Positions 1-35,722 of a DNA stretch of 35,722 nt are shown here, in pieces. This stretch comes from Clostridia bacterium (GTDB taxonomy: Bacteria; Bacillota; Clostridia; Oscillospirales; CAG-272): positions 1-35,722 of the forward strand of contig JAFTJZ010000086.1 in the NCBI GenBank assembly GCA_017456145.1. The letters are read 5' to 3'. A program made the translations under genes and the position numbers. Every line of letters begins with the position of its first letter. The first letter of the stretch is position 1. A model generated the notes under the pieces. That model was not told the DNA's origin, ran no database searches, and worked only from the letters and a program-made list of their open reading frames with translations.

Positions 1-3000
1 AGCATGACGTAAGCTACTCCTGCTGCGACGGTAGCTACAGCGTAACCCACACAATGAATCCCGCCACCGGCAAGTGCGACGACTGCGGTCTGGATATGGC
101 AGATGCAATCGTGACAACGGCAGGCGATACTCCCGTCGTGACCTACTATGCGACACTCGCAGAAGCCATCACCGCCGCCAAGAGCGCCACCGGCTCCACG
201 GTAAAGCTTCTTGATAGCGTTACGCTTTCCAACGCCATCCAAATCAGCGAAGGTCAGTTTACCATTGACCTGAACGGCAAGACAGTGACCTCCGAGGTCG
301 AGGATGCCGCTTTTGGCATCATTGACACCGCAGCAAACGTAACCATTACCAGCGCCGTGTCCGGCGGAAAGATCGAAGCAAAAGCATATTGCGTGTTTGC
401 ATCTGACGGTGGCACTGCCAAGGTAACAAACGTTGCCTTGCATTCGAACACCGGTACTTATACAGCTGGAGCAATGCGTGCAAACGCCGTGCTGACGCTG
501 AAAAACGTAACGATTACCACTGACAATCGTGGCGTATACGCGGGATACGGCGGCAAGGTAGAGATCCTTGGCACCAGTAGTGTCAAAGCTAATCAGTATG
601 ACATTGATTGCGACATTTATTCCGTCCTTACGGTAGGCGCAGGTGTCACCTTCCCCAACGGTCTGACAACGGAAAGCTCTATCTATGCCAAGCCGCTCAA
701 AGATATACTTGCCAACGGCATGGCATACTGGACGGGCGAAAACCAGATGGTTCAGGACGCCGACACCTATCAGATCGCCGGCACCGTAACCGTTCGTGCA
801 GCCTGCGCCCACAGCGACGCAAGCAAGTTTACTTACACCGCAGACGGTGCTACCATCACCGCCACCTGCACAAGCTGCAACAACACCGCAGGTAACGTCA
901 CAATAACCGTTGTCTCCACCGATCTTACCTACGACGGCAAAAAGAAAGAGCTGAAGGCAGAGAACACCATCCCCGGCGTAGAGGCACCCGCAATTACTTG
1001 CGCTACCGATCTGACGAGCGCAGGTACGCATACGGCAACCATCACTCTGGGCGGTAAAACCGCAACCCTTAACGTGACCATTGGCAAGGTAACTCTTAAA
1101 GCAAGTGATTTTACTTACACGGAGCCCACAGATCTTGTCTATAACGGCACGAAAAAGGAGGCTTCGGTAACCACTTCGCTTGTCGGCGTGGGAACCGTCA
1201 CCATTAAGTATTACAAGGACGGCGAAGAAGTAGCAAGCCCCACATACGCGGGTACGTACACCGTTAAGATCGACGTAGCCGAGAGCGCCAATAACAATGC
1301 GGTAACACTTGAAGTGGGCACCTTTGAGATCGAAAAGGCAACGCCTACCCTCACCGTCAAGTCTCCCATGACTTCCGTTCTCCCCGGCAACACCATTTTG
1401 CTCACCGTTACGGCAAATGACAGCGAGGTAAACAACTTCACCATTAACGCGGGCACCCTTTACACAGTTAACGGAATGAAGATCACGGTGTTCGATGATG
1501 CTGTGATCGGTCAGGACAAAATCACGGTTACGGTAACAAGCGCCGCAACCACCAACTATAACGAGGCTACGGCTACTATCACACTTGATGTCGGTATGGC
1601 TGACTTCTCGAGCGAGATCGCAGAGCTCAAAGAAAAGCTCGCGGCGCTTGAGGACAAATACCACCCGACAGCCGACGAGATAGACAAGATCAAGTCAGAC
1701 ATCAAGGCACTTGAAGGAGCAGATTCCGAGTTTAATTCCAAGCTTGCGGAAATGGTCAGCGATATCAGCAGAAAGCTCAGTGATCTTGAAAATGTCTACG
1801 CGACCAAGAAAGAGCTTAAAGATGCTGTCGACGATCTGAAAGAGCGCATAAACAGCAACGATACCGATATTTCCAGTATCAACAATACAATAGTAGAGAT
1901 CAACAATAAGATCGCAACTCTCGCGTCGCTCGATTACGTTGATAATGAGATAAAGTGGCTCGCGGATCTTATCGCTAATCTCACAGACCGCGTTACGACA
2001 AACGAAGGCAATATCAAGATAAACGCGGACGAGATCGCAAGCCTTAAGGAAAGTCTCGGAATCCTCAAGACAATTCTTGAGACAAAGGATGCCGAGCTTG
2101 CGGCGGATATCGCGGCGCTTGTGAATGCACTCGACAACCTTGAAGAAAGAGTCACGGCAAACGAGACTGCTATAGCGGAGCTTAAAGCAGCGACCGAAAC
2201 CCTTAATAATGCTATGCAGGAGCGTGACGCTGACCTCTCTAATGAGATCAAAGCCCTCAATGATGCTCTGACAAACGCAAATGCGGCTCTTGAAGCAACC
2301 GACGCGGCTAATAAGACCGAGCTTGAAGGAAAGATCACAGACGCACAGAACGCACTCAAAGCAGCTATTGACAATGTTCAGACCAACCTCGACAATGCAA
2401 AGGCTGACCTTGAAAGGGCTATCTTAGAGCTCGAAACGGCTACGCTGGAGCGTGAGGCTGACCTCTCTGACGAGATCAACAAACTCATTACAGCACTCGC
2501 ATCCGCACAGGCAGCTCTTGAACAGGCAGATGACGATAACAAGGCTGAGCTTGTAAAGAAGATTGAGGATGCAGATGCAGCACTCAACGCAGCTATCAAT
2601 GTAGTACAGAATAACCTCGACGATGCAAAAGCAGAGCTTGAAAAGGCTATCGCAGACGGCGATACCGCACTTGACGAAAAGATCACCAACCTCAATGCAG
2701 CACTCGAATCCGCAAAGGCAACTCTTGAACAGGCAGATGCCGATAACAAGTCAGAGCTTGTAAGCAAGATCGAAACCGCAGACGCTACACTCAGCGCAGC
2801 AATCGAGCAGGTGCAGAAGAACCTCGACGATGCGAAGGCTGAGCTTGACAATGCTATCGCAGATCTCGATGCGGCTATGCAGCAGGGTGACGCTGACCTC
2901 TCTGACGAGATCGCAAGCCTCAATGATGCTCTCGCATCCGCAAAGGCAACTCTTGAACATGCAGATGTCTATAACAAGGAAGAGCTTGTAAAGAAGATAG

Positions 3001-4418
3001 ACGATGCAGACGCGACTCTCAGCGCAGCAATCGAACAGGTCCAGCAGAACCTCGACGATGCGAAGGCTGAGCTAGACGATGCAGACGCGACTCTCAGCGC
3101 AGCAATCGAGCAGGTGCAGCAGAACCTCGACGATGCAAAGGCTGAGCTTGAAAAGGCAATCGCTGATGGTGATGCTGAGCTTGATGACAAGATCACAGCC
3201 CTCTATTATGCTCTCGCATACACAAAGGCAATTCTTGAACAGGCTGACATCGATAACAAGGAAGAGCTTGTAAAGAAGATTGACGATGCAGATGCAGCAC
3301 TCGATGCAGCAATCAAGGCGGTTCAGAAGAACCTCGACGATGCCAAGGCTGAGCTTGATACAGCTATCAAGAACGGCGACACCGCACTTGACGAAAAGAT
3401 CACCAACCTCAATGCAGCACTCGAATCCGCAAAGGCAGCTCTTGAAGCAACCGACGCGGCTAACAAGACCGAGCTTGAAGGAAAGATCGAAACCGCAGAC
3501 GCTACTCTCGACGCGGCAATCAAGGCGGTTCAGAAGAACCTCGACGATGCGAAGAACGAATTGCAGAATGCGATCAACGCAAACGAGACCGATATCGAAG
3601 ATAAGGTCGCGAAACTGAACGCGGCGCTCGAATCTGCAAAGACGGCTCTTGATGCTACCGTCACGGCAACCAAGACCGAGCTTGAAGGAAAGATCACAGA
3701 CGCACAGAACGCACTCCAAGCGGCTATTGACAATGTTCAGACCAACCTCGACAACGCGAAATCAGAGCTTGAAAAGGCTATCGCAGACCTCGATGCGGCT
3801 ATGAAACAGGGTGACGCTGACCTCTCTGATGAGATCGCAAACCTCAATGCTGCTCTCGCATCCGCAAAGGCGGCTCTTGAAAAGGCAGATGCTGACAACA
3901 AGGCAGAACTTGTAAGCAAGATCGAAACCGCAGACGCGACTCTCGACGCAGCGATCAAGGCGGTTCAGAAGAATCTTAGCGATGCGAAGGCTGAGCTTGA
4001 CAAGGCAATCGCTGATGGTGATGCTGAGCTTGATGCCAAGATCACAGCTCTGAATAAAGCTCTTGCAGCCGCGAAAGCAGCTCTTGAAACGGCAGACACC
4101 GTAAATAAATCCGAGCTGACAACCAAGATTGATGAAGCATACTCTTCTCTTGATTCGGCAGTCAAGGCGGTACAGAAGAATCTTGATGATTTGAAGGCAG
4201 CACTTGAAGCAAAGGATATCGAGCTTGCAAATAAAGATGTTGAGCTTGAAAACAAGGATATCGAGCTTGCAAATAAAGATGCTGAACTTGAAAACAAGGA
4301 TAGCGAGCTTCAAACCTTTATCATCATCGTGTGCGTCATTTCCGGCGTAGCATTCTGCGGATGCGGTACTCTCGCAGTATTCTACTTCATGGACAAAAGA
4401 AAAAGCTCTAAAAAATAA
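1..4418 (+). CDS. Giant coiled-coil surface protein, 5' partial at window edge
   Basis: The frame is already open at position 3 and has no stop before the first ATG (54), so the gene starts outside the window and that ATG is probably internal. From N to C one sees a cysteine-rich stretch (CCDG...CDDCG); a Gly/Thr/Asn-rich beta-helix-like region (about residues 30-230, counting from the ATG); two Ig-like MBG-type modules (about 280-500, YDGKKKEL and YNGTKKEA starts); a very long Ala/Glu/Lys/Asp coiled coil (about 510-1415) built from imperfect repeats of 69 or 76 residues; heptad tails of the type ELANKD; one transmembrane helix (about 1420-1445); and a basic KRKSSKK end. The inferred topology is extracellular stalk, C-terminal membrane anchor and short cytoplasmic tail. 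There is no LPXTG sorting signal. The function is unknown; adhesion or wall-spanning spacing is a guess. Confidence 0.85.
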   Translation, partial: HDVSYSCCDGSYSVTHTMNPATGKCDDCGLDMADAIVTTAGDTPVVTYYATLAEAITAAKSATGSTVKLLDSVTLSNAIQISEGQFTIDLNGKTVTSEVEDAAFGIIDTAANVTITSAVSGGKIEAKAYCVFASDGGTAKVTNVALHSNTGTYTAGAMRANAVLTLKNVTITTDNRGVYAGYGGKVEILGTSSVKANQYDIDCDIYSVLTVGAGVTFPNGLTTESSIYAKPLKDILANGMAYWTGENQMVQDADTYQIAGTVTVRAACAHSDASKFTYTADGATITATCTSCNNTAGNVTITVVSTDLTYDGKKKELKAENTIPGVEAPAITCATDLTSAGTHTATITLGGKTATLNVTIGKVTLKASDFTYTEPTDLVYNGTKKEASVTTSLVGVGTVTIKYYKDGEEVASPTYAGTYTVKIDVAESANNNAVTLEVGTFEIEKATPTLTVKSPMTSVLPGNTILLTVTANDSEVNNFTINAGTLYTVNGMKITVFDDAVIGQDKITVTVTSAATTNYNEATATITLDVGMADFSSEIAELKEKLAALEDKYHPTADEIDKIKSDIKALEGADSEFNSKLAEMVSDISRKLSDLENVYATKKELKDAVDDLKERINSNDTDISSINNTIVEINNKIATLASLDYVDNEIKWLADLIANLTDRVTTNEGNIKINADEIASLKESLGILKTILETKDAELAADIAALVNALDNLEERVTANETAIAELKAATETLNNAMQERDADLSNEIKALNDALTNANAALEATDAANKTELEGKITDAQNALKAAIDNVQTNLDNAKADLERAILELETATLEREADLSDEINKLITALASAQAALEQADDDNKAELVKKIEDADAALNAAINVVQNNLDDAKAELEKAIADGDTALDEKITNLNAALESAKATLEQADADNKSELVSKIETADATLSAAIEQVQKNLDDAKAELDNAIADLDAAMQQGDADLSDEIASLNDALASAKATLEHADVYNKEELVKKIDDADATLSAAIEQVQQNLDDAKAELDDADATLSAAIEQVQQNLDDAKAELEKAIADGDAELDDKITALYYALAYTKAILEQADIDNKEELVKKIDDADAALDAAIKAVQKNLDDAKAELDTAIKNGDTALDEKITNLNAALESAKAALEATDAANKTELEGKIETADATLDAAIKAVQKNLDDAKNELQNAINANETDIEDKVAKLNAALESAKTALDATVTATKTELEGKITDAQNALQAAIDNVQTNLDNAKSELEKAIADLDAAMKQGDADLSDEIANLNAALASAKAALEKADADNKAELVSKIETADATLDAAIKAVQKNLSDAKAELDKAIADGDAELDAKITALNKALAAAKAALETADTVNKSELTTKIDEAYSSLDSAVKAVQKNLDDLKAALEAKDIELANKDVELENKDIELANKDAELENKDSELQTFIIIVCVISGVAFCGCGTLAVFYFMDKRKSSKK
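2230..4200 (+). repeat. Imperfect tandem repeats coding the coiled coil
   Basis: Repeat units translate to the pattern K(A/S/E)ELV-KI-DA--L-AAI--VQ-NLDDAK-EL--AI, followed by a linker. I count 69 residues for one unit and 76 for the next. The 7-residue difference equals one heptad (LDAAMQQ-type insertion). DNA identity between units is high in places, for example around 2580-2700 and 3300-3420, so the array probably grows and shrinks by recombination. Confidence 0.8.
3000..3149 (+). repeat. 75-bp direct tandem duplication
   Basis: Copy 1 is 3000-3074 and copy 2 is 3075-3149. I count four mismatches in 75 positions, all within a DDADATLSAAIEQVQ-type segment of 25 residues. The duplication is in frame and sits inside the larger coiled-coil array, where it looks like a recent event. 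Confidence 0.9.
4215..4298 (+). repeat. 42-bp tandem repeat, two copies
   Basis: Copies 4215-4256 and 4257-4298 differ at two positions and encode two 14-residue units (DIELANKDVELENK and a near copy). They extend the coiled coil by exactly two heptads each, directly before the transmembrane helix. Confidence 0.9.
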
Positions 4419-4460
4419 AGAGCCTGCGACGCACTAAGTACGCAAAAATCCAAACCAAAT

Positions 4461-4488
4461 GACGGCGGCTTAATTTCAAGCCGCCGTC
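4461..4488 (+). terminator. Strong hairpin after the surface protein
   Basis: A perfect 11-bp GC-rich stem (4461-4471 with 4478-4488) with a 6-nt loop lies 43 nt after the stop codon. It lacks a good T run, so it may act as a processing or stabilising hairpin rather than a full terminator. Confidence 0.55.
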
Positions 4489-4640
4489 CGTCTATGTAAG
4501 CGAGTAGCCGTAATGCTCGATCACCGCTTTGTGCGGTTTTGAGTCCATATTAAGGCTATATTACTTACGATATTGTGATAAAAAGGGATTTTGATTGAGG
4601 ATATTAACCAAGCATAAATTTATAAAAATAAAGTTTCGTT

Positions 4641-4666
4641 CACCTTCCTTCGAGAAGGTGTTTTTT
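4641..4666 (+). terminator. Rho-independent terminator
   Basis: A 7-bp stem CACCTTC/GAAGGTG with a 6-nt loop is followed directly by six T residues (4661-4666). It lies just upstream of the promoter for the next gene and insulates it from the surface-protein gene. Confidence 0.7.
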
Positions 4667-4677
4667 ATGTAAAGTAC

Positions 4678-4706
4678 TTGCAAATTCTATCAAAATATGT
4701 TATACT
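4678..4706 (+). promoter_or_regulatory. Sigma-A promoter of RibD-like gene
   Basis: The -35 TTGCAA (4678-4683), a 17-nt spacer and the -10 TATACT (4701-4706) match the vegetative consensus. The transcript would carry a 5' leader of about 105 nt before the ATG at 4818. Confidence 0.75.
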
Positions 4707-4817
4707 TATGATACCGAGAACTGTGACCACCCGATCATTGAGTGTGGAGTACAGCTTGTAGATATGATATATTTGCAAAGACTGCTATAAAAAATTCCAA
4801 TTTGACGAGGTGTTAGA

Positions 4818-5528
4818 ATGAATAGACCATATATCATTTGCCACATGGTGACGAGCATCGATGGCAAAGTCACGGGCGACTTCTTATTTCAGCCGGAGTG
4901 CGACGGTGCAACCGAGATATATTACCGTCTGAACAGAGAACTGAAAGCCGACGGATTTATTTGCTGTCGCGTGACGATGGAAAGCAGCTTCACGGGCGGC
5001 TGGTATCCCTATTTGAGCAAGTACAAGCCCGTGCATCACGATATGGACATGAAAATGGACTTCATTGTGGACGATCTCAGCAGATTCTATGCGATTGCTT
5101 TCGATACGCTCGGCAAACTCGGTTGGAAGTCGAACAAGATCATTGATCCCGACGGAGACCCCGGCTATGACGGCGCGCAGATCATCGAGGTGCTGTCCGA
5201 AGATGTGGATGAACGCTATCTCGACTACCTGGAAGAAATGGAGATTCCGTATATTTTCGCGGGCGAGAATTCCATTGATGTTGAGCTTGCCTTGTTCAAG
5301 CTGAAGAATATCATCGGCTGTAACACTTTGCTTTTGGAAGGTGGCAGTATCATAAACGGTGCGTTTGAAAGAGCAGGGGCGGTCGATGAACTCAGCCTTG
5401 TCGTTGCTCCCACGGTGGCAGATAAGGACAGCAAGCCGTTGTTTATGGATGCGGACATTGCGAATTATGAGCTTGTTAAGGCTGAAAATGAGAACGGAAA
5501 TCTTGTTTTGAAATATACGAGGAAATGA
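4818..5528 (+). CDS. RibD C-terminal / dihydrofolate-reductase-like protein
   Basis: This 236-residue protein has the fold signature of the RibD C-terminal reductase family, which binds NADPH in a DHFR-like fold. The N-terminus has the HMVTSIDGKV strand-loop and the C-terminal part has LLLEGGSIINGAF followed by DELSLVVAP, the usual nucleotide-binding end of the family. No deaminase domain is present, so it is not a bifunctional RibD. Stand-alone members are often of unknown substrate and are found next to stress or resistance genes. The start is supported by GAGGTG at 4807-4812. Its stop overlaps the ATG of the following cysteine-rich gene by four bases (ATGA), so the two are translationally coupled. 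The family call is fairly safe; the substrate is unknown. Confidence 0.82.
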   Translation: MNRPYIICHMVTSIDGKVTGDFLFQPECDGATEIYYRLNRELKADGFICCRVTMESSFTGGWYPYLSKYKPVHHDMDMKMDFIVDDLSRFYAIAFDTLGKLGWKSNKIIDPDGDPGYDGAQIIEVLSEDVDERYLDYLEEMEIPYIFAGENSIDVELALFKLKNIIGCNTLLLEGGSIINGAFERAGAVDELSLVVAPTVADKDSKPLFMDADIANYELVKAENENGNLVLKYTRK

Positions 5529-6214
5529 AGATGAAAGACGAATGCTTAATCTGCGGTTCACCGTTGAAGTATTTAGAGAACGATAAGCTGATGGAATGTG
5601 CCATCTGCCACAAAAAAGAGAACAGTAAGACCGCTTGCAAGAACGGTCACTACATATGTAACGAGTGCCATACGCAAGGAATGGACAGCATTGTCGGCGT
5701 GTGCCTTTCGGAAATCTCAAAGAATCCTATCGAGATCATTCAGAAGCTAATAGCTCTGCCGTTCTGCCATATGCACGGTCCCGAGCATCACGTGATGGTT
5801 GGCTCGGCATTGCTCACCGCATATAAGAACGCAGGCGGTGAAATCGACCTGCCGAAAGCACTTTCCGAGATGCAAGCGCGTGGAAGAAAAGTTCCCGGCG
5901 GTGCGTGCGGATTTTGGGGAGCTTGCGGTGCAGGCGTGAGCGCTGGAATGTTCGTGTCCATCGTCACGGGCTCGACTCCGCTTGCGAATGAAGCGTGGGG
6001 CTTATCCAACAAGATGACCGCATCCGCTCTTGGTGCAATCGGCGAGGTCGGTGGCCCACGTTGCTGTAAGCGTGATTCTTACATATCCATCATCAAAGCA
6101 GTGGAGTTTGCAAGGGAACACCTCGGCGTTGAAATGGAACTTGGCGAGATCAAGTGCGTACACACGGCACAAAATAATCAGTGTATTGGCACGAGATGTC
6201 CTTTTCACGCTTGA
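5525..6214 (+). CDS. Cysteine-rich DUF5714-type protein
   Basis: The protein has 229 residues (227 if the second ATG at 5531 is used). The first 50 residues carry CLICG, CAIC, C38 and CNEC, a double zinc-ribbon-like pattern. The central part has CHMHGPEHH (81-89), then GGACGFWGACGAG (126-137), CC at 180-181 and three more cysteines near the end (211, 220, 225). This matches my memory of the DUF5714 family, which is found in anaerobes and has no known activity. The many Cys and His suggest zinc plus a possible redox or metal cofactor site, but that is inference. It overlaps the RibD-like gene by ATGA, so the two products probably work in one process. Confidence 0.72.
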   Translation: MKMKDECLICGSPLKYLENDKLMECAICHKKENSKTACKNGHYICNECHTQGMDSIVGVCLSEISKNPIEIIQKLIALPFCHMHGPEHHVMVGSALLTAYKNAGGEIDLPKALSEMQARGRKVPGGACGFWGACGAGVSAGMFVSIVTGSTPLANEAWGLSNKMTASALGAIGEVGGPRCCKRDSYISIIKAVEFAREHLGVEMELGEIKCVHTAQNNQCIGTRCPFHA

Positions 6215-6238
6215 TAATCAAATTTCGATTTGTTTATC
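6211..6238. promoter_or_regulatory. AT-rich inverted repeat, possible operator or weak terminator
   Basis: The arms are 6211-6222 and 6227-6238, 12 bp with one mismatch, around a TTCG loop. It begins in the stop codon of the DUF5714 gene and ends 20 nt before the -35 box of the XRE regulator. A second small repeat AGCAAC/GTTGCT (6243-6259) touches that -35 box. The region could be an autoregulatory site for the downstream regulator. Confidence 0.45.
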
Positions 6239-6258
6239 AGACAGCAACAGCGAGTTGC

Positions 6259-6287
6259 TTGCCAACTATGATAATCTATAGTATAAT
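6259..6287 (+). promoter_or_regulatory. Sigma-A promoter of XRE regulator
   Basis: TTGCCA (6259-6264), 17-nt spacer, TATAAT (6282-6287). Near-perfect match; the start codon follows 30 nt after the -10 box. Confidence 0.8.
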
Positions 6288-6317
6288 ATAATCACAACTA
6301 ATGAAGGCGGTGATTTT

Positions 6318-7082
6318 ATGGAAACGAAAGATATAATCTACGAATTAAGAACGAAACAAGGGCTCTCGCAAGAGGAACTTGCAGAAAAGATATTTGTAAC
6401 AAGACAAGCGGTTTCGCGTTGGGAGAACGGTGAAACGATACCGAACACAGAAACGCTGAAGCTTCTTTCCAAGGAGTTTGACGTATCGATCAATACGATT
6501 CTCGGTTCACCCAGGGAGCTGATATGTCAGTGCTGTGGAATGCCGCTTGAGGATAGCAACATAAGCAAAGAAACCGACGGATTTTTCAACGAGGAATACT
6601 GCAAGTGGTGCTATGCAGACGGCAATTTCTGCTATACGAGCCTTGATGAGCTGACGGATTTTTTAGTGAACCATATGTCAAACGAGAATTGGCCTGCAGA
6701 TCAAGCGCGAGCTTATTTTGAAGAGCATCTTCCGAAGCTTAACTATTGGAAAAGGTACGCAGAGATCGGCGGAGATGAAAAGTTTGCCGAATTCAAAAAA
6801 CAGCTTATACGTGAATTCAACGACCTGCATATCGAAGGAATGCCCAAGGTCACGACGCTTAACTATCTTGTAGGCGGATATATCAATATGGAATACACGC
6901 TTCCGAATGGGCAAAAGGTGAAATTCCTTGATGATAACGCGACATATCTTGGCTATCAGCTTGAGTGTGAGTTCGGCGGTGACCGTTGCTTCGGTATTGC
7001 CGCCAATATGGACTTCCTTCTCGTATGTACTTACGAGGAAAACGGAGAGAACCCCGAACTTGTGATCTACAAGAAAAGATAA
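6318..7082 (+). CDS. XRE-family regulator fused to a zinc-ribbon domain
   Basis: The N-terminus (about residues 4-60) is a classic XRE/Cro helix-turn-helix with LSQEELAEK and TRQAVSRWE. It is followed by a zinc-ribbon of the Zn_ribbon_2 type: ICQCCGMPL (C70, C72, C73) and YCKWCYADGNF (C95, C98, C105). The middle part (about 106-175) is helical with a WPADQARAYFEEHLPKL segment, and the last 75 residues are a small beta-rich domain that could bind a ligand. The zinc ribbon with the helical part is common as a stand-alone protein in Firmicutes; here it is the sensor half of a one-component regulator. A GAAGGCGGTGA-type site lies before the ATG. It has its own strong promoter. Its target and signal are unknown; the upstream inverted repeats are candidates for autoregulation. 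Confidence 0.82.
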   Translation: METKDIIYELRTKQGLSQEELAEKIFVTRQAVSRWENGETIPNTETLKLLSKEFDVSINTILGSPRELICQCCGMPLEDSNISKETDGFFNEEYCKWCYADGNFCYTSLDELTDFLVNHMSNENWPADQARAYFEEHLPKLNYWKRYAEIGGDEKFAEFKKQLIREFNDLHIEGMPKVTTLNYLVGGYINMEYTLPNGQKVKFLDDNATYLGYQLECEFGGDRCFGIAANMDFLLVCTYEENGENPELVIYKKR

Positions 7083-7089
7083 AAATTGC

Positions 7090-7117
7090 CGCTGAAGGAT
7101 CGAAACTTCTCAGCGGT
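7090..7117 (+). terminator. Hairpin after XRE regulator
   Basis: CCGCTGA (7090-7096) pairs with TCAGCGG (7111-7117), eight nt after the stop codon. There is no T run, so termination would be weak. Confidence 0.4.
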
Positions 7118-7150
7118 GTTGCTATCTCCCCAAAAGATAGCAGGAAACAA

Positions 7151-7178
7151 TTGACGAATAGTAAAAATATGGTATAAT
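7151..7178 (+). promoter_or_regulatory. Sigma-A promoter before the dehydrogenase remnant
   Basis: TTGACG (7151-7156), 16-nt spacer, TATAAT (7173-7178). The gene it once served appears to have lost its 5' part; it may now drive the downstream GNAT gene. Confidence 0.7.
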
Positions 7179-7205
7179 AAATGAGCAGTTCGACGAAACT
7201 GAACC

Positions 7206-7224
7206 TTTTCAGAATTTCTGAAAA
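7206..7224. promoter_or_regulatory. Perfect 19-bp palindrome, likely operator
   Basis: Nine-base arms (TTTTCAGAA and TTCTGAAAA) flank a single T. The centre lies about 37 nt downstream of the -10 box, in the transcribed leader, where a bound repressor would block elongation. The length and symmetry fit a dimeric helix-turn-helix regulator. Confidence 0.55.
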
Positions 7225-7286
7225 TTAACTGCCTAATCTTCTGGAATGCTATTATGAGGATTGCCCTTTGAGGTTTATAGCGATAG

Positions 7287-7688
7287 GTCGCCTTATGGTC
7301 AGTTACATGCTTTCTTAGAATTGACTTTTTTGTTCGTGAAAACAGCGATCACGACGGCGCAGACGTCGTACTTGAGGTTGCCGGAGCAGAGAACACCTTC
7401 GAACTTGCGTGGCAGTGCGCACGACCGAATGCGATTGTCACGATGGTAGCGCTTTACGATAAGGCGCAGACTTTGCCTCTGCCGAATATGTACGGCAAGA
7501 ATCTTACCTTCAAGACCGGCGGCGTTGACGGTTACGACTGCGAGGAAACGCTGAGGCTCATCGCCGAGGGCAAACTCGATACCGAGCCGCTGATCACACA
7601 TACTTATCCGCTTGCCAAGATCGGCGAGGCGTATGAGCTGTTTGAAAATAAACGAGACGGAGTCATTAAGGTCGCGGTGGAGTGTTGA
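7287..7688 (+). pseudogene. 3' remnant of zinc-binding alcohol dehydrogenase
   Basis: The frame ending at 7688 reads GADVVLEVAGAENTFELAWQ and on to the C-terminus, which is the Rossmann-fold half of a medium-chain zinc alcohol dehydrogenase (threonine- or sorbitol-dehydrogenase-like). Homology is clear from about 7340; before that the frame is noise and a stop closes it at 7284-7286. The catalytic zinc domain, about two thirds of a normal 340-350-residue protein, is missing, and there is no start with a ribosome binding site. The piece ends 25 nt before the GNAT gene. It is most likely a 5'-truncated relic left by a deletion between the promoter at 7151 and the middle of the gene. Confidence 0.75.
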
Positions 7689-7713
7689 AGAAAAGACAAG
7701 AAGGAGAATTTGT

Positions 7714-8577
7714 ATGATTATCGACAATAAAGTTATGCTATCATGTTTTGATTCTGCCGACAGGGCTCGGTATTATCATTGGTGTGCAGATATATCACTC
7801 GCAGGTGAAGATTATAAAGTTAATGAGATTGTGTTTTTTGCAAAAGATGAGAGAGAACCTCTTTCTGATTACATACAAGTGAAAAAATACGATGACAGTT
7901 TTTTGTTTATTGGAATCTATTCGCAGGATGCTTCATTGATATTGGAGTGTATGGAATACATTGACACAATAAAAAATGCATTTAATGAGATTGAGTTAAG
8001 AACACCTTTTCCTTCTGTTTTGGGACAGAGGAGCGTAACAACGCGATTTGTTTTTGAAATACCCCAATATCCAGCAAATCCTGTGTATTACATCAATTCT
8101 TCTGATGAACTTTCAAATTTAATTTGCAATGATGAACTTTCAAATTTAATTTGCAATGATAGAATTTCCGTTACTCTTATAAAGGATGAAGATAAGATTG
8201 AGGTTGCTCGAAAAGTGGAGAAGGGTCTGCTTGATCCGGAATCATGGGGAGATGGAAGTTTTCAACCATGCACAAATTTTAAGGATGTAAAATTCTATAT
8301 TATGCGTGTTAACGGAGAGATTGTGGGGTATCTGCGTGCCGAATGCGGATACATGAATATATATGACATAGGTTGGCTTTACATTGAACCCCAATATAGA
8401 GGAAAAGGATATGCATCTCTTTTGGTGTTGAATTTTTCAAGGGACATGTTCATGAATGGTTTAATACCGCATTACGGGTATGCTGTCTCAAAAGAATCTG
8501 CTCATGTCGCCGAAAAATGCGGATATCAATGTGATAAAACCAGCTTGATCTGCAAGACTTTAAAATGGAGTTCATAG
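7714..8577 (+). CDS. GNAT-family N-acetyltransferase
   Basis: Start 7714 is chosen because AAGGAG (7701-7706) precedes it by seven nt; the longer open frame reaches back into the dehydrogenase relic. The protein has 287 residues. The C-terminal half (about 150-287) is a GNAT fold with motif A at IEPQYRGKGYASLL (224-237), where the RGKGYA loop binds the acetyl-CoA pyrophosphate, and the late AEKCGY element. The N-terminal 130 residues are not recognised. A 27-bp exact tandem repeat doubles the residues DELSNLICN just before the GNAT part. The gene is visibly more AT-rich than its neighbours, which suggests separate acquisition. The acceptor substrate is unknown. Confidence 0.82.
   Translation: MIIDNKVMLSCFDSADRARYYHWCADISLAGEDYKVNEIVFFAKDEREPLSDYIQVKKYDDSFLFIGIYSQDASLILECMEYIDTIKNAFNEIELRTPFPSVLGQRSVTTRFVFEIPQYPANPVYYINSSDELSNLICNDELSNLICNDRISVTLIKDEDKIEVARKVEKGLLDPESWGDGSFQPCTNFKDVKFYIMRVNGEIVGYLRAECGYMNIYDIGWLYIEPQYRGKGYASLLVLNFSRDMFMNGLIPHYGYAVSKESAHVAEKCGYQCDKTSLICKTLKWSS
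8104..8157 (+). repeat. Exact 27-bp tandem duplication in GNAT gene
   Basis: 8104-8130 and 8131-8157 are identical. It keeps the frame and inserts nine residues at the boundary between the N-terminal part and the GNAT domain. Confidence 0.95.
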
Positions 8578-8685
8578 GTGTAATTGGGTTGCTATTATGC
8601 TAAGCCAAAAATCTCCGCAAGTGGTCAAACATTTGTCGTAAAACTGATACGCCGTAAACAAATAAAAGCCCTCAAAAAATCGAAA

Positions 8686-8716
8686 ACGGCGGTTCTCAAG
8701 AGCAGAGAACCGCCGT
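8686..8716. terminator. Bidirectional terminator between GNAT and tRNA-Pro
   Basis: A perfect 12-bp stem (8686-8697 with 8705-8716) with a 7-nt loop. CATTTTG follows on the plus strand and a T-rich run (TTTCGATTTTTT) follows on the minus strand. Confidence 0.75.
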
Positions 8717-8904
8717 CATTTTGAATAAAATAAAAATCGCAAAGTGTCAGAAACCCTTATGGCATATAACTTTTTCTTGACAAATGTGGTCAAACGTGTG
8801 GTCAAGCCCGTTTTTGAACGGATTTTGAGCAAAAAAATAGCGGACGTTTCCGAGGCGGTGTGAACACCAAAATGCCCGAAAAAGCCCGTAAAATAAAGAA
8901 AATT

Positions 8905-8926
8905 CGGAGGTTCGATTGAACCTCCG
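8905..8926 (-). terminator. Terminator of tRNA-Pro
   Basis: CGGAGGTTC (8905-8913) pairs with GAACCTCCG (8918-8926) around a 4-nt loop. Read on the minus strand it is followed by a T-rich tract, 4 nt after the CCA end of the tRNA. Confidence 0.8.
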
Positions 8927-8930
8927 ATTT

Positions 8931-9006
8931 TGGTCTGAGTGACAAGACTTGAACTTGCGGCCTCTACCACCCCAAGGTAGCGCGCTACCAGCTGCGCCAC
9001 ACCCAG
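8931..9006 (-). tRNA. tRNA-Pro(GGG), CCA encoded
   Basis: The minus strand folds into a full 76-nt cloverleaf. The acceptor stem CTGGGTG/CACTCAG (one G-U pair) starts at 9006; the D arm is GCGC-AGCTGGTA-GCGC; the anticodon stem CTACC/GGTAG holds loop TTGGGGT with anticodon GGG at 8973-8971; the T arm has TTCAAGT. Discriminator A and the CCA end are encoded at 8934-8931. C1-G72 and the loop sequence fit bacterial tRNA-Pro. It has its own consensus promoter and terminator, so it is a single-gene unit. Confidence 0.95.
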
Positions 9007-9039
9007 ATGCCGTTCAAGGTTTCCCTTGACGACTTGAAT

Positions 9040-9068
9040 ATTATACCACACTTGATTGGTTTTGTCAA
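9040..9068 (-). promoter_or_regulatory. Perfect sigma-A promoter of tRNA-Pro
   Basis: On the minus strand TTGACA (9068-9063), a 17-nt spacer and TATAAT (9045-9040), an exact consensus match. Confidence 0.9.
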
Positions 9069-9189
9069 TACCTTTTTTGAAAATTTTTGATTATTTTCGT
9101 CGATTTTTTATCTGCTTTTTTCTTCAATTCATTAATTTCAGTAATTCAAAAAAAATTTTGTAAATCTAACAAAAAAATGTCAAAACCCC

Positions 9190-9218
9190 TTGAAATAAGA
9201 GAAAAAACGTGTTATAAT
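9190..9218 (+). promoter_or_regulatory. Sigma-A promoter of GLUG protein
   Basis: TTGAAA (9190-9195), 17-nt spacer, TATAAT (9213-9218). The 9007-9307 gap otherwise holds only the divergent tRNA promoter and an AT-rich leader. Confidence 0.8.
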
Positions 9219-9307
9219 AGGGTTAATGGAAACAACAAATAATCATCATGAATAAAAGTGATATGAGAGATGATAATCGTTTATATTATTATTATGGAGG
9301 ATTTCTT

Positions 9308-11047
9308 ATGATCAAAAGGAGAAAAATGCGATCATTAAAGCGCTTTCTACTCTGCATATTGACTCTAACGATAACGATTTCCTGTACCATCTTTTCACCG
9401 ATCTCGGTCATGGCAGAAACTGCGTTGACAGAAGAGACGGAACTGCAAGCCGGATACACTTACACGATTGCTACCGCCGAGCAGTTATCCTATCTTTCCA
9501 CATTAGTCTCCAAAGGGATGTCCAGCCACAACATTACATTCAAATTACTCAACGATATTGACTTGAACCCCGGAATTATTTTTGATTCAAACGGTGGTTC
9601 TACGGGAGATGCGGTTTCATTCTCTCCGATCGGAACCGGTACATTTCCATTCAAAGGCATATTTGATGGCAACGGGTACACTATCCGCGGGATCTACATT
9701 AACAGCACCGACAGTGCAGATGTTGGATTGTTCGGGAGCATTGATAATGCTACCATCAAAGATGTTTCTATTTCAAACTCCTACATTTCCGGTAACGGTA
9801 CTGTTGGAGGCATCTGCGGCACTGCTAAGAACACCTCTGTAATAACACGTTGCACCAATGGCGCATACATTGTCGGAAAGGGCAATTATACCGGCGGTAT
9901 TTGCGGATATCTTACCAATCTAAAGTCCACCATTACGTATTGTGACAACAACACTGCAATCGTATCAACCGCAGAAACAACCGGTGCCACATCTTCAGTC
10001 GGTGTAGGTGGTATTTGCGGGGCAGTGAATACTTTAATGGAAGATATCCCAAGCGTGTCACACTCTTATAACACAGCCTCCATCACTGCCGCCGGAGATA
10101 ATGTCGGCGGAGTGATAGGTTATACCAATGCCCCCACGAGCATTTGTTATAACGCAGGCACAGTATCAGGGAAAGATTATGTCGGCGGCGTGTGTGGTTA
10201 TGTAGATTCCGGCAGCATAAATAATACTTACAATCTCGGCGATATTACCGGAAACATGTATGTTGGTGGCATTGCAGGATCTACAATGAATTACATATAT
10301 TGCGCTTATAGCGTTGGCTCACTCTCATGTGCAGATGCAGATACAGGTGACGAGATCGCAGGATATATCCAAAATTCCGCTGATGCTGTGTATGCGTTGA
10401 ATGGTACTTATAAAACCGAACTTTCTGTATTTGCAGGCAGCAGTCTCCCTTCCACCTTTGATATTTCCGTCTGGGAGAAACCGACTACCTCTTCAACATA
10501 CTCGTATCCTGCATTGATCGGTATAGCCAATCCCAAGTTGGATTGTGACGAAAACGGGAAATTGCAATCCGTGGCTACAAATCCTTCAGCAGATACAGCT
10601 TTGCCGCCTTCGGCATCGCATAATGTCACAGCATCTTATCAGACGGCAGCCGCATCCACTGTTGTCTACAGTGTTGATATTGCTTGGGGCTCACTGCATT
10701 TTGATTATACCGCGGGCACCTTGGGAACATGGGATCCCACAACGCATACTTACTTCGGTGAAACCTCGGGTTCCTGGAGCTGCGAGGACGGAGCCAATCG
10801 GATCACTATCACCAATCATTCCAACGTAGGACTGACCGCAACCTTCAGCTATACTCCCTCTGCAGCATATACCGGTATCAACGGAACATTTACCAATACT
10901 ACGATTGATCTGGCAACTGCAGTCGGAACCGCTTATAATAACGCACCAACGGGTTCTACCGCATTGAACTTACAGGGTGATCTTTCCGATGAAACGGCAG
11001 ACAATTCCACCATTGGAACAATTACCGTCATCTTTGCAAAAAAATAA
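9308..11047 (+). CDS. Secreted GLUG-repeat surface protein
   Basis: Start 9308 is preferred over the upstream in-frame ATG (9248) because GGAGG (9296-9300) sits seven nt before it and because it gives a clean signal peptide: basic MIKRRKMRSLKR, a hydrophobic core, and cleavage after VMA (residue 36). The mature part has a block of GLUG-type repeats (about 100-370) with recurring GGICG, GGVIGY, GGVCGY and GGIAGS motifs, expected to form a beta-solenoid. The last 120 residues form a separate Ser/Thr-rich beta domain (WDPTTHTYFG...). There is no LPXTG signal or C-terminal transmembrane helix, so it is released or held non-covalently. GLUG repeats occur in surface adhesins and peptidase-like proteins of gut bacteria; the role here is unknown. 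Confidence 0.8.
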   Translation: MIKRRKMRSLKRFLLCILTLTITISCTIFSPISVMAETALTEETELQAGYTYTIATAEQLSYLSTLVSKGMSSHNITFKLLNDIDLNPGIIFDSNGGSTGDAVSFSPIGTGTFPFKGIFDGNGYTIRGIYINSTDSADVGLFGSIDNATIKDVSISNSYISGNGTVGGICGTAKNTSVITRCTNGAYIVGKGNYTGGICGYLTNLKSTITYCDNNTAIVSTAETTGATSSVGVGGICGAVNTLMEDIPSVSHSYNTASITAAGDNVGGVIGYTNAPTSICYNAGTVSGKDYVGGVCGYVDSGSINNTYNLGDITGNMYVGGIAGSTMNYIYCAYSVGSLSCADADTGDEIAGYIQNSADAVYALNGTYKTELSVFAGSSLPSTFDISVWEKPTTSSTYSYPALIGIANPKLDCDENGKLQSVATNPSADTALPPSASHNVTASYQTAAASTVVYSVDIAWGSLHFDYTAGTLGTWDPTTHTYFGETSGSWSCEDGANRITITNHSNVGLTATFSYTPSAAYTGINGTFTNTTIDLATAVGTAYNNAPTGSTALNLQGDLSDETADNSTIGTITVIFAKK

Positions 11048-11055
11048 TAAACAGC

Positions 11056-11093
11056 GGAGCCGGATCAAAAATGTGATCCGACTCCTATTTTTT
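11056..11093. terminator. Bidirectional terminator between GLUG gene and ribulokinase
   Basis: GGAG-C-CGGATCA pairs with TGATCCG-A-CTCC (one mismatch) around a 6-nt loop, followed on the plus strand by TATTTTTTA. The two converging genes share it; the plus-strand T tract overlaps the last bases of the ribulokinase gene. Confidence 0.8.
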
Positions 11094-12705
11094 ATGATAT
11101 ACGATGATTTCCAAGGAAATCATGCAGCTGCTTGTATTTTTCAAACAACGGTTGATAAGCAGCCACATGAGCGGGGCAGGGAGAGTATGTTTTTTGTGAA
11201 GGCTTGGATATGCGCTCTGCTGCCTTTTGTATATTCTCATATGCACCTGCTGCGACCGCAGCATAAATGGCACTGCCAAGCGCTGCAGCCTGAGTCGTAC
11301 TCGCGATACGAATTTCACGGTTGAGAACATCTGCGTAGATCTGCATCATCATATCATCCTTTTTTGCGATCCCGCCGGCGGCACAGATGCGTTGGATCGA
11401 AATTCCATACTGTTCGTATTGATCCACAATGATCTTCAACCCAAATGCAGTCGCTTCGATCAAGGCGCGATAGATCTCTTCCGGCTTAGTTCGTAGTGTC
11501 AGGCCGAGAATCATACCCGTCAGAGAAGAATCCACAAGAACGCTACGATTTCCGTTCCACCAATCCAGTGCAATCAAGCCACTCTCTCCAACTGTAAGGC
11601 GGCTGGCCTTTTCGCGCAGCAACGCGTGGATTCCCATTCCGCGTGTTATCGCCTCTCGCTCATACGCTGCAGGGAGACAATTCTTAATAAACCAATCAAA
11701 AATATCACCAACTGCAGCTTGTCCCGCCTCATACGTATAATAGCCGGGAATGACACCATCCTTGACGTATCCGCAGATCCCTTCCACCTTTTTACCATTT
11801 TTATCATTAAGAATATGGCACGCAGAGGTACCCACAATAATCATGAGTTCTCCGTCTTTTGTGATATTCAACGCAGGCATAGCAGCGTGTGCATCGATCA
11901 TGGGCAAGGACACAGCCGTTCCGACGCATAAGCCACTCAATGCGGCTCCGCGTTCATCAATATATCCTGCGATCTGATCCATGCCAAGGACGTTCTTCGA
12001 TAATTTAGAGCCAACAATGCCGTCCAGCTTTGGATCAACTGCAATCATAAAGTCATTGGAGGGATATCCCGTTTCTTCATTCCAAAGGGCCTTATACCCC
12101 GCAAAAGGAGCACTGTGCGTCTCACGCCCTGTAAGCATCAGCGAAAGCCAATCACCTGCCTCAAGAAAACGAGCGGTGTTCCGGTACACTGTGGGAGCGG
12201 CGCGCAGGGTTTCCAAAATTTTCGGCAACGCCCACTCACAGGATATTTTACCGCCGTAGATCGATAACCACGCCTCATTTCTTTCCTTGGCAATCGCATT
12301 TATCTCATCCGCCTCTCGTTGTGCACCGTGATGTTTCCACAGTTTGACATAAGCGTGAGGTTCTTGTTCAAACTGCGACAGAAAACAAAGCGGGGTACCA
12401 TTCTCATCGATCGGCAGCAGCGTACAGGAGGTAAAATCAATTCCCAAGCCAATGACCTCCGATGCACAAATACCCGTCTTTGCAAGAACGTCGGAAATTG
12501 TTTCTGACAATACATCCAAATAATCATTCGGATGCTGAAGAGCAAAAGCGGCCGGGAGCTTTTGACCATTCGGCATTTGCTCTTCGATGACACCGTGCGC
12601 ATAATAGGCCGTTGATTCTCCAATCTCTTCTCCCGAATCGACATCAATTATAATACATCTGCCTGACAGCGTTCCGTAATCCATTCCAATCACATAACGG
12701 GGCAT
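11092..12705 (-). CDS. araB: Ribulokinase, FGGY family
   Basis: ATP-dependent phosphorylation of ribulose (classically L-ribulose to L-ribulose 5-phosphate) in pentose use. The 537-residue length fits AraB. The N-terminal phosphate-1 motif DYGTLSGR (9-16), the long FGGY_N half with CEWALPKILE and EAGDWLSLMLTG, and the FGGY_C half with GTSACHI, ALDWWNGNRS and the ATP-binding AAGGIAKKDDMMMQIYAD are visible. Start 12705 (MPRYVIG) is preferred to the ATG eight codons upstream because an AAGGAAGG-type site precedes it. No araA, araD or transporter lies nearby, so it is an isolated gene with its own consensus promoter. A related sugar kinase specificity cannot be excluded. Confidence 0.88.
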   Translation of the reverse strand: MPRYVIGMDYGTLSGRCIIIDVDSGEEIGESTAYYAHGVIEEQMPNGQKLPAAFALQHPNDYLDVLSETISDVLAKTGICASEVIGLGIDFTSCTLLPIDENGTPLCFLSQFEQEPHAYVKLWKHHGAQREADEINAIAKERNEAWLSIYGGKISCEWALPKILETLRAAPTVYRNTARFLEAGDWLSLMLTGRETHSAPFAGYKALWNEETGYPSNDFMIAVDPKLDGIVGSKLSKNVLGMDQIAGYIDERGAALSGLCVGTAVSLPMIDAHAAMPALNITKDGELMIIVGTSACHILNDKNGKKVEGICGYVKDGVIPGYYTYEAGQAAVGDIFDWFIKNCLPAAYEREAITRGMGIHALLREKASRLTVGESGLIALDWWNGNRSVLVDSSLTGMILGLTLRTKPEEIYRALIEATAFGLKIIVDQYEQYGISIQRICAAGGIAKKDDMMMQIYADVLNREIRIASTTQAAALGSAIYAAVAAGAYENIQKAAERISKPSQKTYSPCPAHVAAYQPLFEKYKQLHDFLGNHRIS

Positions 12706-12747
12706 ACAAATTTCCTTCCTTTTTTGCAATCAAGGTCGCTTAAATTC

Positions 12748-12776
12748 ATTATACCATTTCCATCCCGGATTGTCAA
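12748..12776 (-). promoter_or_regulatory. Perfect sigma-A promoter of araB
   Basis: Minus strand TTGACA (12776-12771), 17-nt spacer, TATAAT (12753-12748). It lies right after the terminator of the flavodiiron operon. Confidence 0.88.
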
Positions 12777-12783
12777 TAATAAT

Positions 12784-12822
12784 TGAAAAAAACAGAGACT
12801 TATGTCAAAGCATAAGCCTCTG
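12784..12822 (-). terminator. Terminator of the flavodiiron operon
   Basis: CAGAGGCTTATG pairs with CATAAGTCTCTG (one mismatch) around a 6-nt loop at 12793-12822, followed on the minus strand by a run of T (12792-12784). Confidence 0.8.
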
Positions 12823-12875
12823 AATTTGAAGAAAGAACACCGACACAGAGCATATCAGATGCGGCGTACGCTGAA

Positions 12876-14030
12876 TTATTGGCAAAGCTCGGCAGCCAGC
12901 GCTGCGATCTGTGCCTTGCTCTGATCATTCAAAGCAGAGCGGAGCGTCACCGTGTTTTGTTTGAAGGTAATATTCTTGCAGCCTTCCAGCATCGCTTTGA
13001 TCTTCTTTGCCGCTGTGGGCGCCCAACTTCCGTTTTCTATGATACCGATCTCTCGGTTCTGGTATCCACGCTCGGTCAATTCATGAATAAACTCTCTCAT
13101 AAAAGGGAAGATGTCTGCATTATAAGTGGTTGTGGCAAGCACCAATTTGCCATAACGAAAGGCATCTGCAACGGCCTCTGCCTTATCACATCTTGCAAGA
13201 TCGTGTACGACGACCGCGCCACAACCGTTCGCCTTCAGCATCTCCTCCAGGAGCTTTACCGCCTTTTTGGTATTCCCATATACAGAAGTAAAAGCAATCA
13301 CAACGCCCTCACTCTCTATCGTGTAACTTGTCCAAGTCTGATATAGCTGCAAATACTTGCCAAGATTTTCGCACAATACGGGACCGTGAAGAGGACAAAT
13401 CACGGCAATATCAAGCTCCGCAGCTCTTGCAAGCAATTTCTGTGCTTGTGCACCGTATTTGCCTACAATACCGATATAATATCTGCGCGCCTCCGACACC
13501 CAATCCTCTTGCACATCCAGCGCGCCGAATTTCCCGAAAGCATCGGCAGAGAAGAGCACACGGTCATAGCTGTCGTACGTGACCATAACCTCAGGCCAGT
13601 GAACCATCGGCGCCGCAACAAAGGTCAGCGTGTGTTTTCCAAGCGTGAGTGTATCTCCATCCTTGATCACAACGCGGCGGGATACATAATCGTCGCCATA
13701 AAACTGCAGCATCATCGTATATGCTTTTTCCGAAGAAACGATTGTCGCCTTTGGATATTGATTCATAAATGCTGCGATATTGGAAGAGTGATCCGGCTCC
13801 ATATGCTGAACGATCAGATAATCCGGCTCTCTCTCTCCGAGAATCGCTTGAATATTCTGCAACCATTCGGCACCGAAACGTGCATCAACCGAATCCATCA
13901 CGGCTGTTTTTTCATCCAGGATCACATAAGAGTTATAGGACATCCCGTTAGGAACACGGTATTGTCCCTCAAACAGATCGATTTCATGATCATTTACGCC
14001 AACGTACTTGATGTCATTTGTAATTTTCAT
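12876..14030 (-). CDS. fprA: FprA-type flavodiiron protein
   Basis: Class A flavodiiron protein, a soluble enzyme that reduces O2 to water or NO to N2O and protects anaerobes. The 384 residues comprise a metallo-beta-lactamase-like domain (about 1-240) with all expected di-iron ligands: H76-x-E78-x-D80 in HMEPDH, H144 in MVHWPE, D163 in SADAFG and H215 in PLHGP. A flavodoxin domain (about 243-384) binds FMN through TSVYGNTKK and the ATTTYNADIFP loop. There is no rubredoxin extension, so an external donor is needed. It lies 65 nt after the nitroreductase gene and ends in a terminator, so it is the last gene of a likely three-gene transcript. Confidence 0.93.
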   Translation of the reverse strand: MKITNDIKYVGVNDHEIDLFEGQYRVPNGMSYNSYVILDEKTAVMDSVDARFGAEWLQNIQAILGEREPDYLIVQHMEPDHSSNIAAFMNQYPKATIVSSEKAYTMMLQFYGDDYVSRRVVIKDGDTLTLGKHTLTFVAAPMVHWPEVMVTYDSYDRVLFSADAFGKFGALDVQEDWVSEARRYYIGIVGKYGAQAQKLLARAAELDIAVICPLHGPVLCENLGKYLQLYQTWTSYTIESEGVVIAFTSVYGNTKKAVKLLEEMLKANGCGAVVVHDLARCDKAEAVADAFRYGKLVLATTTYNADIFPFMREFIHELTERGYQNREIGIIENGSWAPTAAKKIKAMLEGCKNITFKQNTVTLRSALNDQSKAQIAALAAELCQ

Positions 14031-14095
14031 ACCTTTATCCTTTTCAGTCCCTGCTTTTATATTTTTTTATCTTAACCTTTGATGATCGTATCATT

Positions 14096-14629
14096 TTACT
14101 CGCCGACCGTTTGCACCAATTCTTCCGATGCTTTCCTCTTTTTGGGACGCAGCTTATCGTCATCCTTTGCGTACCCCAGAGTGATCACCAAGCGGACCGG
14201 TGCGTCCAAATGGCATATCTGCCGAATCTTTTCATCATCAAACCAACCGAGTATACAGCTATCCAATCCGCATTCGGTCGCAGCCGCAGTGATATAAGCC
14301 GTAAGAATACCAATATCGATCGAACGGTAATCATTACCCTTCACCTTGGCGCCGAGCGCTGCCGATTTTACATAAGGTTTTTCGGAAATCACCAGCATGA
14401 TCGGCGCATCGGCAGCAAATTTGTTCATTCCCATCCCTTGTACGGCTACAGCAACCTGCTTGGCTGCCTCTCCCTTACAAACCGAAATCAAATAGGGCTG
14501 GCCGTTACAAGCGGAAGGAGAAAGACGTGCCACCTGCAAGATTCGGTCAATTTTTTCCTGCTCGACAACCTTGTCCGCGTTGTAGCTGCGACAGGATTGT
14601 CTGGTGCTGGCAATATCATAAAAATTCAT
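14096..14629 (-). CDS. Nitroreductase-family flavoprotein
   Basis: The protein is 177 residues from the second ATG (14629), which I prefer because the GGGAG site is ten nt upstream of it but only one nt from the first ATG (14638). The nitroreductase fold is seen in STRQSCRSYNADKVV (FMN phosphate contact), ARLSPSACNGQPY, and DIGILTAYITAAATECGLDSCILGWFD with the later ITLGYAKDD end. It should bind FMN as a homodimer and use NAD(P)H, with an unknown acceptor. It starts 19 nt after the SGNH hydrolase gene and is followed by fprA. Pairing with a flavodiiron protein suggests redox defence, but that is inference. Confidence 0.88.
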   Translation of the reverse strand: MNFYDIASTRQSCRSYNADKVVEQEKIDRILQVARLSPSACNGQPYLISVCKGEAAKQVAVAVQGMGMNKFAADAPIMLVISEKPYVKSAALGAKVKGNDYRSIDIGILTAYITAAATECGLDSCILGWFDDEKIRQICHLDAPVRLVITLGYAKDDDKLRPKKRKASEELVQTVGE

Positions 14630-14648
14630 GTGTATCATGCTCCCTTCG

Positions 14649-16877
14649 TCAAATATATTTTTGTGTATGCCTTTTATAGCGGATCACAATCACAACAAGA
14701 GTGGCAAGTATGACTGCGACACAGGATGCCACGACATATATCCCTGCATTTTGATATTTATTCTTCGTCGGTGTATCCTTCTGATCGGGCGGAGGCTCCG
14801 GAGTTTCGGGAATGTCCTCCTCGGGCGGAGCGATCGGCTGTTCTTGTTTTTGATAATCGCACAGCTCACAAGCATTCGCACCATCGAAAATGTGTGCCTC
14901 TGTTTCACTCTCTCCGCAAGAGCAGCTGATACGATGTCGGGTATCATCCAGACTTGTGTAGATGTCAATCGTATGCTCATGCGTTGCGGGAATGACCTCT
15001 CCTTGAGCCAGCATTACTCCGCAGCCGACGCAGTAGGTATCTCCTGTATAACCAAGTTCAAATTCCATTGCCGGCTTGACGTCACGCAATTCGGTCTCAC
15101 CATTATGCCAATCCGGTGCAAGCGCTCCGTATGCAGCGTTGCATTTTTCACAAACGGCATAATGACTGCAATCGGCATTGCCGCCGCTGTGCGTCTCCGT
15201 CATGCTCTCACCGCACTCACAGAATATGGTGTGCAAGGTCTCGTTCAGAGTCTTATATACCTTGTAGTCATGGATATGCGTCGCAGGGATCACCTCACCT
15301 TCCAACAGCAACGCGTCACAGCCGACACAGTACGTATCTCCCGTATAACCGGGAACAAATTCTTCAGCCTGCTTGACATCACGCAGCTCGGTCTGTGCAA
15401 TATGGTTGGTTGCATCCTCATTTCCATAATATTGTCCACACACGTCACATCCGGCAGGAGTCTTACAATCTGCGACGCCGCCGATGTGGGGTTGCGCCTC
15501 GCTCTGCTCGCCGCAATAACAAGCCCAGCGGTGATACTGATCATCATATCGGATCTCCGTATAATTGTGTATGTGATTATTTTCGGTCACACGCATCTCT
15601 CCGCAATCAGCGCAGGTGGAAGAAATCATTTCCTTGGTGGGATCACTTGGGTGAAGGGAAGTAACCGCCTCTCCCCATGAATGTACTGCATATTCGATCT
15701 CCCCGCACTCACACGAGCGCCTATGCTGATCCATATCGTATTTCTGCCAGGCATCTTTGAAATTATGCTCGGGCAATTTCTGAATCGTTTGTTTCATGGT
15801 TCCAAGGCAAATCTCACAGGTCAGGACCAGCTCACCATACTCGGTATGCGTAGCCTCCTTTGCGACAACGCCTTGGTCATATGTGTGGATATTCACCACT
15901 GCAGCACCGCAATCACATACCTTTTCGTGAGCAAAAACGTCAATCCGCTCCCATTCACTATAAGTATGCTCATGTGTCTCCATATTTACACCTTCAAAGA
16001 CCGAAAAGACCGTTTGCGCGATCACCGCGTGTCCCGCGGCATTTGGATGGAAGTCCAACTCCGGCTGTAGGATCACGTCTGCATTGGCATTACACAGATT
16101 GGTTGGTGCATTGGCTTTGAAGGCACCGTATACATCTGCCACCACATAACGTAACGACTTAGCATTGCTTTGAATGGCATCATTAAGACGAACGACACCC
16201 GCCTCGATCTCATCATAAAGTATCCCATAAAAGAAACTGAATCGAAAAACCTCATACGGATTATATTGCGTATTCACGATGACGGGCACCATTGCATTCT
16301 TGGAACGAATGTAGCGCATTACACGACCAAGATCGGAGACATACGCGTTCAGTTTCTGATCAAAGGCTTGCGTTGTGGCGATATCATTGAGCGCGGTCGT
16401 CGCATACGTAAAAAGAACGGTAGCTGAGACGGTAGGATGTTGACCCGAAAAGATCGTCAGAACCTCCGAGGGATCGATATCGGGGTCGTTGCTCGCATTA
16501 TATTCTTCCGCAATCAGAATGTACAATGTCTCCATCATATCGTTTCCACCGCAGGTAAGTGTGATCAGCTCTGCACCCGCGATCGCATCGTCATACGCGC
16601 CGTCATCGATCAGGTCATAAATATCCGCAGCAGTATATCCGTTTACTGCCTGATTGTTCAAATGGTATCCGATGTTGTCTGCCAAAATATTGGTAAATGC
16701 TTGAGATGATACATCACTCAACCCATAACCGGTAGAGATGCTGTCACCAAATGCCAGATAGTCAAATGTCTTCTGTTGCGCCGCCGCCATCACCGTAAAG
16801 GATGAGCCCAATAACGCGACAGTCATAAATATCACAATCAGCTTTCCAATGTATAATTTTTTGATAATCCGATACAC
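14649..16877 (-). CDS. Secreted SGNH/GDSL hydrolase with Cys-rich repeats and C-terminal membrane anchor
   Basis: After a signal peptide (hydrophobic core then VMA-AAQQ), an SGNH esterase domain spans about 36-295: GDSIS with nucleophile Ser46, CGGND (109-113), and the catalytic pair D275/H277 in LDFHPNAAGH. Then come about 400 residues of Cys/His-rich repeats (H-x(n)-C-x-CG-E, GYTGDTYCVGC and GEVIPATH each found twice), a proline-rich linker, and a transmembrane helix with a basic tail. The start is unclear: GTG at 16877 overlaps the GAGGTG site, while ATT at 16868 is ideally spaced from it. Longer frames run into xpt and are unlikely. It probably deacylates wall or host glycans at the cell surface. 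Confidence 0.8.
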   Translation of the reverse strand: MYRIIKKLYIGKLIVIFMTVALLGSSFTVMAAAQQKTFDYLAFGDSISTGYGLSDVSSQAFTNILADNIGYHLNNQAVNGYTAADIYDLIDDGAYDDAIAGAELITLTCGGNDMMETLYILIAEEYNASNDPDIDPSEVLTIFSGQHPTVSATVLFTYATTALNDIATTQAFDQKLNAYVSDLGRVMRYIRSKNAMVPVIVNTQYNPYEVFRFSFFYGILYDEIEAGVVRLNDAIQSNAKSLRYVVADVYGAFKANAPTNLCNANADVILQPELDFHPNAAGHAVIAQTVFSVFEGVNMETHEHTYSEWERIDVFAHEKVCDCGAAVVNIHTYDQGVVAKEATHTEYGELVLTCEICLGTMKQTIQKLPEHNFKDAWQKYDMDQHRRSCECGEIEYAVHSWGEAVTSLHPSDPTKEMISSTCADCGEMRVTENNHIHNYTEIRYDDQYHRWACYCGEQSEAQPHIGGVADCKTPAGCDVCGQYYGNEDATNHIAQTELRDVKQAEEFVPGYTGDTYCVGCDALLLEGEVIPATHIHDYKVYKTLNETLHTIFCECGESMTETHSGGNADCSHYAVCEKCNAAYGALAPDWHNGETELRDVKPAMEFELGYTGDTYCVGCGVMLAQGEVIPATHEHTIDIYTSLDDTRHRISCSCGESETEAHIFDGANACELCDYQKQEQPIAPPEEDIPETPEPPPDQKDTPTKNKYQNAGIYVVASCVAVILATLVVIVIRYKRHTQKYI

Positions 16878-16904
16878 CTCACAATTATTAAAAATATCGT
16901 TTTC

Positions 16905-16933
16905 ATTATAACATAAACGACCTTGCAAATCAA
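16905..16933 (-). promoter_or_regulatory. Extended -10 promoter of SGNH hydrolase operon
   Basis: Minus strand TTGATT (16933-16928), 17-nt spacer ending in TGT, TATAAT (16910-16905). The TG one base before the -10 strengthens it. Confidence 0.7.
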
Positions 16934-16970
16934 TGTATAAATTGTTAAATATTTTACGTTGCAAAGAAAG

Positions 16971-17003
16971 TAAAAAGAAGACGGGCATTCCGACCCCGTC
17001 CTC
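16971..17003 (-). terminator. Terminator of argGH-xpt
   Basis: GAGGACGGG and CCCGTCTTC form a 9-bp stem with one G-U pair (16977-17003), followed on the minus strand by TTTTTAC. It separates xpt from the SGNH hydrolase promoter. Confidence 0.8.
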
Positions 17004-17016
17004 TTTTTCCAAATGT

Positions 17017-17598
17017 TTATTGTGATTTGAAATTAACCGTTCCGGTCGTCGCATCCATGGACTCAACAATGGCAAGAGATTCCAGACGATAGCCGAGATT
17101 TCGAATCACACGCCCGCCGATCTGAAAACCTTTCTCTACGGTAATGCCGATCCCTTCAACGACTGCTCCTGCGGATTCGGCAATGGAGATCAATCCTTGC
17201 AGCGCACATCCGTTGGCAAGGAAATCATCAATGATCAGAATATGATCCTCTGATGTAATGAATCTCTTGGAGACGATGACTTGGTTTTTGCACTTATGAG
17301 TAAAGGATTCCACCTCTGCCACATACATATCGCCATCAATGTTGACGCTTTTCGACTTTTTGGCAAAAAGTACCGGAACATGAAAGCATCGGGCAACCGA
17401 GCAGGCAATCGCAATTCCGGACGCCTCGATGGTCAGAACCTTGGTAATCGGTCGATCGTTGAAACGGCGATAAAATTCGCGTCCCATTTCATCCAACAGA
17501 TCGACATCCATTTGGTGATTCAAAAAACTGTCTACTTTAAGTACGTTACCTTCTTTGACGATCCCGTCACGAAGAATACGCTCTTCCAAAAAATTCAT
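17017..17598 (-). CDS. xpt: Xanthine phosphoribosyltransferase
   Basis: Purine salvage: converts xanthine and PRPP to XMP in the cytosol. The 193-residue length equals the Bacillus-type Xpt. MNFLEERILRDG starts the protein, EASGIAIA (58-65) is the flexible-loop region, and the PRPP loop is IIDDFLANGCA (122-132). Start 17598 is fixed by AAAGGAG seven nt upstream; longer frames reach back into argH. It sits 38 nt after argH and ends in a terminator, so it is the third gene of an argG-argH-xpt transcript. I see no purine riboswitch in front of it. Confidence 0.93.
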   Translation of the reverse strand: MNFLEERILRDGIVKEGNVLKVDSFLNHQMDVDLLDEMGREFYRRFNDRPITKVLTIEASGIAIACSVARCFHVPVLFAKKSKSVNIDGDMYVAEVESFTHKCKNQVIVSKRFITSEDHILIIDDFLANGCALQGLISIAESAGAVVEGIGITVEKGFQIGGRVIRNLGYRLESLAIVESMDATTGTVNFKSQ

Positions 17599-17636
17599 AA
17601 CCCCGCTCCTTTGTGTTGATAGATTGCCTTTATTAC

Positions 17637-19022
17637 TCATTCTTCTGTATGTGCAGAGATAAAATCACGCATCGATGCGATCTGCCGAAGAACCGACTCC
17701 TCGCAAGGACCGCCGAATGCTTTACGATTGGCGACACAGGTATTCATGTCAATGGCCGCGTAAACGCCTTGTTCAAACACCTCGCTGATCTGCTTGTATT
17801 CGCTCAACGAAAGGGTTTCCAGTGTTTTATCGTTGGAAATGCAATAAGCCACCAGCTGCCCGACGATTTTATACGCAGTGCGGAAGGGAAGTCCGCGGCG
17901 AACCAGATAATCTGCACAATCGGTGGCGTTGATGAATCCGCCCGATGCTGCCGCTCTCATAACATCGGCATGTGCCGTACAGGTGCGGAGCATCGCCTCA
18001 AACAGCTCCAGACACATTTTGGTATTGTCCAATGCGTCAAAGATCGCCTCCTTGTCCTCCTGCATATCCTTGTTGTACGCAAGGGGAAGACCCTTCATCA
18101 TGGTCAAAAGCGTTGTTAAATCGCCGTATACACGCCCCGTCTTCCCGCGAACCAGCTCGGCAATATCGGGATTTTTCTTCTGCGGCATGATGGACGAGCC
18201 GGTGGAAAAGGCATCATCCAATTCGATAAACGAAAACTCGGAGGAGCACCAAAGGATCATTTCCTCGGAAAAACGGCTCAGATGCATCATGCAGATGGAA
18301 AGCGCCGAGGCAAGCTCAATGACAAAATCGCGATCTGACACCCCATCCATACTGTTCTCACTGACCTGAGAAAACCCAAGCAGCTCAGCGACCATATGAC
18401 GGTCGATCGGATACGTCGTACCTGCCAGAGCGCAGGAACCGAGCGGCATCACGTCTGTGTGCTCATATATTTCCTCCAGACGCACGATATCACGTCGGAA
18501 CATCTGGGCATAGGCCATAAGGTAGTGCCCCCAGGTGAGCGGCTGTGCACGCTGTAGATGGGTGTAGCCCGGCATCACGGTCTTTGTATGCTCGGCAGCC
18601 TTGTCCACAATGGTTTGTATCAAGCGCAGCACCAAGGTACGCAGCTCAAGGATCTGTGCTTTGAGATACATATGAATGTCCAGAGCAACCTGATCATTAC
18701 GACTGCGTGAGGTGTGAAGACGCTTACCGGTGTCGCCGATGCGCTCGGTCAGAACGCTCTCGACAAACATATGAATATCCTCTGCCTCAGGATCAAATTG
18801 CAGTGTACCGTGATCCAGATCGGCAAGAATTTCTTTGAGCGTTTTACAGATCAATTCGGCCTCGCTCGCCTCAATGATACCGCATTTACCAAGCATGGTT
18901 GCGTGTGCGATCGAGCCGGTAATATCTTCACGGTACATACGGCAATCAAAACGAATGGATGAATTAAAATCATTGACGCGGCTATCCAGAGCCTTGGAAA
19001 AGCGTCCTTCCCACATTTTCAT
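17637..19022 (-). CDS. argH: Argininosuccinate lyase
   Basis: Cleaves argininosuccinate to arginine and fumarate, the last step of arginine synthesis. The 461-residue length is normal. It begins MKMWEGRFSK, has SRSRNDQVALD (about 105-115), TPxHLQ-like GYTHLQRAQP, and the superfamily signature GSSIMPQKKNPD with its catalytic serine loop. Start 19022 lies 11 nt after AAAGGA; an ATG 13 codons upstream lacks a site. It follows argG by 88 nt that include a GC-rich hairpin. Confidence 0.95.
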   Translation of the reverse strand: MKMWEGRFSKALDSRVNDFNSSIRFDCRMYREDITGSIAHATMLGKCGIIEASEAELICKTLKEILADLDHGTLQFDPEAEDIHMFVESVLTERIGDTGKRLHTSRSRNDQVALDIHMYLKAQILELRTLVLRLIQTIVDKAAEHTKTVMPGYTHLQRAQPLTWGHYLMAYAQMFRRDIVRLEEIYEHTDVMPLGSCALAGTTYPIDRHMVAELLGFSQVSENSMDGVSDRDFVIELASALSICMMHLSRFSEEMILWCSSEFSFIELDDAFSTGSSIMPQKKNPDIAELVRGKTGRVYGDLTTLLTMMKGLPLAYNKDMQEDKEAIFDALDNTKMCLELFEAMLRTCTAHADVMRAAASGGFINATDCADYLVRRGLPFRTAYKIVGQLVAYCISNDKTLETLSLSEYKQISEVFEQGVYAAIDMNTCVANRKAFGGPCEESVLRQIASMRDFISAHTEE

Positions 19023-19065
19023 AACGATAGTTTTCCTTTGATATTTGATATAGAAATACACGCAA

Positions 19066-19094
19066 CCTCCCCGCAGTCTAACGGAGCGGGGAGG
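19066..19094 (-). terminator. Intercistronic hairpin between argG and argH
   Basis: A perfect 9-bp stem CCTCCCCGC/GCGGGGAGG with an 11-nt loop and no T run. It may partially terminate or protect the argG message, so that argG exceeds argH. Confidence 0.55.
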
Positions 19095-19110
19095 AATACG
19101 TCAGTAATAA

Positions 19111-20337
19111 TTATTGATTCTTGCGCTGTTGTTCGAGTTTGGCACGAACCTTGATGGGGAGTCCGAACAGATTGATAAATCCTGCACTGTCTGCCTGATT
19201 GTAATCCTCGTCCTCGCCAAAGGAAGCGGTCTGCTCATCGTAGAGCGTATAGGGGGAGGTAACACCTGCATTGATGATGTTGCCCTTATAAAGCTTGAGC
19301 TTAACGTCACCGGTCACAGTTTCCTGTGTCTTATCGACGAAAGCGCAAATTGCGTCCTTCAAGGGTGTAAACCACTGACCGTTGTAGACCAGCTCACCCA
19401 TCTTCTGCGCGACCATCGCCTTGAAATGAGAGGTCTCCTTATCCAACGTAATGGTCTCCAGAACGTCGTGGGCATGGTAGAGAATGGTACCTGCGGGAGT
19501 TTCGTAAACACCGCGGCTCTTCATGCCAACCAAGCGATTTTCAACAATGTCCAGAATACCGACACCGTTTGCACCGCCGATCTTGTTCAGCTCGGTCACA
19601 AGGCTAACGGCATCCATCTCCTTGCCGTCAAGTGCGGTAGGAATCCCCTTTTCAAAATGAATGGTGACGTAAGTAGGCGTATCGGGAGCCTGCTCGGGAG
19701 ACACACCCAGCTCAAGGAAACCTTCCTTCTGATAATCAGGCTCGTTTGCAGGGCTCTCCAGATCCAAGCCCTCATGAGAGAGGTGCCAGATGTTCTTATC
19801 CTTGGAGTAGTTGGTCTCGCGATTGATCTTGAGCGGGACGTTATGTGCTTCTGCATAATCAATCTCCTCGTCACGAGACTTGATGTCCCATACACGCCAA
19901 GGAGCAATGATGGTCATATTGGGAGCAAACGCCTTGATGGTCAGCTCGAAACGAACCTGGTCGTTCCCCTTACCGGTACAACCATGGCAGATGGCATCGG
20001 CACCTTCCTCCAGTGCGATCTCAACCAATCTCTTGGCGATGCAGGGACGCGCATGAGAGGTACCCAGAAGATAATCTTCATACTTTGCGCCGGCCTTCAG
20101 GCAAGGCCAAATGTAATTCTCAACGTAATCTTGCTGCAGGTGCTCGATATACAGCTTGGATGCGCCCGTCTTGAGCGCTTTTTCCTCCAGACCGTCAAGC
20201 TCGGTCCCCTGACCAACGTCGCCGGAAACGGCAATGATCTCGCATCCGGGATAATTTTCTTTCAACCACGGAATGATAATGGAGGTATCCAGACCGCCCG
20301 AATAGGCAAGTACGATTTTTTTAATTTCTTTTTTCAT
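19111..20337 (-). CDS. argG: Argininosuccinate synthase
   Basis: Joins citrulline and aspartate with ATP cleavage to AMP. The 408 residues fit the family. The N-type ATP pyrophosphatase P-loop AYSGGLDTS is at 11-19, followed by SGDVGQG, the [13 protein letters not shown] signature, and the [14 protein letters not shown] block. Start 20337 has AAAGGA nine nt upstream, better than the ATG six codons earlier. It is the first gene of argG-argH-xpt, with a promoter that holds an ARG-box-like sequence. Confidence 0.96.
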
Positions 20338-20380
20338 AACGAAAAATCCTTTCATTTGGAGCTAAATTTTTAACGCTAAT

Positions 20381-20409
20381 ATTATATAGCATAATTATAC
20401 ATTTTTCAA
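20381..20409 (-). promoter_or_regulatory. Sigma-A promoter of argG
   Basis: Minus strand TTGAAA (20409-20404), 17-nt spacer, TATAAT (20386-20381). Confidence 0.82.
20388..20401 (-). promoter_or_regulatory. Candidate ArgR operator (ARG box)
   Basis: The minus strand reads TGTATAATTATGCT, matching the palindromic TGNATWWWWATNCA ARG-box pattern at every fixed position but the last. It fills the spacer between -35 and -10, where ArgR with arginine would exclude polymerase. Confidence 0.6.
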
Positions 20410-20527
20410 GCGGTAGAATCAACAAACTTCTGCGCAGTTTTCCATGTTTTTCTATGGCATATGCTACAGAAATGCAGTTTGATTCCGCTGTCTTGCGGGA
20501 ACAATGAGATGGAAAGAGGTGAATTGA

Positions 20528-21361
20528 ATGTATAAATATTCGTATAAACGCATACTATCAGGCATTGTTGCAATTTTAATCATTCTTGCAGCATCGCAAA
20601 ATAATTTCCGTGCCGCGGCTCAAAGCACCGAAGTAGGCTACAGTTGGTTTTGCGTTCACGCAAAAGATCATAAACGTCCCGATCTCGATGGCTCCTTGTC
20701 GTGGATCACCGATGAAAAATATGGTGCTTATTATATTGATCCGAACTGCTCCGATGATGAAAATGCCCCTCGCCGCGTCTTGTATCTGACGTTTGACGTC
20801 GGATACGAAAACGGCAATGTAGCAAAGGTTCTGGACACATTGAAGGAAAAGAAGGTTCCCGGTGCATTTTTCGTTTTATCACATGTTATTGAAAAAGAAA
20901 CGCCACTGATCCAACGAATGTTCGATGAGGGTCATTTGGTTTGCAATCATACCGCACATCATAAGGATATGTCCAAAATTACGGATCAAAACGCCTTCGC
21001 CGAAGAGCTTAAAGCGTTAGACGTGCTCTGCTTTGAAAAAACAGGTCGGCATTTGTCGAGCTATTACCGTCCACCCGAAGGGAGGTTCAGCCGCAGCAAC
21101 TTAGAATGGGCTAAGGAAATGGGCTACAAAACCATCTTCTGGAGCTTTGGCTATGCTGATTGGGATAATAACCGTCAACCTTCTCCCGAAACAGCGCTGG
21201 AAAAGATCATGTCCAATGTTCACAACGGCGCGATCATATTGCTGCACCCAACCTCGGCAACCAATGCCCAGATCCTCGGAGATGTAATCGATCGCTGCCA
21301 AGCACTCGGCTATCGCTTTGAAACGCTGGACGCGCTGACAGTTGCAGATAAGGATGCATGA
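20528..21361 (+). CDS. PdaA-like polysaccharide deacetylase
   Basis: Probable delta-lactam-forming muramic acid de-N-acetylase, needed for spore-cortex peptidoglycan in Bacillus and Clostridia. The 277 residues start with a signal-peptide or membrane-anchor segment (8-30). The NodB domain has TFDVGYENG (88-96), HTAHH (141-145), YRPPEGRFS (180-188), FWSFGYADWD and ILLHPTS. The second Asp of the usual TFDDG is Val here; PdaA proteins also depart from TFDDG at this place. AGAGGTG precedes the ATG. It overlaps the next deacetylase by ATGA. The overall pattern fits PdaA better than general chitin deacetylases. Confidence 0.82.
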   Translation: MYKYSYKRILSGIVAILIILAASQNNFRAAAQSTEVGYSWFCVHAKDHKRPDLDGSLSWITDEKYGAYYIDPNCSDDENAPRRVLYLTFDVGYENGNVAKVLDTLKEKKVPGAFFVLSHVIEKETPLIQRMFDEGHLVCNHTAHHKDMSKITDQNAFAEELKALDVLCFEKTGRHLSSYYRPPEGRFSRSNLEWAKEMGYKTIFWSFGYADWDNNRQPSPETALEKIMSNVHNGAIILLHPTSATNAQILGDVIDRCQALGYRFETLDALTVADKDA

Positions 21362-22053
21362 AAAAAAGACAACTACGCAACCTCAGCTTTTTGCTTGGAT
21401 TCTGCCTGCTTTTTTTCTTCCCGTGTTCTGTGTGGGCGCTCCCCGTCGGCGTTCATCACCGCCATGTCAATTCAGCGAATAAGATCGCTCTGACCTTTGA
21501 TGACGGACCACATCCGCATTATACCTTAGAAATCCTTGATGTGCTTGAAGAATATGGGATCCACGGCACCTTCTTTTTCGTGGGTGAAAATGTTCTTAAT
21601 TATCCCGATGCCGCAAGGCGCGTAGCACAGGGAGGACATGAGATCGGAAACCACACGTATCACCACGTTTGCCCGGATAAAAATAATTGCGGCGCGGTTC
21701 TGCGTGAGGAGCTCGCGCAGTGCGAGAGAGCAATTCAGCAAGTGACCGACACCAGTCCCAAGCTGTTTCGCCCGCCGCAAGGAAACTGGAATGAGGAATT
21801 GTACACGCTGGCAAGAGAGCAGGATTATGATATCGTGCTCTGGAATATAGATACGTTGGATTGGGCGCACACGCCCGCCGAGCAGATCGCCGAGCACGTG
21901 CTGCAAAGAGCACAATCGGGCGATATCATTCTCATGCATGATTATCATAGCAACGGCTGCACTACGACCGACGCCCTGCGACAAATGATTCCCGCACTTC
22001 TGGAACGAGGATTCCATTTTGTCACCGTCAGTGAGTTACTCGGAACAAAATAA
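21358..22053 (+). CDS. Polysaccharide deacetylase, CE4/NodB family
   Basis: A canonical metal-dependent CE4 deacetylase of 231 residues, with an N-terminal signal peptide ending near VWA (about residue 27). Motifs are TFDDGPHPHYT (46-56, catalytic and metal Asp), NHTYHH (98-103, metal His), RPPQG (138-142), DTLDWA and IILMHDY (catalytic His). The substrate is likely peptidoglycan GlcNAc or MurNAc. It starts inside the stop of the PdaA-like gene, so translation is coupled. Two different deacetylases made together would act on the same wall polymer. It closely resembles the PdaB/PgdA group, but I cannot choose between them. Confidence 0.88.
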   Translation: MKKRQLRNLSFLLGFCLLFFFPCSVWALPVGVHHRHVNSANKIALTFDDGPHPHYTLEILDVLEEYGIHGTFFFVGENVLNYPDAARRVAQGGHEIGNHTYHHVCPDKNNCGAVLREELAQCERAIQQVTDTSPKLFRPPQGNWNEELYTLAREQDYDIVLWNIDTLDWAHTPAEQIAEHVLQRAQSGDIILMHDYHSNGCTTTDALRQMIPALLERGFHFVTVSELLGTK

Positions 22054-22057
22054 AAGG

Positions 22058-22094
22058 GGGAGCGTATCCACGCTTGATTCGTGCATACGCTCCC
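22058..22094. terminator. Shared terminator of deacetylase and DUF624 operons
   Basis: GGGAGCGTAT (22058-22067) pairs with ATACGCTCCC (22085-22094), with a further CACG/CGTG inner stem. The T-rich flank (CCTTTTATTTTG) is on the minus-strand side, so it mainly ends the minus-strand transcript. Confidence 0.72.
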
Positions 22095-22125
22095 GGATTC
22101 ACATATAAGGAAAAGACCGACTCGA

Positions 22126-23154
22126 TCAAACCGTATCCGCATACGATGCATCTATGTCGTCGGGCTCTCCCATATCACCATCATCGTCCAATCGATCGGT
22201 ATCATCGCCACCGTCATCTCCGTCCTTGCGGCAAGGAGCGATCATGTAGCGGTCAATGATGGGATAGACGGCATAATTGACCGTAAACCCGACAAAGCCC
22301 CAGAAGTAAAAGAAGGGAAGAATGACGGGGATAATGATGGAGGGCGGACAAACGATCATCAAGGCAATATTCAGAATTGCCATCATCGCGACACCGACGA
22401 TCCACATGACGTTGCGCTTAATTCCCAGAATAGCAAAAATCAATGCATTCTTCAAAATCTTCTTAAGTTTCATATCGAAGGTGATCAGCATCATGTAAAT
22501 ATATGGCCGCATCAGCATATACAGCACGATCAAAGCAGAGATGGTCCAGAACATGAAATTATTCAGGGCGTCTCCCGTGGAGGTATAGAAGAACAGGAAG
22601 TCAATGATCAACACGATGATGATCAGGCTGTCAAAAAGGCCGTACAGAAAGCCTTCCTTGAAGTTGCGTTTGATGGCGTAGAAATAATCGGAAAAGACAA
22701 ACACCGCGTCATGACGCACCATGCCACGAAGAACATATGTCGCGCCGACGGTCTGCCAACCCATTGTTAAAACAAGAAATACGATACAACCGCCAATCAC
22801 CCAATATGCGGGGTTGTTATAAATAGGAATATTGAATTGAATACCGAAAACGGAAAGAATGGTCGATGCTGTCACGGAAGGATCTATCTGCGACACACCG
22901 TAGATCGGAGCAAAAATCGCAGAGGCTTGCGACGGAGTCTTTTCGGTAAAGAAGTAGGCAAGAAAACCAATCACAATCGGCAAGATCTGCAAATTCATCA
23001 AAAGATTCAAGCTGAGAAGTGAAGGAAAGCGTCTGGCGAGCAGCTTGAAATAAAATTTCAAATTCGGAGTGGTGTCCTCACCTTTTTCGACACCCCGACC
23101 GTCTCGGTTCATATCAAACAGTCGAAATTTCTTTTTGTTTGGTTGTTTGTTCAA
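22126..23154 (-). CDS. DUF624 / YesL-family membrane protein
   Basis: The protein has 342 residues with about six transmembrane helices and the DUF624 pattern (GWQTVGATYVLRGMVR, DYFYAIKRNFKEG, RPYIYMMLITFDMKLKKILKNALIFAILGIKRN). Family members often lie beside carbohydrate-uptake genes, but their role is unknown. The start codon is TTG, supported by AAGGAG eight nt upstream. The last 35 residues are an unusual Asp/Gly-rich acidic tail (DGDDGGDDTDRLDDDGD). It is the second gene after an unknown membrane protein, 36 nt apart, and ends at the shared hairpin at 22058. Confidence 0.78.
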   Translation of the reverse strand: MNKQPNKKKFRLFDMNRDGRGVEKGEDTTPNLKFYFKLLARRFPSLLSLNLLMNLQILPIVIGFLAYFFTEKTPSQASAIFAPIYGVSQIDPSVTASTILSVFGIQFNIPIYNNPAYWVIGGCIVFLVLTMGWQTVGATYVLRGMVRHDAVFVFSDYFYAIKRNFKEGFLYGLFDSLIIIVLIIDFLFFYTSTGDALNNFMFWTISALIVLYMLMRPYIYMMLITFDMKLKKILKNALIFAILGIKRNVMWIVGVAMMAILNIALMIVCPPSIIIPVILPFFYFWGFVGFTVNYAVYPIIDRYMIAPCRKDGDDGGDDTDRLDDDGDMGEPDDIDASYADTV

Positions 23155-23190
23155 AATTTATTCTCCTTGTATTTTACAAAACATTATTTT

Positions 23191-23919
23191 CTAAACATTC
23201 ATCATTCGCCTGAAGGCGTAACACAGCAGCAGCATCAGCAGCCCCACTGCATATACTTTGGAAAAATTCAAAAGAAAATCAATAAAATAGCGGGAAATCC
23301 GTGCAGAAAGAGGTTCGCTATCCTGCTCAGCATGAGAGAAAATAAAGGCATTTCGTCCAAAACATGGCAAGGCAACGCCTGCCGCTGCAGTTTGATTGAC
23401 CTGCAGTAAGCATCTAAGTACATACAGAAGTGAGACAAGAAATGCGAGAAAAAGAACGATCCCCAAAAAGCGCAGCAACGCATGGTTTTGCATCCGCGGA
23501 ACACTTCTCACAAAGATGAGCCAGAATTGATGCAGCATCATGCCATGAACAGCACAAAAAACCAAATTCCAAAAACGGGAAAGGCAATAAAAATCATAAT
23601 CCCTCAGCCCAAGCCAATATACAAGCAGCACGGGAAGGGTGCGAAATAGCGTCGAGAGCAAAAGCGAGGAAAGTATGTCTCCAAAAGCAGGTAAGGGGTA
23701 TACAAGTGAAAAGACATCCGCAAACAGCGCCGAAGGAAACAGCAGCTGCCACTTGGCAGTATTTACGGTATTCGCCAGATGCGAAAACAGGATACCAAGA
23801 AGGAAATATCCGAAAAAGGCAATACCTTTACGCAAACAGAAATACAGACGCGGTGAAATTTCCTTCCTATTTCTATTCTTTGCGCTCTTTGACGGGCGGC
23901 GCTTATGAGCAGACGGCAT
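23191..23919 (-). CDS. Unrecognised multi-pass membrane protein
   Basis: I do not recognise this 242-residue protein. The N-terminal 25 residues are strongly basic. About five hydrophobic segments follow (near 33-48, 57-74, 80-105, 145-168 and 215-235), with a conserved-looking LRDYDFYCLSRFWNLVF loop after the third. A GAGGA site is seven nt before the ATG. It is co-transcribed with the DUF624 gene. Export or regulation of a membrane process is possible, but nothing points to a substrate. Confidence 0.65.
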   Translation of the reverse strand: MPSAHKRRPSKSAKNRNRKEISPRLYFCLRKGIAFFGYFLLGILFSHLANTVNTAKWQLLFPSALFADVFSLVYPLPAFGDILSSLLLSTLFRTLPVLLVYWLGLRDYDFYCLSRFWNLVFCAVHGMMLHQFWLIFVRSVPRMQNHALLRFLGIVLFLAFLVSLLYVLRCLLQVNQTAAAGVALPCFGRNAFIFSHAEQDSEPLSARISRYFIDFLLNFSKVYAVGLLMLLLCYAFRRMMNV

Positions 23920-24014
23920 ACATATTCCTCACTTTGAAATGGATATCGAAGTCAATTTCAATGTATGAAAAATGCTTGCCAAATAGACCGTCGGTACGAT
24001 TATGCGCTTTTAAT

Positions 24015-24043
24015 ATGTTATCACACTTTGAAGAAAAAAGCAA
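24015..24043 (-). promoter_or_regulatory. Candidate promoter of the membrane-protein operon
   Basis: Minus strand TTGCTT (24043-24038), 17-nt spacer, TAACAT (24020-24015). The -10 matches only four of six positions. Confidence 0.4.
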
Positions 24044-24070
24044 TAGAAAAACAAATTGTTTAACAAATTA

Positions 24071-24095
24071 CGCAGAAAATTTAACAATTTCCGCG
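24071..24095 (-). terminator. Probable terminator of the RNA methyltransferase gene
   Basis: An 8-bp stem with one G-U pair (CGCGGAAA with TTTTCTGCG), followed on the minus strand by an AT-rich tract with TTTTT. Confidence 0.5.
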
Positions 24096-24098
24096 TGA

Positions 24099-24992
24099 TT
24101 ATCGGACGTCCTCGCTGTTTTTGATCGAATTTTGGTGTAAAATTTCAAACGCAAGAACCGTGGCCGCAGAGGCCGCCGACAGTGATCCCTTAAAGGCTCG
24201 CCCGTAATCAATGCGTACGATCATATCGCATATCGACAAAACGGAAGAGGATATTCCACGCTTTTCACCACCGACGATCAACAAAAGCGGTACCTTCAAG
24301 TCAGCTTGATACATCGACACAGAATCACGGATCCCGGCACATACAATGCGATATCCTTGCTTTCGGTATAATCCAATCGCCTCAACGGGGTCGGCAATGG
24401 CAATGGGCAGCTGCTCCGATGCGCCCGCAGAAGATTTTGCGACTGTGCCTGCTACCGCCATCCAATTTCGCGGGGATAGTATAACGCCGTCAACACCCGC
24501 GGCATACAATGAACGCAACGTATATCCGAAATTATACGGATCCTCAATTCCTTCAAGCAGTACATGAAAACCGTCTGACTTGGAAAACGGTAGGGAAGAG
24601 CTGCGCCACGCATCCTCCAAAGAGGGAAATGTTCTCTTTGAACAAACCGCAACAATCCCGCCGTGCGTAGTACCCGTAGTAATGGCATCCAGATACTCAC
24701 GATCTGTCATTTGCAGGGAGAATCCGTAAGTTTGAGCCTGTGCTGTCAGATAACGATATTCTTTTTCCTTTTTTTTCACGCGCTCACGATCAAAAAATAC
24801 ACGCAGAATACGTCTGTCGGAGCATCCGCTTGCTATTCCGTGTAAAATTCCGGAAAGTGATGTCATTCCTCCAAAAACAATTTCTTCATCTGAATCTGTT
24901 ACGAAGGTTTGTATATCATTATTCTTGTTGTTTTTTCCAAAGTCGTCTTGTTTTGATACAAAATTATTATTTTTCTGCTCATGTATAAGCAT
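24099..24992 (-). CDS. SpoU/TrmH-family RNA 2'-O-methyltransferase
   Basis: A SPOUT-class methyltransferase of 297 residues that uses SAM to methylate ribose in tRNA or rRNA. The SpoU motifs lie in the C-terminal half: motif 1 in LEGIEDPYNFGYTLRS, motif 2 in IVGGEKRGISSSV and motif 3 in KGSLSAASAATVLAFEIL. The N-terminal part (about 45-125) is like the substrate-binding domain of RlmB proteins, with LSGILHGIASG and TGTTHGGIVAV. Start 24992 is fixed by a perfect AAGGAGG seven nt upstream; a longer frame runs into the spoIIID region. The exact target is unknown. Confidence 0.86.
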   Translation of the reverse strand: MLIHEQKNNNFVSKQDDFGKNNKNNDIQTFVTDSDEEIVFGGMTSLSGILHGIASGCSDRRILRVFFDRERVKKKEKEYRYLTAQAQTYGFSLQMTDREYLDAITTGTTHGGIVAVCSKRTFPSLEDAWRSSSLPFSKSDGFHVLLEGIEDPYNFGYTLRSLYAAGVDGVILSPRNWMAVAGTVAKSSAGASEQLPIAIADPVEAIGLYRKQGYRIVCAGIRDSVSMYQADLKVPLLLIVGGEKRGISSSVLSICDMIVRIDYGRAFKGSLSAASAATVLAFEILHQNSIKNSEDVR

Positions 24993-25085
24993 AAAATAAC
25001 CTCCTTGGGGAAGATAAACGTCTTTTTTTCGACATCCATTGAAACCGGCATCAATTTTGTCATAAATCATGCACTCAACACATAC

Positions 25086-25114
25086 ATTATAACAGTATCT
25101 GCGAAAAAAATCAA
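25086..25114 (-). promoter_or_regulatory. Sigma-A promoter of the RNA methyltransferase gene
   Basis: Minus strand TTGATT (25114-25109), 17-nt spacer, TATAAT (25091-25086). Confidence 0.75.
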
Positions 25115-25182
25115 GATAAATTTTGGAGTTTGAGCATAATGCTGACGTGACATAGCTCAAATGCCTCACAGAGGGTGAATTT

Positions 25183-25452
25183 ATGATGTATATCTCATCG
25201 GGTAAGGAAAGATGCGTTATGCTTGCAGCATATCTGGTCGAAAATCGCGCTACCGTACGAGCAACGGCCAAAAGATTTGGAATCAGTAAAAGCACTGTAC
25301 ATAAAGACGTGACACAAAATCTGAAAAAAATAAATCCAGCGTTATATCAGCAAGTGCAAAAAATTCTTGAACAAAATAAGGATGAGCGTCATCTGCGTGG
25401 CGGCGAGGCTACAAAGCAAAAATATTTGCAGCAACGAAATATGCGATCGTAA
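25183..25452 (+). CDS. spoIIID: Sporulation transcription factor SpoIIID
   Basis: A mother-cell regulator of sporulation that activates and represses sigma-E and sigma-K genes. The 89 residues match the family length, with an N-terminal helix (ERCVMLAAYLVENRATVR), the helix-turn-helix ATAKRFGISKSTVHKD (about 27-42), and the diagnostic basic end HLRGGEATKQKY. The first or second ATG (25183, 25186) can serve; GAGGGTG lies upstream. It is transcribed away from the methyltransferase gene. I found no clear sigma-A promoter, consistent with sigma-E control, but no convincing sigma-E box either. In many Firmicutes an mreB/mbl gene follows; here it does not. Confidence 0.93.
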   Translation: MMYISSGKERCVMLAAYLVENRATVRATAKRFGISKSTVHKDVTQNLKKINPALYQQVQKILEQNKDERHLRGGEATKQKYLQQRNMRS

Positions 25453-25618
25453 AATTGTAAAACGGAGGTATAAAATTATCTTTTTCCGTTAACGCTTGCA
25501 GCATTGATTCTTCTGATTGCGTCGATCGACCGATGTGATATTTTTCTCGTGCATCATCCGAATTGTCTGCATTGTTTCCCAAATCTGCCGTTTATATGCC
25601 GTTATTTACGCCCCGTTT

Positions 25619-25642
25619 GATACAAAATTTGTATTTTGTATC
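25619..25642. repeat. Perfect 10-bp inverted repeat
   Basis: GATACAAAAT and ATTTTGTATC face each other around a TTGT loop. AT-rich symmetry suggests a protein-binding site, though it could also be a weak RNA hairpin. Confidence 0.6.
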
Positions 25643-25817
25643 ATAGAAGATCTATGGTTCTCTTTTCGAATATCACGCTTTGATCTTTCTAATTCGCTCG
25701 ATTCGCACGGATTCCGCATATTTTTTATGCGCATTAAACAAATTTAACGGTCTAAATTTGTCAGATGTCACAAAGATTTTTTTCTTTCAAAAAAGTCTTT
25801 CTTTTTGCATCAAAATA

Positions 25818-25826
25818 TGCTACAAT
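25818..25826 (+). promoter_or_regulatory. Extended -10 promoter of small protein gene
   Basis: TG, one base, TACAAT (25821-25826). The -35 region is poor (TTTCTT), as is usual for extended -10 promoters. Confidence 0.5.
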
Positions 25827-25872
25827 ATAGGTAACCATATTTTGTATGTTTCCGTTAAGGAGGAAAATTAAA

Positions 25873-26295
25873 ATGGCAATTAAAATGCGCATCCTTTGTA
25901 CCGCAGGAAAAAAGAAGCTGGTCAACATCGCCAACATGATCAAGGCCGAATATGATCTGAGCATCAATTCTGTGGACAAAATTCCGCCCGCATACTCCTG
26001 TGATAAGGAGCGTGTCGTAATACTGGCGCTCAGTGGCAAGGGCGATGTTCCGGATGATCTCCGTCTGTTCTGCCGTGAGCTGACCAAGGCTCGCGCCTCT
26101 AATGTTGCGCTGCTGGTTGATGGTAACGCGGCATACGCTGAAAGCGTGAAAACTATTTTGAAGGAAGCCGGAACCAATGTCATCGACGAGGTTCTTTACA
26201 TCAAAGCCGGTCTTCCCTTTCTCTCCGGCATCAAGCCCGAAGAAAAGACCTTGATTTTGGATTGGGTCAAAAAAGTCACTGAAAGCTTGCAATAA
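25873..26295 (+). CDS. Small uncharacterised protein, possibly flavodoxin-like
   Basis: The protein has 140 residues; start 25873 has AAGGAGG nine nt upstream. Alternating strands and helices (MRILCTAGKKKLVNIANMI, RVVILALSGKGDVPDDL, NVALLVDGNAAYAESVKTIL, VIDEVLYIKAGLP) suggest a Rossmann/flavodoxin-like alpha-beta fold. The usual T/S-rich FMN phosphate loop is only partly visible in CTAGKKK, so cofactor binding is uncertain. It has its own promoter and terminator and stands alone. I do not recognise a characterised family. Confidence 0.72.
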   Translation: MAIKMRILCTAGKKKLVNIANMIKAEYDLSINSVDKIPPAYSCDKERVVILALSGKGDVPDDLRLFCRELTKARASNVALLVDGNAAYAESVKTILKEAGTNVIDEVLYIKAGLPFLSGIKPEEKTLILDWVKKVTESLQ

Positions 26296-26304
26296 TGAAA
26301 ACGA

Positions 26305-26357
26305 AAACCACCGCAGCTGCTTGCACAACAACGCGAGCGATCTGCGGTGGTTTTTTT
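26305..26357. terminator. Strong bidirectional terminator
   Basis: A 12-bp stem AAACCACCGCAG/CTGCGGTGGTTT with a 25-nt loop, seven T on the plus strand (26351-26357) and a T-rich tract on the minus side. It separates two converging genes. Confidence 0.85.
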
Positions 26358-26369
26358 AAGTGATGGTAT

Positions 26370-27488
26370 TCATACACCACACTCCACGGCAATCATCGGC
26401 ACTGTCATCTCTTCACGCGTCATTCCTGCGTGTGCCGCACGAAACATATCTTGCGTCTTTTTTCCGACCTCAATACCGATATTGCTATATGCCGCTGCCA
26501 CATAATCACCGATAAAATCATCTGTAAGCGGGTGCGCCTTACCTACGCCAAACAATGCATGGCGTAGCACTTCTTCACGGGAAAATAAGTGATAACAATC
26601 TCCGAATGCTTGTTGAAACAAGCTCTCAAAACGATCATTCATTCCTTGCTTGACCCAAAACGTCAACGCACGCGCATCGATCGCGGGTCTGCGACGGATA
26701 CATTCGCACAATGCCGGATAATCGGATAAAAAACGCCACTGCACATCGATCAGCCCGTGATCTGCCGTAACCAAAACAAGTGTGTCCTTCAAATTGCGAC
26801 AAAGTGTTTCTACGGTGCTGTCAATTTCTGCAATCTGTGCTTTGATCGCCTCCGCGCTCACCCCGTGGTCGTGCATATCGTAATCAGGTTGCGGCCAATA
26901 TGCGTAAATATAGTTCTCTTTCTCCGTGCCACATAAACGAAGGATCTCACTGCAGATTTTCTCCAGGGATTCATAACGGGGCGTTCCATACGGCGAGAGC
27001 ATTTTCGCGCAAATACGCCCTTGTGTGGCAAGGCGGATCTTTTCCGTAATCGAAACCGTTGCGAGGTGACGGTTTCCGAGATGGTACGGTGCTGCTTGTT
27101 TCCCACCTGTTTCCGCCACGGTGTTTGGAAACACACTGACAACACTGTCAACCTCTCGGAAATAAAGGTCCCACCCAAGCCAACCATGTGATATTGGCGG
27201 TAACCCCGTTTGCATAGTGATCGTTGCCGCGGTAGTGGTCGCAGGAAACACCGAAGATACAGAGCTTATCAAATGCTGCCGCAAAAAGGAACCGGCAGGC
27301 AAGCCTATTTCAAGATTGTAGGTTCCAAGTCCGTCAAACAGCATGACAACCACATTTTTCGGTCTCTTTTCCAGCAGTATATCGACCTCCGGTAGCGTCG
27401 AATATTGACTTTCAGCCCCATAATAGTTCAAAACAGATGAGGTCAAAGATAACAGACTGCGATCATACTCCGGATATTGTAATGCCAT
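26370..27488 (-). CDS. Type I phosphodiesterase / alkaline phosphatase superfamily
   Basis: The protein has 372 residues and no signal peptide, so it acts in the cytosol. The two-metal core is complete: D52 in MLFDGLG, the Thr nucleophile in FPATTTAA (81-88), DYDMHDHG (202-209), TADHG (241-245) and the late AHAGMTREEM histidine. This fits the nucleotide pyrophosphatase/phosphodiesterase family (PF01663), which cleaves nucleotide or phospho-diester bonds. GGGAGG is 11-12 nt before the ATG. It follows the PRPP synthetase gene by 84 nt that hold a hairpin without a T run, so some read-through is likely. It is not BREX PglZ, which is much longer and has extra domains. Confidence 0.83.
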   Translation of the reverse strand: MALQYPEYDRSLLSLTSSVLNYYGAESQYSTLPEVDILLEKRPKNVVVMLFDGLGTYNLEIGLPAGSFLRQHLISSVSSVFPATTTAATITMQTGLPPISHGWLGWDLYFREVDSVVSVFPNTVAETGGKQAAPYHLGNRHLATVSITEKIRLATQGRICAKMLSPYGTPRYESLEKICSEILRLCGTEKENYIYAYWPQPDYDMHDHGVSAEAIKAQIAEIDSTVETLCRNLKDTLVLVTADHGLIDVQWRFLSDYPALCECIRRRPAIDARALTFWVKQGMNDRFESLFQQAFGDCYHLFSREEVLRHALFGVGKAHPLTDDFIGDYVAAAYSNIGIEVGKKTQDMFRAAHAGMTREEMTVPMIAVECGV

Positions 27489-27519
27489 TTCTTTTTGAAC
27501 ACCTCCCTTTCGATGAAAT

Positions 27520-27558
27520 AATGGTGCGGCTCCGAAACCTGTTCAGATCCGCACCATT
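27520..27558 (-). terminator. Hairpin between prs and the phosphodiesterase gene
   Basis: A perfect 10-bp stem AATGGTGCGG/CCGCACCATT with a 19-nt loop, followed by TATTTCAT only. It is probably a partial terminator. Confidence 0.45.
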
Positions 27559-27572
27559 TGATATTGGCTTTA

Positions 27573-28703
27573 TCAGACCTTGCGAACTGCAAGCTCTGCC
27601 TTATGCTTTTCAACCAGCGTGTGAATACGCTTTGCAGGATCAAGCAGGCTGCTGATGGTTGTGTCGTGGTTGAGGGTGTCGATCAGATATGCAACATATT
27701 TGCACATATTGACCTCCTGATACCACTCCTTTGTAAGCAACTCCGGGCGACGATAGGTCAGATTGGTAGTGAAAATACGGTTGATCAAACCATCACTATA
27801 AGCTTTATCAAACTTATCACACCCTTCGGTAAACAGACCAAAGGTCGCGAAGTTGAAAATTCTCTTAGCACCCTTTTCCTTCAGCTGCAATGCGACATCG
27901 ATCAAAGAATCGCCGGAGGCAATCATATCATCCACAATGATGACGTCCTTGCCACGCAGATCCTGACCGAGATATTCATGCGCCTCAATGGGATTTCGAC
28001 CATTGATCACAACGGAATAATTACGGCGCTTATAGAACATACCGATATCAAGCCCCAATACCGAGGAATAGTACATCGACCGCTGCATCGCCCCCTCATC
28101 AGGAGAGATCATCATCAGATGCTCCTTCTCCAGCTCGATATCGGGATATGCGCGAACCAGTGCCTTGATCATCTGATACGTGGGCTGCACGTTATCAAAG
28201 CCGTGCAACGGAATGGCGTTGGAAATTCTGGGATCGTGTGCATCAAAGGTGAGCACGTTCGAAACGCCCATATTCACCAATTCCTGCAGCATCAATGCGC
28301 AGTCTAAGGACTCACGGGAGGAACGCTTGTGCTGACGACCTTCATAAAGCATCGGCATGATCACAGTGATCCGTCTTGCCTTACCTGCAATAGCAGCGAT
28401 GATACGCTTAAGATCGGCATAATGATCGTCAGGACTCATGGGCACTGTCATACCGTACATTTTGTAGGTGACACCATAATTGAAAAGATCGGCGTAAATG
28501 TAAACGTCATGACCGCGCATAGAGGAATGCAGCATGCCTTTCGCCTCGCCTGTACCGAATCTGGGACAATCCGCACCGACCACATAGGTGTCCTCACCTG
28601 AATGTCTGCGCCAATCCTTGAGGTAATAATCTACTTGAGCCACAAACTGCTCACTGCCTTTCATGCCTATGACGCTAAGCTCCGCAATTCCATCTTCTCT
28701 CAT
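27573..28703 (-). CDS. prs: Ribose-phosphate pyrophosphokinase, divergent class
   Basis: Makes PRPP from ribose 5-phosphate and ATP for nucleotides, His and Trp. At 376 residues it is about 60 longer than the Bacillus/E. coli type. The PRPP-binding loop DVIIVDDMIASGDSLID is complete. The catalytic region is a variant: VIMPMLYEGRQHKRSSRES in place of the usual YYGYARQDRK, and FDAHDPRISNAI in place of DLHAGQIQGFF. The His of the DxH element is kept. GGAAG is seven to eight nt from the ATG. It heads a likely two-gene unit with the phosphodiesterase. Confidence 0.88.
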   Translation of the reverse strand: MREDGIAELSVIGMKGSEQFVAQVDYYLKDWRRHSGEDTYVVGADCPRFGTGEAKGMLHSSMRGHDVYIYADLFNYGVTYKMYGMTVPMSPDDHYADLKRIIAAIAGKARRITVIMPMLYEGRQHKRSSRESLDCALMLQELVNMGVSNVLTFDAHDPRISNAIPLHGFDNVQPTYQMIKALVRAYPDIELEKEHLMMISPDEGAMQRSMYYSSVLGLDIGMFYKRRNYSVVINGRNPIEAHEYLGQDLRGKDVIIVDDMIASGDSLIDVALQLKEKGAKRIFNFATFGLFTEGCDKFDKAYSDGLINRIFTTNLTYRRPELLTKEWYQEVNMCKYVAYLIDTLNHDTTISSLLDPAKRIHTLVEKHKAELAVRKV

Positions 28704-28789
28704 GTCATGTCTTCCTTTCGCATTCTGTCTTATTTCATTTTTCCCGCCATTCGTGCGCTTTTTTCGGCTGCGACACGATGTCTATATAT

Positions 28790-28818
28790 AGTATACCATA
28801 AAATGTGAAAAAAGTAAA
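28790..28818 (-). promoter_or_regulatory. Sigma-A promoter of prs
   Basis: Minus strand TTTACT (28818-28813), 17-nt spacer, TATACT (28795-28790). Confidence 0.7.
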
Positions 28819-28905
28819 GACCTTAATGCAAAATGGAGTTGAACGGGAATTTCATTTTTTTTACGCGTTTTTTGTGCTATTTGACATAAAACGACCTATG
28901 TTTCA

Positions 28906-29247
28906 TCATACAGAGAGGTTTTCACGGATAACCGGACGATCGTTTATGAGGGCATCCATTTCATCCTCCTTGGTATCCTCGAGATATTTGACATTTTGCG
29001 CCACGATCGAGACAGCACGCGTATGGTCGCCCATATCATCGACGATATCCTGCAATGTACACGGGGTAACACATCCATCGAGCAACTTGTGATATAAACT
29101 TTCTGCCTGCAGAAGATCTTCGCCTGCATATACAACGGAACATTCATCTTGACAAGTACATACGATCAGAAAGGTTTTCTTATCGTTACTTTTCTGCAGA
29201 CAAATCAGGCGATAATGGACGGGGGTTCTGATAATTGAGTAGTTCAT
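28906..29247 (-). CDS. Small uncharacterised protein
   Basis: The protein has 113 residues; AAGGAG seven nt before the ATG makes it a real gene. It has no signal peptide or transmembrane helix. The first half looks like a small beta sheet (YRLICLQKS, KTFLIVCTCQDECSVVYAG) and the second half is helical and acidic (DLLQAESLYHKLLDG, EDTKEDEMDALIND). It recalls DUF6514-type clostridial proteins, but I am not sure. It stands alone behind an extended -10 promoter; no terminator is clear. Confidence 0.7.
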   Translation of the reverse strand: MNYSIIRTPVHYRLICLQKSNDKKTFLIVCTCQDECSVVYAGEDLLQAESLYHKLLDGCVTPCTLQDIVDDMGDHTRAVSIVAQNVKYLEDTKEDEMDALINDRPVIRENLSV

Positions 29248-29492
29248 GGTGGGACTCCTTGTTGTTCTTCTGATATCGTTTTCTATTCAAGAATACGTCG
29301 CTTATATTATACCACAAAAATAATTTTTTGTTTGACATAAGTTAGGAACCGTTTTGGTCATTTTGTTCACACACTATATGCAAAACGGCAATAAATCATC
29401 AAATATTCATACTTATAATTATTCATCATCGCGCATATTATTCATTTTTCGCGTATATTTCTGTATGCATACATATTTAGTTCAAATTCGGT
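29248..29492. other. 245-nt very AT-rich gap
   Basis: It holds the promoter above and the short palindrome GTATGCATAC near 29463. I see no gene. Confidence 0.5.
29306..29314 (-). promoter_or_regulatory. Extended -10 promoter of small protein gene
   Basis: Minus strand TGG-TATAAT (29314-29306), with no good -35 box. Confidence 0.5.
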
Positions 29493-29606
29493 TTACAAAA
29501 TATTTACAATTCTTTTTCCATAATTGTCTCTGTATACAATGTAAATTTCACTGCATATTTCAAATATCGCCTTGATTCTTATATATATTTCATGGCATTC
29601 CAACAC
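29493..29606 (-). CDS. Candidate 37-residue small ORF
   Basis: GGAGG (29618-29614) lies seven nt before a GTG at 29606, which opens a frame of 37 codons ending in TAA. The product is rich in Ile, Tyr and Glu (LECHEIYIRIKAIFE...), with an amphipathic pattern and a basic end. The region is otherwise very AT-rich. No clear promoter lies upstream, and the terminator of the helicase gene is about 100 nt before it. A short chance frame is possible, but the ribosome binding site is excellent. Confidence 0.4.
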   Translation of the reverse strand: MLECHEIYIRIKAIFEICSEIYIVYRDNYGKRIVNIL

Positions 29607-29708
29607 GACATCACCTCCGTTCGGAAGACAAAAAATTTTCGTCGTGAATCATGCACAAATTGCTATACAAAATCACCAATCGCAAAGGTAAATATCTTTA
29701 TATAAAAA

Positions 29709-29732
29709 GTCGCCTGCCATAAGGCAAGCGAC
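29709..29732 (-). terminator. Terminator of the TerB-BrxD-Lhr operon
   Basis: GTCGC-C-TGCC and GGCA-A-GCGAC form a 9-bp stem with one mismatch and an ATAA loop; on the minus strand TTTTTAT follows. The plus side also has a T run. Confidence 0.75.
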
Positions 29733-29785
29733 CTATTTTTATATTCACATTACAAAACAGATGCTACGACACGTTAAAACACGGT

Positions 29786-32128
29786 TTAAGGAACAAACGG
29801 ATTTTCCGGATTCTCCAGCCATTCACGCTCCCAAGTAAAAATACGCTCCGTCACCTCATCCGTACGCAAGCGATCTTCGGCATATGCCCGACGCAAAAGA
29901 TCCAAGGGAATACAATCATCGTATTTATCAAACACGGGAATTTCCCCATGCTCAACCAGGGAAAGTCGGTCAATTCCCTCCTCTCTTACGATCTCGGCAA
30001 GTCGCATTACGAAGGCATCGCCATTTCCCATTTCCATCTTGAAGGTGATAAAGCAGCAGCCTTCATACTCAATACCGGAGATGCGCAGTTCTTGTGCGTG
30101 CTTTTTGATCAGCTTACGGCAAGTACGGAAGGAACGCGTTCCCAGCCACGGGAATAAGCACCAAGAATATCCGCCAAGATGAACCAGCGACCGCTGCAGC
30201 ATACCGGTATTTCTGGCTGTGTGTCGGGCAATTTCCAAGCGCACGCGCGCATTGTCCTTAAGATACGGATAAACGATGTCCTCCTCCAGAATGCGTTTCA
30301 TACGCTCAAGGATCTTCGTATGGATCTCCCCATAATCGCCCGGCCATGAGATTTCCATCTTTCCGTCCACACCATGAACATAGATCAGCTTATGAGAAAT
30401 ATCGACCTCCTCTACCTCCCAAACGCGTCCTGCAAGAGCAAAGCGATCCCCTACCGGAGGCGGTGCTGTAATGGTCCCGATCTCATCCGAGCCGCAACGC
30501 ACGGTATAGTCCTCCGTATCCTTAAAAACCGCGTAAAACTTGAAGGATTTGATCAACTGCTCACCGCGTAAGCCCACGATCAGCCCTTTTTCTTCGGTCA
30601 TCTCCAGATAATCCTGTTTGACCATTGAAATGATCAATTCGCGATAATCTTCTTTTTCCACGGAAGAAAACGGCGGCAATGAAAGAACCCTTTCGGCAAG
30701 TCGTTTCGGTGTCAATTCGCCCGATGCAGCAAGTGTACTTAAGGTCTGATGAAACAGGAGGCTCATCGGCATTTTGCGCAACAACGGCGGTTCAATAAAC
30801 CGTTCCTCAATATAAAGCTGCACGATGGCAATGGCGCGCAACAGCTCCCATGGCATCAGCTGTGGCAGCGGCGTATTGGGCAGCGGACTTTCCTCACGGA
30901 AGACCATCATCATTTCGGGTGGTTGTCCGCGACGCCCAGAGCGCCCAAGACGCTGCAAAAACGACGACACAGAGTGAGGGGATTGGCTTTGCAGCACTCG
31001 CTCCAATCGCCCGATGTCAATCCCCAGCTCCATAGTAACGGTCGCGCAGGTGACCGCATGAAATTCTTCGTCCTTCATCTTCATCTCCGCCTCTTCGCGG
31101 ATGGATGCAGATAGATTTCCATGGTGAATCAGGAAAATATCCCTCTCGCCTCGCCGCTTGGCGATCTGGCGGAAGGTTGCGGTCAGATATTCGGTCTCCT
31201 CACGGGAGTTGGAAAAGACCAGTGACTTCTGCCCCGTGACGCAATCGTACATAAATTCGTAACCTGCATCCAACTCGGCACGCACGGTTCTTTCCTGATT
31301 GGGTTCTTCCTCCTGCGCCGACGTGGCAATAACGGTTTCCTCTGTGGTCAGTGGCAGAGATTCCGGGTGTGTCGGCAGCATGGCAGGCGGACGAACGTCC
31401 TGCTTTTCATTCAGATTCTGAATATAGAAATGCTCCATTCCAAGACGCCAACGAATCTTTCCTTCGGCAAACATCGGCACATCGATGGGCAAAGAAGAAT
31501 TTCCACAAAGCCAATTGGCAGCGGAAGAAGGATCTCCAATGGTAGCGGAAAGTCCTACGCGGCGCACCTCATGCCCAATCAGACGGGTCAGGCGCTCGAT
31601 CTGGCAGATGATTTGATTGCCGCGATCAGAGCCCGTCAACGTATGAATTTCATCGATGACGATATAGCGAAGATCATAAAACAAACGCACAATATCGTTG
31701 GAGCGATTCATCAGCATGGACTCCAACGACTCGGGAGTAATCTGCAGGATTCCTTGCGGATTGGTCAGCAGCTTTTTTTTATGCGACATGGCAACGTCGC
31801 CATGCCAATGGGTCACGCGAATACCGCTCTCATCGAGAAGCTCGTCCATGCGGTTAAATTGGTCGTTGATCAAGCTTTTCAGGGGAGCAACGTAGATCAC
31901 ACCCACGCTCTGCGGCGGATTTTCCCACAATTCGGCAATGATCGGAAAGAAGGCTGCCTCGGTTTTGCCGCTCGCCGTTCCCGAGGTCAGAAGCAAATGA
32001 TGGTTGGTAAAAAACAGCGTCTGTGCTGCCGCGAGCTGCACCGCGCGCAGACTGTCCCAGTTGTGGCGATAAATATACTCACGGATAAAATCAGGAAAAC
32101 GGTCGAATATTTGATCAGCTTCGGTCAT
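29786..32128 (-). CDS. Lhr/BrxHI-like superfamily 2 DEAD/DEAH helicase
   Basis: Start 32128 is fixed by AAAGGAG seven nt upstream. The 780 residues have all SF2 motifs: I TSGTASGKTEA (48-58), Ia APLKSL, II DEIH (159-162), III SATIG (194-198), IV LVFSNSREETE, V TMELGIDIG, and VI LQRLGRSGRRG (391-401). The order and the C-terminal half resemble Lhr and the BREX type 2 helicase BrxHI. It should move on or unwind nucleic acid using ATP. It is the last gene of a three-gene operon, 92 nt after the BrxD-like ATPase, which suggests these two act on the same DNA. No nuclease domain is seen. Confidence is high for the helicase, lower for the subfamily. Confidence 0.88.
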   Translation of the reverse strand: MTEADQIFDRFPDFIREYIYRHNWDSLRAVQLAAAQTLFFTNHHLLLTSGTASGKTEAAFFPIIAELWENPPQSVGVIYVAPLKSLINDQFNRMDELLDESGIRVTHWHGDVAMSHKKKLLTNPQGILQITPESLESMLMNRSNDIVRLFYDLRYIVIDEIHTLTGSDRGNQIICQIERLTRLIGHEVRRVGLSATIGDPSSAANWLCGNSSLPIDVPMFAEGKIRWRLGMEHFYIQNLNEKQDVRPPAMLPTHPESLPLTTEETVIATSAQEEEPNQERTVRAELDAGYEFMYDCVTGQKSLVFSNSREETEYLTATFRQIAKRRGERDIFLIHHGNLSASIREEAEMKMKDEEFHAVTCATVTMELGIDIGRLERVLQSQSPHSVSSFLQRLGRSGRRGQPPEMMMVFREESPLPNTPLPQLMPWELLRAIAIVQLYIEERFIEPPLLRKMPMSLLFHQTLSTLAASGELTPKRLAERVLSLPPFSSVEKEDYRELIISMVKQDYLEMTEEKGLIVGLRGEQLIKSFKFYAVFKDTEDYTVRCGSDEIGTITAPPPVGDRFALAGRVWEVEEVDISHKLIYVHGVDGKMEISWPGDYGEIHTKILERMKRILEEDIVYPYLKDNARVRLEIARHTARNTGMLQRSLVHLGGYSWCLFPWLGTRSFRTCRKLIKKHAQELRISGIEYEGCCFITFKMEMGNGDAFVMRLAEIVREEGIDRLSLVEHGEIPVFDKYDDCIPLDLLRRAYAEDRLRTDEVTERIFTWEREWLENPENPFVP

Positions 32129-32220
32129 GCTCGATCTCCTTTCGTGAAATTGAAATAGGAGGAATATTGAATGAGGTAACGCTTGCATCGAATCATAAGG
32201 TCATAAGCTGTCATGTTGTT

Positions 32221-33657
32221 TCAAAAATCAATATCATTCGGATCAAATAAAGGGCGTGCGGGCGCAGACTCGCTCTCCTCTTTGGTGTTGACCGTCACTG
32301 TCGTACTCACTGTTGGCTGCTTTTCATCCTCGTCGGTTTTCAGCGTCACCGTTTTCTCCACAACACTTGCAAAGGTCGCGTCCTCATTCTGGAGCAGTAT
32401 ATTCAAGAGCGTCATATAATCGCGCAGCATCTCACGAGGGGTGATCATGCTGTCAGCTCCTGCACGGGAAAGACAGATTTTCAAAAATTGCTGCATTTCC
32501 TCATCGGTGATGCGGGCATCCCACTTGTAATACTGTGAATACAGACGGGTAATGCGCACGATCAGCGCCAGCAGCTCGTCGTCGCTCAAACGGCGCAAGC
32601 GGATCACGGGACCAATCAGATTCTTAAATCCCTCGGGAGTAAATCGGCTGTCGCACAGACGGCTGCGAAGTGCCTCATAGCTGAAAAGTCCGCGACGATT
32701 GTCTTCCAGAAACTGTGGCGTACCGCCAAGCACCAGCTCCAACCCCGGTGCACGTCCCTGCAGTGTATCGTTAAACATGGACAGAATCTTTTCATAGTTA
32801 TTCTCACGACTGACACGGTTGACGATCTTATAGAGATTGACACATTCATCGATAAACACCACAAGTCCACGGTATCCCATCAAGCGTACCAGTGCCGCCC
32901 ACAGCTTGAGAAAATCATACCAGTTATCATCATCGATAATCACCGAGACATGGAAACCAAGCGCATTTTTAGCCTCCGTTTTGGTAGAATATTCTCCTCG
33001 CAGCCATCGCATACAAGCGCTCTTTTTCTCTTCGTTTTCCATACTGCTCTCGCCGCGCCACGCACGGTAATAGGCCGTTACAACCTTGGTAAAATCAAAG
33101 CCACCGACTAAAAATTCCACCTCGCGCAGATGATCAAAAACCAAAGCGTTCATACGCTCCTCAAACGCCGTACTCTCGGGATCAAGACCTTCCCGCTCAA
33201 GCGTCGTCTGGAGCGTCGTCAGCCAGCGAGCCAGGATCCTCGGCAAAGCACCGCCGTCGGGCGAGGCTTTGGATGCCAGATTTTTCATCAGCTCGCGGTA
33301 AGTCGCCACACCGCTGCCGCCACTGCCATAAAGTCGACGTTCCGGAGAAAGATCGGCATCTGCCGTAATAAAATCACGCTCCATGGCATAACCGCGGATC
33401 AGCTGCATTAAAAAGCTTTTTCCACTGCCATAACGACCGATCAAAAAGCGCATTCCTCCCCCACCCTCGCTGACCGCCTCCAGATCGGAGAGCAGCGCGG
33501 CGATCTCATCCTGCCGACCGATGGCAATATAGGGAGCCCCCGAGCGCGGAACGACACCGGCAGAAACCGAGGCAAGCAGCGCACCGAGGATACGACGCGG
33601 AACGACGTTGACAGTGTCCTTTCGCGCCGGCACAGGATTCATTTCTTCGGACTTCAT
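32221..33657 (-). CDS. BrxD-like P-loop ATPase (BREX ATP-binding domain, formerly DUF2791)
   Basis: The protein has 478 residues. After RRILGALL and a Gly-rich stretch, Walker A GRYGSGKS lies at 74-81 and Walker B LVVFIDEC at 265-272, followed by NLYKIVN. A sensor-like LVLGGTPQF (308-316) and an arginine-rich helical part follow (RSRLCDSRF). This is the BrxC/BrxD-type AAA+ fold; BrxD of BREX type 2 has the same features. The C-terminal 60 residues are low-complexity and acidic (TLKTDEDEKQPTVSTTVTV). AAAGG lies 11 nt before the ATG. It starts 40 nt after the TerB_N gene and likely couples ATP to loading or remodelling DNA-bound partners such as the neighbouring helicase. Confidence 0.86.
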   Translation of the reverse strand: MKSEEMNPVPARKDTVNVVPRRILGALLASVSAGVVPRSGAPYIAIGRQDEIAALLSDLEAVSEGGGGMRFLIGRYGSGKSFLMQLIRGYAMERDFITADADLSPERRLYGSGGSGVATYRELMKNLASKASPDGGALPRILARWLTTLQTTLEREGLDPESTAFEERMNALVFDHLREVEFLVGGFDFTKVVTAYYRAWRGESSMENEEKKSACMRWLRGEYSTKTEAKNALGFHVSVIIDDDNWYDFLKLWAALVRLMGYRGLVVFIDECVNLYKIVNRVSRENNYEKILSMFNDTLQGRAPGLELVLGGTPQFLEDNRRGLFSYEALRSRLCDSRFTPEGFKNLIGPVIRLRRLSDDELLALIVRITRLYSQYYKWDARITDEEMQQFLKICLSRAGADSMITPREMLRDYMTLLNILLQNEDATFASVVEKTVTLKTDEDEKQPTVSTTVTVNTKEESESAPARPLFDPNDIDF

Positions 33658-33697
33658 ATTTCATCAAACCTTTCGTTGTAAATTTCAAATCACAATT

Positions 33698-35485
33698 CTA
33701 CTCAATTGCAAGCATGATACGAATATCGTCGCGATATTCTTCTATGACGACAAACGCACCGTTCTCCCCCTCCTCAAGAAGGATATCTCCCATCGTGTTC
33801 GCCGCAATCTCGTTGATCTCATCTGCCAACATTTCCGGCATCTTGCCAATTTCCCGACAATATTTTCTTTGCATCGCCACATCCTTATGATACGCGCTGC
33901 GCAAAAACGGCAGCATCGCAGCAGAAAACGGCGAAGACGTCTCTGCTTGATCTTCTGCCTCCTCGGGGGCAGCGGGCGGGGCGTCATATGCCAGGGGCTT
34001 TTCGATGGACGTTTCCGGCAAAGAGGCAAAATCCTCAGCCTGTGCAGATAAATCCTCTTCCTCAAATGCCTCCACAAGTCTCTTCGTCGTATCCCACGAC
34101 AATTCTTCAATACGCGCTGCTTGCTCGGATGACATCGGCGTATCGGGCAGATCATACAGCTTTTCATAATCGGGGCGAACGGTAGCAGTTCCCTCCCCCC
34201 TGCTGTTTTTGGGAAATGCCTTGGCAAAATATTCGTTCAGAATGTTTTTTGCCGGCTCAGGCAGTGCGTAAATGGAAAGTCTGGACTTATATCCAAGCAC
34301 GGCACGGAGCTTATTTTCGGCATACTTGACGACATCCGTGATAAAGAAACGCAATTCATGTGAACGGGAGAAGGAACGATAACGCACCTCAATCTTATAT
34401 TTGATGCGATAAGAACACAGCGCACCTACAAAGGTATCTCTTGTAAGTGTGGAGGTCTGCATTTTCATATCGGAGAACAAAGAGTCGCCATGTGTAATCG
34501 ATTGCAACACACACTGCAGCGCAGCAGGAATATGACGGTCAAATGCCGCTGCAATCTCGCCACTTGATGCATACGCACGGCTCTTTTTATAATCATAATT
34601 AGAGCAACAATTGAGATATATCGCTGTATCAGCGATGTCGCCGACACAGCTGTGATTGACGTAAAACTCCCGCAGTTGGCACTCTGCGGTAAGTTTTCGC
34701 ATAACCCCCCCAAGCTGTGCTGCAGGAACCGGCAAGCGATATAAAAGACAATAATCACAGATCCATTCGCCAAGATATCGGTCAAGCAACGGATAATCCT
34801 CCCGATAATTCATCCAGATACCGCACAGCAGCTCTAAACCTCGCGCGGGCGGAATCTGATCAGGCAGATTGATGATTTCAAAGATCAAAAGGAAAATGTA
34901 GCTGTGATCGGTGCGCGGGTACTCCCCTTGATATACCAACTCACGCAGATACAGGTACCACGCCAGCTGCGATCGGTTCATTTGATCATACTGCGGCATA
35001 TAGGAAAAGAATGAAACAGATTCGCAGCGTTCTCCCTTGACGCCAAATAGCTCCTTGGCAGTATGACAAAATCGCTCGTAATACGGAAATTGATTTTTCC
35101 ACGGATGGAGCGTAACCTCCTCAATAAGCGGATGATCGGGTTTATAAACGACCGGCTCTTTGGCACTCTGCACACCCGTCCCCCCCTCTGCAGCGCTGTT
35201 TTTTTGCTCATAGGAGGGGTCTGCCGCCTTCCGTAAGGGAATTGCCGCATCAGCATACATTTCGCTCATACGGACGTTTCTGACCGCCTGCGTGCGCTCT
35301 CCGTTCTCCTGTTTTACCTGTGGGGTCGAATCCGACACCTGTATTTCGGCAGTCGAGGTATCAAACGTACGAGTTGGTGCCGTGTAGCGCTTTTTCGGCG
35401 CGATGGCAAGAGATGAAATATCCCAGAACTCATCCAGCTCATTTTGCCGTGCGTTCATATCTTTTTTATCGTTATATTCAGGCAT
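33698..35485 (-). CDS. TerB_N / TerB_C domain protein
   Basis: Start 35485 is chosen from GGAGG eight nt upstream; an ATG six codons earlier lacks a site. The first 110 residues are disordered and Ser/Thr/Glu-rich. A TerB_N-type helical domain (about 125-330) follows, with MNRSQLAWYLYLRELVYQGEYP and DHSYIFLLIFEIINL as its hallmark. The last part (about 430-595) fits TerB_C: IEELSWDTTKRLVEAFEEED, a linker rich in Pro and Glu, and EINEIAANTMGDILLEEGENG before EEYRDDIRIML. The acidic residues may bind metal. No central TerB domain is clear. First gene of the operon; probably the adaptor or DNA-sensing part of the module. Confidence 0.78.
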   Translation of the reverse strand: MPEYNDKKDMNARQNELDEFWDISSLAIAPKKRYTAPTRTFDTSTAEIQVSDSTPQVKQENGERTQAVRNVRMSEMYADAAIPLRKAADPSYEQKNSAAEGGTGVQSAKEPVVYKPDHPLIEEVTLHPWKNQFPYYERFCHTAKELFGVKGERCESVSFFSYMPQYDQMNRSQLAWYLYLRELVYQGEYPRTDHSYIFLLIFEIINLPDQIPPARGLELLCGIWMNYREDYPLLDRYLGEWICDYCLLYRLPVPAAQLGGVMRKLTAECQLREFYVNHSCVGDIADTAIYLNCCSNYDYKKSRAYASSGEIAAAFDRHIPAALQCVLQSITHGDSLFSDMKMQTSTLTRDTFVGALCSYRIKYKIEVRYRSFSRSHELRFFITDVVKYAENKLRAVLGYKSRLSIYALPEPAKNILNEYFAKAFPKNSRGEGTATVRPDYEKLYDLPDTPMSSEQAARIEELSWDTTKRLVEAFEEEDLSAQAEDFASLPETSIEKPLAYDAPPAAPEEAEDQAETSSPFSAAMLPFLRSAYHKDVAMQRKYCREIGKMPEMLADEINEIAANTMGDILLEEGENGAFVVIEEYRDDIRIMLAIE

Positions 35486-35517
35486 ACGCGCCACCTCCCG
35501 CAAACAGGTATTATATT

Positions 35518-35546
35518 ATTATAGCACAAGATATGATGCTTGTCAA
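35518..35546 (-). promoter_or_regulatory. Perfect sigma-A promoter of the TerB-BrxD-Lhr operon
   Basis: Minus strand TTGACA (35546-35541), a 17-nt spacer, and TATAAT (35523-35518). An exact consensus match, 32 nt before the start codon, so expression is probably constant and high. Confidence 0.88.
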
Positions 35547-35588
35547 TCACTTTGCTATCATTCTTCTCCTTCCTTTTATGGGAGTAAA

Positions 35589-35639
35589 TTCTCAAAGTAA
35601 GTTCCACAGTGGAATTTAGGGTAGAAGTTACTATGAGAA
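35589..35639. repeat. Nested inverted repeats near the IS left end
   Basis: TTCTCAAAGTAA (35589-35600) is inverted as TTACTATGAGAA (35628-35639) with one mismatch. Inside is TTCCAC-A-GTGGAA (35602-35614). They lie upstream of the transposase and may be part of the IS end or its regulatory hairpin. Confidence 0.5.
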
Positions 35640-35690
35640 GGAATTTGTGGTAGAATTTAGTGTGAGAAATCTAGAAAGGAGAACTCACAC

Positions 35691-35722
35691 ATGAATGAAA
35701 AAAGAGGAAAGCATTTGACCCT
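35691..35722 (+). CDS. IS30-family transposase, 3' partial
   Basis: AAAGGAG lies nine nt before the ATG at 35691. Only the first ten codons are visible (MNEKRGKHLT); this K/R-GKHLTL start is typical of IS30-type transposases of Clostridia, which have an N-terminal helix-turn-helix. Identity rests on this short start and on the upstream repeats. Confidence 0.55.
   Translation, partial: MNEKRGKHLT

What the first reader, a model, noticed from the sequence alone, without database searches (positions are those of the whole stretch)
29786..35485. Three-gene TerB_N/TerB_C - BrxD-like ATPase - Lhr/BrxHI-like helicase module
Three adjacent genes share one strand, short gaps (40 and 92 nt), one perfect promoter (35518-35546) and one terminator (29709-29732). 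The ATPase and helicase are the type seen in BREX type 2, but PglX, PglZ and BrxA/B-type genes are absent. TerB_N/TerB_C domains were linked to DNA processing by comparative genomics (my recollection of the Ter-domain literature), but the activity is unknown. It may be a stand-alone anti-phage or DNA-repair complex, with the TerB protein as sensor or adaptor. The consensus promoter argues for constant expression, closer to housekeeping surveillance than an induced island.
Basis: partly seen in the sequence, partly recalled or inferred. Interest (0 to 1): 0.7.

Follow-up and report, generated by a model that had tools for sequence, protein, structure and literature searches.

The report
Vertically inherited Shango anti-phage gene set
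The three genes are a Shango anti-phage system, a published kind, but in this family of bacteria the set is passed down much like an ordinary chromosomal gene and its third gene often sits elsewhere in the genome.

Summary
In detail: three same-strand genes at 29786-35485, gaps 40 and 92 nt, a perfect promoter and a terminator. They are a Shango system (SngA-SngB-SngC): each protein hits its own PADLOC model far above the BREX models.

What is new lies in the relatives. In 146 species of the window's family all three genes occur in 103, none in 38, some in 5; a type I restriction domain is in 39. SngB and SngC trees agree with rpoB nearly as well as recA does. SngC lies more than 5 kb from SngB in 34 of 104 genomes with both, and this state follows the rpoB tree. 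A near-perfect promoter stands before SngA in 49 of 60 readable loci. SngA has no recognisable TerB domain (0 of 52), as in Paenibacillus but unlike E. coli; its C-terminus is modelled as a winged helix.

Verdict: a new variant of a known system, resident and probably always expressed. Its function here is inferred.

The parts
33698..35485 (-). sngA: TerB_N/TerB_C protein, 595 aa, no recognisable TerB (PF05099) domain; N-terminal FWDI motif; C-terminal winged helix in the model
   Evidence: PADLOC SngA 1.8e-52; Pfam TerB_N 3.5e-11, TerB_C 3e-6; AlphaFold2 mean pLDDT 81; winged-helix matches to 515-595
32221..33657 (-). sngB: BrxC/BrxD-type AAA ATPase, 478 aa, Walker A GRYGSGKS, conserved C-terminal tip (codons 32224-32247)
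   Evidence: PADLOC SngB 3.5e-162, BrxD 2e-48; Walker A in 68 of 68 family SngB examined; tip in 103 of 114 distinct SngB
29786..32128 (-). sngC: SF2 DEAD/DEAH helicase of the BrxHI/Lhr type, 780 aa
   Evidence: PADLOC SngC 1.5e-236, BrxHI 2.6e-125; motif I in 65 of 65 and DExH in 62 of 65 family SngC examined
35518..35546 (-). sigma-A type promoter, TTGACA-17-TATAAT, extended -10
   Evidence: 12/12; 49 of 60 readable relatives have 11 or 12 of 12, all 49 with a 17-nt spacer, against 26% of 255 other upstream regions
29707..29734 (-). intrinsic-terminator-like hairpin downstream of sngC
   Evidence: 12 pairs, 7 GC, then T-run

Best explanation
The operon is a Shango system of a clade that has become a resident of the chromosome in one family of bacteria (unnamed here; its closest named relatives are Clostridia metagenome genomes, mostly from ruminant guts). 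Shown here by computation: family membership, joint presence and absence, mostly vertical inheritance, changes of linkage that follow the tree, a conserved strong promoter sequence. Inferred: SngA binds DNA through its C-terminal winged helix and, with SngB (an AAA ATPase of the BrxC/BrxD kind) and SngC (an SF2 helicase of the BrxHI/SngC kind), forms one complex held together partly by short peptides (the N-terminal FWDI helix of SngA and the C-terminal tip of SngB). It is present at a steady level, recognises a feature of replicating foreign DNA, and SngB and SngC use ATP to remodel or block that DNA. The fast-evolving SngA would be the part that meets the foreign partner.
Confidence: 0.62

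Rival explanations
1. Domesticated host function: in this family the set has become a genome-maintenance machine (replication-fork, plasmid or transposon control), and phage defence is secondary or lost.
For: Mostly vertical descent, one copy in nearly all carriers, flanks without recognised defence genes, changed linkage, conserved promoter; two genomes of one genus keep SngC without SngA and SngB.
Against: Native SngB is missing from all sampled genomes in 12 of 45 multi-genome genera, so it is dispensable; SngA evolves fast, as expected of a partner in conflict.
Confidence: 0.18
2. Ordinary mobile Shango operon, acquired recently by this genome as part of a defence island.
For: Elsewhere Shango-type SngB is on plasmids (684 of 72,556 records, 541 of them conjugative) and Shango sits in hotspots (PMC10250203, passages); five family members carry a divergent SngB lineage that nests among other families; one locus without nearby SngC has a transposase-like frame (L047, my reading).
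Against: Window's SngB groups with its genus-mates in the tree and 5 of 6 genomes of the genus have it, itself included; no defence gene recognised among the 20 neighbours scanned with Pfam or the 10 with PADLOC; no neighbour family recurs in more than 7 of 66 loci; no phage record matches at E 1e-20.
Confidence: 0.08
3. Reduced BREX type 2 remnant (BrxD plus BrxHI) with an unrelated TerB protein.
For: SngB hits BrxD (2e-48) and SngC hits BrxHI (2.6e-125); both are homologous.
Against: Shango models score far higher (538 against 164 bits, 786 against 417); PglZ hits in 7 of 146 family genomes, 5 over cut-off, the window's own being a phosphodiesterase; BrxD equivalog cut-off not reached (162 against 350).
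Confidence: 0.03

Closest known systems
Shango (SngABC), tested by others in P. aeruginosa PA14 and E. coli
   Same: Same three families, same order, adjacent genes, catalytic motifs of ATPase and helicase kept
   Different: SngA 595 aa with TerB_N and TerB_C only, where E. coli plasmid SngA (769 aa) also has PF05099 TerB; this absence is shared with the Paenibacillus SngA and with the six SngA of other families of the order in the alignment, so it is not special to this family. SngB 38-51% identical to the listed plasmid SngB, SngC 29% to the E. coli plasmid SngC. Gene gaps of 40 and 92 nt instead of 3 nt and an overlap. SngC unlinked in many relatives; mostly vertical descent
BREX type 2 (BrxD, BrxHI)
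   Same: Homologous ATPase and helicase
   Different: No PglX, PglZ, BrxA or BrxB found beside it; scores far below the Shango models
Lhr and ligase-associated DEXH helicases
   Same: SF2 helicase core, weak Lhr winged-helix match
   Different: TIGR04121 212 bits against a cut-off of 850; Lhr WH below its Pfam cut-off
Highly conserved defence systems ('core defensome')
   Same: Defence genes kept in nearly all members of a taxon (PMC13064858, passages read: at least 90% of the genomes of a species)
   Different: Here the conservation is weaker (about 70% of species) but spans genera and a family, with changed linkage; that paper names Shango as overrepresented in prophages

Membership tests
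Shango | SngA-type protein with TerB-like domains | tested here: met
   PADLOC SngA 1.8e-52; TerB_N and TerB_C above Pfam cut-offs
Shango | TerB domain proper (PF05099), the domain listed for Shango in PMC10952713 (passage) | tested here: not met
   0 of 52 aligned SngA match it at E 0.01. E. coli and Polymorphobacter plasmid SngA do, the Paenibacillus SngA does not, though PADLOC calls that one SngA too; so I do not treat the domain as defining
Shango | SngB ATPase | tested here: met
   3.5e-162, profile positions 5-425 of 439
Shango | SngC helicase | tested here: met
   1.5e-236, profile positions 4-714 of 720
Shango | Three genes together in one operon | tested here: met
   Window: yes. Relatives with both: SngB and SngC on one contig within 4 kb in 60 of 104, more than 5 kb apart in 34, undecided in 10
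Shango | Anti-phage activity | not testable with these tools
   Needs an experiment
BREX | PglZ and PglX | tested here: not met
   PglZ: the only hit in this genome is a type I phosphodiesterase. PglX: not seen among 20 neighbours; not sought genome-wide
Lhr | Lhr winged-helix domain and curated equivalog score | tested here: not met
   PF19306 19.2 bits, cut-off 27; TIGR04121 212, cut-off 850

The most novel reading that the evidence does not exclude
An anti-phage system has been domesticated in one bacterial family into a vertically inherited, constitutively expressed complex whose genes no longer need to be linked, working as a general chromosome or replicon surveillance machine. Programs that demand co-located genes (so I recall of the usual ones) would miss about a third of its carriers (34 of 104).
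Probability: 0.27. Interest if true: 0.75.

Novelty: new variant of a known kind. Interest (0 to 1): 0.48.

Why it matters
Defence systems are usually found in fast-turning islands. Here one of unknown mechanism is inherited largely with the species tree over dozens of genera, and its three parts stay together in presence even where they have come apart in the genome. That is evidence, independent of linkage, that the three proteins act together, and it gives a natural comparison (mobile-looking against resident Shango within one family) for asking what drives a defence system to settle. It also points to a blind spot of linkage-based annotation.

Tried and rejected
BREX remnant: rejected on scores and on the missing PglZ and neighbours. 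An effector gene between SngB and SngC: in 9 loci without a close SngC I read the frames by eye, without a family search, and saw glycosidase-, PHP-, membrane-transporter- and aldolase-like frames, some unknown ones, and one transposase-like frame (L047), no evident effector. Conserved neighbourhood: none (at most 7 of 66 loci, 18 of which are under 12 kb long). Exclusion between Shango and HsdR_N: none (25 of 105 against 14 of 41, p 0.22). TerB loss as a mark of domestication: I first read it so and withdrew it, because the six SngA of other families in the alignment and the Paenibacillus SngA lack the domain too; for this I lowered the rival 'domesticated' and the novel case slightly. SSB-tail mimicry: the SngB tip resembles the host SSB end (29 of 30 SSB loci end in acidic residues then [LF]PF, 24 of them DDDLPF), but proline at -2 is 0 of 114, so I keep it only as a docking peptide. 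Solved relatives: none for SngB at E 0.01; for SngA only MarR-type hits at E 0.05, in the same stretch as the winged helix; Foldseek of the SngA model gave no match at E 0.001, which does not show that the fold is new. A separate model of the SngA core (alignment A2; job) had not finished when I stopped asking. Viral contigs: no relative, but that scan used the window's own peptides and reaches only close kin.

Literature: ten searches and passages of nine papers (with 123, 120) showed no mechanism for Shango (one review lists it as unknown) and no report of family-level vertical inheritance or of a split. Other listed papers that name Shango were not opened, and the library lacks most subscription papers; Millman et al. 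2022 and Anantharaman et al. 2012 are known to me only by recall and by citation.

Rows dropped or patterns changed: 8 of 114 SngC hits left out as weak; 85 genomes had full SngB, SngC and rpoB, 68 of them were used in trees, plus 12 genomes without SngB; 2 of 40 recA genomes lacked an extracted SngC; in the tip counts L119, L123 and L145 were set aside, L123 for a wrong frame end, the others because low identity put them in the wrong group, and the 114 include 4 SngB of other families of the order. The tip pattern was chosen after looking: a stricter first pattern gave 67 of 131 and 0 of 34. The FWDI pattern likewise: a stricter one gave 83 of 122 (short loci included) and 1 of 17. 6 of 66 loci had no readable SngA upstream and starts were estimated; 16 of 66 loci were left out of the identity comparison.
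Full report
What is there. Three minus-strand genes at 33698-35485, 32221-33657 and 29786-32128, with gaps of 40 and 92 nt, a 12-of-12 promoter with a 17-nt spacer and an extended -10 (35546-35518), a ribosome site, and a terminator-like hairpin at 29734-29707.

What it is. Each protein hits its own model in PADLOC: SngA 1.8e-52, SngB 3.5e-162, SngC 1.5e-236; for SngB and SngC the BREX models come second (BrxD 2e-48, BrxHI 2.6e-125). This is the Shango system. In P. aeruginosa PA14 a TerB-like protein, an ATPase and a helicase cloned together reduced plating of many phages 10-100 fold, not of all tested, and the same paper says that Shango had been found in E. coli islands (PMC10250203, passages only). 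A helicase tree in the Hachiman paper puts SngC in a possible clade with BrxHI, DruE and DpdJ (PMC12278908, passages only). Plasmid Shango loci in E. coli, Salmonella, Paenibacillus and Polymorphobacter show the same gene order. Catalytic motifs are kept in the family: Walker A in 68 of 68 SngB, motif I in 65 of 65 and DExH in 62 of 65 SngC.

How it is inherited. In 146 species of the window's family, SngB is in 105, SngA in 105, SngC in 114 of which I count 106; rpoB is in 136, recA in 137, HsdR_N in 39, 37 of them over its cut-off, PglZ in 7. In a phylum sample SngB has a hit in 50 of 398, of which 22, the window's genome included, exceed 500 bits. All three genes are present in 103, none in 38, some in 5. 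Five of the 105 SngB are a divergent lineage (G011, G013, G080, G125, G141; 44-49% identical to the window's SngB) that nests among other families; three of their four genera hold sisters without any SngB. Without them, native SngB is in 100 genomes of 51 genera, and of 45 genera with two or more genomes 28 are all-present, 12 none and 5 mixed, against 25.9 mixed after shuffling (least 15 of 5000); HsdR_N in the same genera gives 19 mixed against 23.6 (least 15 of 2000).

Trees. With 68 genomes the SngB and rpoB trees share 24 of 65 splits (at most 2 in 200 relabellings), 21 of the 29 rpoB splits with support of 95 or more recur, distance correlation is 0.46 (0.61 without the five divergent ones), and 32 of 33 genomes with a genus-mate in the set have one as nearest SngB (33 of 33 for rpoB). 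A control with recA in 38 of the same genomes: rpoB-recA 13 of 35 splits, rpoB-SngB 11, rpoB-SngC 9; correlations 0.59, 0.60, 0.60; of well-supported SngC splits 8 of 13 recur in rpoB (recA 8 of 9, SngB 8 of 9). Identity in these genomes is 74% rpoB, 75% recA, 65% SngB, 67% SngC. In a wider tree 24 SngB of the family form one clade (support 96), beside clades made each of one other family of the order (f6, f16, f17). These are single-gene trees of modest resolution; I claim agreement near that seen for recA, not absence of transfer.

The split. SngA and SngB are adjacent in 96 of 104 genomes with both. SngB and SngC are within 700 bp in 52 of 104, on one contig 0.9-3.8 kb apart in 8, and on different contigs in 44. 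Using positions and contig lengths, 34 of these 44 are more than 5 kb apart, in 22 genera, and 10 are undecided; one genus only has both states. On the rpoB tree the state needs 5 changes (19 on average after shuffling, 0 of 500 as low) for the 65 of 80 genomes that could be labelled. So the parts stay together in presence although linkage no longer forces it.

Expression and setting. Of 60 readable loci among 66, 49 have an 11- or 12-of-12 promoter upstream of SngA, all 49 with a 17-nt spacer and 48 with the extended -10, against 26% of 255 other upstream regions in the same loci. Of 20 window neighbours scanned with Pfam, those with matches include argininosuccinate synthase and lyase, ribose-phosphate pyrophosphokinase, an rRNA methylase, polysaccharide deacetylases and a nitroreductase; three have no match. 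No neighbour recurs in more than 7 of 66 loci, and the recurring ones that I recognise by eye are metabolic or housekeeping genes. The PADLOC scan of 10 window neighbours gave weak hits or hits of a coiled-coil protein. Sequence upstream of sngA beyond the window's end was not read.

Reading. The best-supported account is a Shango variant that is resident, probably always expressed and mostly vertically inherited. That it still acts on phage DNA is inferred from its kin, from intact catalytic motifs and from the fast SngA; that SngA binds DNA is inferred from a middling structural match; that the two terminal peptides dock the complex is inferred from their conservation. A species-level 'core defensome' is already in print, and that paper names Shango as overrepresented in prophages (PMC13064858, passages); I found no paper with family-level inheritance or the split in the searches listed under Tried and rejected.

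Noticed in passing
SngB C-terminus, window 32224-32247, and relatives: Acidic-hydrophobic tip at the free C-terminus after a variable linker, in most Shango SngB seen (not in the E. coli and Salmonella plasmid ones); in this clade it resembles, without the proline, the host SSB end DDDLPF.
   Followed up: partly
Genomes G025 and G130 (genus g21): SngC open frame without SngA and SngB hits: a lone helicase left after loss, or with a role of its own.
   Followed up: no
Genomes G011, G013, G080, G125, G141: A second, divergent Shango lineage in the same family, linked genes and mostly patchy presence, as if acquired by transfer.
   Followed up: partly
window 26370-27488: Weak PglZ-like match in a type I phosphodiesterase; could be mistaken for a BREX gene in automatic annotation.
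   Followed up: yes
window 54-4418: Long coiled-coil-type protein (1454 aa) with hits to LmuB (2.4e-18), JetC and ZorA models; probably only coiled-coil similarity.
   Followed up: no
G107 and G133 SngA, G216 SngB: Stops inside the gene (1 TGA, 1 TAA, 2 TAG) in a few relatives: decay or assembly errors.
   Followed up: no
plasmid collection; L330-L333: SngB-like genes are on 684 of 72,556 plasmid records, 449 of them Klebsiella and 144 Salmonella, 541 conjugative by typing; four were opened and are SngABC loci.
   Followed up: partly
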